This document shows positions 1 through 64,000 of a DNA stretch of 64,000 nucleotides, piece after piece. The stretch is from the NCBI RefSeq assembly GCF_019203965.1, contig NZ_CP076448.1, positions 2,495,001 to 2,559,000 of the forward strand. The letters run 5' to 3'. Numbering within the stretch: the first letter of the stretch is position 1; every line of letters starts with the position of its first letter. The notes beneath the pieces are model-generated. The model worked only from the letters and a program-made list of their open reading frames with translations. It did no database searches and was not told the origin of the DNA. Source of the stretch: Elioraea tepida. Its GTDB lineage: Bacteria; Pseudomonadota; Alphaproteobacteria; Acetobacterales; Acetobacteraceae. Both the position numbers and the translations under genes were made by a program.

Positions 1-335
1 TCCTCCATCCCCATGAACGACACCGCCGTACGGATGGCGTCCATCGGGTGGGCCTTGCGGGGGAACTCCTCGAGCACGCGGATGAGCGCGCGCGAGATGC
101 CGCGCTCGGCGGCCTCCGCCTTCCGGAACGCGTTGAGCTGCCTCCGCGTCGGCAGCTCGCCTTCGAGCAGGAGGTAGGCGACTTCCTCGAACCGGCACTG
201 GTCGGCCAGATCCTGAACCGGATAGCCGCGATAGGTCAGGGAGTTCGTCTCAGGCATCACCTTGGAGACGGCGGTTACGTCGGCCACCACGCCGACGAGG
301 CCCTTGTGCACTCCTTGGGTCGCCACGTCGTTCAT
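1..335 (-). CDS. prpC: Citrate synthase family protein, probable 2-methylcitrate synthase (5' part only)
   Basis: Only the first 111 or so codons lie in the window; the gene runs off the left edge. The N-terminus carries the citrate synthase entry motif TNSLTYRGYPVQDLA followed by FEEVAYLLLEGELPT, typical of the family that condenses oxaloacetate with acetyl- or propionyl-CoA. The start at 335 is preceded by GGGAGG at a good distance. It lies 24 bases downstream of prpD on the same strand, so methylcitrate synthase of propionate catabolism is more likely than the TCA-cycle enzyme. That choice rests on context, because the two paralogues cannot be separated from this fragment. Confidence 0.8.
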   Translation of the reverse strand, partial: MNDVATQGVHKGLVGVVADVTAVSKVMPETNSLTYRGYPVQDLADQCRFEEVAYLLLEGELPTRRQLNAFRKAEAAERGISRALIRVLEEFPRKAHPMDAIRTAVSFMGME

Positions 336-359
336 CGGTTCGTCCTCCCTTCGCCCCGC

Positions 360-2009
360 TCAGCGCGTCCCCTTCGCCGTCCGGCGCAACGCCGTCTTCG
401 CGGCGCGGCCTTTCCTGCGCTCGAGCGTGCGGGTCTTCTGCGCCGCTGCGCGCAGCTGCCGCTTGGCGCGCGTCTCGGGCTTCGCCACCGGCGGAGCATC
501 GAAGATCCCCTTGCCTGGCGCGAGCGTCAGCCCTTTCGGCGGCACGGCGATGTTGAGAACTGCAAGCCCCCCGGCCGGAATGGCGGCGAGGTCCTGAACA
601 TCGGCAAGGAAGCGGTTCGCCTCGCGCGTGGTGATGATGCCGTCCGTCAGTGTCCGGAACTTGCGGATGTAGTCGGGCCGCGTGAATGGGCGGGCACCGA
701 GGCTGTGGGCGTTCGCGACCGCGAGCTCGTCGACGAGACGTGTGCCGTCCTTGAACAGGATCTCGACGCGCGCTCCGAAGGCCTTCTCCTTTGGATCATC
801 GGAGTGGTAGCGGCGCGTCCACTCCGGATCCTCCCTCGTCTCGATCTTGTGCCAGAGCGCGACCGTGGAGGGGCGCCGCGCACGCCTCGGGGTGTAGGAG
901 TCGATGTGGTGCCAGCGCCCGTCCTCGAGGGCGACGGCGAAGATGTACATGATCGAGTGGTCGAGCGTCTCGCGCGAGGCGTTCGGGTCCATCTTCTGCG
1001 GGTCGTTCGCCCCGGTGCCGATCACGTAGTGGGTGTGGTGCGAGGTGTGGATGATCACCTTCTCGATCGCGGAGAAGTCCTCGATCTTCTCGCGCATGCG
1101 GAAGGCGAGGTCGATCAGCGCCTGGCTCTGGTATTCGGCGCTGTGCTCCTTGGTATAGCTCTCGAGGATCGCGCGCTTCGGCTCTCCCGGCTCGGGCAGG
1201 GGCACGAGATACTCGTGCGAGCGGTCCTCGCGGCCGGCGAGCATCCAGGCGATCACGCTGTCCTCGCCTTCGTAGATCGGGTTCGGCGCGCCCTCGCCGC
1301 GCATCGCGCGATCCACCGCCTCGACCGCGAGCTTGCCCGCATGCGCCGGCGCGAAGGCCTTCCAGGAGGAGATCTCGCCCTTGCGGCTCTGGCGCGTGGT
1401 GAAGCTCACATGCACCGCCTGCTGCACGGCCTGGAAGATCACCTCCTGCCTGAGCCCGAGCAGTGCCCCGATTCCGGCCGCAGCGGCCGGGCAGAGATGG
1501 GCGATGTGGTCGATCTTATGCCGGTGCAGGCAGATCCCCTTCACGAGGTCGATGTGGATCTCGTAGGCGGTGGCAAGCCCACGGATGAGGTCACGGCCCG
1601 ATCGGCCCATCGTCTGCGCCACCGCGAGGACGGGGGGGATGTTGTCTGCCGGGTGGGAATAATCCGCCGCGAGGAACGTGTCGTGGAAGTCTAGCTCCCG
1701 CACCGCGGTGCCGTTCGCCCAGGCCGCCCATTCGGGGCTGACCGTCGTCGCGGCAGGCATGCCGAACACGGTCGCCCCGCCCTTGCGCGGATGGGCGAGC
1801 GCCATCATCCGCGCCGATACCACGGGGCGGCGGTTGATCGCGGCGATGGCGACGGCGGCGTTGTCGATGATCCGGTTGATGATCATCTCCGCCACGTCCT
1901 TCGGCACCGGGGCACGGTCGGTCGCGACGCCGGCGATCTTCCACGCGAGCTGCTCCTCGCGCGGCAGAAGGTCCTTCGACGGATGGACGCGGACGGAATG
2001 GAGCTTCAT
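360..2009 (-). CDS. prpD: MmgE/PrpD family 2-methylcitrate dehydratase
   Basis: 549 residues, against about 480 usual for PrpD. Family blocks visible are RELDFHDTF (104-112) and [12 protein letters not shown] (118-129). The enzyme dehydrates 2-methylcitrate to 2-methyl-cis-aconitate in the cytosolic methylcitrate cycle that removes propionyl-CoA. It leads a minus-strand pair with prpC. The protein ends in an extra basic tail: in the last 40 residues 16 are Lys or Arg and most of the rest are Ala or Thr. PrpD proteins do not normally have such a tail. The function assignment is strong at family level; the exact substrate is inferred from the neighbouring synthase. Confidence 0.88.
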
Positions 2010-2156
2010 CGGTGCCGTCTCTCCTCCTCGGGCGCACGCGGCGGGCGGATCCGCCCTTGATCGCCACGCTGTTGCGTTCTTGACTGGCGCGCCTTCCTAG
2101 ACCCGAGCCGCGCAGAGGCGCAAGCGAACGACCTACAGCGAGGAGACCGAGCAGCG

Positions 2157-3530
2157 ATGTCCGCACCGCACGATGCCACCTTCGACCGGATCGTTCGTGG
2201 CGATGTCGTCACGTCCGACACCGTGCTCGCCGACGGGTTCATCGCTATCCGGGAAGGCCGGATCGCCGCGATCGGACAGGGCGAGCCGCCCGCCGCGCGG
2301 GCGGTGTCGGATCATCGCGGCAAGCTCGTCTTCCCGGGCCTGGTCGACGGCCACATGCACACCTCCTCCGCGATGGGCTGGGCGGGGATCGAGCATGCGA
2401 CCCGCACGGCCGCTGCGGGGGGCGTCACCACGGTCTGCGACATGCCCTACGACATCCCCCATCCGGTCACGGATGCCGCGATCTTCCGCGAGAAGGTCGC
2501 GGTGGTGAATGCGACCGCGCATGTCGATGTCGCGCTCTACGGCACCATCACCAAGCAGGGCGGCACAGGCGCGATCCTCGGCCTTGCCGAGGCCGGCGCC
2601 TCCGCCTTCAAGCTCTCGACTTACGAGTATGACGCGGTCCGCTTCCCGCGAATTGATCATATCGAGATGGAGAAGGCCTTCGCCTTCATCGCCGAGACGG
2701 GTCTGATGGTCGCCGTCCACAACGAGGACCAGGAGCTCGTCGAGCGGCTGACCGAAGGCGCGCTCGCCGCCGGCAGGACCGACCCGATCATGCACTGCCG
2801 CACCCGGCCGCCGCTCGCTGAGAACCTCGCCAATGTGACGATCTTCGAGCTCGGGCTCGCCACCGGCGCGCATGTGCACATCGCCCACTCCTCTCTCGCC
2901 TCGGGCTTCGACCTCGCCGCGATCTATCGCGACCGCGGCATGAAGGCCTCCGGCGAGGCGTGCATCCAGTATCTCTGCATGACGGAGGAGGACCTCGTCC
3001 GCCTCGGCGGCAAGGGAAAGTGCAACCCTCCCTTCCGCACCGCCGAGGAGGTCGAGCGCGTGTGGGACCGTTTGCTCAAAGGCACCGTCGCCTATGTCTC
3101 GACCGACCATGCGCCCTGGCCGATCGAGCGCAAGCGCCACACCGATATCTTCAAGTGCAGCGCCGGTCTGACGGGGCTTCAGAGTTTCGCGCCGCTGATG
3201 TTCACGCTTCTCGATGAGCGTCGGCTGCCAATCACCCTGATGGCGAAATACTGTGCCGAGGAGCCGGCGCGCTACCACGGCCTCCTGCCGAAGAAGGGGA
3301 GGATCGCCATCGGCGCCGATGCCGATCTCTGCGTGATCGAACGCGGGGTGTTCACTTTCGACGAGACGATGATCGTCGACCGGCCGGAGTGCCGCTGGAG
3401 CCCCTATCACGGCCGGGAGATGCGCGGCCGTGTCGCCGCCGCCTATCTCCGCGGCGAGATGATCTGGGACGGGCACCGGGTGCTGAACGCTCCGGGTGCG
3501 GGCCGGTTCGTGCCGCGCCAGAGGAGCTAG
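2157..3530 (+). CDS. Cyclic amidohydrolase (hydantoinase/allantoinase-like)
   Basis: 457-residue TIM-barrel amidohydrolase. Metal-site residues are visible in order: HxH in PGLVDGHMH (H66, H68), the carboxylated lysine in AFKLSTYEYD (K152), H188 in VAVHNED, H244 in HIAHSS and D317 in STDHAPW. The layout is closest to allantoinase and D-hydantoinase, which open cyclic ureides. It starts at an ATG soon after the divergent prpD. The next gene, an N-carbamoyl-D-amino-acid hydrolase, begins six bases after its stop, so the two probably convert a cyclic ureide to a free amino acid in two steps. Whether the substrate is a hydantoin, allantoin or a dihydropyrimidine cannot be decided from sequence alone. 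Confidence 0.82.
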   Translation: MSAPHDATFDRIVRGDVVTSDTVLADGFIAIREGRIAAIGQGEPPAARAVSDHRGKLVFPGLVDGHMHTSSAMGWAGIEHATRTAAAGGVTTVCDMPYDIPHPVTDAAIFREKVAVVNATAHVDVALYGTITKQGGTGAILGLAEAGASAFKLSTYEYDAVRFPRIDHIEMEKAFAFIAETGLMVAVHNEDQELVERLTEGALAAGRTDPIMHCRTRPPLAENLANVTIFELGLATGAHVHIAHSSLASGFDLAAIYRDRGMKASGEACIQYLCMTEEDLVRLGGKGKCNPPFRTAEEVERVWDRLLKGTVAYVSTDHAPWPIERKRHTDIFKCSAGLTGLQSFAPLMFTLLDERRLPITLMAKYCAEEPARYHGLLPKKGRIAIGADADLCVIERGVFTFDETMIVDRPECRWSPYHGREMRGRVAAAYLRGEMIWDGHRVLNAPGAGRFVPRQRS

Positions 3531-3535
3531 GGTGG

Positions 3536-4519
3536 ATGGCACGAATCGTCCGCGTCGCCGCCTGCCAGATGGGGCCGGTGCAGCGCGCCGACCCCCGCGA
3601 GGCCACGCTCGCGCGTCTGATCGCACTGCTCGAGAAGGCCGCAGCTGAGGGGGCCCGGCTTGCCGTCTTCCCGGAACTCGCGTTGACGACCTTCTTCCCA
3701 CGCTGGCCGATCGAGGACGAGGCGGAGCTCCTCTCCTATTTCGAGCCGGAGATGCCGAACCCGAATGTGCAGCCGCTGTTCGACCGGGCGAGGGCGCTCG
3801 GTGTCGGGTTCTATCTTGGCTACGCCGAGCTCGACCGGGGGGCCTTCGACGATGGCCCAGGTGGTGACGGCGCCGTGCGCCGCCGCGGCTACAACAGCGC
3901 CGTTCTCGTCGCCCCGGACGGAACGATCTTGGGCAAGTATCGGAAGGTTCATCTTCCCGGGTCGGAACGGGTCAGGCCCGGGCAGAGATGGCAGCAGCTC
4001 GAGAAGCGCTACTTCGCCTATGGCGATCTCGGCTTCCCCGCCTTCCGCACCGAAGCCCCGATCGGGCCGGGGATCATGGGCATGCTCATTTGCAACGACC
4101 GGCGCTGGCCGGAGGCCTGGCGCTGCCTAGGGCTGCAGGGCGCGGAGATGGTGCTCGTCGGCTACAACTCGGCCGCCTACGACCCGAATGGCGGCGAGGG
4201 CGAGAGTGCGGCGCTGCGCACCTTCCACTCGACGCTCGTTGCCCAAGCCAATGCCTACATGAATGCAACCTGGGCGGTCGCCGTTGCCAAGGCAGGGGAG
4301 GAGGACGGCGCGGGGCTGATCGGCGGCTCCTGCATCGTCGACCCGAACGGTCAGGTCGTCGCCCAAGCCACGACGCTCGGCGACGAGGTGCTGGTCGCCG
4401 ACTGCGATCTCGACGCCACACGGCAGGGCAAGACGAAGATGTTCGACTTCGCCGCCCATCGACGCCCGCAGCACTACCGGCGGATCGTCGACCAGGTCGG
4501 GGTCGTGCCGCCGTCCTGA
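3536..4519 (+). CDS. N-carbamoyl-D-amino-acid hydrolase (nitrilase superfamily)
   Basis: 327 residues. The Glu-Lys-Cys triad of the nitrilase superfamily is complete: E47 in FPELALTTFFPRW, K137 in KYRKVHLPG, C186 in LICNDRRWPE. The FPELALTTFFPRW and NDRRWPE blocks are those of the Agrobacterium D-carbamoylase, which removes the N-carbamoyl group from D-amino acids, releasing CO2 and ammonia. A longer upstream reading frame exists, but the ATG at 3536 starts the conserved N-terminus and has an AGGAG site overlapping the end of the preceding gene. A glycine/aspartate-rich insertion of about a dozen residues near position 105 is a local oddity. It forms a pair with the upstream cyclic amidohydrolase. 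Confidence 0.9.
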   Translation: MARIVRVAACQMGPVQRADPREATLARLIALLEKAAAEGARLAVFPELALTTFFPRWPIEDEAELLSYFEPEMPNPNVQPLFDRARALGVGFYLGYAELDRGAFDDGPGGDGAVRRRGYNSAVLVAPDGTILGKYRKVHLPGSERVRPGQRWQQLEKRYFAYGDLGFPAFRTEAPIGPGIMGMLICNDRRWPEAWRCLGLQGAEMVLVGYNSAAYDPNGGEGESAALRTFHSTLVAQANAYMNATWAVAVAKAGEEDGAGLIGGSCIVDPNGQVVAQATTLGDEVLVADCDLDATRQGKTKMFDFAAHRRPQHYRRIVDQVGVVPPS

Positions 4520-4540
4520 GCGTGGGCGGGGCGACCGCGA

Positions 4541-5959
4541 TCAGCGCACGATGACGTTTCGGAACTGCCACGGATCCTCGAGATCGACGTCCTCGGGGAA
4601 GAGGCCGGGGCGGCCGGTCAGCGGCGTCCAGCTCGTATAGGCGCCGACCACCGGGCCAAGATAGGGCAGCTGCACCTCGAGGCAGCGACGCCAGTCGATC
4701 TCGTCGGCGTCGACCACACCGCTGCGCGGGTTCTCGATCGTCCACACCATACCCGCGAGCACGGCCGAGGTGACCTGAAGCCCGGTCGCGTTCTGGTAGG
4801 GGGCGAGCCGCCGCGCCTCGGCGATCGAGAGCTGGCTGCCGAACCAGTAGGCGTTCCGCGCATGGCCGTAGAGCAGAACGCCGAGCTCGTCGATTCCCTC
4901 GACGATCTCGTCGTTCATCAGCCGGGTGCGTGGCTGGCGCTCGAAGGCACGCCCTTGGAACTCGTGCAGCGAGAGCACCGTATCGTCGCAGGGGTGATAG
5001 GCGTAGTGGCAGGTGGGCCGGTAGACGACCTTGCCCCCCTCGCGCAGCGTCAGGTAGTCGGCGATCGAGATGCTCTCGTTGTGGGTGATCAGCCAGCCGA
5101 TCTGCGGCCCTGCCGTCGGCACCCAGGTGCGCACGCGCGTCGCGCAGCCCGGGCGCGTCAGGTAAATGGCGGCGTCGCAGCCGAACTCGTGCCGGCGCCC
5201 CTCCGGCGGCAGCGCCTTCTCGTGCGTGCCGAACCCAAGCTCGGCGGGCTGCATGCCCTCGGAGAGAAACCCCTCGATCGACCAGGTGTTGACGAATTCA
5301 CCCTGCTCCTTGGGCCGGTCGGAGCGCTGGGTGTCGCGCTCGGCGATGTGGATCCCCTTGACGCCGAGATCGCGGGCGAGCCGCGCCCAGCCCTCTTGCG
5401 TCGTCGGCGCCGTCGTGTCCTTCCCGAGCGCCTCGGCGAGGTTGACGAGCGCCTGCTTGACGAAGTGGCTCACCATGCCTGGGTTGGCGCCGTGCGCGAT
5501 CAGAGCGGTTGGGTCGTCGTGGCCCGGGCGGCGCAGCGCGCGGGCGCTCTCGCGCAGAGCGTAGTTCGAACGCTGGCTCATGCTGAGCGACGGGTCGGTG
5601 TAGCCGCCCGGCCAGGGCTCGATGCAGGTATCGAGATAGAGAGCGTTCCACTGCCGGCAGAGCTCGATGAGCGCGACCGAGGACACCTCGACTGAGAGGT
5701 TCACCAGGAACCCGCCCCTGCCGAGCAGAGGCTCGAGCTCGCTGCGGAGGTTCTCGCGGGTGAGCGCGAGCTTGCGGAAGCGTATGCCTTCCTTCTCGGC
5801 GATCCAGCGGCCGCTGTCATCGGGGTCGATCACCACCATGCGCTCGCGCGGAGCGTCGATGTGGCGGAGGATCAGCGGCAGCGTGCCGCGGCCGATTGAA
5901 CCGAAGCCGACCATGACGATCGGCCCGGGGAAACGGGCATGGGTTTTCCACTCGGCCAT
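4541..5959 (-). CDS. hss: Homospermidine synthase
   Basis: 472 residues. The NAD-binding turn GFGSIGRG (18-25) opens a Rossmann domain. The whole-length pattern, including LDTCIEPWPGGY, AHGANPGMVSHFVKQAL, PTCHYAYHPCDDT and NATGLQVTSAVLAGM, is that of bacterial homospermidine synthase. The enzyme transfers an aminobutyl group between putrescine molecules (or from spermidine) to make sym-homospermidine, a common alphaproteobacterial polyamine. The reading frame continues 68 codons further upstream, but that extension is low-complexity and overlaps the 3' end of the helicase gene. The ATG at 5959 starts the conserved domain. It is convergent with the carbamoylase gene. Confidence 0.93.
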   Translation of the reverse strand: MAEWKTHARFPGPIVMVGFGSIGRGTLPLILRHIDAPRERMVVIDPDDSGRWIAEKEGIRFRKLALTRENLRSELEPLLGRGGFLVNLSVEVSSVALIELCRQWNALYLDTCIEPWPGGYTDPSLSMSQRSNYALRESARALRRPGHDDPTALIAHGANPGMVSHFVKQALVNLAEALGKDTTAPTTQEGWARLARDLGVKGIHIAERDTQRSDRPKEQGEFVNTWSIEGFLSEGMQPAELGFGTHEKALPPEGRRHEFGCDAAIYLTRPGCATRVRTWVPTAGPQIGWLITHNESISIADYLTLREGGKVVYRPTCHYAYHPCDDTVLSLHEFQGRAFERQPRTRLMNDEIVEGIDELGVLLYGHARNAYWFGSQLSIAEARRLAPYQNATGLQVTSAVLAGMVWTIENPRSGVVDADEIDWRRCLEVQLPYLGPVVGAYTSWTPLTGRPGLFPEDVDLEDPWQFRNVIVR

Positions 5960-6041
5960 GGGGTCCTCGAGGACGGCGGGTTCAAGAGAAACGAGGAGGG
6001 GGAGGCTTGGCGCCGTGCCGCGCCATCGCCTCGAGCGGAGG

Positions 6042-7577
6042 TCAGGCGGCCTCGTCCTCCGCCTCCGCTGCGGTCGGGCGGGCGACGCGGCGCGGCGCGC
6101 GCATGAAGTCGGGGATGAAGTCGCCGAAGCCGAGGACGCGGTCGCCGTGTTCGGCCGGCTCACGCTGGGTCGGCGCGGTGCGCTTGGGCGCCTCGGCGGT
6201 GCGCTTCGGCGCCGCGGCCGGCTTCGGCTCGGCGCGCGTCTTTGCTGCGGTCGCTCCTCGGCCGCGACCGCGGCTGCGTGGTCGAGGCGTCTCGCCCATC
6301 ACGTCGAGCGAGACCGGATCGAGCCCCTCGACCTGGATCCGAGGGATGGGCTTGCCGATCAGCTTCTCAATCGCGGCGAGCGCCTCGTCGTCCTCGACCG
6401 TCGCGAGCGTGAAGGCACGGCCGGGAAGGCCGGCGCGGCCGGTCCGGCCGATGCGGTGGACATAGTCCTCGGCATGGCGCGGCACGTCGAAGTTGAACAC
6501 ATGCGACAGCCCGCCGATGTCGATCCCGCGCGCGGCGACATCCGAGCAGACGAGGACGGTGATCTCGCCCGCCTTGAAGCGCTCGAGGGTCTCGGTGCGC
6601 TTGGGCTGGGTCATGTCGCCGTGCAGCTGGCCGGCGTTGAAGCCGTGGCGCAGCAGGCTGCGGCAGAGGATGTCGACATCGCGTTTGCGGTTGCAGAAGA
6701 CGAGGGCGTTCTTCACCTGTTCCGACCGAAGCAGCCGCCGCAGCGCCTCGCGCTTGTCGTGCTCGCGCACGAGCGCGAGGTGCTGTGCGACGGTGGAGGC
6801 CACCGTCGCGGGCGGGGCGACGGTGATCACCTTCGGGTTCATCAGGAAGGAATCGGCAAGACGCCGTATCTCCGGCGGCATGGTGGCGGAGAAGAACAGC
6901 GTCTGGCGCATCCGCGGCAGCAGTGACACGATCCGCTCGACATCCGGGATGAACCCCATGTCGAGCATCCGATCTGCCTCGTCGATCACCAGCATGCGCA
7001 CGTCCGAGAGGAGGAGGCCGCCGCGCTCGAACAGGTCGATCAACCGGCCCGGTGTCGCGATCAGCACATCGACGCCGCGGTTGAGCCGCGCGATCTGGTC
7101 TCCCATGCTCTCGCCGCCGATGAGCAGTGCGTAGTCGAAGCGGAGGTACTTGGCGTACTTCGCGAAGTTCTCGCCGACCTGGGCGGCAAGCTCGCGCGTC
7201 GGCTCGAGGATCAGAGCCCGCGGCATCCGCGCCCGCGCCCTGCCCGAGCGCATGATGTCGAGCATCGGCAGCGTGAAGGAGGCGGTCTTGCCGGTGCCGG
7301 TCTGGGCGCAGCCGAGCACGTCGCGCCCCATCAGGACGACCGGGATCGCCTGTTCCTGGATCGGGGTGGGGTGGAGGTAGCCGGCATCGGCGACCGCGCG
7401 CAGCACCTCCTCGGAGAGCCCGAGATCGGCGAAGGTCGTGCGGGGCTTGACTGCCGCAGGCGCGGCCGCGGGGTCATCGGCAGCGGTCACGGCCAGCTGC
7501 GTGAGCGGTTGTGTGCCGGGCGCGACTTGCGCGTCGTCGGCGCCGGAGGCGCCGTCAGAGGGAAGGCTTTCGGTCAC
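6042..7577 (-). CDS. DEAD-box ATP-dependent RNA helicase (RhlE-like)
   Basis: 511 residues with the full motif set: Q-motif region near F49-Q74, AQTGTGKT (91-98), PTREL (126-130), TPGR (175-178), DEAD (199-202), SAT (230-232), ARGIDI near 349-354 and HRIGRTGR (374-381). It unwinds RNA duplexes and probably acts in ribosome assembly or RNA decay. The N-terminal 45 residues are low-complexity. The C-terminal ~100 residues are rich in Arg, Pro, Ala and Lys (PRPRSRGRGRGATAA and following), typical of an RNA-binding tail. The RhlE subgroup is the best fit, but other single-domain DEAD helicases share these motifs. Confidence 0.93.
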   Translation of the reverse strand: MTESLPSDGASGADDAQVAPGTQPLTQLAVTAADDPAAAPAAVKPRTTFADLGLSEEVLRAVADAGYLHPTPIQEQAIPVVLMGRDVLGCAQTGTGKTASFTLPMLDIMRSGRARARMPRALILEPTRELAAQVGENFAKYAKYLRFDYALLIGGESMGDQIARLNRGVDVLIATPGRLIDLFERGGLLLSDVRMLVIDEADRMLDMGFIPDVERIVSLLPRMRQTLFFSATMPPEIRRLADSFLMNPKVITVAPPATVASTVAQHLALVREHDKREALRRLLRSEQVKNALVFCNRKRDVDILCRSLLRHGFNAGQLHGDMTQPKRTETLERFKAGEITVLVCSDVAARGIDIGGLSHVFNFDVPRHAEDYVHRIGRTGRAGLPGRAFTLATVEDDEALAAIEKLIGKPIPRIQVEGLDPVSLDVMGETPRPRSRGRGRGATAAKTRAEPKPAAAPKRTAEAPKRTAPTQREPAEHGDRVLGFGDFIPDFMRAPRRVARPTAAEAEDEAA

Positions 7578-7720
7578 GGAACGTCCAACTTGCCGCGGAG
7601 GGCGCGGAATGCGCGGCCCGCGAGGTTGGCGGCAGTTATCGGAACACGTGCGGCAAAGTCAAGGAAACCCGCGCGCTGCCGCTCTTGCGCCCGAGCGCGC
7701 GGAGCGGCAGCCTCGCGTGC

Positions 7721-8428
7721 ATGCCAGCGCCGCTTCTCCTCTTGCCTGGGCTCCTCTGCGACCAGGCGTTGTGGGACCACCAGCTCCGGCATCTCGCCGA
7801 TCTCGGCCCGATGAGCGTGGCCGACCTGACGCGTGACGACACGCTCGGCGCGATGGCGGAGCGGGTTCTTGAGGCGGCGCCGCCGCGCTTCGACCTCGCC
7901 GGGCTGTCGATGGGCGGGTATGTCGCTTTCGAGATCCTACGCCGCGCGCCGGAGCGCGTCGGCCGGCTCTGCCTGATCGACACCTCCGCCCGCCCCGACA
8001 CGGAGGAGCAGGCGGCGCGGCGCCGCGGGCTGATGGAGCTTGCCGGCCGCGGCCAGTTCAAGGGCGTGACGCCGCGCCTTCTGCCGCTACTCGTGCACCC
8101 TGACCGGCTTGCCGATGCGCCGCTGACGGGCACGGTGATGGCGATGGCGGACCGGGTCGGCGCGGAGGCGTTCCTGCGGCAGCAGCGGGCGATCCTCGGC
8201 CGGCCGGACAGCCGCCCGGGGCTTGGCGCGATCGGGGCGCCGACGCTCGTGATCGTCGGCCGCGAGGATTCGCTCACCCCGCCTGAGGTCGCGGCGGAGA
8301 TCACCGCCGCCATCCCGAAGGCACGCCTTGCCGTGATCGAGGACTGCGGTCATCTCGCCCCCCTTGAGCGCCCGCAGGCGGTCACTGCGCTGATGCGGCT
8401 CTGGCGCGAGGGCGCGCTGCCGAGCTGA
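7721..8428 (+). CDS. Alpha/beta hydrolase
   Basis: 235 residues. The nucleophile elbow is GLSMGGY (S63), the acid is probably D183 in VGREDSLTPP, and the base is H211 in CGHLAPLERP, in the order expected for an alpha/beta hydrolase. The oxyanion-hole region PGLLCDQALWDHQ (9-21) follows the first strand. The reading frame is open 70 codons further upstream, but that part is antisense to the helicase start and lacks family character, so ATG 7721 is chosen. Substrate unknown; esterase or lactonase activity is possible. No operon partner follows. Confidence 0.85.
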   Translation: MPAPLLLLPGLLCDQALWDHQLRHLADLGPMSVADLTRDDTLGAMAERVLEAAPPRFDLAGLSMGGYVAFEILRRAPERVGRLCLIDTSARPDTEEQAARRRGLMELAGRGQFKGVTPRLLPLLVHPDRLADAPLTGTVMAMADRVGAEAFLRQQRAILGRPDSRPGLGAIGAPTLVIVGREDSLTPPEVAAEITAAIPKARLAVIEDCGHLAPLERPQAVTALMRLWREGALPS

Positions 8429-8928
8429 GGAGGCCACAACGACCCCGGCGTGATTGCCGATCGTCTCCTATCTTGGGGCCGGAACGAGAACGACTGGCGT
8501 CTTGCCTCGCCCTTCGGCAGGCTGGTCGCTCGCGCGCGCTCGAGAACGCTGACGACAGGGCGTGACGGATCGTGCCGGCCGAACCTTTAGCACCTCATTA
8601 ATTCGAGCCTTTCCATGAAGTATTTTTCAGTCTCATACTTTCTACCCCATCGATTGCGTGGGTGGCTGGCGGTTCAGCCGTTCTCGCCGCATTGATCTGG
8701 GGCAAGGACCTCTGGGCGAGGCTGACCAGCACGCCCCCTCCCAAGGAGGCCCGCGACAAAGCCAGGCCCAACTTGGACAGTCGTGCGGAACATATGAGGA
8801 ACTCTTTGGCCTGACTTAGTGATCGGGCAGAGGGCGTCTCTGGTCGGCCGAAAGTTTTAGTGAAAACATTTTGCGTAGACGATCAGGAATAGCTTGCGAA
8901 TCAGCTCTTCCCGCGCGCACAACAGGGC
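8429..8928. other. Intergenic stretch ahead of the IS scar
   Basis: 500 bases without a convincing gene. The first 170 bases show nothing recognisable. From about 8,600 the sequence is visibly richer in A and T than its surroundings, for example around 8,600-8,660 and 8,850-8,890, suggesting imported or decaying DNA. A start-less reading frame in this stretch is listed separately. Confidence 0.5.
8602..8814 (+). pseudogene. Possible remnant reading frame with one membrane segment
   Basis: A 70-codon open frame bounded by TAA upstream and TGA at 8812-8814. It has no usable ATG before the conserved-looking part. The middle reads like a membrane segment (WVAGGSAVLAALIWGKDLW) followed by a polar, proline-containing tail. 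The upstream DNA is AT-rich for this genome. It could be the 3' end of a small membrane-protein gene cut by the rearrangement that left the IS fragments next door. I do not recognise a family, and chance coding potential cannot be excluded. Confidence 0.25.
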
Positions 8929-9060
8929 ATGTTCGTCGTCGAAAAGGCAGCCCGCGGCCGTCGCTACCTGTACCTCGTCGAAACCGTCCGAGAACCAGGC
9001 GGACGCGTCCGCCAGCGCATCCTCCAGCCACTTGGGCGCAAGGACATTCTCAAACATTGA
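8929..9060 (+). pseudogene. IS1634-family transposase, N-terminal fragment
   Basis: 43 codons starting at ATG 8929. The peptide has the N-terminal pattern of IS1634-type DDE transposases (MFVVEKAARGRRYLYLVE, then REPGGRVRQRILQPLGRKD). It stops exactly where the left end of the IS3-family element begins; the TGA stop is formed by that element's terminal bases. The remainder of the gene is not found on the other side of the insertion, so it was lost. The family call is from the N-terminal pattern only. Confidence 0.6.
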
Positions 9061-9092
9061 ACCGGACCCGGTTCCTTGGACACTCGGTTGGG

Positions 9093-10002
9093 TTACGCGG
9101 CCATGGGCATGGCCGCAAGCTCGTGTTGGCGGCGTCGTGCGTGTGGGCTGAGGTTGCCGTTTTTCTCGATCAGCCATTGGGCGTTGTAGCGGGCGATGAA
9201 GGCTCGGACGGCGTCGCGGAGGTCTTCGAGGGTCTCGAAGACGCGGCCGTGGACGACCTGCTCCTTGAGTGTGCGGAAGAACCGCTCGACGACGCCGTTG
9301 GTCTGGGGCTCGCCTACGAAGGCGAAGCTCGGGGTCATGCCCCAGGCTCGTGTCTGGTTCTGGAAGTCCTCGGCCATGAAGCAGCTGCCGTGATCATGGC
9401 GCAGCTGGACGCCGCGGGCGGCGTCGCGGCCGAGATGGCCGAACTGCTGGCGCACGGCCATGCCCATGGCCTGCAGCGCCTCGCGGCGCGTGCCGCGCTT
9501 GCTGACGTGCCAGCCGAGCGCCTCCGCGTTCCAGTGTTCCACCGTGGCGAAGAGCCAGACCTTGCTGTTGCGCACCGTGGCGACCTGCGTGCCGTCGATG
9601 GCCCACATCACGTTCGGCGCGTCGGTGATGATCTTCCGGTCATGGTCGTCGGCGGGGCGTGGGCGGGCGCGGTGTGGCGACAGGAGGGCGTTCTCGCGCA
9701 TCAGCCGCAGCACCCGCTTGCGCGCGATGCGCAAGCCCATCCCGGACGCGCAGCCGCGCCCAGACCTTGCGATGGCCCTCGCCCGACCAGGGCGAGCGGG
9801 CGAGGTCGGCCCGGATCGCCGCCCGCAGGGCGGTGTCCGGAACCGCGGGCTTCGGCCCGCGGCGGCCGGTCGGCCGCGCGGGGGCCAAGCCCTGCGCCGC
9901 CTGCCGGGCCAGGTAGAACGATGATCGCGGCACGCCCCAGACCGCGCACACCCGCGCCACGCCGTAGGCGCGGCCGGTGGCAGGAGAGACCGACCCGGCC
10001 AT
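9093..10002 (-). pseudogene. IS3-family transposase OrfB with internal frameshift
   Basis: DDE integrase-core protein split between two frames. The first part (AVWGVPRSSFYLARQ to EGHRKVWARLRVRDG) reads from ATG 10002, which overlaps the orfA stop as TGATG. The second part, starting LRIARKRVLRLMREN and including MWAIDGTQVATV, RHDHGSCFMAEDF and GEPQTNGVVERFFRTLKE, is in another frame. The switch lies near 9733-9740. Catalytic Asp and Glu are visible in DGTQ and NGVVERF. IS3 elements use programmed frameshifting between orfA and orfB, not inside orfB, so this is most likely a disabling indel or a sequencing error. Confidence 0.8.
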
Positions 10003-10415
10003 CACCGCCACCGCTTCCGGGCCAAAGGGCCGGGGGACTGGCCCATCTTCGCGCGCAGGAGGTCGACCTCCATGCTGAGCTCGCCGATCCGACGCAGCGC
10101 GGCGGCCAGCTCGGGGCCCTCGCCGTCGGCCTCGCGCTCCTTGAGCGCCCCTTCCAGCGCGGCCTCGGCTCGCTCGCGCCAGCGCTCGAGCTTGAACACC
10201 GGCACGCCGATCTCGCGCGACACAAGCTCCACCGGCTCGCCCGCGATCAGGCGCAGCACCACCGCGCGCTTGCGCGCCACGCTCCAGCGCTGCCCCGGAG
10301 CGAGCGGCCCCGCCGCCGGCGCGCCGCTCAGCCCCATCACCCCGCTCCGGGGTCTCTCGTCTCGGCATCTCGGAAGCAGCCATCCTCGGGCGTCCTTCGA
10401 CAAATGGATGTCCAA
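10002..10415 (-). CDS. IS3-family transposase OrfA
   Basis: 137 residues from the longest start; an internal ATG at 10337 would give a more typical ~110-residue OrfA. It contains the helix-turn-helix region VARKRAVVLRLIAGEPVELV followed by VSREIGVPVFKLERWRE, and a C-terminal leucine-zipper-like coiled coil (ALRRIGELSMEVDLLRAKM). OrfA binds the element's ends and works as an OrfAB fusion during transposition. It is intact, but its partner OrfB is frameshifted. Confidence 0.75.
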   Translation of the reverse strand: MDIHLSKDARGWLLPRCRDERPRSGVMGLSGAPAAGPLAPGQRWSVARKRAVVLRLIAGEPVELVSREIGVPVFKLERWRERAEAALEGALKEREADGEGPELAAALRRIGELSMEVDLLRAKMGQSPGPLARKRWR

Positions 10416-10435
10416 GGAAAAAAGGGCCAGCTCAC

Positions 10436-10672
10436 CACTTCACGCCGACCTCGGCCTCCTGGATCAACGCCGTCGAGGGCTTGTTCGCCACGCTGACAAA
10501 GCGTCGCCTGAACCGCGGCGTCTTCCGCTCCGTCATCGAGCTGAACCAGGCCATCCGCGCCTATCTCAATGCCCACAACGCCGACCCGAAGCCCTTCCGC
10601 CGGACCGCGCCCGCCAACACCATCATCGGCACGCACCAGCGCGGGAAACCTTCGCTGGAATCACTCCAATAG
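10436..10672 (+). pseudogene. IS630-family transposase, C-terminal fragment
   Basis: About 78 codons ending at TAG 10670-10672. The peptide starts within the third catalytic block (HFTPTSASWINAVEGLFA), then TKRRLNRGVFRS and a C-terminal HNADPKPFRRTAPANTII pattern typical of IS630-type transposases. The Glu of the DDE triad is in NAVEGLF. The 5' portion is missing because the IS3-family element abuts it at 10434. It ends tail-to-tail with a second, different IS630 transposase gene on the minus strand. Confidence 0.8.
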
Positions 10673-11602
10673 CCTGCGGCGGTGAAGTAGTTTGCGCACT
10701 CGGCTGGTTGGAAGAGGTCGAGGATGCGCCCGATGTCGTCCCAGAGGCCGCCGATGGTTCGCTCGGCAGCCTTTCGCTGCAGGGCGTTGAGCTTGGCGAA
10801 GGCGTTCTCGATGGGGTTGAAGTCGGGGCTGTAGGGCGGAAGGTAGCGCAGTTGGGCGCCCGCTGCCTCGATCATCTGGCGCACGCGCGGCCCCTTGTGG
10901 CTGGACAGGTTGTCCATGACGACGATGTCGCCAGGCCGCAGTTCCGGGATCAGCACCTTGGCCACATAGGTTTCGAAGGCGTCGCGGTTGATCGGCCCAT
11001 CGAGCACCCAGGGGGCGATGAAGCCGCGCATGGTCAGTGCGCGGACGAAGGTGGTCGTCTTCCAATGACCATGCGGGACACCGACCCGAAGCCGCTCGCC
11101 GCGCCGGCAACGCCCGTGGCGGCGGGCCATGTTGGTCGAGGCCCATGTCTCGTCGATGAAGACCAGCCGGTCTGGATCGAGATCGAGCTGACCTTCGAAC
11201 CACGCTTCGCGCCGGATCAGGACGTCGGGACGGTCCTGCTCGGTGGCGTGCGCGGTCTTCTTTACGCGTGATGGCGTGGCGCGCGAAGAAGCGCTGGATC
11301 GTGCCGAAGCCGAAGACGAGGCCCTGCTCCGCCAGGCTCGCGCGGACTTCCTCGATCGTGGCGTCCCTGCCTGGGCCGAGCGCGGCCATCACCGCATCGT
11401 GGCGCGCCTCGATCTGGCCCGAACGCCGGTCGCCACCAAGCCGCCCGGGGCGCGGATCGCCCTGTTCACGCTCCCGCTTGCGCCAGCGGCTGACGCTCGC
11501 CGCGCTCACTCCAAAACGTTCGGCGGCCTCGCGATGCGTCGCGCCTGCCGCCACAGCCCCCAGAACCCGAACCCGAAGATCGACCGACAGCGCTCTCGGC
11601 AT
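10661..11602 (-). pseudogene. IS630-family transposase, frameshifted
   Basis: N-terminal helix-turn-helix half (LSVDLRVRVLGAVAAGATHR, then SVSRWRKRE, IEEVRASLAEQGLVFGFGT) is read from ATG 11602. Near 11255-11266 the frame changes. The catalytic half continues in a second frame with HWKTTTFVRAL, VVMDNLSSHKG and YSPDFNPIENAFAKL (the D-D-E core). The bases at the switch read CGTAAAGAAGACC on the coding strand, so programmed slippage is possible, as in some IS630 members. The second frame runs past the expected C-terminus (FTAAGY) into the neighbouring fragment, so the 3' end is truncated. Confidence 0.75.
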
Positions 11603-11700
11603 CCCCTGCCGGCTTCATCCGGCAGACAGTCTGACTCACTCTTAGCGCCTGATCTGGGAATCCCTCCCGACTCAATCACGTCGGGTTCCGCTCTAGTGTC
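10661..11700 (-). mobile_element. IS630-family element, incomplete
   Basis: Span inferred from the transposase gene plus about 100 bases of right-hand non-coding sequence. I could not find a convincing pair of inverted repeats. The right side has the sequence GGAATCCCTCCCGACTCAAT near 11657-11676, with no counterpart on the left, where the transposase gene runs tail-to-tail into another IS630 fragment. A short tandem repeat of TGTCTGCGGA sits at about 11697-11716, just outside. Boundaries are approximate. Confidence 0.45.
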
Positions 11701-11720
11701 TGCGGATGTCTGCGGATCAC

Positions 11721-12653
11721 TCACACCCGCATCAACGCTCGCACGTGCGCAGCCGCTGACTCGGCAAGCGCCGCGAGGTCGTACCCTCCTTCCAGGAGGC
11801 TCACCACGCGCCCCTCGCAGACCCTGTCGGCAAGCTCCACCAGCGCCCGGCTGAGCCAGGAAAAATCCGCCGTCGAGACGTTGAGCGAGGCGAGCGGATC
11901 GCGCCGATGCGCATCGAAGCCGGCCGAGATGATCAGAAGCTCCGGCCTGAACGCCTCGACGGCGGGGATGATCACGTCGCCCCAGGCCGCGCGGAACTCC
12001 GGACCCCCCGAGAACGGCTCGAGCGCGACATTCAGCACGTTGTTCGCGACCCCCCTCTCGTGCGGATGCCCGGTTCCGGGAAAGAGCGGCATCTCGTGGC
12101 TCGAAGCGAAGAAGAAATCCGGGTCGCGTTCGAGGATCGCCTGCGTCCCGTTGCCGTGATGCACGTCGAAATCCACCACCGCGACGCGCCGCGCTCCCCA
12201 TTTCGCGCGTGCGCGGTGGGCGGCGAGGGCCGCGTTCGCGAACAGGCAGAAGCCCATCGGCCGTGCCGCCTCGGCGTGGTGGCCCGGCGGGCGCACGGCG
12301 CAGAAGGCGTTGCGCGCCCATCCCTCCATCACCGCATCGACCGCTGCGATCGCCGCTCCCGCAGAACGCAGGGCCGCGGCGCGGCTGCCGTGGCTCATCA
12401 CGGTGTCGCCGTCGAGCATGATCCGCTGGTCCGGCTCTGGCCTGATCGAGAGGATGCCGTCAACATAGGCGCGCGGATGGGCAAGAGCGAGCACGTCTGG
12501 CTCTGCCTCCGGAGCATCCTCGCGCAACAGCGCCGCGAACTCCTCCGCCTCGAGGGCCTGCAGCACCGCCCTGATCCGGTCCGCCCGTTCGGGGTGGCCT
12601 GGGCCGGTGTCGTGGCCGAGGCAGGCGGGATGGGAGAACAGGACCGTGCTCAC
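11721..12653 (-). CDS. Histone-deacetylase-family hydrolase (acetylpolyamine amidohydrolase-like)
   Basis: 310 residues with the arginase/deacetylase-fold zinc site: RPPGHHAE (H125, H126), DFDVHHGNGT (D163 and H165 as zinc ligands) and SAGFDAHRRDP (D247). The transition-state tyrosine is in LLEGGYD near the C-terminus. Bacterial members deacetylate acetylpolyamines or other N-acetyl substrates; a few act on acetyl-lysine. Homospermidine synthase 6 kb away makes a polyamine substrate plausible, but that is inference. Its ATG start lies four bases from the stop of the upstream tusA gene, so the two are probably co-transcribed. Confidence 0.9.
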   Translation of the reverse strand: MSTVLFSHPACLGHDTGPGHPERADRIRAVLQALEAEEFAALLREDAPEAEPDVLALAHPRAYVDGILSIRPEPDQRIMLDGDTVMSHGSRAAALRSAGAAIAAVDAVMEGWARNAFCAVRPPGHHAEAARPMGFCLFANAALAAHRARAKWGARRVAVVDFDVHHGNGTQAILERDPDFFFASSHEMPLFPGTGHPHERGVANNVLNVALEPFSGGPEFRAAWGDVIIPAVEAFRPELLIISAGFDAHRRDPLASLNVSTADFSWLSRALVELADRVCEGRVVSLLEGGYDLAALAESAAAHVRALMRV

Positions 12654-12657
12654 CGGT

Positions 12658-12909
12658 TCACGGCTCCGCCTTCCCGGGCGGGTCCGCCTTGCGCTGGATG
12701 ACGAAGGTGAAGGTCTCCCTGTCCTGGCTCATCGCCACGAGAGCGTGGCCGGTCTGCTCGCAATAGGCATGGAAGTCCTTCACCGAGGCAGGGTCGGTCG
12801 CGAGCACGCGAAGCCGGGCGCCGGGAGCCAGTGACCGCAGCACCTTGTTGGCGCGCAAGACGGGAAGCGGGCAGGAAAGGCCCTTGAGGTCGAGGACGGT
12901 CTCGCTCAT
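12658..12909 (-). CDS. tusA: TusA-family sulfur carrier protein
   Basis: 83 residues. The signature CPLPVLRANK holds the active cysteine that carries persulfide sulfur in TusA (SirA) proteins. The family's second half, ATDPASVKDFHAYCEQTGH, is also present. TusA relays sulfur from cysteine desulfurase towards tRNA thio-modification and other acceptors. The start at 12909 is the ATG just before ETVLDLKGLSCPLPV; the longer frame upstream is antisense to the ROK kinase gene. It is upstream of the deacetylase on the same strand, with four bases between them. Confidence 0.92.
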   Translation of the reverse strand: MSETVLDLKGLSCPLPVLRANKVLRSLAPGARLRVLATDPASVKDFHAYCEQTGHALVAMSQDRETFTFVIQRKADPPGKAEP

Positions 12910-12973
12910 GGAGCGGAAGCTTGCTGCGCGCGCCTCGATTGAGCAAGCGCCCGGCTTCGGACACGATCCGCCC

Positions 12974-13873
12974 ATGCGGATCGGCATCGACCTCGGCGGC
13001 ACCAAGATCGAGATCATCGTGCTCGACGACACGGGCGGCGAACGCTTTCGCTGGCGCACCCGGACGCCAGGCGACTATGACGGTGTGGTGCGGGCGATCG
13101 CTGGCCTCGTCGCCGCCGCCGAGGCGGAGACGGGGGAGGGGGCGACCGTCGGCATCGGCATGCCGGGCTGCCTCTCGCCCGCAACGGGGCTCGTGAAAGG
13201 CTCGAACACCACCTTCCTCAACGGCAGGCCGCTCGACCGCGACATCGAGGCAGCGCTCGGCCGACCGGTGCGGATGGCGAACGATGCCAACTGCTTCGCT
13301 CTCTCCGAGGCGACCGATGGTGCAGGGGCGGGCAGGCGCGTGGTGTTCGGCGTGATCCTCGGCACCGGCTGCGGCGGCGGCGTGGTGGTCGATGGGCGGA
13401 TCGTCGAGGGGCCGCATGGCATCGCCGGGGAATGGGGGCACACGCCTCTGCCCTGGCAGGCGCGGCACGAGAACCCCGGGCCACGCTGCTGGTGCGGGCG
13501 TATGGGCTGCCTCGAGCTCTGGATCTCGGGGACGGGCCTCGCGCGGGACTGCGATGGCCCGGGCGCGCGCGACGCCACACAGATCCCCGCCCGCGCTGCC
13601 GCGGGCGACCCGGTCGCCCGCGCCGCTCTTGCGCGGCATGTTGACCGTCTCGCGCGCGGGCTTGCGGGCGTGATCAACGTGCTCGACCCCGATGCGATCG
13701 TGCTCGGCGGCGGGCTCTCGAACCTCGAACATCTCTATGTCGAGGTGCCGCGGCGCCTCTCGCCCTACGTGTTCTCGGACGTTGTCAACACGCCCATCCT
13801 GAAGGCGAAGCACGGCGACAGTTCCGGCGTGCGCGGCGCCGCCTGGCTCTGGCCGCCGGGCCGGCGCGGCTGA
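12974..13873 (+). CDS. ROK-family sugar kinase (fructokinase/N-acetylglucosamine kinase-like)
   Basis: 299 residues. The ATP phosphate-binding turn is DLGGTKIE (6-13) and the catalytic Asp is D104 in ANDANCF. The substrate motif GEWGH (152-156) and the structural zinc site H156/C172/C174/C179 (CWCGRMGC) are complete. The motif ELWISGTG after the zinc site resembles Mak-type fructokinases, though N-acetylglucosamine kinases share most of this. No transcription-factor HTH is present, so it is a kinase, not a ROK repressor. It is divergent from tusA and its stop is only seven bases before dinB. Confidence 0.9.
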   Translation: MRIGIDLGGTKIEIIVLDDTGGERFRWRTRTPGDYDGVVRAIAGLVAAAEAETGEGATVGIGMPGCLSPATGLVKGSNTTFLNGRPLDRDIEAALGRPVRMANDANCFALSEATDGAGAGRRVVFGVILGTGCGGGVVVDGRIVEGPHGIAGEWGHTPLPWQARHENPGPRCWCGRMGCLELWISGTGLARDCDGPGARDATQIPARAAAGDPVARAALARHVDRLARGLAGVINVLDPDAIVLGGGLSNLEHLYVEVPRRLSPYVFSDVVNTPILKAKHGDSSGVRGAAWLWPPGRRG

Positions 13874-13880
13874 GCAGCCG

Positions 13881-15146
13881 ATGCCCGCCTTCTGCCGCGA
13901 CTGCGAAAGGGTGGCGGAGGAGATGGCGACCGTCTGCGCCGCGTGCGGGTCGGCCCGGATCATCTCGCACCCGGAACTCTTTTCGCTCGCGATCGCGCAT
14001 GTCGATTGCGACGCGTTCTACGCCTCGGTGGAGAAGCGTGACCGGCCGGAGCTTGCGGAGAGGCCGGTGATCGTCGGCGGCGGGCGCCGCGGCGTGGTCA
14101 CCGCCGCCTGCTATGTCGCGCGCAGCTTCGGCGTGCGCAGCGCGATGCCGATGTTCAAGGCACTTCGCCTTTGCCCCGAGGCGGTGGTGATCCGCCCCGA
14201 CATGGCGAAATACGCCGCTTCCGGCCGGATGGTGCGGGCGCTGATAGAGCGGCTTACCCCGCTCGTGCAGCCGCTTTCGATCGACGAGGCAGTGCTCGAC
14301 CTCTCCGGAACGGAGGCCCTGCACCGCGCCCCTCCGGCGGTGGTGCTCGCGCGGCTTGCGCGGGAGGTGGAACGGACTGTTGGCGTCACGGTCTCGATCG
14401 GGCTAGCTCCGAACCGCATGCTCGCGAAGATGGCCGTAGAGCGGGGCAAGCCGCGCGGCTTCGCCGTGATCGGGCGCGGCGATGCCGCCTCCGTGCTCGC
14501 GCCGATGCCGGTCTCGGCGCTGCCCGGCATCGGGCCGAAGGCGGCAGCACGGCTCGCCGCTCGGGGCTTCACCACCCTCGGTGCTCTCGCCGCACTGTCC
14601 CCGGCGGAGGCGCTCTCGCGTCTGGGCGAGGACGGTCCGGCGCTTGCGGCGATGGCGCGCGGGGAGGACGGGCGGCCGGTCGAGCCGTCGCGCGCGTCGA
14701 AGTCGGTCAGCGCCGAGACCACCTTCGACGCCGATCTCTCCGCGCTGGCCGATCTCGAGCGGGCGCTCTGGCCGCTTGCCGAGCGGCTCTCGGTGCGGCT
14801 CAAGGCAAAGGCGCTCGCCGCCGCCGGCGTGACCCTCAAGCTCAAGACCGCCTCGTTCCAGACGCGCACGCGGCATGCGCGCCTCCCCGAGCCGACCCAG
14901 CTCGCTGAGACGCTGTTCTCCGCCGCGCGTGCGCTGCTCGCCCGGGAGGCCACCGGGGCGTCGTTCCGGCTGATCGGCATTGGAGCCGACCCGCTTGCCG
15001 ATGCGGCGGAAGCGGACCGCGGCGACCTCGCAGACCCCGATGCGCCGAAGCGCCGAGCGGTGGAGCAGGCGATCGACCGGCTTCGCGACCGGTTCGGCCC
15101 GGGCGTGATCGGCAAAGGGAGGGGCCTCAGCATCCCCCCGGAATGA
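13881..15146 (+). CDS. dinB: DNA polymerase IV with N-terminal Cys4 motif
   Basis: 421-residue Y-family polymerase. The catalytic carboxylates are D42 (HVDCDAFYASVE) and D135-E136 (PLSIDEAVLDL). A helix-hairpin-helix region (ALPGIGPKAAARL) and a little-finger domain follow. Ahead of the polymerase core is a four-cysteine element (C5, C8, C19, C22), likely a small zinc ribbon, seen in an alphaproteobacterial DinB subgroup. Position 138 is Val where most Pol IV proteins have Phe or Tyr. It is error-prone in lesion bypass. It closely follows the ROK kinase gene; no LexA-type site was recognised upstream. Its last 20 bases overlap the convergent eipB gene. Confidence 0.95.
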   Translation: MPAFCRDCERVAEEMATVCAACGSARIISHPELFSLAIAHVDCDAFYASVEKRDRPELAERPVIVGGGRRGVVTAACYVARSFGVRSAMPMFKALRLCPEAVVIRPDMAKYAASGRMVRALIERLTPLVQPLSIDEAVLDLSGTEALHRAPPAVVLARLAREVERTVGVTVSIGLAPNRMLAKMAVERGKPRGFAVIGRGDAASVLAPMPVSALPGIGPKAAARLAARGFTTLGALAALSPAEALSRLGEDGPALAAMARGEDGRPVEPSRASKSVSAETTFDADLSALADLERALWPLAERLSVRLKAKALAAAGVTLKLKTASFQTRTRHARLPEPTQLAETLFSAARALLAREATGASFRLIGIGADPLADAAEADRGDLADPDAPKRRAVEQAIDRLRDRFGPGVIGKGRGLSIPPE

Positions 15147-15912
15147 TCTCAAGCTTCTCGAGCCGCCCCGCGACGACGAAGTCGCCGAAATCCATCTTGA
15201 GTTCGTCGGCGATGCCGTTTTCCCAGTAGCGCAGGCCGACCTCGTAGTCAGGGCTGCCGGTGGTGTTGGTCGGCTCGAAGAAGGCGATGCGGAACCGCCA
15301 GGACGGCAAGGCAGCGAGTGCCTCGAAGCGGGAGCGGTCGCCCGCAACGCTCCCGATGATGGCGGTGTTGCTGTCATTGGCGCCGTCCGCGGAGGTGCCG
15401 TCGAACAGCGGCGCTTCGAGGGTCCTCTGCCCTGCCCTGGCCGCGGCGAGGATCCTGAGCGTGTGGATCATCGGGAACAGCGTGCCGGGGGGAAGCGTGA
15501 GCTCCTGCTCCGACGGCTCGCGGTAGCGCACCATCCCCCCGGCGCCGCCGGCGTCGAGCCGCGCCTCGCCGACGATGGTCTGCGCCAGCGTGCCATCCAC
15601 TGTCTGGCGGAGGCGGAACCGCATCGTGCGCCCGTCCTTCGCTTCCCAGGTCACGTAGTCCGACTGGCGTTCCGTCGTCGTGCCGTCCCGGGTCGTGACC
15701 GAGAGCGTGAACCGTTGCTGGGACGTCCAGGCCTCGCACTGGTCGACGAGCTCGTAGAGCATGGCGCCGGACGCGCTCTCCACACTTGCGCTCGGACGCG
15801 CGCTCTCGAGCGAGAGCCTGTAGGCGGCCCGGTGCGAGGCGAGCTCCGCGGCCGCGGCGGGCGCGCACAGAAGGCTGGCGGCGAAAAGGGCAGCGAGAGA
15901 GGGGCTGCGCAT
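15127..15912 (-). CDS. eipB: EipB-family (DUF1849) periplasmic envelope-integrity protein
   Basis: 261 residues with a signal peptide (MRSPSLAALFAASLLCAPA, cleavage near AAA-EL). The mature protein shows the EipB/DUF1849 pattern (HRAAYRLSLESA, GAMLYELVDQCEAW, SDYVTWEAKDG, YEVGLRYWENGIADELKMDF). EipB folds as a spiral beta barrel in the alphaproteobacterial periplasm and supports envelope integrity. The family's conserved cysteine pair is kept: C59 and C261, the last residue. ATG 15912 is chosen over 15942 because GAGG precedes it and the signal peptide begins there. Confidence 0.85.
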   Translation of the reverse strand: MRSPSLAALFAASLLCAPAAAAELASHRAAYRLSLESARPSASVESASGAMLYELVDQCEAWTSQQRFTLSVTTRDGTTTERQSDYVTWEAKDGRTMRFRLRQTVDGTLAQTIVGEARLDAGGAGGMVRYREPSEQELTLPPGTLFPMIHTLRILAAARAGQRTLEAPLFDGTSADGANDSNTAIIGSVAGDRSRFEALAALPSWRFRIAFFEPTNTTGSPDYEVGLRYWENGIADELKMDFGDFVVAGRLEKLEIIPGGC

Positions 15913-16128
15913 CGAGACCTCACGGTGGCGTCGCTCCAGCATAGAAGGACCGCCCTCGGCACGACAGGGGAGAGGCAGGCAAGGCCTGCCGGCCGCCAGC
16001 GACCGGCAGCGGCAGAGTCTGCCGCCGTCCCAGTCTCCTTACATACAGTCGCACCGTCGTTGTTCTGGCACGGCGGTTGCCTCCTCGCTCTCCAGGCCGC
16101 GCCTGCGGCCCTGCGAGAGGAGACTTCG

Positions 16129-16800
16129 ATGCCGTTCGATGCGTCCGTGACCGACAGCCTCCACGAGCCGCTTCCGGCCGCCCTGCACGGCCTTCTTGCC
16201 GAAGTGTCGCGGTCGATCCCGGATATCGTTCAGCGCCAAGCTATCCTGGCCCGTGCGGAGGAGCTGACCAGGGCCGCCGACCGGACGATCCGAGCCCAGG
16301 CGGCGCGGATCCGTGCTCTCGAACACCTCGCCGAGACCGACCCGCTGACCGGGCTTCTCAACCGCCGCGGGTTCGCAAGCCGCCTCGCCGAGCGGCTGTC
16401 CGAGGCGCGCCGCCACAACGAGCCGGGCGTGGTGCTGTTCGTCGACATGGACGGCCTCAAGAAGATCAACGACCGCCTTGGCCACGCTGCCGGCGACGCC
16501 GCGATCCGCATGGTCGCCGAGGGGCTGCGGGCGGCGGTGCGCGCCCATGATGCGATCGGCCGGATCGGCGGCGACGAGTTCGCCGTGGTCATGAGCCGTG
16601 TGGGGCATGAGCGTGGGCTTGCCCTCGCCGCCCGGATCGGCAGCTCGATCGGCCGTCTCACCCTCGTCCATGACGGCGAGGCGGTGCCGCTTTCGGTCTC
16701 GATCGGGCTTGCGCCGTTCCTAGGGGCCGAGACGCCCGAGGAGCTGCTCGACCGTGCAGACGGCGCGATGTATCACAACAAGCGCGCAGCGGTTTCCTGA
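16129..16800 (+). CDS. Diguanylate cyclase (GGDEF domain)
   Basis: 223 residues, soluble. The C-terminal GGDEF domain starts at DPLTGLLNRRGF (71-82). It has the metal site VDMDGLKKIND and the signature GGDEF (147-151). RAHD (138-141), five residues before GGDEF, is a product-inhibition I-site. The N-terminal 65 residues are helical, ending in a probable signalling helix (AILARAEELTRAADRTIRAQ); no recognised sensor domain or membrane segment is present. It makes cyclic di-GMP from two GTP. The ATG at 16129 has GAGAGGAG just upstream; the long open frame before it is not coding. Confidence 0.92.
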   Translation: MPFDASVTDSLHEPLPAALHGLLAEVSRSIPDIVQRQAILARAEELTRAADRTIRAQAARIRALEHLAETDPLTGLLNRRGFASRLAERLSEARRHNEPGVVLFVDMDGLKKINDRLGHAAGDAAIRMVAEGLRAAVRAHDAIGRIGGDEFAVVMSRVGHERGLALAARIGSSIGRLTLVHDGEAVPLSVSIGLAPFLGAETPEELLDRADGAMYHNKRAAVS

Positions 16801-16809
16801 CGCGTCCGC

Positions 16810-18609
16810 TCAGCCCCGCTTGGCCTCGGCGACCGTAGGCGTCGGAAGATCGAGCCGAATGTGCAGCTCCTTAAGCCGCTCGGGCGGTACGGGAGCCGGG
16901 GCGCCAAGCATCAGATCCTCGGCCTTCTGGTTCATCGGGAACAGCGTCACCTCGCGGATGTTCGGCTCGTCGGCGAGCAGCATCACAATCCGGTCGATCC
17001 CGGGCGCCGAGCCGCCATGCGGCGGCGCCCCGTAGCGGAAGGCGTTCAGCATGCCGCCGAAGCGCGCCTCGACCTCAGACGCCGGGTAGCCCGCGATCTC
17101 GAAGGCCCGGAGCATGATGTCGGGACGGTGGTTTCGGATTGCGCCTGACGAGAGTTCGACGCCGTTGCAGACGATGTCGTACTGGAACGCCTTGATCTCG
17201 AGCGGGTCCATCGTGTTCAGCGCCTCGAGCCCTCCCTGAGGCATCGAGAACGGGTTGTGGCTGAACTCTAGCGCGCCGGTCTCCTCGTTCCGCTCGTACA
17301 TCGGGAAATCGGTGATCCAGCAGAAGCGGAATGCGTTCCGCTCGAGGAGATCGAGTTCGGCGCCGAGGCGTGTGCGCACGAGGCCGGCGAACTTCGCCGC
17401 CGCCGCCGGTTTGTCGCAGGCGAAGAACACAGCGTCGCCGTCGCCGAGGTCGAAGGCGGCGCGGATCCGCTCCGACCGCTCCGGCTCGAGGTTCTTTGCG
17501 ATCGGGCCCTTCGCCTCGCCGCCCTCGAAGATGATGTAGCCGAGCCCGCCTGCCCCCTGCTCCCGCGCCCACTCGTTCAGCTTGTCGAAGAAGCTGCGCG
17601 GCCGCCCGCCCGCGCCCGGGGCGGGGATCGCCCGTACCACCGAGCCGCCAGCGATCGCGCGCGCGAACAGCCCGAACCCGCCGCCTGCGAAGATGTCGGT
17701 AACGTCCTTGATCCGCAGCGGGTTGCGCAGGTCGGGCTTGTCGGAGCCGAACTCGAGCATCGCCTGGTCGAACGGGATGCGCGGGAAGGGCGGCGGCGTC
17801 ACTGCCCGGCCGTTGCCGAACTCCTCGAACACGCCCGCGAGCACCGGTTCGATGGTCGCGAACACGTCCTCCTGGGTGACGAAACTCATCTCGAAGTCGA
17901 GCTGGTAGAACTCGCCCGGGGAACGGTCCGCCCGGGAGGCCTCGTCACGGAAGCAGGGCGCGATCTGGAAATAACGGTCGAAGCCCGCGACCATCACGAG
18001 CTGCTTGAACTGCTGCGGTGCCTGCGGCAGGGCGTAGAACTTCCCCGGGTGTAGCCGTGCCGGCACAAGGAAGTCCCGTGCGCCTTCGGGCGAGGAGGCG
18101 GTGAGGATCGGCGTCTGGAACTCGGTGAAGCCCGCCTCGATCATCCGCCGCCGTATCGAGGCGATCACTTGGGCGCGCAGCATGATGTTCCGGTGCAGCC
18201 GCTCGCGCCGGAGATCGATGAAACGGTAGGTGAGGCGAAGGTCCTCCGGATATTCGGCGTCGCCCGCCACCTGCATCGGCAGGACCTCAGCGGGAGACTG
18301 CACCACGAGCTCACGCACCCGCACCTCGACCCTGCCGGTCGGCAGCTTCTGGTTCACCGTGTCATGGCTGCGCAGAACCACCTCGCCGGTGACGGTGATG
18401 ACGCTCTCGGGGCGCAGCCGCTCGGCTTCGGCGAGATGGGGGTTGCCCTGGTCGAGCACGAGCTGGGTGATGCCGTAGTGGTCACGGAGGTCGATGAACA
18501 GCAGGCCGCCATGGTCACGCTTGCGATGGACCCAGCCGGAGAGCCGAACGGTCGCGCCGGCGTCGGCCTCGCGGAGCTCACCGCAGGTATGGGTGCGATA
18601 GGGGTGCAT
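16810..18609 (-). CDS. aspS: Aspartyl-tRNA synthetase
   Basis: 599 residues, the normal length for bacterial AspRS. It has an N-terminal OB-fold anticodon-binding domain ([20 protein letters not shown]), class II motif 2 in [20 protein letters not shown], the bacterial insertion domain, and motif 3 in [19 protein letters not shown]. It charges tRNA-Asp; whether it also charges tRNA-Asn depends on whether the genome has AsnRS or GatCAB, which is not visible here. It reads towards the GGDEF gene and is divergent from rnd. Confidence 0.97.
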
Positions 18610-18740
18610 CGTCGCTCGGGCGCTCCGGGTCTGGGGGGGTGGCGCGGAAGGAACCGGCAGGGGGCAGGACTGTCAAGCAGGGGCGGCGAGGGGCTCACCC
18701 GGCGTGGTGCGCGGCCGCACCGCCGTGTACAAGGCCGAGG

Positions 18741-19931
18741 ATGCATCGCCCGCCCGAGCCAGGATTCCCCCCTCCCGTCCTGATCGAGACCACGGAGGCG
18801 CTCGCAGCCTTCTGCGACGCCGTGGCGGGGACGGACTTCGTCACCGTGGATACCGAGTTCATGCGCGAACGCACCTATTGGCCGGAGCTCTGCGCGGTTC
18901 AGGTCGCCGGGCCTCACTCGGTGGCGGTCATCGACGCGCAAGCCCCCGGCCTCGACCTCGCGCCGCTCTACGCACTGTTCGACGACCCCCGGACGACCAA
19001 GGTTTTCCACGCCGCGCGGCAGGACATCGAAATCTTCGTGTTGCGCACCGGGCGCGTGCCGCAGCCGCTGTTCGACACCCAGATCGCCGCCATGGTCGCC
19101 GGGTTCGGCGACCAGGTTGGCTATGACGCGCTGGTCGGCGCGCTCACCGGGGCCTCGATCGACAAGGCGTTCCGGTTCAGCGACTGGTCAGCGCGGCCAC
19201 TGACGCCGCAGCAGCTTGCCTACGCCGCGGCGGACGTGACGCATCTCCGCCGCGTCTATGAGAAGCTCCGCGCCAGGCTCGAGCGCGAGGGGCGGCTCGC
19301 CTGGGTGGCGGAGGAGATGGCGGCGCTCGCCGACCCGGCCACCTATCGGATCGACCCGGACGAGGCCTGGCTTCGGCTGAAGCCTCGTTCCGGGAACCGG
19401 CGCTTCCTCGCTATGCTGCGTGCTGCCGCCGCGTGGCGTGAGCGGGAGGCGCAGCGTCTCAACATCCCCCGGCAGCGGGTGGTGAAGGACGAGACCCTGC
19501 TTGAGGTCGCGGCCCAAGCGCCGCGGGACAGGGCGGGCCTGATGCGCGCCCGGGGCTTTCCCCGCGCTCTGGCCGAGGGCCGGTCGGGGGCGGCGCTGCT
19601 TGCCGCCCTGGCCGAGGCGCAGTCTCTTCCCGAGGCGGCGCTTCCCGACGCGCAGGCGCGCGGCAACAGCGGGGCGCGGGCCAGCCCGGCGTTGGTGGCG
19701 CTCTTGAAGGTTCTGCTCCAGGCCAAGTGCGACGAGCACGACGTGGCGCAGAAGCTGATCGCCTCGGCTGACGACCTCGAGCGGCTCGCGGCCGAGGACG
19801 AGCCCGACATTCCGGCGTTACACGGCTGGCGCCGCGCGGTGTTCGGCGAGGCGGCGCTCGCGCTCAAGGCCGGCCGCGTCGCCCTCGCCGCCGAGGGCAG
19901 GCGGATCAAGCTCGTGCCGCTCGGCGGCTGA
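18741..19931 (+). CDS. rnd: Ribonuclease D
   Basis: 396 residues. The DEDDy 3'-exonuclease site is complete: D37 and E39 in VDTEFMRE, D95 in AARQDIE, Y161 and D165 in AYAAADVTHL. An HRDC domain follows (around 205-285, WREREAQRLNIPRQRVVKD). It trims the 3' ends of tRNA precursors and other stable RNAs. The start at ATG 18741 follows an AGGCCGAGG region. Upstream in-frame codons lie antisense to the aspS 5' end and were not used. Confidence 0.95.
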   Translation: MHRPPEPGFPPPVLIETTEALAAFCDAVAGTDFVTVDTEFMRERTYWPELCAVQVAGPHSVAVIDAQAPGLDLAPLYALFDDPRTTKVFHAARQDIEIFVLRTGRVPQPLFDTQIAAMVAGFGDQVGYDALVGALTGASIDKAFRFSDWSARPLTPQQLAYAAADVTHLRRVYEKLRARLEREGRLAWVAEEMAALADPATYRIDPDEAWLRLKPRSGNRRFLAMLRAAAAWREREAQRLNIPRQRVVKDETLLEVAAQAPRDRAGLMRARGFPRALAEGRSGAALLAALAEAQSLPEAALPDAQARGNSGARASPALVALLKVLLQAKCDEHDVAQKLIASADDLERLAAEDEPDIPALHGWRRAVFGEAALALKAGRVALAAEGRRIKLVPLGG

Positions 19932-19949
19932 AGGACGGCGGGGCCCGTC

Positions 19950-21314
19950 TCAGCGTGCGGGCGGGGTGCCAACGCCTGCGGGAGCGATGGCGTTCACGAC
20001 CCGGAGCGCCTGGGTGATGGCGAGGTCGAAGAAGCGGAACACGACCTCGACCGAATAGCCTGCGAGGAAGGAGAGGGCGGCGATCGAGAGGCTGATCTCG
20101 CCGACTGGTGCGTCGACCTTCGTCCCCTCCGGCTGGAAGAACAGGCCGATGCAGCCACCAGGCAGGAAGGCCATGAAGATCCGGAGCAGGGCGTGACGCC
20201 AGTCGCGCGGGTGAAGCTCGCTCGACATGATCTTCTGGTTCAGCCGCCGCACGGCATAGACGGCCCCGCCGAGCACCCCGAAGATCACGGGCAGGTAGTA
20301 GATGCCGAGGGCGCTGAGCAGCGCCCAACCGACCTGCTCGGAGGTGTAGCTTGTGTGCTGGCGTATGTCGCGCACCGAGAGGCCGGGCAGCCAGCTGATC
20401 CAGGTCCAGCTCTCGATCCGAACGAGTTCGGCCTTTTCGCCCGGGGTGGCGCTCGGCCTCTCCTCGCTCGTCACGCCCGTGGTCGCGTCGATCCAGGTCG
20501 CGAGCTCCGATTTGGCGACGTCGTGGCGGAACGCCGCGTCCTGACGCCGCGCGCAGAGAAGCCAGTGGTCTGGCCCCTCGAAGCCGCGCAACAGCCGCTC
20601 CGGTTCTCCCGACAGTCCCGGAAGCAGCGACATGCGCTCACACAGCGGCGGCAGGATCGCCATCCAGACCCCCGGGCGGGGGGTGAAGCCTTCGAGCGCT
20701 GCCCGGTCGGCTGCCGCGATCTCCTGGTCGATCGCCGCGAGAGCGGCTGCCGTGACCCGCACCTGGTCGAGAACGGTCTTTCCGGGCATCGCGTGCACAG
20801 AGACCGCGACCGCGAGCAGCACCGAGAGCACGCCGGCGAGAACGAGCGCGCCGATCGCGACACGGCTCGTCCTTGCCTGACGGCGCATCTCGGCGAACTC
20901 CGGGCGCTGCTGCAGCAGGTCGAGCTCGGGCACGCCGCGGGTGTAGAAGCCGGTGAAGGCGATCGTGTAGGCATCGGGCGGCGCGGCCACGGCATTGAGC
21001 GTGTCGCGCGCGCCGAACAGGAAGGCGACGGCGGCGGCGTCCCGCGCCACGGCTTCCGGCCCAAGCCGCTCGATCTCGGCGAGCCGGCGCAGAAACTCCT
21101 CCTTGGTCGGCGTCTCAGCCGGCGGCTTGGCGGCGAAGGTGGGGTCGGTGAAGGCCCGCTGCAGCATCGCATCGTTCCGGCTCGAGACGAAGGTCCGGGG
21201 CAGGGCGATGTCGGCCAAGCCACGCTCGATCTGGACGAGCCGCAGCGCGTCCGACGGCCGTGCGCGTTCGGCCGAACCGGCTGGCGAGGCGATCGACCCC
21301 TGTCCGTCGGGCAT
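19950..21314 (-). CDS. Membrane protein of unknown function with four predicted helices
   Basis: 454 residues, family not recognised. The first 150 residues are soluble and helical. A first hydrophobic segment lies at about 152-176 (VAIGALVLAGVLSVLLAVAV). A loop of about 150 residues containing C225 and C254 follows; with one helix before it, this loop may be extracytoplasmic. Three more helices are predicted at about 328-355, 376-394 and 408-428. The last contains FLAGYSVEVVFRFFDLAI, a motif I associate with several uncharacterised membrane proteins, though I cannot name a family. ATG 21314 has only a weak GGGGAAG site; an in-frame ATG at 21359 is an alternative. It is convergent with rnd. 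Confidence 0.65.
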   Translation of the reverse strand: MPDGQGSIASPAGSAERARPSDALRLVQIERGLADIALPRTFVSSRNDAMLQRAFTDPTFAAKPPAETPTKEEFLRRLAEIERLGPEAVARDAAAVAFLFGARDTLNAVAAPPDAYTIAFTGFYTRGVPELDLLQQRPEFAEMRRQARTSRVAIGALVLAGVLSVLLAVAVSVHAMPGKTVLDQVRVTAAALAAIDQEIAAADRAALEGFTPRPGVWMAILPPLCERMSLLPGLSGEPERLLRGFEGPDHWLLCARRQDAAFRHDVAKSELATWIDATTGVTSEERPSATPGEKAELVRIESWTWISWLPGLSVRDIRQHTSYTSEQVGWALLSALGIYYLPVIFGVLGGAVYAVRRLNQKIMSSELHPRDWRHALLRIFMAFLPGGCIGLFFQPEGTKVDAPVGEISLSIAALSFLAGYSVEVVFRFFDLAITQALRVVNAIAPAGVGTPPAR

Positions 21315-21533
21315 TGGCTTCCCCGCTTCGGCTGAGCGGCATCCGTGCCGCCAGCGCATGTGCCACGTTCCGTCGTGCGGGACGCGAGCGTACGGCCGGG
21401 CGCCCTCGGAGCGGGCGCCCACCTGATTACCCTACACCTATTCGTGCCCGTTGCGAATCCACCACGTTTCAGGCCCTGTCAGGATGGCCGCCCCGTTCCG
21501 CCGGTCGCGACGTGGCATGCGCTGCTCCGCCGC
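21315..21533. other. Intergenic region with strong hairpin
   Basis: Lies between the start of the unknown membrane protein and the stop of the CoA-transferase. It contains a perfect 8-bp stem, GGGCGCCC, at 21398-21405 and again at 21413-21420, with a 7-base loop. No T-run follows on either strand, so it is not a clear intrinsic terminator. It could be a terminator for the CoA-transferase transcript or part of the membrane protein's leader. Confidence 0.35.
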
Positions 21534-22727
21534 TCACCGCCGCTCCTGCCTGACGACGAGGACGCCCGAGGCGATCAGCGCATCAATCTCCGCCGGCGTC
21601 ATGCCGATTTCGGCGAGCACCTCGCGCCCGTCCGCGCCGATCGTCGGCGAGTCGCGCCTCAGCCCAAGCCGCTCGCCGTCCATCGCGAGCGGCAGGGCGG
21701 GAAGCCGTGTCGGCGTCCCGTCCGGCAGGGTGACGGGCAGAAGCCCTCCTGAGGCATTGAGGTGGGGATCGTCGAACAGCTCGTCGGGCCTGAGGATCGG
21801 GGCGAATGGCAGGCCGCAGGACTCGCAGGCGGCGGCGAGCGCGTCCCGCGTCATCGCCCCGAACCGCGCTTCGAGCGCGGGAATGAGACGGTCGCGGGCG
21901 CGCACCCGGTCGTTGTTCGTGCGGAATGCCGGATCTGCGAACAGATCGTCGAGGCCGAAGGCGCGACAGGCGGCTTCCCATTGCGTATCCGTCACGATCC
22001 CGATGAAGATCTGCTGCCCGTCCGCGGTCTTGAAGATGTCGTACACGCCCCAGGCCGGGGTGCGGACGGACATCGGGTTGAGCGGCTTGCGCGTCATCGC
22101 GTGCATGGCCATATGCTGGCCCATCAGAAACACCGTGTTCTCGTAGAGCGAGGACACGATATGCTTGCCGCGGCCCGTCCTCTCCCGCTCGATCACCGCC
22201 GCGAGCGCGCCGATCGCCCCGAACATCCCACCCATCACGTCGTTGAGCGAGGCGCCGGCGCGCAGCGGCTGGCCCGGCGGGCCGGTCATGTAGGCGAGCC
22301 CACCCATCATCTGCACCACTTCGTCGAGAGCGGTCCGGCCCGAATAGGGCCCATCCTGAAAGCCCTTGTGCGAGACATAGATCAGGCGCGGGTTGCGTGC
22401 CGACAGAGCCGCATAGCCGAAACCCATCCGGTCCATCGCTCCGGGGCGGAAGTTCTCGACGAAGACATCCGCATGATCGATGAGGCGGTAGAGCGCGTCT
22501 CGGCCGCGCGGGTCCTTGAGGTCGATCGCGAGGCTCCGCTTGTTGCGATTGTACATCGCGAAGAAACCCATGCCCGACCCGAGCAGGCGGCGCGTGTTGT
22601 CGCCGTCCGGCGCCGGCTCGACCTTCACCACATCGGCGCCGAGATCTGCAAGAACGAGGCCGCAGGTCGGGCCCATCACCATGTGGGTGAGTTCGACGAC
22701 GCGCAGGTCCTTAAGCGGGGCGGTCAT
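21534..22727 (-). CDS. Class III CoA-transferase (CaiB/BaiF family)
   Basis: 397 residues, the family's usual length. Markers are VVELTHMVMGPTCGLVLADLGADV near the start, the CoA-binding region NRNKRSLAIDLKDPRGRD, and the catalytic aspartate expected at D135 in RTALDEVVQMMGG. These enzymes move CoA between carboxylic acids through an aspartyl-CoA intermediate. The substrate cannot be read from sequence. It is on the same strand as, and 197 bases downstream of, the DUF2064 gene of the nitrile hydratase cluster. A role in activating the resulting acid is conceivable but speculative. Confidence 0.9.
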   Translation of the reverse strand: MTAPLKDLRVVELTHMVMGPTCGLVLADLGADVVKVEPAPDGDNTRRLLGSGMGFFAMYNRNKRSLAIDLKDPRGRDALYRLIDHADVFVENFRPGAMDRMGFGYAALSARNPRLIYVSHKGFQDGPYSGRTALDEVVQMMGGLAYMTGPPGQPLRAGASLNDVMGGMFGAIGALAAVIERERTGRGKHIVSSLYENTVFLMGQHMAMHAMTRKPLNPMSVRTPAWGVYDIFKTADGQQIFIGIVTDTQWEAACRAFGLDDLFADPAFRTNNDRVRARDRLIPALEARFGAMTRDALAAACESCGLPFAPILRPDELFDDPHLNASGGLLPVTLPDGTPTRLPALPLAMDGERLGLRRDSPTIGADGREVLAEIGMTPAEIDALIASGVLVVRQERR

Positions 22728-22924
22728 GATCGGGTTCTCCGCGCTGCTCCGCGTTTTGCCGAGGTCTGAAGCACGCCGTTCCCGGACGGATCGGCGGTGA
22801 TCGCGCGCGAGGGCCCGGCCGGGGCCTTGCGGGCTCGGCCGCGGGAACGCTGTGGTGGGGCGCGCAAGGGATCGGGTGGTCGCATGCGGTTCCTCGTGCG
22901 CACGGCCATATTACGGCGCCTCAG

Positions 22925-23602
22925 CTAGCGGCGCAGGCCAAGTCGGGCAAGCGCCGCACGGGTTGCGGGAGCGGCGGTTGGGTCGGCCTCGAGCTGGGCG
23001 AGAAGGGAGGCGAGATCCGAAACCTGATCGACATCGTCCCAGGCCGGGGCGAGCGCGATCGGGATGCCGGCGCGCGACGCAGCGGCGGTCGTGTCGGCAA
23101 GCACGGTCGGACTTCCCCAGGGGATGTTCTCGAACAAGACGGACGCCGGCGCCGACAGCACGACGGTCCAGTATCCCCCGTCGCCGCTCGGGCCGAACAC
23201 GGCGGAGCCCGGGTCGGCCGAAGCCAGCGCGAGCGCCCGCGCGATGTGCGCCTCCGGCAGGGCGGGCGTGTCGGCGCCGAGCAGCATCACGGGAGCGTGG
23301 CCGCGCGCGAACAGGGCTGCGAAGGTGGTGACGATGCGCGCGCCGAGATCGCCCCCGCCCTGCGGCAGCGCGGGGAGTCCTGTGAGAGCGGCGAGGTCGT
23401 CACAGGCAGAATCGGGTGTCGCGACAACGAACGCCTCGCCGCCAGCGCTCTGCGCGGCGCGTCGTGCCAGAGCCGCGCTGTCGATCAGAAAGGCGCGTGC
23501 GAGCAGCGCCGCACCTGCCTCGCCCAGTGTCGGAACCAGACGCGTCTTGGCCCGCCCGGGTTCCGGCGCCTTCGCCATGACCGCGACCGCAGGCCCCGCC
23601 AT
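22925..23602 (-). CDS. DUF2064 glycosyltransferase (TIGR04282-like)
   Basis: 225 residues with a GT-A nucleotidyl/glycosyltransferase-like fold. The N-terminal nucleotide-binding pattern is MAKAPEPGRAKTRLVPTL; further markers are VVATPDS, LGADTPALPE and GPSGDGGYW. TIGR04282 members are annotated as arsenosugar-biosynthesis glycosyltransferases by genome context; no arsenic genes are seen here. It begins seven bases after the amidase stop, so it belongs to the nitrile hydratase-amidase transcript. What it contributes there is unknown. Confidence 0.8.
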   Translation of the reverse strand: MAGPAVAVMAKAPEPGRAKTRLVPTLGEAGAALLARAFLIDSAALARRAAQSAGGEAFVVATPDSACDDLAALTGLPALPQGGGDLGARIVTTFAALFARGHAPVMLLGADTPALPEAHIARALALASADPGSAVFGPSGDGGYWTVVLSAPASVLFENIPWGSPTVLADTTAAASRAGIPIALAPAWDDVDQVSDLASLLAQLEADPTAAPATRAALARLGLRR

Positions 23603-23609
23603 CGGCGGT

Positions 23610-25004
23610 TCAGCCGAGCGGCGCGAGCGTTGGCGCGGCGCACGCCTGTTCGATCACCCGTGCGGCGGCGAGAGCGAGATCGTCGCGGTAGAGCGCGGCG
23701 GCAACCTGCACGCCGCGCGGCCGCCCTGCGGCGTCAAGCCCGACCGGCACGGCGACCGCGGGCTGGCGCGAGAGGTTGAAGGTGAAGGTCCAGGGCGCCC
23801 AGCGCTGCCAGAGGTCCTCCTCGGGTGCGATGAGAGTCGCGTCCGCCGGGAGCGCCGGCTCCGGAACGGCAGGACAGAGCACCAGATCGTAACGACGATG
23901 GAACGCCGCCATCGCATGCGCAGTCTCGATCACCGCCGCCTGGACGGCGAGGAAGCTCTCGGCATCCATCGGCTCCGTGCGTTGCGCCATCGCGACGAGC
24001 GGAGGGTCAAGCAGGGCGCGTTTCTCTTCTGGAAAGGAGTCGACCAGACGCTTCAGCGCCTGGCCCCATACGGCGGTGAACAGGGCGCGCGTGTCGGGCA
24101 GCGACGGATCGGCCTCCGTCACGATCGCGCCGGCGTCCTCGAGCGCGCGGGCGGCACGCTCGACGGCAGCGAGCGCTCCTTCGTCCGCAGGCGGGTGGAA
24201 CCCGAGGCGCCGCACCACCGCGACCTGGAGCCCCGCCACACCGTTCTGCCACCGATCCAGCCAGCCTGGCACCGGGTCGGGAAGGCAGAACGGGTCGCGC
24301 CAGTCGAAGCGGCTCATGACGGCAAGCATCAGGGCCGCGTCCTCGACCGTGCGCGTCATCGGGCCGGCCACCGCGACCTGGGCGAAGGCGCCGAGCGGCC
24401 ATTGCGGCACCCTGCCGAAGCTCGGCTTGACCCCGACGATGCCGCACCACGAGGCCGGGATCCGGATCGAGCCGCCGGCATCCGTGCCGATATGCAACGG
24501 ACCATAGCCTGCCGCTGCCGCCGCACCGGCTCCCGACGAGGAGCCTCCCGGTGTTAGGCGCGTGTTCCACGGGTTGCGCGTAATCCCGTGCAGCGGGCAA
24601 TCGCCTGGGGATTTCCAGCCGAATTCGGTGGTCGTCGTCTTGCCGAGGATGACGACGCCTGCCGCCTTGAGGCCGACGACCGCCGGGCTGTCGTCCGCCA
24701 CCGGCTGGGGATCGGTCGCGCGGCTGCCGCGTCGGGTCGGGTGGCCCGCGAGGTTCAGGAGGTCCTTCACCGTGGCGGGAACGCCGTCGAGCGGGGAGAG
24801 CGGCCTGCCTGCCCACCAGCGACGTTCGCTCTCCGCCGCCGCCCCCATCGCGCCCTCCGCGTCGACCACGGCCATCGCATTCAGCACCGGCTCGAGCCGG
24901 GCGATCCGGTCAAGGCAGGCGCGCGTGACCTCGCGTGGCGAGAGCGTTCCGCGCGCGTAGCGGGAGGCAAGGTCGGCGGCGCTGAGCGTTGCGGCGTCGC
25001 TCAT
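23610..25004 (-). CDS. Amidase (amidase-signature family)
   Basis: 464 residues. The Ser-cisSer-Lys triad is K80 (VPATVKDLL), S155 (TPGGSSSGAG) and S179 (TDAGGSIRIPA). These enzymes hydrolyse amides to acid and ammonia. The ATG overlaps the nitrile hydratase stop as ATGA, so the two are translationally coupled. This is the classical two-step route nitrile to amide to carboxylic acid. A GatA role is unlikely because no gatB or gatC is adjacent and the context differs. Cytosolic, no signal peptide. Confidence 0.92.
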   Translation of the reverse strand: MSDAATLSAADLASRYARGTLSPREVTRACLDRIARLEPVLNAMAVVDAEGAMGAAAESERRWWAGRPLSPLDGVPATVKDLLNLAGHPTRRGSRATDPQPVADDSPAVVGLKAAGVVILGKTTTTEFGWKSPGDCPLHGITRNPWNTRLTPGGSSSGAGAAAAAGYGPLHIGTDAGGSIRIPASWCGIVGVKPSFGRVPQWPLGAFAQVAVAGPMTRTVEDAALMLAVMSRFDWRDPFCLPDPVPGWLDRWQNGVAGLQVAVVRRLGFHPPADEGALAAVERAARALEDAGAIVTEADPSLPDTRALFTAVWGQALKRLVDSFPEEKRALLDPPLVAMAQRTEPMDAESFLAVQAAVIETAHAMAAFHRRYDLVLCPAVPEPALPADATLIAPEEDLWQRWAPWTFTFNLSRQPAVAVPVGLDAAGRPRGVQVAAALYRDDLALAAARVIEQACAAPTLAPLG

Positions 25005-26002
25005 GACGCCTCCACGGAGGAAGGATCGCGGGCGCGGGCGACGCCGATCATGCTGTCACGGCTCACGAGCAGGGCGAGGCGCTGGTCGCTCCAGCCCTCC
25101 GTGCCGGCGGGGCGCTCGGGGATCACGAGATAGCGGTTCTCGGCGGTGCTGTCATGCACCCTGACCTCGACCTCGTCCGGCAGCCTGAGGCCAAACTCGG
25201 CGAGGACGGCGCGGGGTTCGCGCACGGCGCGGGCGCGATAGGCGCGGCTCTTGTACCAGGCAGGCGGCCGGCCGAGCACGCTGCGCGGGTAGCACGAGCA
25301 GAGCATGCAGACGACGAGATGGTGCAGCCGCTCGGTGTTGAAGAGGGCTGCAAGCCGCGTTCCCGTGACCGGGATGCCGAGACCCTCCGCGGCGGCGTTT
25401 CCGTCACGCGCGAGCAGGGCTGCGAAGGCGGGGTCGGTCCAGGCGCGGGCGACGATCCGCGCGCCGAGATGCTCGCCGCGCCCGTCCATCCGCTCGATCT
25501 CGGCCGTGATCTCCTCGCGCGCGATGATCCCGTGCGCGACCAGCCGCTCGCGCACCGCGATCGCGCGCAGCCGGAGCGGCGAGAGCACAGTCTCGGCCGC
25601 GTCATGATCGGGCTGGTGCACGTGATCGTGGTCGTTGTCGTTGTCGTGATCCTGGTCATGAGGGTGCTCGGGAACGAGATGCGCTCCCGCCGCTACCAGA
25701 CGTTCGGTCTCCTCGGCGATTTCCGCCTCGGTCAGCACCCCCTTCTCCACGAGCAGCGCCGAGAAGGCGGCGATCCAGCGCTCGTAGTAGGGCAGGCTCC
25801 AGTAGGTCGCGTCGTCGAGCTGTTCCTGAATGCGGCGCGTCTCGTCGGTGGTGAAGAAGCCGCGCTTGGCGTCGGCGAGAAGCATGCGGATCGCATCCGC
25901 CTCCTTCTCCCAGTGCGCGTAGTCGTGTTCGTCGCGCTCGATCGCGCCGCCGGCGAGACCGCCAATGTCGTGCGGGCCGCTGCGTTCGGGGAGGGGCTGC
26001 AT
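25001..26002 (-). CDS. Nitrile hydratase: beta N-terminal domain fused to alpha subunit
   Basis: 333 residues. Residues 10-105 match the N-terminal helical part of the beta subunit (HDIGGLAGGAIERDEHDYAH, WEKEADAI, SLPYYERWIAAF). Residues 113-134 are a linker with 7 His and 8 Asp. Residues 140-325 are an alpha subunit with the metal claw VCMLCSC (C232, C235, C237), PPAWYKSRAYRARAV, RPAGTEGWS and RDSMIGVA. The enzyme hydrates nitriles to amides using Co(III) or Fe(III). The claw has Met where Thr or Ser is usual, and the beta C-terminal barrel is missing. The start at 26002 has AAGGAG nine bases upstream. It is coupled to the amidase; no activator gene is seen nearby. A thiocyanate-hydrolase-like activity is an alternative. 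Confidence 0.88.
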   Translation of the reverse strand: MQPLPERSGPHDIGGLAGGAIERDEHDYAHWEKEADAIRMLLADAKRGFFTTDETRRIQEQLDDATYWSLPYYERWIAAFSALLVEKGVLTEAEIAEETERLVAAGAHLVPEHPHDQDHDNDNDHDHVHQPDHDAAETVLSPLRLRAIAVRERLVAHGIIAREEITAEIERMDGRGEHLGARIVARAWTDPAFAALLARDGNAAAEGLGIPVTGTRLAALFNTERLHHLVVCMLCSCYPRSVLGRPPAWYKSRAYRARAVREPRAVLAEFGLRLPDEVEVRVHDSTAENRYLVIPERPAGTEGWSDQRLALLVSRDSMIGVARARDPSSVEAS

Positions 26003-26085
26003 CCTTCGGGGCTCCTTCGGCTCGGTCTCGACAGCGGCGCGGTGGGGCGGCAGTGTGCACGGGAACAATGTCGGGAAGGTCGGCG

Positions 26086-27072
26086 ATGAAGGCAATCGGT
26101 CGGCGCGCGGTGCTTGCGATCATGGCAGGCGTCCTCGGTTCTGGAGCGGCCAGTGCCCAGGCCTGGCCGGAGCGTGACCTCAGGCTCGTGGTTCCCTTCC
26201 CGCCCGGAGGAACGACAGACGTGGTCGCGCGTCTGCTCGCCGAGGCGCTTCGGGCCGAGCTCGGCCGGGCGGTGGTGGTGGAGAACCAGCCGGGGGCTGG
26301 GGCGACGCTTGCGGCCGGCCGATTTGCGGCGCAGCCGGCGGACGGGCACAGCCTGTTCCTGAGCCAGATCGCCTCGCACGGCATCGGGCCGGCGCTTTAT
26401 CGCAACCTTCCCTATGACGCCCGGGCGGATTTCCGCGCAGTCGCGCTGGTCGTGACCGTGCCGAACGTCTGGGTGGCGAACCCTCGCCGGCTCGCAGGCC
26501 GGGACGTCCGCGCCCTGCTGCGCGACGCGCGCGCGGCGGACGCCATCACCTTCGCTTCCGCCGGCAACGGCACGAGCACGCATCTGACGGGCGAGCTGAT
26601 CAACCTGCTTGCGGGAACGCGCATGGTGCACGTTCCCTATCGCGGCGCTGGCCCCGGGATGACGGCCGTGATCAGCGGCGAGGTCGATACCTTCATCGAC
26701 AACCTGCCCACCGCCCTGCCGCAGATCCGTGCCGGCACCGTCACCGCTCTCGCCGTGACGGCAGCGGAGCGCGTGCCGGAGCTGCCCGATGTGCCGACCC
26801 TTGCCGAGCTCGGGCCCGAATTCGGCCTCCAGGGCGTCGAGGCGGAAGCGTGGTTCGGCCTCTCGACGCACAAGGGAACGCCGGATTCGGTGGTGGCGGC
26901 GATGAACCGCGCGGTGAACGCTGCGCTCGCTCGCCCGGAGCTGCGCGCGGCGCTCGCCGAGCGCGGCACCGTCCCGCGCGGCGGCACGGCGGAGGCCTAC
27001 GCCGCCCTGATCGATCGCGAGCTTGCGCGCTGGGCGCGCGTCGTCGCCGAGGCCAAGGTGACGGTGAACTGA
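26086..27072 (+). CDS. Bug-family (TctC) tripartite tricarboxylate transporter substrate-binding protein
   Basis: 328 residues with a signal peptide (KAIGRRAVLAIMAGVLGSG, cleavage near SAQA). The mature N-terminus WPERDLRLVVPFPPGGTTDV and the ENQPGAGATLAAG block are diagnostic of periplasmic Bug receptors, which bind carboxylates, amides or other small polar ligands and feed TctAB-type permeases. No tctA or tctB is adjacent, as is common for this family. ATG 26086 is chosen (GGAAGG upstream, start of the signal peptide) over GTG 26053 and ATG 26068. It is divergent from the nitrile hydratase gene with 83 bases between starts, so shared control is likely. Confidence 0.93.
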   Translation: MKAIGRRAVLAIMAGVLGSGAASAQAWPERDLRLVVPFPPGGTTDVVARLLAEALRAELGRAVVVENQPGAGATLAAGRFAAQPADGHSLFLSQIASHGIGPALYRNLPYDARADFRAVALVVTVPNVWVANPRRLAGRDVRALLRDARAADAITFASAGNGTSTHLTGELINLLAGTRMVHVPYRGAGPGMTAVISGEVDTFIDNLPTALPQIRAGTVTALAVTAAERVPELPDVPTLAELGPEFGLQGVEAEAWFGLSTHKGTPDSVVAAMNRAVNAALARPELRAALAERGTVPRGGTAEAYAALIDRELARWARVVAEAKVTVN

Positions 27073-27088
27073 ACGACGGAGCGGGCCG

Positions 27089-27781
27089 ATGACGGACAAG
27101 ATCGCGCGGTGGCAGGGAACCATTCCGGAGGCAGACCTCGCCGCCTACCGCAAGGGCTCGTTCGGAAGGCGGATCGGGCTCGGTGACCGGCCGGCCCTGC
27201 TCAACGTCGACACGACCTATATGTTCGTCGATCCGGCCTACGACATGTGCGGCGGCCCGATGCCCGAGCTGATCGCCGCGGTGACGCGCATGACCGAGCT
27301 GTTCCGCCGGCTCGGCCTGCCGATCTACTACTCGCGGCGGGACGACCGCAGCCACCCCACCTATCGCGGCATCTGGAACCTCAAGCTCGGCAACGCCACC
27401 GAGTTCCAGTATGTCGCCGACCCGAGGGCCGACCAGTGGCCGGAGGCCTATGCCCCGCGCCGCGAGGACCGAATCATCCTCAAGAACAAGCCTTCTGCCT
27501 TCTTCGCGACACCGCTCGAGAGCTTCCTCCGCTATGACGGGGTGGACAGCCTCGTCGTGATCGGTGTGTCGACCTCGGGCTGCGTGCGAGCGGCGGTGAC
27601 GGATGCGTTCTCGCACAATTTCCGCGTCACCGTGGTCGAGGAGGCGGTAGGGGACCGCAGCCCGTCCGCGCATGTCGCGAACCTGTTCGACATGGACATG
27701 AAGTTCGCCGATGTCGAGAAGCTCGAGACGGTCGCCGCTGAGCTCGAGGCGCGGTTCGGCCGCCGCGCCGCTGCAGAGTGA
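27089..27781 (+). CDS. Isochorismatase-like cysteine hydrolase
   Basis: 230 residues. The Asp-Lys-Cys triad is visible: D41 in LLNVDTTYMFVD, K134 in ILKNKPSAFF and C165 in IGVSTSGCVRAAV. This superfamily includes N-carbamoylsarcosine amidohydrolase, ureidoacrylate hydrolase and nicotinamidase, which cleave amide or carbamoyl groups. It starts 16 bases after the Bug receptor gene and is followed directly by a deacetylase-fold gene, so all three form one operon. The likely substrate is an amide or carbamoyl compound brought in by the receptor; this is inference. Confidence 0.88.
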   Translation: MTDKIARWQGTIPEADLAAYRKGSFGRRIGLGDRPALLNVDTTYMFVDPAYDMCGGPMPELIAAVTRMTELFRRLGLPIYYSRRDDRSHPTYRGIWNLKLGNATEFQYVADPRADQWPEAYAPRREDRIILKNKPSAFFATPLESFLRYDGVDSLVVIGVSTSGCVRAAVTDAFSHNFRVTVVEEAVGDRSPSAHVANLFDMDMKFADVEKLETVAAELEARFGRRAAAE

Positions 27782-27785
27782 GGTG

Positions 27786-28712
27786 ATGAGCGACGCGCCC
27801 GAGGCGGAGCAGCCGCTGAAGCCCTGGCAGTGGCCGGAGCAGAGGTGGCGCGAGATCGTGTCGCGCGCGCGGGCCGGGCGCTCGCTCAAGCCGAGAAGCT
27901 GGCCAGGCGGAGCGCGCTGCGCTGTCGCACTCTCTTTCGACGCCGATCACGAGACGATCCCGCTCCGCGACGCTGACGAGAGCCCGATGCGGATCAGCCA
28001 GGGTCAGTATGGCGCGCGCGCGGCGATGCCGCGGATCCGGCGCCTGCTCGATCGCCACGGGGTGCGCGCGACGTTCTTCTACCCGGCCGTCTCGGCTCTG
28101 CTTCACCCGGACGAGGTGCGCGCGCTCGCCGACGAGGGACACGAGATCGGGATCCATTCCTGGATCCATGAGGCGAACACCACCCTGCCGCCCGAAGCCG
28201 AGCGGGAGCTCACCTTACGCGCGGCCGACACGCTTGAGCGGGTGAGCGGCCAGCGCCCCGTCGGCCTGCGCACGGCGAGCTGGGACTTCTCGCCGCATAC
28301 GCTCGACATCATCCGCGGGCTCGGCCTCGTCTACGACAGCTCGCTGATGGCGGACGACGACCCCTACGAGCTGACCGACCGGGGAGAGCCAACGGGCATC
28401 GTCGAGCTGCCGCCGGAGTGGATCCGCGACGATGCCGTCTATTTCAACATGCTCCGCTTCTCGGCGCTTCGGCCCTACACACCGCCTTCGGCGGTGGAGG
28501 AGATCTTCACCGCAGAGTTCGAGGGCGCGTATGAGGAGGGCGGGCTGTTCCTGCTCACGATGCACCCGCACGTGATCGGCCATCGCTCGCGCCTGCCGCT
28601 GCTCGAGCGGCTGATTGCCCGCATGAAGGGCAGGCCGGGCGTGTGGTTCGGCACGCACGCCGAGGTCGCACGCTGGTGCGCCGAGCAGGCTACGCCGCCG
28701 CTCAAGCGCTAG
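27786..28712 (+). CDS. Polysaccharide deacetylase family protein (PuuE-like)
   Basis: 308 residues of NodB-homology fold. The metal triad is present: the Asp pair in SFDADHET (D52, D54) and the histidines in EIGIHSWIHE (H124, H128). No signal peptide is present, so it is cytosolic, unlike true polysaccharide deacetylases. Cytosolic members next to amidohydrolases are often ureide or purine-catabolic enzymes such as PuuE allantoinase. The start codon follows the preceding stop by four bases (TGA, then GTG and ATG), indicating a shared transcript with the cysteine hydrolase and the Bug receptor. Confidence 0.87.
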   Translation: MSDAPEAEQPLKPWQWPEQRWREIVSRARAGRSLKPRSWPGGARCAVALSFDADHETIPLRDADESPMRISQGQYGARAAMPRIRRLLDRHGVRATFFYPAVSALLHPDEVRALADEGHEIGIHSWIHEANTTLPPEAERELTLRAADTLERVSGQRPVGLRTASWDFSPHTLDIIRGLGLVYDSSLMADDDPYELTDRGEPTGIVELPPEWIRDDAVYFNMLRFSALRPYTPPSAVEEIFTAEFEGAYEEGGLFLLTMHPHVIGHRSRLPLLERLIARMKGRPGVWFGTHAEVARWCAEQATPPLKR

Positions 28713-28852
28713 AATAGATCGCATCCGGCTGGAGATAGCCGTGCGCGTGAAGATGCTCGCAGTACACGGCGAGCGCGGTGTCCACTGATTTGGCAACCGC
28801 TCTGGCGCCCGAGGGCCGATGACTGCTGCGCCGCTGCCGCGGCATCGCTCGG

Positions 28853-30427
28853 CTACGCCTGCGCGACCGCACCGCTCCAGGGGGTCATCACGTCGCTCAC
28901 TCCGGTCACGGAGCCGTCGGCCTCGCGCACGATCAGGTTCGGGCAGGCGAAATTCACCGGCAGCACCGTGTGCTCGACCAGATCGGTCGTGAACCGTTCC
29001 GCAAGTGCGGCGAGGATCGCGGGCGCAAGCCGCCTGTCGGCCGTGACGGTATCGGGGCCGGAGACGTCGATCCTCGGGTGGTGTGCGGCCGCCACCGGGT
29101 CCATCCCGTACTCGAGCAGAAACAGGAGCACCTGCAGCACCGAGGCGAGGATCCTGCGCCCGCCGGAGGCGCCGGCGGCGATGATCGGCCGGCCATTCTC
29201 GGCCACGATCACCGGGCTCATGTTGCACAGCGGCCGCTTCGATGGGCCGATGCTGTTCGGCCGCCCGGGCCTCGGGTCGAACCAGAACACGCCGTTGTTC
29301 ATCAGAATCCCCGTGCCCGGTAGCACCACCCGGCTTCCCATCGAGGACAGAAGCGTGGTCGTGACCGAGACCATCGTGCCTTCGGAGTCCACGGCGGTGA
29401 GGTGCGTGGTGCAGGCCTCGGCCGCGCGCGGGTTGGCGTCGGACACATCGCCGAGCCCGGCGAGACGCTCGGCATAGGCCGCCTGCATCGCCGCCGCGAA
29501 GGCGGTGAAGAAGGCGGCATCGGGTTCGGCGCCGAAGGCATGGCCCGCGAGCTCGTCGAGCACGCGCTGCATGGTCGGCGCCGCCGTCAGCCCGCCGGCG
29601 CCCTGGATCACGCGTCCCCGCCAGGGATGAGGGCTCGCGGCCGTGGTGCGGGCGGTGCAGCGGGCGAGATCGGCCGCCGATAGCACGCCTCCCATCGCCG
29701 CGACATCCGCCACGATCGAGGCGGCAATGTCGCCGCGATAGAAATCCACCACCCCGGTCTCGGCGAGGCGCGCGAGCGTCTCGGGCAGCCGGCCGAGGAT
29801 GAGGCGCTTCGCTGGCCCGACATAGGGCGGTGTCGGGGGCAGGCCGTCGGGCAGGAAGATCCGCGCGCTCTCCGGGTAGCGCCGCAGGTCGGCCGCCGAG
29901 GAGGCGATCTTCAGAGCGCCAAACCAGTCGGCCGGGAGGCCTGCCTTCGCGAGTGCCACGGCCGGAGCGAGCACGTCCTTCCACGGCAGCCGCCCGCCCA
30001 TCGCATGCAGCGCAGCATAGCCCGCCGGCGCCGAGGGGATGACGAAGGAGAGCGGGCCGTGCACGTTCCTCTCCTCGACCACGTTCGGCCAGGCGAACAG
30101 ATGCTCCGACACGCCCTCGCCGAGCGGGAACAGCTCGGGCCTCAGGCCTGCCGGGGAGACCGGCCCGAAATCGACCACGGTCGCTTCGCGTTCCCCGGCC
30201 CTATGCACGACCGCGAAGCCGATGCCGCCGAGGCCGCTGTTCCAGGGCTCGAGCGCAGAGAGGGCGAAGGCTGTGGCGGCGGCGGCATCGAGCGCGGTTC
30301 CGCCCGCCTCGAGCATCGCCACACCTGCCTCCGCTGCCGCCTTGACCTGCGACACCACCATGCCCTTCCGGCCGAAGGTTGCAGGCTTGGCCACCACCCA
30401 ATTCTGCGTCTGATGCGCGATCGCCAT
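28853..30427 (-). CDS. Gamma-glutamyltransferase family protein
   Basis: 524 residues, slightly short for GGT. The autoprocessing threonine is in CTTHLTAVDSEGT (T340, start of the small subunit). Other markers are the N-terminal GMVVSQVKAAAEAGVAMLEAGG block, GSRVVLPGTGILMNN and AAGASGGRRI. Ntn-hydrolases of this family cleave gamma-glutamyl or related amide bonds. No signal peptide is visible, unlike periplasmic E. coli GGT, so an intracellular acylase-like role is possible. ATG 30427 is preceded by GGAGG at nine bases. It is convergent with the deacetylase gene. Confidence 0.88.
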   Translation of the reverse strand: MAIAHQTQNWVVAKPATFGRKGMVVSQVKAAAEAGVAMLEAGGTALDAAAATAFALSALEPWNSGLGGIGFAVVHRAGEREATVVDFGPVSPAGLRPELFPLGEGVSEHLFAWPNVVEERNVHGPLSFVIPSAPAGYAALHAMGGRLPWKDVLAPAVALAKAGLPADWFGALKIASSAADLRRYPESARIFLPDGLPPTPPYVGPAKRLILGRLPETLARLAETGVVDFYRGDIAASIVADVAAMGGVLSAADLARCTARTTAASPHPWRGRVIQGAGGLTAAPTMQRVLDELAGHAFGAEPDAAFFTAFAAAMQAAYAERLAGLGDVSDANPRAAEACTTHLTAVDSEGTMVSVTTTLLSSMGSRVVLPGTGILMNNGVFWFDPRPGRPNSIGPSKRPLCNMSPVIVAENGRPIIAAGASGGRRILASVLQVLLFLLEYGMDPVAAAHHPRIDVSGPDTVTADRRLAPAILAALAERFTTDLVEHTVLPVNFACPNLIVREADGSVTGVSDVMTPWSGAVAQA

Positions 30428-31133
30428 CCAGTCGGTCCTCCGCTCGCACCTGCGCGGGCAGTGTGCGCCGGCACGATCACGGCGTGAAGCGGCAGCCTTC
30501 GTCACTGCGGGAGAGGGAGAGTCGCGATCGGCACGCATTTGCGCTTGAGACGTGCGGCGCGCCGCACGGCTTCAGAAAGGCGTCGCCGCCCCCTCACTCC
30601 GCCGAGGAAGGAGGAAGCCGACATTGACCGGTCAGGCCTCCGGGAAAGCGACGATCGAGGCTGTCAGCTTCACGCCACCCGGCGCGAGGGAGAGCGGCGG
30701 AAATCGTCAACCGGTTTCGGTCTGCCGGTCAGCGTGTCCGGCCACTCCGCCTCGCCGTGGTTGGTTGCGCGCCCCGGTCGGAGGCGAGCGGGTTCGGAAA
30801 ACGTCAGATCGACACCTCCGCGCGCCCGCGCTCCGCAGTGCCGTTGACGACGGATGTGCCCCGCCGCCTTTCGGGCCTCGACGTCTGCGACCTTCCTGCG
30901 CAGGGCGTTGACGTCGCGCCCGTCATCACCGGCCGTCTCCTTTCGCTCCGTCTCGACGCACCGTCGCGGCCGCGCAAGCGCTCTCGAGGGATGCAGGGAC
31001 TTCCCGGCAGAAGGTGCCGGCAGGCAGGGAAGGGGCCAGCGACACGGCAGGATCTGCCGCGTCATTAACCTTTGCTTCACTGACCGTGGCCTACGGTCTC
31101 CCCGTCACGGACGTGGACGGAGAGCCGGCCACC
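30428..31133. other. Large intergenic region with an 18-bp palindrome
   Basis: 706 bases between the divergent GGT and protease genes without a convincing gene. Several open frames cross it, but all have arginine- and proline-rich, shadow-like translations. The one clear structure is the perfect palindrome at 30551-30568. Around 31060-31080 the sequence GTCATTAACCTTTGCTTCAC is AT-richer and may hold the protease promoter, though I cannot assign -35 and -10 boxes with confidence. Confidence 0.5.
30551..30568. repeat. Perfect 18-bp palindrome
   Basis: CGTGCGGCGCGCCGCACG is its own reverse complement. It lies about 124 bases upstream of the GGT start codon and about 566 bases upstream of the protease start. 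It could be a dimeric-regulator operator for the GGT gene or a transcript hairpin. Its high GC makes chance formation more likely in this genome, so confidence in function is low. Confidence 0.35.
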
Positions 31134-31832
31134 ATGACTCGTCTCGGTGTGTTGGTTGTTGGTGCGATCTTTGGACTTCTCTCTGCATCCGTGTCCGTCC
31201 CTGTCTATGCCGCCTCGAGCATCCAGGCGACGATCGCCGCGTCCTATGCCGCCGTCCATGTCGGGGGCAACGGCTCTCCCCGCACGATCGGGTCCGCCGT
31301 TGCCTTCGACGAGACGCATGTGCTGACCAACGCGCACGTGCTCCGCTCCGGCGGCGTGGCGGTGACCGAGGCGGTGCTCGTGCGGAAGGATGGGACGCGG
31401 GCGAAGGCGCGCGTGCTGGCCCGGAGCGACCGCATGGACCTTGCCGTTCTCGTCGCCCCGCGCGGTTTCCTCGCGCCGGCGCAGCGTGTCAGCGCCGGCA
31501 TTCGCGAAGGCCAGCCCGTCTGGGCGGCGGGGAGTTCCGCGTCCGGCCCGGTCTCGGCGAGCGGCTGGATCTCCCGCACGGCGATGAACGTTCCCGCGTT
31601 CGGGCCAGGCCTCGTGGCACGGATGGATGCAGCCCTCGGCTTCTCCGGCGGGCCGGTGCTCGACGAGGCGGGGAGGGTGGTGGGCATCACCACGGCGCTG
31701 CGCGATGTCGGCCCCGCCGGGCTGGCGGACGGTGTTCGGCCGGATCAGCCGCGGCCGCGCCGCGAGGTGTTCCTGATCTCGATCGTCGCCGCCGAAGCCG
31801 AGGCGCGCCGGCTCATCACGGCTGCGCGCTGA
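31134..31832 (+). CDS. Secreted trypsin-like serine protease (S1C-like)
   Basis: 232 residues with a signal peptide (MTRLGVLVVGAIFGLLSASV then SVPVYA-A). The catalytic triad is H68 (LTNAHVL), D102 (RMDLAVLV) and S171 (GFSGGPVLD). The fold is that of the DegP/HtrA protease core, but there is no PDZ domain, so it is a stand-alone periplasmic or secreted protease. ATG 31134 starts the signal peptide; the open frame extends 40 codons further upstream without protein-like character. It is convergent with the LOG-family gene. Confidence 0.85.
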   Translation: MTRLGVLVVGAIFGLLSASVSVPVYAASSIQATIAASYAAVHVGGNGSPRTIGSAVAFDETHVLTNAHVLRSGGVAVTEAVLVRKDGTRAKARVLARSDRMDLAVLVAPRGFLAPAQRVSAGIREGQPVWAAGSSASGPVSASGWISRTAMNVPAFGPGLVARMDAALGFSGGPVLDEAGRVVGITTALRDVGPAGLADGVRPDQPRPRREVFLISIVAAEAEARRLITAAR

Positions 31833-32613
31833 GGCGCTCCCGCCAAGCGTCGAAAAGAACGGAAGCCCCTTCCTCCGCCGTCTCGACCCAGGTGATCAGG
31901 CCGAGGTCCTCGGGGTCGATCATCCCGTCCTCCACGAGCGTCTCGAACCGGATCAGCCTTGACCACCAGGCTCGGCCGAACATCAGGAGCGGGATCGGCT
32001 TGATCTTGCCCGTCTGCAGAAGGGTCAGCGTCTCGAACAGCTCATCGAGCGTGCCGAAGCCCCCTGGGAAGAAGGCGACCGCTCGGGCGCGCATCAGGAA
32101 CTGCATCTTTCGGATGCCGAAGTAATGGAACTGGAAGGAGAGGGAGGGGGTAACCCATTGGTTCGGCGCCTGTTCCCGCGGCAGCACGATCGAGAGGCCT
32201 ATGCTCCTGCCGCCCGCTTCCGACGCGCCACGATTTCCTGCCTCCATGATGCCGGGCCCGCCACCGGTGATGATCGCGACCTCTCCGAAGCCGAGACGCG
32301 GGCTTTCCTCCGTCACGGCGCGGGCGAAACGCCGTGCCTCCTCGTACCATGGGCTTCCTGGGGGCGCGCGCGAGGAACCGAACACTGCGACCGTCGCAGC
32401 GATCCCCGCCTCGTCCTGCAGGAGCTCGGGCTTGGCGATCTCGAGCGCGAGACGCACCGCCCGCATCTCGTCGCGGCGGAGGAACTCGGGGTCGTCGAAG
32501 GCGAGGCGGAAGGAGGGGCTCGTCGTCTGCGGCGAGGGTGTCGCGGCCGCCGCCTGGGCCGCCGCTTCGGCCGCGCTTCCGAACGGCTCCGCCGCGTGCA
32601 TCGCGCCCGTCAT
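31816..32613 (-). CDS. LOG-family (TIGR00730) Rossmann-fold protein
   Basis: 265 residues. The lysine-decarboxylase-like/LOG signature is complete: TGGGPGIMEAGNRGA (116-130) and PGGFGTLDE (183-191). Such proteins are nucleotide 5'-monophosphate phosphoribohydrolases, including cytokinin-activating LOG enzymes. Bacterial members of this longer type are mostly uncharacterised. An extra Ala/Thr-rich N-terminus of about 35 residues precedes the core. The ATG at 32613 overlaps the stop of the FAH-family hydratase gene (ATGA), so the two are coupled. The 3' end overlaps the convergent protease gene by 17 bases. Confidence 0.87.
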   Translation of the reverse strand: MTGAMHAAEPFGSAAEAAAQAAAATPSPQTTSPSFRLAFDDPEFLRRDEMRAVRLALEIAKPELLQDEAGIAATVAVFGSSRAPPGSPWYEEARRFARAVTEESPRLGFGEVAIITGGGPGIMEAGNRGASEAGGRSIGLSIVLPREQAPNQWVTPSLSFQFHYFGIRKMQFLMRARAVAFFPGGFGTLDELFETLTLLQTGKIKPIPLLMFGRAWWSRLIRFETLVEDGMIDPEDLGLITWVETAEEGASVLFDAWRERLSAQP

Positions 32614-33401
32614 GTGAACCGCACCGTGACCGAGGCAAGCCCGCCGAAGGCGATCTCGACCAAGGCAGGCCCGGCGAGCCAGGCAGGCAGGGTGACCGAG
32701 CCGCAGAGGATGATCTGGCCTTCCCGCAGCCCGCCGAACGCTGCCGCCGCGGGCGATGCCGCGAGCCAACGCACCACCTCGAGCGGATCACCGAGCAGCG
32801 CCTCGCCGCGACCTTCGCCGAACAGGGTTCCGTCGATCATCATCCTCCCTGCGAGGTCGCGCAGCGCGCCGGCTTCGAGGGCACCGGGATCGATCCGCGT
32901 CTCGGGCCCGAGCGCCGCTGCCGCGTGGAAGAACTGGTCGGCGATCAGGGTCGGTGCGCCGACCGCCGTCATGTCGACATAGCGGTTCTCGACGATCTCG
33001 ATCGCGGGCATCACCGCTCCGATTGCGACCGCTGCCTGGGCGCGCGTCGGCGGATGGCCGGTGAAGGGAAGGTCGGCCGAGAGCCGCACGGCGATCTCGC
33101 ACTCCACCCCGGGCGCGACCCACTCGGCCCACGGGGAGGTGAATCCCGTCGGCTTGAGGGTGGCGGCCGACATGAAGCCGGCGGCGGGAGAAGAGACGCC
33201 GAGATAGGCCTGCATGGCCGGGTTGGTGGCGCCGACCTTGAAGCCGGCGGGAGGAGTTGCGCCGAGCGTCTTGGCGAGGGCCCGCTGCAGGGCATAGGCC
33301 TCTGCCTCGCTCGCCGGCGCGAGCGGGCCGAGGGGGCCGAGCGTACGCCTCTCCTGCCTGGCCGCGCGCAGCACGGCGGCTCCCGCATTCCAGTCCGTCA
33401 T
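32610..33401 (-). CDS. 2-keto-4-pentenoate hydratase/FAH-family protein
   Basis: 263 residues, MhpD-like. The acidic metal site is suggested by VECEIAVRL (E100, E102) and AIEIVENRYVD (around 133-142). The N-terminal PAGFKVGATNPAMQAYLGV block is typical of this branch. Members hydrate 2-hydroxypenta-2,4-dienoate or decarboxylate related oxo acids in aromatic-ring breakdown. No other aromatic-pathway gene is nearby, so the substrate is open. It is sandwiched between rlmB and the LOG gene with ATGA overlaps on both sides. Confidence 0.8.
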   Translation of the reverse strand: MTDWNAGAAVLRAARQERRTLGPLGPLAPASEAEAYALQRALAKTLGATPPAGFKVGATNPAMQAYLGVSSPAAGFMSAATLKPTGFTSPWAEWVAPGVECEIAVRLSADLPFTGHPPTRAQAAVAIGAVMPAIEIVENRYVDMTAVGAPTLIADQFFHAAAALGPETRIDPGALEAGALRDLAGRMMIDGTLFGEGRGEALLGDPLEVVRWLAASPAAAAFGGLREGQIILCGSVTLPAWLAGPALVEIAFGGLASVTVRFT

Positions 33402-34210
33402 CGCTCAGGCTCCCCCCGTTCCAGACGCTCGGCCATGAGGGCGTAGAGCGCGACCGCAGCGGCGACCGAGACGTTCAAGCTCTCCACCGCGTCTGTCTGC
33501 GGCAGACGCACGAGCTCGTCGCACGCTTCGCGCGTGAGCCGTCGCATCCCCTCGTCCTCCGCCCCGAGCACGAGGGCGAGACGCCGGTCGCCGAGCTTCG
33601 CTCCGGCAAGAGTCGTTGGGGCGTCGCGATCAAGACCGACCACCCAGAGCCCCGCCTGCTTCAGGGTCCCGATCGCCCGGGCGATGTTGACGACGCGGAT
33701 CAGCGGCACGCGCTCGAGCGCGCCGGCGGCGGCACGTGCCATCGCTCCTGTCTCGCCCGGCGCGTGCCTGTCCTGAACGACCACTGCCGACGCGCCGAAG
33801 GCAGCCGCCGAGCGGAGGATGGCGCCGACATTACGCGGATCGGTCACCTGGTCGAGCACGAGCACGGGGCCGTCCGAGGCGGCGAGCGCCTCCTCGAGGG
33901 AGGGGGGCTCGAGCGGGTCGGCGGCGAGCGCGAGGCCCTGGTGGATGGCGCCGGGTGGGAGCAACGCCGCGATCGCGGCCGGATCGGCCCGTTCAGGCTG
34001 GAGCGGCAAGGGCCCGCCCACCGCGCGCGCGACCGCGGCCTCCCCCTCGGGGGTGGCAAGCAGGCGTCGCAGGCGCCGCCTTGGGTTGCGAAGCGCCGCG
34101 GCGACCGCATGCAGCCCATGAAGCCAGACGGCGCCCGACGGAGCCCCCTCGACGCCGCGCGCGCGCGAAGCGCCGCCGTGCCGCCCTGTCCGCCTGCCAT
34201 TCTGCCGCAT
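33398..34210 (-). CDS. rlmB: TrmH/SpoU-family 23S rRNA (guanosine-2'-O-)-methyltransferase
   Basis: 270 residues. The three SpoU motifs are present: DPRNVGAILRSAAAFGA (124-140), VLGAEDEGMRRL (214-225) and ESLNVSVAAAVALY (243-256), forming the trefoil-knot SAM site. The N-terminal substrate-binding domain (WLHGLHAVAAAL) matches RlmB, which methylates G2251 of 23S rRNA, rather than TrmH. The start at ATG 34210 is the first before a basic N-terminus; a slightly later start cannot be excluded. It leads a coupled operon with the FAH-family and LOG genes and is divergent from the tRNA-Tyr promoter. Confidence 0.9.
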   Translation of the reverse strand: MRQNGRRTGRHGGASRARGVEGAPSGAVWLHGLHAVAAALRNPRRRLRRLLATPEGEAAVARAVGGPLPLQPERADPAAIAALLPPGAIHQGLALAADPLEPPSLEEALAASDGPVLVLDQVTDPRNVGAILRSAAAFGASAVVVQDRHAPGETGAMARAAAGALERVPLIRVVNIARAIGTLKQAGLWVVGLDRDAPTTLAGAKLGDRRLALVLGAEDEGMRRLTREACDELVRLPQTDAVESLNVSVAAAVALYALMAERLERGEPER

Positions 34211-34273
34211 TCGCCGAGCATGGGCCGATCCGGGCTGCCGCGGAAGTCCGTCGCCGCCAGGTCCAACTGCGCG

Positions 34274-34302
34274 TTGACAGGAGCCGCGATTTGCCTCATT
34301 CC
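34274..34302 (+). promoter_or_regulatory. Probable sigma70 promoter for tRNA-Tyr/tRNA-Gly/tuf1
   Basis: TTGACA at 34274-34279 is a perfect -35 box. A weak -10 (TCATTC or CATTCC) follows after 16-17 bases. The distance to the tRNA-Tyr gene is about 33 bases. The bases after the -35 (TTGACAGG) are shared with the rpsL and rpsM promoters further right. Confidence 0.5.
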
Positions 34303-34334
34303 GCGCCCCGCCGCGGCCTGAGCGCGGGGACCGT

Positions 34335-34420
34335 GGAGGGGTGCCCGAGTGGCTAAAGGGGACGGACTGTAAATCCGTTGGCGCACGCCTACGTTGGTTC
34401 AAATCCAACCCCCTCCACCA
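34335..34420 (+). tRNA. tRNA-Tyr (anticodon GTA)
   Basis: 86 bases including an encoded CCA. The acceptor stem GGAGGGG pairs with CCCCTCC, and the discriminator base is A. The anticodon loop in GACTGTAAATC contains GTA. The long variable arm is as expected for a class II tRNA, and the T arm is GGTTCAAATCC. It heads the tRNA-tuf-secE-nusG stretch, the same general order as tyrU-glyT-tufB in enterobacteria. Confidence 0.96.
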
Positions 34421-34498
34421 TCCCTGCCGCCGCCGGTGTCCGATGGTGCAACGGCTGGACGGTTCGCTACGGCAACGGTACGGTCACGCTGACGGCGC

Positions 34499-34572
34499 GC
34501 GGGTGTAGCTCAATGGCAGAGCCCCAGCCTTCCAAGCTGGTTGTGCGGGTTCGATTCCCGTCACCCGCTCCA
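34499..34572 (+). tRNA. tRNA-Gly (anticodon TCC)
   Basis: 74 bases including CCA. The acceptor stem GCGGGTG pairs with CACCCGC, with discriminator T. The anticodon stem-loop CCAGC-CTTCCAA-GCTGG gives anticodon TCC, and the T arm is GGGTTCGATTCCC. It sits 78 bases after tRNA-Tyr and 75 bases before tuf1, so it is presumably processed from the same transcript. Confidence 0.97.
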
Positions 34573-34647
34573 GCCCGTTCGCGGGCCTGACCGCCCCCTC
34601 CCACCTCACCCTCCGAACAACAACCCAGAGCGCGACGAGGACAACCC

Positions 34648-35838
34648 ATGGCGAAGGCGAAGTTTGAGCGGACGAAGCCGCACTGCAACATTGGGACGAT
34701 TGGTCATGTGGATCATGGGAAGACGTCGTTGACTGCGGCGATTACGAAGGTTTTGGCGAAGAGTGGTGGAGCGACGTATATGGCGTATGATCAGATTGAC
34801 AAGGCGCCTGAGGAGCGTGCGCGTGGGATTACGATTTCGACGGCGCATGTGGAGTATGAGACTGCGAAGCGGCACTATGCGCATGTGGATTGTCCTGGTC
34901 ATGCTGACTATGTGAAGAACATGATTACTGGTGCTGCGCAGATGGACGGGGCGATCCTTGTTGTGTCTGCGGCGGATGGTCCGATGCCTCAGACGCGTGA
35001 GCATATTCTGTTGGCGCGTCAGGTTGGGGTTCCTGCGCTTGTGGTGTTCATGAACAAGGTGGACATGGTGGACGATCCGGAGCTTCTGGATCTTGTGGAG
35101 CTTGAGGTTCGGGAGCTTTTGAAGAGCTATCAGTTCCCTGGGGACGACATTCCTGTGATCCGTGGGTCTGCTCTGTGCGCGCTTGAGGACCGCAACCCCG
35201 AGATTGGGGAGCAGGCGATCCTGAAGCTGATGGATGCGGTGGACACGTATATTCCGCAGCCTGAGCGTGCGAAGGACCGTCCGTTCCTGATGCCGATCGA
35301 GGACGTGTTCTCGATCTCCGGCCGCGGCACGGTGGTGACGGGGCGTGTCGAGCGGGGCGTCATCAAGGTCGGGGACGAGGTGGAGATCGTCGGGCTTCGT
35401 CCGACGGTGAAGACGACGGTGACGGGTGTGGAGATGTTCCGCAAGCTGCTCGACAGCGGCGAGGCGGGGGACAACATCGGGGCGCTGCTGCGCGGCACCA
35501 AGCGCGAGGAGGTGGAGCGCGGCCAGGTTCTGGCGGCGCCTGGGTCGATCACGCCGCACACCAAGTTCCTGGCCGAGGCCTACATCCTGACCAAGGAGGA
35601 GGGGGGTCGGCACACGCCGTTCTTCTCCAACTACCGGCCGCAGTTCTACTTCCGCACCACCGACGTCACCGGCGTCGTCACCCTGCCCGAGGGCACCGAG
35701 ATGGTGATGCCCGGCGACAATGTCCGGATGGAGGTGTCGCTGATCGCCCCGATCGCCATGGACGAAGGCCTCCGCTTCGCCATCCGCGAAGGCGGAAGAA
35801 CCGTCGGCGCAGGCGTCGTCACCAAAATCCTCCAGTAA
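34648..35838 (+). CDS. tuf: Elongation factor Tu, copy 1
   Basis: 396 residues. GTPase motifs are [11 protein letters not shown] (P-loop), DCPGHADYV and NKVDMVDD; domains 2 and 3 are complete. EF-Tu brings aminoacyl-tRNA to the ribosome. It follows tRNA-Gly. The gene is nearly identical to the second copy at 50,812 (same protein; one silent difference seen, C at 35475 against T at 51639). The first ~600 bases use T- and G-ending codons (ATT, GGT, CAT, CCT, GTT), while the last third uses C-ending codons like the rest of the genome. Confidence 0.99.
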
Positions 35839-36221
35839 GAGGGGGGCGATCGGGTCGGGCAGGCCGGGAGGAGGGGCATCGTTCCACTTCGGAGGGTGGT
35901 CCTCTCGTTCCGGCCATCCCTCCCGATCCGTGCGCCAGAGGGTGCTCGGCTCGCGACGCCTTGCCCGTCTGTCCTTGCAGCGCCTGCCTGGACGGGTCCG
36001 CGGGGCGAGGGCGCACGCCGGCTCGGGCGCTCTCAGAGCCGCGGCTCCCCGTCGGCCGCCCTTGCCCGAGGGCGCCAGGGTGCAGCGGGGTGCCGACACG
36101 CGCGAGGGGGCGCCCGCACCCTTGTCGTGCGCCGACGGATCGGGCAGGAAAGCGGCGTGTGGTGCCGGTGCCGCCGCTTGCGTTTGCCCCCGGGCGATCG
36201 CATCTGGCGTGCGGGGGCCGG
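35839..36221. other. Intergenic region between tuf1 and tRNA-Trp
   Basis: 383 bases without a supported gene. It follows the tuf1 stop and leads to the tRNA-Trp gene. I see no clear intrinsic terminator (no stem followed by a T-run) and no good TTGACA box. A promoter for the tRNA-Trp-secE-nusG unit is expected here, but I cannot place it. Confidence 0.5.
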
Positions 36222-36298
36222 AGGGGTGTAGCTCAATTGGCTAGAGCGCCGGTCTCCAAAACCGGAGGTTGGGGGTTCGAGACCCTCCACCCCTGCCA
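36222..36298 (+). tRNA. tRNA-Trp (anticodon CCA)
   Basis: 77 bases including 3' CCA. The acceptor stem AGGGGTG pairs with CACCCCT, with discriminator G. The anticodon stem-loop CCGGT-CTCCAAA-ACCGG gives CCA, and the T arm is GGGGGTTCGAGACCCTC. It is located immediately ahead of secE, the standard place for tRNA-Trp in proteobacteria. Confidence 0.97.
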
Positions 36299-36385
36299 CG
36301 CGCTCCTTCCGCGCCGGCGCGCGGCTGACATCACGCCGGGGAAGGGAGCCTTCGGCAGGCACCGCATTCTTGGGAGAAGGGCACG

Positions 36386-36583
36386 ATGGCTCGACCAGAT
36401 CCGGCACTGTTCGTGCGCCAGGTACGGCAGGAGGTGGCGAAGGTCACCTGGCCGTCGCGCAAGGAGACGCTGATCACCACCGGGCTCGTCGTCCTGCTGT
36501 CGATCCTCGCCGCCACCTTCTTCTTCATCGTCGACCAGATCATCGGCTTCGGCGTCCGCGCCATCTTCGGTTTCGGTGCCTGA
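36386..36583 (+). CDS. secE: Preprotein translocase subunit SecE
   Basis: 65 residues, the short alphaproteobacterial form with one membrane helix (ITTGLVVLLSILAATFFFIV, about 30-49). The amphipathic segment before it holds the family motif EVAKVTWPSRKET. SecE clamps the two halves of SecY in the inner-membrane translocon. It is directly followed by nusG, 25 bases away, as in most bacteria. Confidence 0.96.
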   Translation: MARPDPALFVRQVRQEVAKVTWPSRKETLITTGLVVLLSILAATFFFIVDQIIGFGVRAIFGFGA

Positions 36584-36608
36584 GACGCGAGGCCAGGAGG
36601 AACCGCCC

Positions 36609-37202
36609 ATGAGCACCCGCACGGATCCTGGTCTGCCGCCCGTCCGTCCGGTGGCGCCCCCGTCCGCCGCCGGCCGCAAGCGTTGGTACGTCATCCACGT
36701 CTACTCCGGCTTCGAGAAGAAGGTCGCGCAGGACATCCGCAAGCAGGCCGAACAGAAGGGGCTTGCCGACAAGTTCGACGAGATCCTCGTGCCGATGGAG
36801 GAGGTGGTCGAGCTTCGCCGCGGACAGAAGGTCGCGGGCGAACGGAAGTTCTTCCCGGGCTATGTTCTGGTGCGGATGGAGATGACCGACGACACCTGGC
36901 ATCTCGTGAAGAACACGCCGAAGGTGACGAACTTCCTCGGCGGCAAGGGGCGGCCGAGCCCGATCAGCGACGCCGAGGCAGAGCGGATCGTCAAGGCGGT
37001 CCAGGAAGGGGTGGAGAAGCCCCGACCCTCGGTGGTGTTCGAGGTCGGCGAGCAGGTCCGCGTCGCCGACGGCCCCTTTACGAGCTTCAACGGCGTCGTC
37101 GAGGAAGTCGACGAGGAGAAGGGGCGGGTCAAGGTGTCGGTCTCCATCTTCGGCCGCGCCACCCCGGTCGAGCTCGAGTACGGTCAGGTCGAGAAGGTCT
37201 GA
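36609..37202 (+). CDS. nusG: Transcription termination/antitermination protein NusG
   Basis: 197 residues. The NGN domain starts at [18 protein letters not shown]; the linker and C-terminal KOW domain ([20 protein letters not shown]) follow. A proline-rich N-terminal extension of about 22 residues precedes the NGN domain. NusG binds the RNA polymerase clamp and couples transcription with Rho or with ribosomal protein S10. ATG 36609 follows an AGGAGG site; an upstream in-frame start would add 11 residues overlapping the secE end. Confidence 0.97.
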
Positions 37203-37242
37203 CGGCCAGATCGGGCCGGGAAGGGGCAAGGGGGGCTCGGAG

Positions 37243-38145
37243 ATGGCGCACGCGTCTGCCGTGCGGCTGCCGACACGGCGGCGCCTGATGCGCGGGCTTG
37301 CCGCCGCGGGCGTGTCGCTATTCGCCGGGGCATCGAAGGCGTTCGGGCTCGAGCCTGCCTACCGGCTCGCCGTCGTCCCGTATCGCGTGCCGCTCGAGAG
37401 CTGGCAGGGGCCGCCCTTGCGGATCGCCGTTCTCGCCGACCTGCATGTCGGCGAGCCGTTCATGCCCCCCCAACGGGTCGCCGATATCGTCGCCCGAACC
37501 AATGCGCTGGCGCCTGATCTCGTCGTGCTGCCCGGCGACTTCGCGCCCGGGCTGAGAAGCCTCCGCCCTGCGACCTGCCGGCACGAGGCCTGGGCGGCGG
37601 AGCTTGCCCGGCTTGAGGCGCCGCTCGGAGCCCATGCTGTCCTCGGCAACCACGATTGGTGGGAGGCCGGAGGTCCGGGGCCGATCCGGGCCGCTCTGCG
37701 CTCGGCCGGTGTGCGGGTCTATGAGAACGAGGCAGAGCCCCTGGTTCATCGCGGCCAGCGCTTCTGGCTCGCCGGCACGGACAGCGCGATGGCGCGGCCG
37801 CTCGGACGCGGCCGGTACGCCGGGGCTGACGACCTTCCCCGTGCGCTCGCGCGTGTGACCGACGAGTCGCCGGTGATCCTGATGGCGCACGAGCCTGACC
37901 TGTTCCGGCGCGTGCCAGGCCGCGTCGGCCTGACGATCTCCGGCCACACCCATGGCGGGCAGGTACGACTGCCCGGCCTCGGCGGGCCGGTTGCGCACGC
38001 GCCGCAGGCAGGACGCTACGTGCACGGACATATCCGCGATCGCGGCCGGCATCTCGTCGTCTCGGGCGGGCTCGGCTTCTCGGTTCTGCCTGTCCGGCTC
38101 GGCGTGCCGCCTGAAATCACCCTGATCGAGGTGACGTCCGCCTGA
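37243..38145 (+). CDS. Metallophosphoesterase with probable export signal
   Basis: 300 residues of calcineurin-like fold. Motifs visible are VLADLHVG (D66, H68), LPGDF (98-102), LGNHDWW (134-140) and SGHTHGGQV. The N-terminus [20 protein letters not shown] resembles a twin-arginine or Sec signal, so it may act outside the cytoplasm. YaeI/YkuE-type members are phosphodiesterases of uncertain substrate. It sits on the same strand between nusG and rplK, a position normally empty in the conserved operon. rplK has its own promoter downstream. Confidence 0.87.
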
Positions 38146-38245
38146 GGGGGGTCCCCAGGGCTGGACGGGCCTGTGGTCGGGCGGGTTCCGCCGCATGCCA
38201 GGGGTGCGGGCCGGTCGTCCCGTCCCCGAGTTGGCGTTTTCGCGC

Positions 38246-38274
38246 TGGACAGATGGTCTCGCGCGCTCTATACG
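38246..38274 (+). promoter_or_regulatory. Sigma70-like promoter for rplK-rplA
   Basis: TGGACA (38246-38251), a 17-base spacer and TATACG (38269-38274), about 90 bases ahead of rplK. This restarts transcription of the L11 operon after the inserted metallophosphoesterase gene. Confidence 0.6.
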
Positions 38275-38365
38275 CCGCCTCCTCGCAAACATGACGGGAC
38301 GCGGGAGGGTGCGCGCGGGCGCCCCGCTTGGACCGCGGCCCCCTGGACCCAGGGGCTGGCACCTT

Positions 38366-38800
38366 ATGGCGAAAAAGATCGTCGGCTACATCAAGCTGCA
38401 GATTCCGGCGGGCAAGGCGAACCCGTCGCCTCCGGTCGGGCCGGCGCTCGGCCAGCGCGGCCTCAACATCATGCAGTTCTGCAAGGAGTTCAACGCGGCG
38501 ACGCAGGGCCTTGAGCCCGGCACGCCCACCCCGGTCGTGATCACGGCCTATGCGGATCGGTCCTTCACCTTTGTCACGAAGACACCCCCGAACACCTACT
38601 TCCTGCTGAAGGCCGCCAAGATCGAGAAGGGCAGCCAGACCGCCGGCAAGGGGCCGAGGGTCGGCCGCGTGACGCGGTCGCAACTGCGCGAGATCGCGAA
38701 GATCAAGATGAAGGATATGAACTGCTACGACGAGGAGGCGGCGATCCGGATGCTTGCAGGATCCGCTCGGTCGATGGGCCTCGAGGTCGTGGAGGGCTAA
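38366..38800 (+). CDS. rplK: 50S ribosomal protein L11
   Basis: 144 residues. The N-terminal domain [20 protein letters not shown] carries the proline-rich [19 protein letters not shown] segment of the thiostrepton site. The C-terminal RNA-binding domain follows, with [19 protein letters not shown]11 forms the GTPase-associated centre with 23S rRNA. ATG 38366 is chosen because it starts the universal MAKK N-terminus; the frame is open further upstream. rplA follows three bases later. Confidence 0.98.
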
Positions 38801-38803
38801 GCG

Positions 38804-39535
38804 ATGGCGAGCGCGAAGGGAAGGGCGGCGGCCCAGGGCCGCGTCGCTCGCGGCAAGCGGCTTCGGGCCCTCTACCAGGGGTTTGATCGGTCGAAGGCCT
38901 ATCCGCTCGCCGAGGCCGTTAGGATCGCCAAGGCCAACGCCACGGCCAAGTTCGACGAGACGATCGAGATCTCGATGAATCTCGGGATCGACCCGCGCCA
39001 CGCCGACCAGACGGTGCGCGGCATGCTCAGCCTGCCGAACGGCACCGGCAAGACCCTGCGTGTGGCGGTGTTCGCGAAGGGTGCGAAGGCCGAGGAGGCG
39101 AAGGCGGCCGGGGCGGATATCGTCGGCGCCGAGGACCTCGCCGAGATGGTGCAGTCGGGCAAGGTCGATTTCGACCGCTGCATCGCCACCCCCGACATGA
39201 TGGCGCTTGTCGGCCGGCTCGGTAAGGTGCTCGGCCCGCGCGGCCTGATGCCGAACCCGAAGCTCGGGACGGTGACGATGGACGTGAAGGGTGCGGTTGC
39301 CGCGGCGAAGGCCGGCCAGGTCGAGTTCCGTGCCGAGAAGGCCGGGATCGTCCACGCCGGGATCGGCAAGGCATCGTTCCCGGAGGAGAAGATCCTCGAG
39401 AATGCGCGCGCCTTCATCGAGGCAATCCAGCGCGCGAAGCCGGCGGGGGCGAAGGGCACGTACGTGAAGAAGGTGTCATTGTCCTCGACGATGGGTCCCG
39501 GCGTGAAGGTGGATGTCGCGTCGCTGACGAGCTGA
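38804..39535 (+). CDS. rplA: 50S ribosomal protein L1
   Basis: 243 residues. L1 signatures are [31 protein letters not shown] and the C-terminal [20 protein letters not shown]1 forms the mobile stalk at the E site. In many bacteria it represses its own operon by binding the rplK leader; I did not identify that leader structure here. It starts three bases after rplK. Confidence 0.98.
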
Positions 39536-39936
39536 GGAGAGGTTTCGCCGGAGCCCTTTGGGCCGAGGCGTGAGGATTGCCGCATCCGCCTCAGGGCGGG
39601 TTCGGCAAGGACGGAGGGTTGGCAGGTTTCGCCTCCCTCCACACCTGTCCGAGACCGCATGTGCCGCGCTCCTCGTGAAAGGGCCGGCTTGAAGGGGGAA
39701 GCCCCGCAGGCGGTAGACAGGGGAACGGGTCCGGGCACTCGGCGCCGGTCTGCCGGCCGGAGGCGGGTGTGTTTTCCGGTTCCTGGTCTTCTGCGTCTGG
39801 ACAGGCGAACCGGGCCGCGGGTCCGGTTGGGCCGAGGCGGGTCGCCAGTCCAGCCGGGGTCGTGGTCGGTGGGAACGCGGCCGGTCCGGCGTGCCATCGG
39901 GGCATGTGCGGGCGGTCGCAGCGATGGAGACGGGAC
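39536..39936 (+). promoter_or_regulatory. rplJ leader region
   Basis: 401 non-coding bases between rplA and the GTG start of rplJ. In bacteria this interval carries the L10-leader RNA, to which the L10-L12 complex binds to repress translation. GC-rich repeats that can pair are present (for example GGTCTGCCGGCCGGAGGC near 39746-39763), but I have not folded the whole region. No sigma70 promoter is clear. The assignment rests mainly on position and length. Confidence 0.45.
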
Positions 39937-40455
39937 GTGGACCGACTCGAGAAGAGGGAAGCTGTCGCCTCTCTCGCCTCGGTGTTCGCCGAGACGTCGA
40001 TCGTCGTCGTCACGCGCAACGCGGGCCTGACGGTGGCGGAGGTGTCGGAGCTGCGCCGACGGATGAGAGAGGCGGGGGTGACCTACAAGGTGGCCAAGAA
40101 CCGCCTTGCCCGTCTCGCCCTCAAGGGCACCCGGTTCGACGGCATCTCGCCGCTGCTTCAGGGCCCGACCGCCCTCGTCTGGGCGAAGGACCCCGTGGCC
40201 GCGGCGAAGACCACCGTCGAGTTCGCCAAGACCAACGAGAAGCTGGAGATCGTGGGCGGCGCTCTGGGCGCGCAGACGTTGAACGCCGAGGGCATCAAGG
40301 CGCTTGCCGAGCTGCCCTCGATCGAGGCGCTGCGGGCCAAGCTGCTCGGCCTTCTGGTCAGCCCGGCAACTCGCCTGGCGGGCGTGCTGCAGGCTCCTGC
40401 GGGGCAGGTGGCGCGGGTGCTTCAGGCCTACGCGAAGAAGGGCGAGGCAGCCTGA
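39937..40455 (+). CDS. rplJ: 50S ribosomal protein L10
   Basis: 172 residues. The N-terminal rRNA-binding domain has KREAVASLASVFAETSIVVV and VTYKVAKNRLARLALKGT. The C-terminal helix binds L12 dimers. Translation begins at GTG 39937 (VDRLEKREAV), preceded by GGAG; the frame upstream is open but not L10-like. L10 is the base of the L7/L12 stalk and the autoregulator of this operon. Confidence 0.97.
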   Translation: MDRLEKREAVASLASVFAETSIVVVTRNAGLTVAEVSELRRRMREAGVTYKVAKNRLARLALKGTRFDGISPLLQGPTALVWAKDPVAAAKTTVEFAKTNEKLEIVGGALGAQTLNAEGIKALAELPSIEALRAKLLGLLVSPATRLAGVLQAPAGQVARVLQAYAKKGEAA

Positions 40456-40562
40456 GGGGATGACCCGTGCCGTCCGGCGAGCCTCGCCGGGCGGAGGCAG
40501 AGACAGGAACCGATGGCTTTCCGGAACGCTCCGGACGGCCGAGATGAAGAGGACGAAACGCG

Positions 40563-40955
40563 ATGGCTGATCTTGCGAAGCTCGTCGACGAGCTCTCCAA
40601 CCTGACCGTGCTCGAGGCTGCCGAGCTTGCGAAGATGCTCGAGGAGAAGTGGGGTGTGTCGGCGGCCGCACCGGTGGCCGTGGCAGCGGTCGCTGGCGCG
40701 CCCGCGGCGGCGGCCGCTGCGGCGGCTCCGGCGGCGGAGGCCCAGACCGAGTTCACCGTGATCCTGGCCAAGGCGGGCGACAAGAAGATCAACGTGATCA
40801 AGGAGGTCCGCACGGTGACGGGGCTTGGGCTGAAGGAGGCGAAGGATCTCGTCGAGGGCGCGCCGAAGGAGCTGAAGTCGGGCGTCAGCAAGGAGGAGGC
40901 CGAGAAGATCAAGAAGCTCCTCGAGGAGGCCGGAGCGACAGTCGAGATCAAGTGA
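40563..40955 (+). CDS. rplL: 50S ribosomal protein L7/L12
   Basis: 130 residues. It has an N-terminal dimerisation domain ([20 protein letters not shown]), an alanine-rich hinge (about 37-60) and a C-terminal factor-binding domain with [21 protein letters not shown]12 dimers recruit and activate translation GTPases. It follows rplJ by 107 bases; a hairpin separates it from rpoB. Confidence 0.98.
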
Positions 40956-41001
40956 TTTCGGCGCGCTCCCTCCAGGAAGCGGCTTCGGCCGCGACAGGCG
41001 A

Positions 41002-41030
41002 CCGGGCGGGGACGACCCTTCTCCGCCCGG
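41002..41030 (+). promoter_or_regulatory. Hairpin between rplL and rpoB (attenuator or RNase III site)
   Basis: CCGGGCGG (41002-41009) pairs perfectly with CCGCCCGG (41023-41030) around a 13-base loop. No T-run follows, so it is not a strong terminator. In E. coli this interval carries a partial terminator and an RNase III cleavage site that set the ratio of ribosomal proteins to polymerase; a similar role is inferred. Confidence 0.45.
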
Positions 41031-41109
41031 CCGACCGTATTTGCGCAACCGGCCGCGCCGAGCCTGGCCGGGCAGGGTCGCCATCTCTCAGCTGATGCGG
41101 GGGGTCTCG

Positions 41110-49536
<8,427 letters not shown>

Positions 49537-49633
49537 GCGCCGCCGCTCCGGGCCGGGCGGCGTATGCCATGCACGGCAGACGGTGCAGCCATTCCGGCCC
49601 GCATACCCTGGCCGTTAGGGCGTGGGGCGATGC

Positions 49634-49662
49634 TTGACAGGGAGATGACCCCTTCGTAGGTT
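49634..49662 (+). promoter_or_regulatory. Sigma70 promoter of the str/S10 cluster (rpsL promoter)
   Basis: TTGACA (49634-49639), a 17-base spacer and TAGGTT (49657-49662). The start of rpsL lies about 215 bases downstream, so the message has a long leader. The -35 flank TTGACAGGGAGATGACC is nearly the same as at the rpsM promoter. The rest of the 49,537-49,876 interval shows no gene. Confidence 0.65.
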
Positions 49663-49876
49663 CCGCGCCCTCGATCCGGCCCGCGGGCGCGGTGCGGGCG
49701 AGATGGTTTGGACATGATTCGGCTCCGGTGCCGCCCCCCTCGTCCGAGCGGGTGGCTGAGGTCGGAGACGGGTTGAGCCAGCGGGCGGCGGCCGGCAGGT
49801 CGTTGCCCGCTTCGGTGTGTGGTGTGGGATCGTAAGCCGCTGCCGGGGAGGCGGGCGGCGAGCCGAGAGGGTGTGT

Positions 49877-50248
49877 ATGCCGACGATCAGCCAGCTGATC
49901 CGCAAGGAGCGCCAGGACAAGCGCAAGCGGAACAAGGTGCCGGCGCTTCAGGGCTGCCCGCAGAAGCGCGGCGTGTGCACGCGCGTCTACACGACCACGC
50001 CCAAGAAGCCGAATTCGGCGCTGCGCAAAGTGGCGAAGGTTCGGCTGACGAATGGCTACGAGGTCGTGTCGTACATCCCCGGAGAGGGGCACAACCTGCA
50101 GGAACACTCGGTGGTGATGATCCGCGGCGGCCGGGTCAAAGACCTTCCCGGCGTGCGCTACCACATCCTGCGTGGCGTGCTCGACACGCAAGGGATCGCA
50201 AAGCGTCGCCAGCGCCGCTCGCTCTACGGCGCCAAGCGGCCGAAGTGA
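49877..50248 (+). CDS. rpsL: 30S ribosomal protein S12
   Basis: 123 residues. Decoding-centre loops are intact: [19 protein letters not shown] (K43) and [13 protein letters not shown] (K88). Both lysines match the streptomycin-sensitive form. The N-terminus [20 protein letters not shown] is slightly more basic than usual. The conserved ATG 49877 is chosen; 20 upstream in-frame codons are not S12-like. rpsG follows after 17 bases. Confidence 0.98.
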
Positions 50249-50262
50249 CCGGGAGGAGGTGA

Positions 50263-50739
<477 letters not shown>

Positions 50740-50811
50740 GCGCACTCACCTTCTGACCACGCAACCCGGAACACGACCTGGCCCTGACCAGACGCCCTAC
50801 GGAGAACGACC

Positions 50812-52002
50812 ATGGCGAAGGCGAAGTTTGAGCGGACGAAGCCGCACTGCAACATTGGGACGATTGGTCATGTGGATCATGGGAAGACGTCGTTGACTGC
50901 GGCGATTACGAAGGTTTTGGCGAAGAGTGGTGGAGCGACGTATATGGCGTATGATCAGATTGACAAGGCGCCTGAGGAGCGTGCGCGTGGGATTACGATT
51001 TCGACGGCGCATGTGGAGTATGAGACTGCGAAGCGGCACTATGCGCATGTGGATTGTCCTGGTCATGCTGACTATGTGAAGAACATGATTACTGGTGCTG
51101 CGCAGATGGACGGGGCGATCCTTGTTGTGTCTGCGGCGGATGGTCCGATGCCTCAGACGCGTGAGCATATTCTGTTGGCGCGTCAGGTTGGGGTTCCTGC
51201 GCTTGTGGTGTTCATGAACAAGGTGGACATGGTGGACGATCCGGAGCTTCTGGATCTTGTGGAGCTTGAGGTTCGGGAGCTTTTGAAGAGCTATCAGTTC
51301 CCTGGGGACGACATTCCTGTGATCCGTGGGTCTGCTCTGTGCGCGCTTGAGGACCGCAACCCCGAGATTGGGGAGCAGGCGATCCTGAAGCTGATGGATG
51401 CGGTGGACACGTATATTCCGCAGCCTGAGCGTGCGAAGGACCGTCCGTTCCTGATGCCGATCGAGGACGTGTTCTCGATCTCCGGCCGCGGCACGGTGGT
51501 GACGGGGCGTGTCGAGCGGGGCGTCATCAAGGTCGGGGACGAGGTGGAGATCGTCGGGCTTCGTCCGACGGTGAAGACGACGGTGACGGGTGTGGAGATG
51601 TTCCGCAAGCTGCTCGACAGCGGCGAGGCGGGGGACAATATCGGGGCGCTGCTGCGCGGCACCAAGCGCGAGGAGGTGGAGCGCGGCCAGGTTCTGGCGG
51701 CGCCTGGGTCGATCACGCCGCACACCAAGTTCCTGGCCGAGGCCTACATCCTGACCAAGGAGGAGGGGGGTCGGCACACGCCGTTCTTCTCCAACTACCG
51801 GCCGCAGTTCTACTTCCGCACCACCGACGTCACCGGCGTCGTCACCCTGCCCGAGGGCACCGAGATGGTGATGCCCGGCGACAATGTCCGGATGGAGGTG
51901 TCGCTGATCGCCCCGATCGCCATGGACGAAGGCCTCCGCTTCGCCATCCGCGAAGGCGGAAGAACCGTCGGCGCAGGCGTCGTCACCAAAATCCTCCAGT
52001 AA
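50812..52002 (+). CDS. tuf: Elongation factor Tu, copy 2
   Basis: 396 residues, identical in protein sequence to copy 1 and differing in DNA at one site that I could find (silent AAC/AAT, T at 51639). Identity starts at the start codon and ends about ten bases after the stop, while the flanks are unrelated; that is the footprint of gene conversion. The same switch in codon usage occurs within the gene. It stands directly after rpsG and before rpsJ, the usual place for tuf but without fusA. Confidence 0.99.
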
Positions 52003-52090
52003 GAGGGGGCAGGCTGGGCGCAAGGGAACGTCGCAAGCGCCTGCGGCACAACGAGAGAGCGGCCGCCGGTGCGAGCGAGAGAGGGTGACG

Positions 52091-52399
<309 letters not shown>

Positions 52400-52409
52400 G
52401 GTCGGGGTG

Positions 52410-53090
52410 ATGCGCACAGGCGTGATCGCACGCAAGCTGGGCATGACCCGGCTGTTCGGAGAGGACGGGACGCATGTCCCCGTCACCGTGCTCCAGCTCG
52501 ACGAGGTTCAGGTGGTCGCCCACCGCACGGCGGAGAAGGACGGCTACACGGCCGTGCAGCTCGGCATCGGGCGGCGCAAGCCGAAGAACGTCTCGAAGGC
52601 GGAGCGGGGGCATTTCGCGAAGGCAAAGGTTGAACCGAAGGCGAAGCTCGTGGAGTTCCGCGTCTCTGCCGACGCTCTGCCCCCGATCGGGGCGGTTCTG
52701 AGCGCCGAGCATTTCGTGCTGGGGCAGAAGGTGGATGTCACCGGCACCACCAAGGGCAAGGGGTTCGCCGGCGCGATGAAGCGGTGGAACTTCCGCGGCC
52801 TCGAAGCCTCGCATGGCGTGTCGATCAGCCATCGCAGCCACGGCTCGACCGGCAACCGGCAGGACCCCGGCAAGGTGTTCAAGAACAAGAAGATGGCCGG
52901 GCATCTCGGCGTCGAGCGGGTCACCACGCAGAACCTCGAGGTGGCGGCCGTCGACGCAGCGCGCAACCTCCTGCTGGTGAAGGGGGCGGTGCCTGGCGCG
53001 AAAGGCTCTTATGTGCTCGTGCGCGATGCCGTGAAGGTGCCGCGGCCGGAGGCTGCACCTCTGCCTGCCGCGGTGAAGGCGGGGAGCTGA
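52410..53090 (+). CDS. rplC: 50S ribosomal protein L3
   Basis: 226 residues. The start [20 protein letters not shown] at ATG 52410 is preferred over GTG 52407. The long loop reaching the peptidyl transferase centre is [20 protein letters not shown] followed by [20 protein letters not shown]. rplD follows with one base between the genes. Confidence 0.97.
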
Positions 53091-53091
53091 G

Positions 53092-53742
53092 ATGAGCGCA
53101 ACGATGAGGCAGGACGTGATCACGCTCGCCAACGAGAAGGTCGGCGAGATCGAGCTTCCCGACGCGCTGTTCGGTGCCGTGCCGCGAGCCGACATCATGG
53201 CGCGAGTGGTGCACTGGCAGCTCGCCAAGCGCCGAGCCGGAACCCACAAGGTCAAGGGGATGGGTGAGGTCTCCGGCACGACCAAGAAGCCCTACCGCCA
53301 GAAGGGCACCGGCCGGGCGCGCCAGGGGTCGCTGCGCAGCCCTCAGTTCCGCGGTGGCGGCGTGGTGCACGGGCCGGTCGTGCGCGACCATGGCTACGAA
53401 TTGCCGAAGAAGGTGCGGCGGCTCGGCCTGATCTCCGCTCTCTCGCAGAAGCGTGCCGAGGGCAAGCTTGTCGTGCTCGACGCTGCGACCAGCGAAGACG
53501 GCAAGACGGCGGCGCTTCGGCGGAAGGTCGAGGCCCTTGGCTGGCGGTCGGCGCTCGTGATCGACGGTGCGGCCGTGGACGAGCGCTTCCTGCGCGCCGC
53601 GCGGAACATCCCCGGCCTTGACGTTCTGCCGACGATCGGCGCGAACGTGTACGACATCCTCCGGCATGACGTGCTTGCGGTGACGACGGCCGGGATCGAG
53701 ACGCTGAAGAAGCGCCTCCGCGTCGAGGAGAAGGCGGCATGA
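53092..53742 (+). CDS. rplD: 50S ribosomal protein L4
   Basis: 216 residues. The tunnel loop [20 protein letters not shown] and [10 protein letters not shown] are intact, as is the C-terminal domain with [20 protein letters not shown]4 lines the exit tunnel and in gammaproteobacteria controls the S10 operon; no leader evidence for that is seen here. Its stop overlaps the rplW start (ATGA). Confidence 0.97.
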
Positions 53743-54080
53743 GCGCGCGGTCGAAGCAGCGGGCGGCGGGTCGGCTTCCGCCAATCCCGCGGGAACGAAT
53801 GTACGAGATCATCCAGAGCCCGGTGATTACCGAGAAGGCGACCGCGATGTCGGGCGCCAACATCGTGGTGTTCCGCGTGCCGCTTGCCGCCACCAAGCCA
53901 GAGATCCGGCAGGCGGTCGAGGGGCTGTTCGGGGTCAAGGTCGCGGGCGTGCAGACGCTGATCGCCAAGGGCAAGACGAAGCGGTTCCGGGGGCGGGTCG
54001 GCCGGCGGCCGGACGTGAAGAAGGCGATGGTCCGCCTCGCGCCGGGCTTCTCGATCGACCTGACGACCGGGCTCAGCTGA
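53739..54080 (+). CDS. rplW: 50S ribosomal protein L23
   Basis: 113 residues. The core starts at [38 protein letters not shown] marks the rRNA-binding end. About 20 basic residues ([17 protein letters not shown]) precede the usual start, because translation probably begins at the ATG that overlaps the rplD stop. A second ATG at 53799 would give the shorter standard protein. L23 is the docking site for SRP and trigger factor. Confidence 0.94.
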
Positions 54081-54095
54081 GCGGGGAGCGGGAAG

Positions 54096-54929
54096 ATGGC
54101 GCTCAAGACCTTCAAGCCGGTGACGCCGAGCCTGCGCGGCACGGTGCTGGTCGACCGTTCGGAGTTGTGGAAGGGCAAGCCCATCAAGGCGCTCACCGAG
54201 GGCAAGGTGAGCACCGGCGGGCGCAATCATCACGGCCACATCACGGTGCGGTTCCGTGGCGGCGGGCACAAGCGTCGCTACCGCCTGGTCGACTTCAAGC
54301 GTCGCAAGTTCGACGTTCCCGCAACCGTCGAGCGGCTCGAGTACGACCCGAACCGCAGCGGCTGGATCGCGCTGATCAAGTACGCCGACGGGGAGCTCTC
54401 CTATATCCTCGCGCCGCAGCGGCTTCGCGCGGGCGACACGGTGGTGTCCGGCCAGAAGGTCGACATCAAGCCGGGCAATGCGATGCCGATGGCGGCGATC
54501 CCGGTCGGCACGATCATCCACAACATCGAGATGAAGCCCGGCGCGGGCGGCAAGCTCGCGCGCGCGGCCGGCACCTACGCTCAGCTCGTCGGCAAGGACG
54601 CCGGCTATGCGCAGATCAAGCTCTCCTCCGGGGAGCTTCGCGTGGTCCGGGCTGAGTGCATGGCGACGGTCGGTGCGGTGTCGAATCCGGACAACAGCAA
54701 TATCCAGATCGGCAAGGCTGGCCGGAAGCGCTGGCTCGGGCGGCGGCCGCACAATCGCGGCGTGGCGATGAACCCGATCGACCATCCGCATGGCGGCGGC
54801 GAGGGCCGGACCTCGGGCGGCCGCCATCCTGTCACCCCTTGGGGCAAGCCGACCAAGGGGGCGAAGACACGGCACAACAAGCGGACCGACCGGCTGATCA
54901 TCCGCCGGCGCAACGCGACGAAGGGCTGA
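54096..54929 (+). CDS. rplB: 50S ribosomal protein L2
   Basis: 277 residues. Markers are [40 protein letters not shown] and the peptidyl-transferase-near [21 protein letters not shown]2 is required for subunit joining and supports peptide bond formation. It starts 15 bases after rplW and ends four bases before rpsS. Confidence 0.98.
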
Positions 54930-54933
54930 GGCG

Positions 54934-55212
54934 ATGGCTCGCAGCGTCTGGAAAGGGCCGTTCGTGGACGGCTACCTGCTCACCAAGGCCGAGGCCGCTC
55001 GAAGCTCGGGGCGGAACGAGATCATCAAGACGTGGTCGCGCCGTTCGACCATCCTGCCCCAGTTCGTCGGGCTGACTTTCGGCGTCTACAACGGCCACAA
55101 GTTCATCCCGGTGCAGGTGACCGAGAACATGGTCGGCCACAAGCTCGGCGAGTTCGCGCCGACGCGGACCTTCACCTCGCACGCGGCCGACAAGAAGGCG
55201 AAGCGGGGCTGA
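54934..55212 (+). CDS. rpsS: 30S ribosomal protein S19
   Basis: 92 residues. The start [39 protein letters not shown] and [20 protein letters not shown] are the standard S19 blocks. It binds the 30S head near S13 and tRNA. One base separates it from rplV. Confidence 0.98.
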
Positions 55213-55213
55213 G

Positions 55214-55621
55214 ATGGGCAAGCAGTCGATGCCGCGCCGGCTGTCCGAGACCGAGGCGCAAGCGGTTGCGCGCAACATCCGCGTCAGCCCGCGCAAGCTG
55301 AACCTTGTGGCCGAGATGATCCGCGGCCTGCCGGCGGCGGAGGCACGCGCCGCACTCACCTTCTCGAAGCGTCGGATTGCGAAGCTGGTGCGCAAGGTGC
55401 TCGACAGCGCGATCGCCAACGCCGAGAACAACCACAGCCTCGATGTCGACCGCCTCGTCGTGCGCGAGGCCACGGTGGGCCGGAGCGTGGTGATGAAGCG
55501 GTTCCACGCCCGCGCACGCGGCCGTGCGGCGCGCGTCGAGAAGTGGTTCAGCCACCTCACCATTATCGTCCGCGAGCGTCCCCAGGGCGGTGACGCGCGC
55601 GCTGAGCAGGGGGCCCGCTGA
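55214..55621 (+). CDS. rplV: 50S ribosomal protein L22
   Basis: 135 residues. Markers are [20 protein letters not shown], the helical [27 protein letters not shown] region and the tunnel beta-hairpin [20 protein letters not shown] glycine/alanine-rich tail ([14 protein letters not shown]) slightly extends the usual C-terminus. L22 reaches the nascent-chain exit tunnel. rpsC starts one base after its stop. Confidence 0.97.
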
Positions 55622-55622
55622 G

Positions 55623-56300
55623 ATGGGGCAGAAGGTCAATCCCGTCGGGATGCGGCTTGGCATCAACCGCACCTGGGACAGCCGCTGGTTCGCCGACAAG
55701 AGCTACGCCGCGCTGCTGCATGAGGACCTGAAGCTGCGCAAGGTTCTGCGCGAGAAGCTGGCGCAAGCCGGCGTGGCGCGCGTGGTTATCGAGCGGCCGG
55801 CCAAGAAGGCGCGCGTGACGATCTATGCCGCCCGGCCGGGCGTGATCATCGGCAAGAAGGGGCAGGACATTGAGAAGCTCCGGGCAGATCTCGCGAAGCT
55901 CACGGGGTCAGAGGTGCACCTCAACATCGTTGAGATCCGCAAGCCCGAGATCGAGGCCGTTCTCGTAGCCGAGAACATCGCCCAGCAGCTCGAGCGCCGC
56001 GTGAGCTTCCGCCGCGCGATGAAGCGCGCGGTGCAGTCGGCGATGCGGCTCGGCGCCCAGGGAATCCGGATCAACTGCTCCGGCCGGCTGGGCGGGGCGG
56101 AGATCGCGCGCGTCGAGTGGTATCGCGAGGGGCGGGTGCCGCTGCACACCTTGCGCGCCGACATCGATTTCGGCCAGGCGACGGCGAAGACGACCTACGG
56201 CACCTGCGGCGTCAAGGTCTGGGTGTTCAAGGGCGAGATCATGGCCCACGACCCGATGGCCGTGGACAAGCGCGCGGCCGAGCAGGCGCCGCAGCGCTGA
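55623..56300 (+). CDS. rpsC: 30S ribosomal protein S3
   Basis: 225 residues. It starts [20 protein letters not shown] at ATG 55623; the upstream in-frame codons overlap rplV in another frame. The KH domain [20 protein letters not shown] and the C-terminal [20 protein letters not shown] segment are present. S3 lines the mRNA entry channel. A 50-base gap follows before rplP. Confidence 0.97.
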
Positions 56301-56350
56301 TCAGGTGAAGGGACGGGGGCTGCCGGCAACGGCGCCCCGGAGCGGGAACG

Positions 56351-56770
56351 ATGCTTCAGCCGAAGAAGACGAAGTGGCGCAAGGCCCACAAGGGGCGGAT
56401 CCGGGGCGAGGCGAAGGGCGGCACCAAGCTGAACTTCGGCAGCTACGGACTGAAGGCGCTCGAGCCTGAGCGGGTGACGGCGCGGCAGATCGAGGCCGCG
56501 CGCCGCGCGCTCACGCGCCAGATGAAGCGCCAGGGGCGCGTCTGGATCCGGATCTTCCCGGATGTTCCGGTGTCGAAGAAGCCTGCCGAGGTGCGGATGG
56601 GCTCGGGCAAGGGCAGCCCGGAGTTCTGGATCTGCCGGGTGAAGCCGGGGCGGATCATGTTCGAGCTCGACGGGGTGTCGGGCGAGGTGGCGCGCCAGGC
56701 ACTCGCGCTTGCCGCCGCCAAGCTGCCGATCCGCACCAAGGTCGTCTCGCGGATCGGTCTCGAGGGCTGA
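56351..56770 (+). CDS. rplP: 50S ribosomal protein L16
   Basis: 139 residues. [20 protein letters not shown], the RAALTRQ-type ITSxR region (here [20 protein letters not shown]) and [20 protein letters not shown] identify L16. It binds near the A site, where several antibiotics act. Three bases separate it from rpmC. Confidence 0.98.
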
Positions 56771-56773
56771 GCC

Positions 56774-56998
56774 ATGACCAAGATCGCGGAACTGCGGGCG
56801 AAATCGGCTGACGAATTGCGGGAGATGCTGCTCGCGTTGCGCAAGGAGCAGTTCAACCTGCGCTTCCAGCGGGCGACCGGGCAGCTCGAGGCAACGGGAC
56901 GGATCCGTGCGGTGCGTCGTGACATCGCGCGGATCAAAATGCTGCTCGGTGCGGAGAAGCGCGCCGGCGGCCGGGCCGCGGCCGGTGCGGGCGGTTGA
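56774..56998 (+). CDS. rpmC: 50S ribosomal protein L29
   Basis: 74 residues; the family core [27 protein letters not shown] and the [11 protein letters not shown] helix are complete. A short glycine/alanine-rich tail ([10 protein letters not shown]) is extra. L29 neighbours L23 at the tunnel exit. Confidence 0.96.
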
Positions 56999-57011
56999 GG
57001 GAGCGAGGGCG

Positions 57012-57302
57012 ATGCCGAAGCGGGTTCTGACCGGCCGCGTGGTGAGCGACAAAATGGACAAGACCGTGACGGTGCTTGTCGAGCGTCGCGTGATGCACCC
57101 GATCTACAAGAAGTTCATTCGCCGCTCGAAGAGGTACGCCGCGCATGACGAGGCGAACCTCTGCAAGGAGGGGGACATCGTGCGCATCGAGGAGTGCCGG
57201 CCGATCTCGAAGCGTAAGACGTGGCAGGTGATCTCTCGGAACGGCGAGGCAGTTGCGCGCGCGGTGGGCGCGGCCGCGACGCCGTCGCGCGCCGGGGCGT
57301 GA
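57012..57302 (+). CDS. rpsQ: 30S ribosomal protein S17
   Basis: 96 residues. The OB-fold starts [20 protein letters not shown]; the [11 protein letters not shown] and [13 protein letters not shown] blocks confirm it. The C-terminus ([13 protein letters not shown]) is a low-complexity extension. ATG 57012 is 13 bases after rpmC; the longer in-frame start overlaps rpmC and is not used. Confidence 0.97.
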
Positions 57303-57312
57303 GGAGCAGGCG

Positions 57313-57681
57313 ATGATCCAGGTCGAGACCAATCTCGAGGTCGCGGACAATTCGGGTGCGCGCCGCGTCCAGTGCATCAAGGTGCTCGGCGGCTCGAAGC
57401 GGCGCACGGCGTCGGTCGGTGATGTGATCGTCGTCTCCGTCAAGGAGGCGATCCCCCGTGGCAAGGTGAAGAAGGGGGATGTGCATCACGCAGTGATCGT
57501 CCGCACCGCCTTCCCCGTCCGCCGCGGCGACGGCTCGGCGATCCGCTTCGACCGCAACGCGGCGGTGCTGATCAACAAGCAGCAGGAGCCGATCGGCACC
57601 CGGATCTTCGGGCCGGTGGTGCGCGAGCTGCGCGCGAAGAAGTTCATGAAGATCATCAGCCTCGCACCGGAGGTGCTCTGA
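57313..57681 (+). CDS. rplN: 50S ribosomal protein L14
   Basis: 122 residues. [20 protein letters not shown], the [15 protein letters not shown] block and [20 protein letters not shown] are diagnostic. L14 forms an intersubunit bridge. It is preceded by a GAGGAGCAGG site and rplX starts three bases later. Confidence 0.98.
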
Positions 57682-57684
57682 GCC

Positions 57685-58005
57685 ATGGCCGCCAAGATCA
57701 AAAAGGGCGACCGGGTGGAGGTGATCGCTGGCGCTGACAAGGGCAAGCGCGGCGAGGTTCTGCGCGTGATCCCGAAGGAGAACCGGGCGATCGTGCAGGG
57801 GGTCGCGATGGTCAAGCGGCACCAGAAGCCGAAGGGCGTGGGGAGCCCGGGCGGCATCATCGAGAAGGAGGCGCCGGTCCACCTCTCGAACCTGATGCTG
57901 ATCGACCCGAAGTCGGACAAGCCGACGCGCGTCGGGTTCAAGATTCTCGAGGATGGCCGCAAGGTCCGCGTCGCCCGCGTCTCGGGGGAGGTGATCGATG
58001 GCTGA
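57685..58005 (+). CDS. rplX: 50S ribosomal protein L24
   Basis: 106 residues. The KOW motif is [20 protein letters not shown], followed by [20 protein letters not shown]24 starts assembly of the 50S subunit. Its last eight bases overlap the start of rplE, indicating translational coupling. Confidence 0.97.
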
Positions 58006-58558
58006 GACGACGACGGCGAAGCCGCGCCTGCAGCGGCACTACGAGACCGTGGTGCGCGAGGCATTGATGCGCGAGTTCGGCTACAAGAACCCCTTCGCCG
58101 TGCCGAAGCTCGAGAAGATCGTGATCAACATGGGGGTCGGCGAGGCGGCGGGCGACCAGAAGAAGCTCGACGCGGCGATGGCCGACCTTGCCCTCATCGC
58201 CGGCCAGAAGCCGGTCAAGACGCGCGCGAAGAAGGCGATCGCGGGCTTCAAGATCCGCGCCGGCATGCCGATCGGGGCGAAGGTCACGCTCCGTCGGGCG
58301 CGGATGTATGAGTTCCTCGACCGGCTGGTGACGATCGCGCTGCCGCGCGTGCGCGACTTCCGGGGCATCTCCGGCAAGGGCTTTGACGGGCGCGGCAACT
58401 TCGCGATGGGGCTGAAGGAACAGATCGTGTTCCCGGAGATCAACTACGACAAGGTCGACAAGGTGCGGGGCATGGACATCGTGATCTGCACCACGGCGAA
58501 GACCGACAGGGAGGCGAAGGCGCTGCTCAAGGCCTTTGACCTTCCGTTCACGAACTGA
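57998..58558 (+). CDS. rplE: 50S ribosomal protein L5
   Basis: 186 residues. Blocks [36 protein letters not shown] and [20 protein letters not shown] are complete. L5 binds 5S rRNA in the central protuberance. ATG 57998 lies inside the end of rplX; rpsN follows after 50 bases. Confidence 0.98.
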
Positions 58559-58608
58559 GCACGGAAAACCGCCGGCCGTCGTGCTGGCAGGTTCTGGAGG
58601 AATGCGGG

Positions 58609-58914
58609 ATGGCGAAGACGTCGTCGATCGAGAGGAACCGCAAGCGCGAGCGCATGGCGAGGCGCGACGCGGCGAAGCGGGCGGCGCTGAGGGCCTTGGT
58701 GAAGCGGAAGGACGCCTCGCCTGAGGAGCGTTTCGCGGCGATGCTGAAGCTCGCGGCAATGCCGCGCAATGGCGCGGCGGTGCGCGTGCGCCTGCGCTGC
58801 GAGTTGACCGGCCGTGCCCGCGGCAACTACCGCAAGTTCAAGCTCTGCCGCGTGGCCTTGCGCGAGCTCGCCTCGGCCGGGCAGATCCCCGGCATGATCA
58901 AGGCGAGCTGGTAG
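58609..58914 (+). CDS. rpsN: 30S ribosomal protein S14
   Basis: 101 residues, the long form without the CxxC zinc site. [24 protein letters not shown]-equivalent [20 protein letters not shown] and the C-terminal [15 protein letters not shown] are typical. S14 assembles late into the 30S head. It is preceded by a GGAGG-like site (TCTGGAGGAATGCGGG). Confidence 0.97.
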
Positions 58915-58936
58915 GGCGGGGAGAGGAGCGAGGACG

Positions 58937-59335
58937 ATGGCGATCTCCGATCCGCTGGGTGACATGATCACCCGTATCCGAAATGCCCAGCGGGCACGCC
59001 GGGCAACGACGCGCGCGCCTGCCTCGAAATTGCACGCGAATGTCTGCGAGGTGCTGAAGCGCGAGGGGTTCATTCGCCACTGGAAGATCGTCGAGATCCG
59101 CCCGGGCGTGCGCGAGCTCGAGATCGAGCTCAAGTATTCGGAAGGTGAGCCGGTGATTAAGGAGATCACCCGAGTGTCGACACCAGGGCGCCGCGTTTAC
59201 TCGAAGATCAAAGAGCTGCCTCGGGTCTACAACGGGCTCGGCATCTCCATCCTGTCCACCCCGCGCGGGGTGATGAGCGACGCCGAGGCCCGCGCCGCCA
59301 ATGTCGGCGGCGAGGTCCTCTGCCGCGTGTTCTGA
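58937..59335 (+). CDS. rpsH: 30S ribosomal protein S8
   Basis: 132 residues. The start [20 protein letters not shown] and the C-terminal [20 protein letters not shown] then [11 protein letters not shown] are standard. S8 binds helix 21 of 16S rRNA and in E. coli represses the spc operon at the rplE site; conservation of that control here is not shown. Confidence 0.98.
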
Positions 59336-59358
59336 GCGCGCCGGAGGAGGGTCGAACC

Positions 59359-59892
59359 ATGTCGCGCGTCGGCAAGTATCCCGTTCCGCTTCCTGCAGGT
59401 GTCTCCGTCGCCGTTGCCGACGGGGTGCTCACGGCCAAGGGCAAGCTCGGCGAGCTCACGCTGCCGCTTTCGGAGGAGGTCACCGCCGCTGTCGAGGGCA
59501 ACCAGGTGGTGCTCCGCCCGCGCAGCAGCGAGCGGCGCGCCCGCATGCTGTGGGGCACCACGCGCAGCCTGGTCGCGGGAATGGTCAAGGGCGTGTCCGA
59601 GGGCTACGCGAAGTCGCTCGAGATCAACGGCACGGGGTTCCGCGCCGCGGTTCAGGGCAAGGAGCTTGTGCTGAACCTCGGCTTCAGCCACGAGATCCGC
59701 TACCCCGTTCCGGCTGGGATCAGGGTCACCTGCGAGAAGCCGACCTCGATCAGGATCGAGGGTATCGACAAGCAGCGGGTCGGGCAGGTGGCGGCCGAGA
59801 TCCGCGCCTTCCGCCGCCCCGAGCCCTACAAGGGCAAGGGTATCAAGTACGAGACGGAAACGATCCTCCGGAAGGAGGGGAAGAAGAAGTAG
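59359..59892 (+). CDS. rplF: 50S ribosomal protein L6
   Basis: 177 residues with the start [20 protein letters not shown], the central [20 protein letters not shown] and the C-terminal [20 protein letters not shown]6 lies near the sarcin-ricin loop. Two bases separate it from rplR. Confidence 0.98.
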
Positions 59893-59894
59893 CC

Positions 59895-60257
59895 ATGGCG
59901 ACGAAGCGCGATCTCAGGGAGCGGCGGAAGGCGCGACTGCGCTTCCAGCTCCGCCAGAAGGGCGGCGGGCGGCCGCGGCTTTCGGTGTTCCGCTCCTCGA
60001 AGCACATCTACGCCCAGGTGATTGACGACAGTGTGGGGCGCACGGTGGCTGCTGCGTCCTCGCGCGACCCGGCGCTGAGGGAGGTGCTGAAGACCGGCGC
60101 CGACAAGGTGGCGGCGGCGGCGGTCGGCAAGCTCGTCGCCGAGCGGGCGATCGCCGCCGGGGTCTCGGCGGTGGTGTTCGACCGGGGCGCTTATCTCTAC
60201 CACGGCCGCGTCAAGGCGTTGGCCGACGCCGCCCGCGAGGGCGGGCTGGACTTCTGA
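59895..60257 (+). CDS. rplR: 50S ribosomal protein L18
   Basis: 120 residues. [36 protein letters not shown] and the C-terminal [20 protein letters not shown] identify L18, which binds 5S rRNA. The open frame extends far upstream through rplF, but ATG 59895 starts the conserved protein. Confidence 0.97.
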
Positions 60258-60284
60258 GCACGCGGCGCGAAGGGGCCAAAAGCC

Positions 60285-60869
60285 ATGGCACGTGAACCGA
60301 GGGAAGGCGGCCGGGGGCGCGAGCGCGGCGACCGCGAGGGCGAGGAGCTCGTCGACAAGCTGGTTGCGATCAACCGCGTGGCGAAGGTGGTGAAGGGCGG
60401 CCGGCGCTTCGCCTTCGCCGCGCTCGTCGTGGTCGGCGACCGCAAGGGCCGGGTCGGGCTCGGCGCCGGCAAGGCGCGCGAGGTTCCGGAGGCGATCCGC
60501 AAGGCGACCGACCAGGCGAAGCGGAACATGATCCGCGTGCCGATGCGCGAGGGGCGCACGCTGCATCACGATGTGGTCGGGCGCTTCGGGGCGGGCCGGG
60601 TCCTGCTCCGTTCGGCCCCGGCCGGCACCGGGATCATCGCCGGCGGCCCGATGCGCGCGGTGTTCGAGACCATGGGCATCGGCGACGTCGTGGCAAAGAG
60701 CCTCGGCACGAACAACGCCCACAACGTCGTGAAGGCGACCTTCGCCGGCCTGAAGGCGCTCAACTCGCCGCGCAGCGTCGCGGCACGGCGCGGCAAGAAG
60801 GTGAGCGAGCTTCTCGGGCGGCGCGACGCGCCGGTCGAAGGCGCAGTGCGGGAGACGGCAGATGCCTGA
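60285..60869 (+). CDS. rpsE: 30S ribosomal protein S5
   Basis: 194 residues. The dsRNA-binding fold has [20 protein letters not shown] and [20 protein letters not shown]; the C-terminal domain includes [20 protein letters not shown]5 is part of the mRNA helicase and fidelity centre. The N-terminus is short and highly charged. It overlaps rpmD by eight bases. Confidence 0.98.
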
Positions 60870-61059
60870 CGGGACGAAGCGCATCCGCATCACGCAGGTT
60901 AAGTCCGGGATCAACCGGCTTGAGGACCAGAAGCGGACGCTGGTCGGGCTCGGTCTGGCGCGGCTGCATCGGACGCGAGAGCTCGAGGACACGCCGGCGG
61001 TGCGCGGCATGATCCGCAAGGTCCGGCATCTCGTGAAGGTTGAGGAGGTCGCGGGCTGA
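60862..61059 (+). CDS. rpmD: 50S ribosomal protein L30
   Basis: 65 residues. [40 protein letters not shown] and [14 protein letters not shown] match L30. Its ATG lies inside the rpsE end (eight-base overlap), which couples their translation. Confidence 0.96.
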
Positions 61060-61111
61060 GGCTTGCGGCGAGCGGCCGCCGCGCTGTCGGGCCGGGGGCA
61101 GGAGAGAGGCG

Positions 61112-61588
61112 ATGAAGCTCAACGAACTGCGCGACAATGAGGGCGCGCGGCCGAAGTTCCGCCGGGTTGGTCGCGGCATCGGCAGCGGCAAGGGCAAGAC
61201 CGCCGGGCGCGGCGTGAAGGGCCAGAAGGCGCGCACCGGCGTGGCGCTGAACGGCTTCGAGGGCGGACAGCTGCCGATCTACCGCCGGCTGCCGAAGCGC
61301 GGGTTCAAACCGCTCGACCGTCGCGAATACTCCCCGCTGAACCTCGGGCGGCTCGACGCCGCGATCGAAGCGGGCCGGCTCGACCCGAGCAAGCCGATCG
61401 ACGAGGCGGCCTTGCGTGCGGCGGGCCTCGTGCGCAAAGGCCGGGTCGCGGGGGTTCGCCTGCTCGCGACCGGAGCCATCACCCGGCCCGTGCGGCTCGT
61501 GGTCTCCGGCGCCTCGGCCGCGGCGATTGCAGCGGTCGAGCAGGCGGGTGGTTCGGTGACGCTGCCCGCCGCCGCGGCAGAGGGCTGA
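61112..61588 (+). CDS. rplO: 50S ribosomal protein L15
   Basis: 158 residues. The basic N-terminal arm [40 protein letters not shown] and [19 protein letters not shown] are standard. ATG 61112 has GGAGAGAGG upstream; an earlier in-frame ATG at 61040 overlaps the end of rpmD. secY is 116 bases downstream. Confidence 0.97.
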
Positions 61589-61704
61589 GGGCGGGCGGCG
61601 GGGCGCGGTGCCGATTCGCCGGCGTGCGGCCGGCTTGATCGTTCCGGCCCTGGGAAGGCAGGGTCGCGCTCTGCCTCTGATGTGCCCCTGAGCGGAAGGA
61701 CAGC

Positions 61705-63048
61705 ATGGCCTCGGCCGCCGAACAGCTTGTAGCGAACCTGAATTTCGGGGTCTTCGCCAAGGCGACGGAGCTCAAGAAGCGGCTCTGGTTCACCCTTGGC
61801 GCGCTCATCGTCTATCGGATCGGCACCTACATCCCCGTGCCGGGGATCGACGCCGCGGTGATGGCCGAACTCGTGCGCAGCCACGGCAGCGGCATCCTCG
61901 GCATGTTCGACATGTTCACCGGCGGCGCGCTCGGGCGGATGACGGTGTTCGCGCTCAACATCATGCCGTACATCTCTGCGAGCATTATCATGCAGTTGAT
62001 GTCGGCCGCCTCGCCCACGCTCGAGGCGCTGAAGAAGGAGGGCGAGCAGGGGCGCAAGAAGCTGAACCAGTACACGCGCTACCTGACGGTGGTAATCGCC
62101 ACCTTCCAAGCCTATGGCATCGCGGTTGGGCTCGAGAGCATCCGCGGCTCCGTCGGGCCGGCGGTTGCGGAGCCTGGGTTCTTCTTCCGCTTCTCCTGCG
62201 TGGTGACGCTGGTCGGCGGCACGATGTTCCTGATGTGGCTCGGCGAGCAGGTCACGGCGCGCGGTGTCGGCAACGGCATCTCGCTGATCATCTTCGCCGG
62301 GATCGTCGCCAACCTGCCTTCCGCGCTCGCAGGCACGCTCGAGCTCGGGCGCACCGGAGCGATCAGCACCTTCGTGATCCTGTTCCTGCTCGTGATGGCG
62401 GTGGCGGTGATCGCCGCGGTCGTGTTCATCGAGCGCGCGCAGCGTCGGATCGTCGTGCAGTATCCGAAGCGCCAGGTGGGCAACCGGATGTTCGGCGGCG
62501 ACTCCACCCACCTGCCGTTGAAGATCAACACCGCGGGCGTGATCCCGCCGATCTTCGCCTCGTCGCTCCTGCTCCTGCCGGTGACGATCGCCGGCTTCTC
62601 GGGTGACGGCGGGCCCGAGTGGCTGCAGACGATCACGGCCGCTCTCGGCCATGGCCAGCCGCTCTACATGATACTCTACGCGGCGATGATCGTATTTTTC
62701 GCCTATTTCTATACGGCGGTCGTCTTCAACCCGGTCGAGACCGCGGACAATCTCAAGAAGTATGGCGGCTTCATTCCCGGCATCCGCCCCGGCCAGAACA
62801 CGGCGGAATACTTCGATTACGTCCTGACGCGTCTGACCACTGTCGGCGCGATCTATCTGGTGGCGGTGTGCCTGCTGCCGGAGTTCCTGATCGCGCGCTA
62901 CGGCGTGCCGTTCTACTTCGGCGGGACCTCGCTCCTGATCATCGTGACAGTGACGATGGATACGGTGGCCCAGGTGCAGAGCCACTTGCTTGCCCATCAG
63001 TACGAGGGCCTGATCAGGAAGGCGAAGCTGAGGGGGGGCAGACGGTGA
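61705..63048 (+). CDS. secY: Preprotein translocase subunit SecY
   Basis: 447 residues with ten membrane helices. Helix 1 and the plug follow [20 protein letters not shown]; further markers are [40 protein letters not shown] and the cytoplasmic loop [20 protein letters not shown]. SecY forms the protein-conducting channel with SecE (encoded at 36,386). The start ATG 61705 is preceded by GGAAGGA. The TGA stop overlaps the GTG start of adk. Confidence 0.98.
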
Positions 63049-63698
63049 ACCTGATCCTGCTCGGCCCGCCAGGCGCGGGGAAGGGCACCCAGGCCAAGCG
63101 GCTGCAGGAACGGCACGGTCTCGCCCAGATCTCGACCGGCGACATGCTTCGCGCCGAGGTCGCCTCCGGCAGCCCGATCGGCAAGGAGGCGAAGGCGATC
63201 ATGGAAGCGGGGCAGCTCGTCCCCGATGCGCTGATCACCGCGATGCTTGCGAACCGGCTTCAGGCGCCGGATTGCGCGAGAGGGTTCATCCTCGACGGTT
63301 TCCCGCGCACCGCGCCCCAGGCCGAAGCGCTCGACGCGATGCTCGACCATCTTGGCCTCGCCCTCGATGCAGTGATCGAACTCAAGGTGGACGATGCCGC
63401 TCTCGTCGAGCGAATCGCGGGACGGTTCAGCTGCAAGAGCTGCGGCGCCGCCTATCACGACCGGTTCAAACGTCCGAAGGTTGAGGGGGTGTGCGATTTT
63501 TGCGGCGGCACCGAGTTCGTGCGGCGAGCGGACGACAAGCGCGAGACGGTCGCCGCCCGGCTCGAGGCCTATCACCGGCAGACGGCGCCGCTCCTTCCGT
63601 ATTACGCGGCCAGAGGGACGCTTCATACGGTCGATGGGATGGCGGAGATGGACGAGGTCACGCGTGCGATCGAGGCGGCGTTGCAGCGTGTGGCCTGA
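63045..63698 (+). CDS. adk: Adenylate kinase with zinc-binding LID
   Basis: 217 residues. The P-loop is [16 protein letters not shown], followed by [12 protein letters not shown] and [13 protein letters not shown]. The LID carries four cysteines (C130, C133, C150, C153), the zinc-stabilised type. It interconverts ATP and AMP with two ADP. Translation most likely starts at GTG 63045, overlapping the secY stop by four bases (GTGA). The placement after secY is the classical one. Confidence 0.97.
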
Positions 63699-63744
63699 CG
63701 CCGGGAAAAGCCTCGCCAGGAGCGCAGGGATGCGCGGGCGGTGG

Positions 63745-63772
63745 TTGACAGGGAGAGGACCGAGGCTATAGT
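63745..63772 (+). promoter_or_regulatory. Sigma70 promoter for the rpsM cluster
   Basis: TTGACA (63745-63750), a 16-base spacer and TATAGT (63767-63772), close to consensus. The rpsM start lies about 185 bases downstream. The flank after the -35, TTGACAGGGAGAGGACC, differs by one base from that of the rpsL promoter. Confidence 0.75.
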
Positions 63773-63956
63773 CCCGCGCGTCCGGTGGCCCCCGCGGGGG
63801 AGGCCGCCATTCGCGCTTGCGTGTCCGGCAGCGCCGCGCCACCCGCCCGGGTTGGCACGGCCGGGCCGGGATGGATCGGCGGCTTGCTGGCATGGCGGGC
63901 CCGCCTCTGTGTTGTCGTTCTGGCCCTCGTGGCTGCTTGGCAGGGAGTGACCCGTC

Positions 63957-64000
63957 GTGGCGCGTATCGCCGGTGTGAACATCCCCACGAACAAGCGCGT
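63957..64000 (+). CDS. rpsM: 30S ribosomal protein S13 (first codons only)
   Basis: The window ends after 14 full codons reading VARIAGVNIPTNKR, the universal S13 N-terminus (normally MARIAGVNIP). The start is GTG 63957, preceded by AGGGAG at a suitable distance. rpsM beginning a new unit (rpsM-rpsK-rpoA-rplQ) after adk is the expected order. Confidence 0.9.
   Translation, partial: MARIAGVNIPTNKR

Follow-up and report, generated by a model that had tools for sequence, protein, structure and literature searches.

A nitrile hydratase of Elioraea tepida probably assembled from a betaN-alpha fusion and a beta barrel encoded at a distant locus

For bacterial nitrile hydratases (NHases), two layouts are described: a pair of alpha and beta genes, or a set of three genes encoded together. 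The toyocamycin NHase of S. rimosus has three subunits, arranged as (alpha-beta-gamma)2, and the thiocyanate hydrolase of Thiobacillus thioparus (SCNase, ScnABC) has its beta part distributed over two chains, as in the Elioraea system described here. The NHase of S. canus also has beta split in two chains; its genes anhD-anhE-anhA follow the order betaN-betaC-alpha, where betaN is the N-terminal domain of beta and betaC its C-terminal barrel, and no activator gene was found for it (PMC7329996). Fusions of the two subunits are known from eukaryotes. In Monosiga brevicollis and other eukaryotic fusions, the beta part is N-terminal to alpha and the claw is CxxCSC, and the opisthokont fusions contain a His-rich linker, all of which are features of the Elioraea chain (PMC2603476, PMC3323583). 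Such fusions were described in 2012 as absent from prokaryotic sequence data (PMC3323583). Beta and alpha of the P. putida NHase have also been joined in one chain by engineering (PMC4709657).

The window, i.e., the whole stretch of 64,000 nucleotides that was analyzed, is part of the Elioraea tepida genome, which consists of one contig (3.37 Mb, 98% complete) and is called G000 below, with positions on the contig given as G000:C1. At 25001-26002 on the minus strand, the window encodes a protein of 333 residues with an ATG start and no internal stop. Residues 9-113 (25664-25978, minus) form an NHase beta N-terminal domain (Pfam PF21006, NHase_beta_N, E 3.5e-23). Residues 114-143 (25574-25663, minus), judging from the translation and the alignment with relatives, are a His/Asp-rich linker that contains EHPHDQDHDNDNDHDHVHQPDHD. 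Residues 144-322 (25037-25573, minus) form an NHase alpha domain (Pfam PF02979, NHase_alpha, E 2.8e-75; best E among PDB chains 1.4e-59). The metal claw C232-M-L-C235-S-C237, of the CxxCSC type, is located at 25292-25309 (minus) by the translation, the PDB matches and the alignment of the fusion rows, and its three cysteines are the only ones in the chain. The Pfam domains and the translation agree with the original prediction that a single chain carries the N-terminal domain of beta, a linker and alpha with these cysteines. No Pfam match to NHase_beta_C is found in the 333-residue chain. The chain is colinear with seven relatives of 65-79% identity (from Elioraea, Falsiroseomonas, Roseomonas and one Acetobacteraceae MAG), which speaks against a frameshift or an assembly artefact hiding a barrel; a hidden error of this kind had been named as something to check, and none is indicated.

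With the NCBIfam equivalog models, the fusion scores 235.2 bits for TIGR01323 (NHase alpha), under the cut-off of 249.85, and 73.4 bits for TIGR03888 (NHase beta), under the cut-off of 152.2. The TIGR03888 model covers a domain that is missing from the fusion chain. The AlphaFold2 model of the fusion, made with the seven relatives, is of low confidence (mean pLDDT 58.8, pTM 0.54). The alpha part of this low-confidence model resembles NHase alpha chains (Z 11.3-12.6), whereas the match to NHase beta chains reaches a Z of 5.3-5.8 only, over model residues 64-175. Since this match straddles betaN, the linker and alpha, the betaN assignment rests on the sequence and not on the model. The structure prediction that had been proposed as a check thus bears out alpha but does not carry the likeness of betaN.

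The neighbors of the fusion gene leave no space for a barrel beside it, since the start of an amidase gene (23610-25004, minus; Pfam Amidase, E 1.5e-90) and the stop of the fusion share 4 bp (25001-25004) and a divergent gene begins at 26053. The latter encodes a TctC-type transport receptor (26053-27072, plus; Pfam) and adjoins most of the Acetobacteraceae fusions examined. An isochorismatase-family hydrolase gene follows (27089-27781, plus; Pfam), as is found near many of the fusions, and a gamma-glutamyltranspeptidase-family gene is also present at the window locus (Pfam). The amidase is likely the next enzyme, converting amide to acid, and the neighbors as a whole are consistent with uptake of a compound and its stepwise conversion from nitrile through amide to acid. 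The amidase adjoins the fusion in two other Elioraea and in the related genome G196; no amidase is found within 10 kb of the fusion at five loci (L007-L011), and the amidase neighbor is not general among the fusions.

The barrel is encoded elsewhere in the genome. In profile searches of the whole genome that accepted matches at E up to 10, exactly one NHase_beta_C is found, at G000:C1:205159-205449, outside the window. It belongs to a stand-alone gene at G000:C1:205156-205461 that encodes 101 residues from GTG (E 1.8e-17 on the ORF); the ORF is open from ATG, or from GTG at the start position used by relatives. The fusion lies 2.31 Mb from the barrel; on a circular contig the shorter path would be 1.05 Mb. 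The same searches give one NHase_beta_N, which is within the fusion, and one NHase_alpha above the cut-off, which is the fusion frame, plus one weak alpha match (E 0.03) beside the barrel. These results confirm that the barrel is gone from the chain and that none lies in the window, and the search for a stand-alone C-terminal domain that had been suggested ends in a single gene.

The gene order at the barrel locus is a gamma-glutamyltranspeptidase-family gene, an amidase, the barrel, an ABC receptor, two permeases and two ATPases (Pfam). The syntenic place in three related genomes, G045 and G125 of the same genus and G196, is occupied by a betaN-betaC-alpha operon with the same neighbors by BLAST. 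In G000, betaN is not detectable at this locus by the NHase_beta_N search of the genome, and the operon alpha is a relic; its C-terminal end is clear in the alignment and accounts for the weak NHase_alpha match, its first codons are perhaps present, and the claw is deleted. The split-operon alphas of G045, G125 and G196 start with a His-rich stretch similar to the fusion linker. The window locus and the barrel locus are alike in content, both having an amidase and a gamma-glutamyltranspeptidase-family gene.

The barrel has been held under constraint while the neighboring alpha relic decayed. With the relic as the control (one genome, about 130 codons), residue changes private to G000, counted where G045 and G125 have the same residue, amount to 15 of 31 in the relic and 14 of 89 in the barrel (Fisher p 0.0005); where G196 agrees too, they are 9/23 and 5/68, respectively (p 0.0009). 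Among columns conserved in at least 90% of the comparison rows, G000 is altered at 6 of 15 in the relic and at 1 of 21 in the barrel, a V to I change; the comparison includes 49 barrel rows, 5 of which have the order alpha-betaN-betaC. The contrast of codon positions 1 and 2 with position 3 between the relic and the barrel is weaker (p 0.03, or 0.23 with G196 included). Between G000 and G045, dN and dS of the barrel are 0.126 and 0.686. The barrel evolves faster on the G000 branch, where a dN of about 0.11, calculated by hand, compares with about 0.02 for the sisters, and the ABC receptor gene adjoining it gives a similar ratio of the G000 branch to the sisters. A gamma-glutamyltranspeptidase-family gene (L135:3787-5388; Pfam) was also used as a neighbor for comparison. 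For the fusion, the dN/dS of G000-G045 (0.17) is close to that of the two sisters, G045-G125 (0.18), and G000 is altered at only 1 of the 91 columns invariant in 21 other fusion rows, each of which has 0 to 3 such changes.

The positions of two arginine residues suggest how the products of the two loci would be combined. R56 of the fusion (codon at 25835-25837, minus) aligns with R52 of the P. putida NHase beta chain (alignment with 3qxe_B; position counted by hand), and the arginine in the H-F-R-T-P stretch of the barrel (R109 in the numbering of P0002) aligns with R149 of the same chain (also counted by hand). We take R149 to correspond to R157 of the described active site. Beta R52 and R157 form salt bridges with the oxidized claw cysteines, and variants of beta R56 lose activity (PMC7193024). 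With R56 on the fusion and the second arginine on the barrel, the two proteins together, and neither alone, would rebuild the known active site. Residue 233 of the claw is M in G000 (CMLCSC) versus T in 29 of 30 fusion rows (CTLCSC). The second residue of the claw is linked to the metal type. The CTLCSC claw of the 29 rows suggests a Co-type-like enzyme. Altered chemistry, which the original prediction had put forward as one possibility, does not seem to be needed, as the claw cysteines and R56 are present, though residue 233 is M.

We therefore consider that the Elioraea enzyme is probably a split NHase whose parts come from two loci far apart. BetaN and alpha, with the cysteine claw and R56, the first active-site arginine, would come as one chain from the window gene, and the gene at G000:C1:205156-205461 would supply the C-terminal barrel of beta with the second. 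Gene content, constraint and precedent suggest that the two bind; they would join in trans as an alpha-betaN-betaC unit, which is probably dimeric as other NHases are. Since no other betaN-like protein able to serve as a separate activator is found in the genome, betaN and the His-rich linker probably assist cobalt loading. The amide product would then pass to the amidase encoded by the overlapping gene. The earlier suggestion of a third piece elsewhere is thereby supported: the only barrel is a separate, distant gene that has kept the second arginine and has been conserved while the adjacent alpha decayed.

The domain order of the fusion, which had been proposed as a target for searches of other genomes, recurs in Acetobacteraceae and in three genomes from a single further family. 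The genome sets used for the family, order and class are samples from larger groups. In the family sample (n=200), betaN, betaC and alpha each have matches in 121 genomes. The order sample (n=395) contains 25 genomes with a match spanning both fusion domains, two of which begin at a contig start, and a second alpha match is present in all of these genomes except G000 (24/25). One genome, G384, has a partial fusion match (residues 9-261). A search with the barrel profile PF02211 in 33 genome entries, representing 30 distinct genomes because of three duplicate pairs and including G384, finds exactly one barrel in 32 of the entries, i.e., in 29 of the distinct fusion genomes. The only one without a match is G412, as the contig with its operon ends beside alpha. 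In the four genomes where the fusion and the barrel share a contig, the distance between them ranges from 77 kb to 2.3 Mb. No barrel is found at any of 46 fusion loci (2.4 to 21 kb of DNA each, several from the same genome), nor at seven fusion loci of the other family (f26). In the class sample (n=385), the matches listed contain further fusions in G465, G596 and G693 only, which belong to this one family; each has one barrel, which belongs to a split operon in the case of G596 and G693 and adjoins a betaN gene in G465. G648, from another family, was rejected as a fusion; its betaN and alpha are distinct ORFs with no intervening barrel, and the genome has a complete split operon at another locus. 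A scan of viral contigs added no relatives to the alignment.

The fusion alphas of Acetobacteraceae occupy one side of a branch among the split-operon alphas (30 rows; SH-aLRT 92, 97), and five fusion rows of family f26 form a second group (SH-aLRT 97). The AU test does not reject a topology that unites all 35 fusion rows (p-AU 0.155; two long-branch rows dropped), and both one and two origins of the fusions are compatible with these sequences. Duplicates and alpha fragments no longer than 120 residues were left out of the trees, which contained no eukaryotic rows. Canonical alpha-beta operons are not favored as the source, given the position of the fusion alphas among those of split operons. 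In related genomes the split operons run betaN-betaC-alpha, and this order, together with the His-rich start of the operon alphas in G045, G125 and G196, suggests that loss of the middle gene joined the outer two. A paralogue of the operon could have lost betaC, fusing betaN to alpha; the fusion would then have needed the barrel from the operon that was still intact, and in the G000 lineage this operon would later have lost betaN and alpha while the barrel was kept.

Other explanations of the two loci should be weighed against a trans-assembled enzyme. The absence of a barrel from every fusion locus examined, and the report that the alpha subunit of toyocamycin NHase (ToyJ) alone is sufficient for activity (Nelp 2014, cited in PMC7329996), would suit an NHase that works without a barrel, the fusion alone being the enzyme and the lone barrel being kept for another reason or not yet decayed. 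This is unlikely, because the barrel is constrained beside a decayed alpha and because the sole miss among the barrel-searched fusion genomes is cut by a contig end. The S. canus enzyme points in the same direction: relative to Holo-AnhDEA (100%), Holo-AnhDA, which is without the barrel, shows 0.21% of the activity and its cobalt-reactivated form R-apo-AnhDA 1.97%, while Holo-AnhEA shows 4.17% and AnhA none (PMC7329996). In the same system, AnhD acts as a metal chaperone and AnhD2A as a metal and subunit-swap chaperone, and both AnhD2A and alpha-activator complexes load cobalt (PMC7329996). The fusion might accordingly be pictured as a stable alpha-betaN complex for metal loading that delivers cobalt to the split-operon alpha, a picture that suits the His-rich linker, the second alpha in all but one of the 25 fusion genomes, and the engineered P. 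putida fusions, which receive cobalt without subunit swapping (PMC4709657). However, a fused alpha is unable to swap, and G000 has no other alpha left to be served, yet the fusion and the barrel stay constrained; this role is quite improbable.

A thiocyanate hydrolase-like enzyme, having the same split fold with thiocyanate as the substrate, would be in line with the split beta of SCNase and with the matches of the fusion to the SCNase gamma and beta chains 2dd4_C (E 1.7e-51) and 2dd4_B (E 6e-9) and of the barrel to 2dd4_A, the SCNase alpha chain (E 4.9e-5). The best PDB matches of both the fusion and the barrel are nevertheless NHase chains, the thiocyanate hydrolase model TIGR03887 gives the fusion 189.3 bits against a cut-off of 291.45, which is not reached, while TIGR01323 scores higher, and an amidase adjoins the fusion, so that this substrate is very unlikely. 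That both loci are leftovers of a dying system, as the loss of the operon alpha and betaN and M233 in the claw might hint, is hardly credible: the fusion is in line with its sisters in dN/dS and in changes at invariant columns, and the barrel retains 20 of its 21 conserved columns.

Extending the trans-assembled enzyme to about thirty Acetobacteraceae genomes, we tentatively propose that one barrel may serve both the split betaN/alpha and the betaN-alpha fusion, and that gene loss in Elioraea could have turned the sharing into an obligate trans enzyme. Outside G000, the fusion genomes have a separate alpha for the barrel, and its presence there can be explained without sharing. Since the fusion recurs in one bacterial family and none of the fusion loci examined has a barrel, and since G000 is a natural knock-out of the operon betaN and alpha in which the barrel is retained, it becomes testable whether the barrel is needed for catalysis, whether one barrel serves two enzymes and whether the fusion replaces an activator. 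The fusion also offers a compact chain for NHase engineering.

The split operons of the related genomes share the betaN-betaC-alpha order with the S. canus NHase (PMC7329996). Unlike in S. canus, betaN and alpha are joined in a single chain in Elioraea, and the barrel gene stands at a separate locus that has neither betaN nor an intact alpha; the Elioraea system is thus not a set of three separate chains encoded together, as three-subunit NHases are. The fusion and the barrel between them match the gamma, beta and alpha chains of ScnABC, which are three separate chains. The 'solo-subunit NHase' of strain THI201 mentioned in PMC7193024 is set aside; the title of the reference cited for it names a thiocyanate-degrading enzyme. 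Of the likeness to Monosiga expected at the outset, the order of the beta part, a His-rich linker and alpha fits, but the closest relatives found are bacterial fusions and three-gene split NHases. The Monosiga fusions are described with both subunits complete, whereas the Elioraea chain is without the barrel (PMC2603476, PMC3323583), and the single chain of P. putida NHase is man-made (PMC4709657). Searches of the open-licence PMC literature brought up no paper that treats a betaN-alpha fusion in prokaryotes or a barrel gene remote from alpha. Fusion NHases of eukaryotes and three-subunit NHases are known, and the bacterial betaN-alpha fusion with a remote barrel appears to be new with respect to this literature.

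The metal claw of the window fusion, the single-chain nitrile hydratase (NHase) in which a βN domain is joined to α, reads CMLCSC (25292-25309, minus strand), whereas CTLCSC is found in the remaining 29 aligned fusion sequences from Acetobacteraceae, as well as in 50 split (βN-βC-α) and 13 canonical (α-β) sequences compared with it. The α part of the fusion also matches TIGR03793, the NHLP leader-peptide family, at residues 251-302 (window 25097-25252) with 48.9 bits, just below the cut-off of 50.9 bits.

The fusion locus (window 23610-30538) and the locus of the stand-alone βC barrel gene (L135, 3787-12239) both contain an amidase gene and a γ-glutamyltranspeptidase-family gene, and the window additionally contains isochorismatase-family and polysaccharide-deacetylase-family genes. 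The two loci are perhaps amide-catabolic clusters of common history.

At L101 of genome G384, which has three α matches, the fusion is matched over residues 9-261 only; this locus is possibly a broken fusion. At L169 of G648, a genome of another family, βN and α are two neighboring ORFs without a barrel, a possible pre-fusion intermediate, and a complete split operon lies at a second place in the same genome. In a family other than Acetobacteraceae, two kinds of βN-α fusion occur within one genus (L164-L168; G465, G596, and G693), with the claws CSLCSC in three sequences of one kind and CTLCSC in two of the other. The claw sequence of NHases (CSLCSC versus CTLCSC) is tied to the metal type, Fe versus Co; judging from these motifs, the two kinds could be an Fe-type/Co-type pair.
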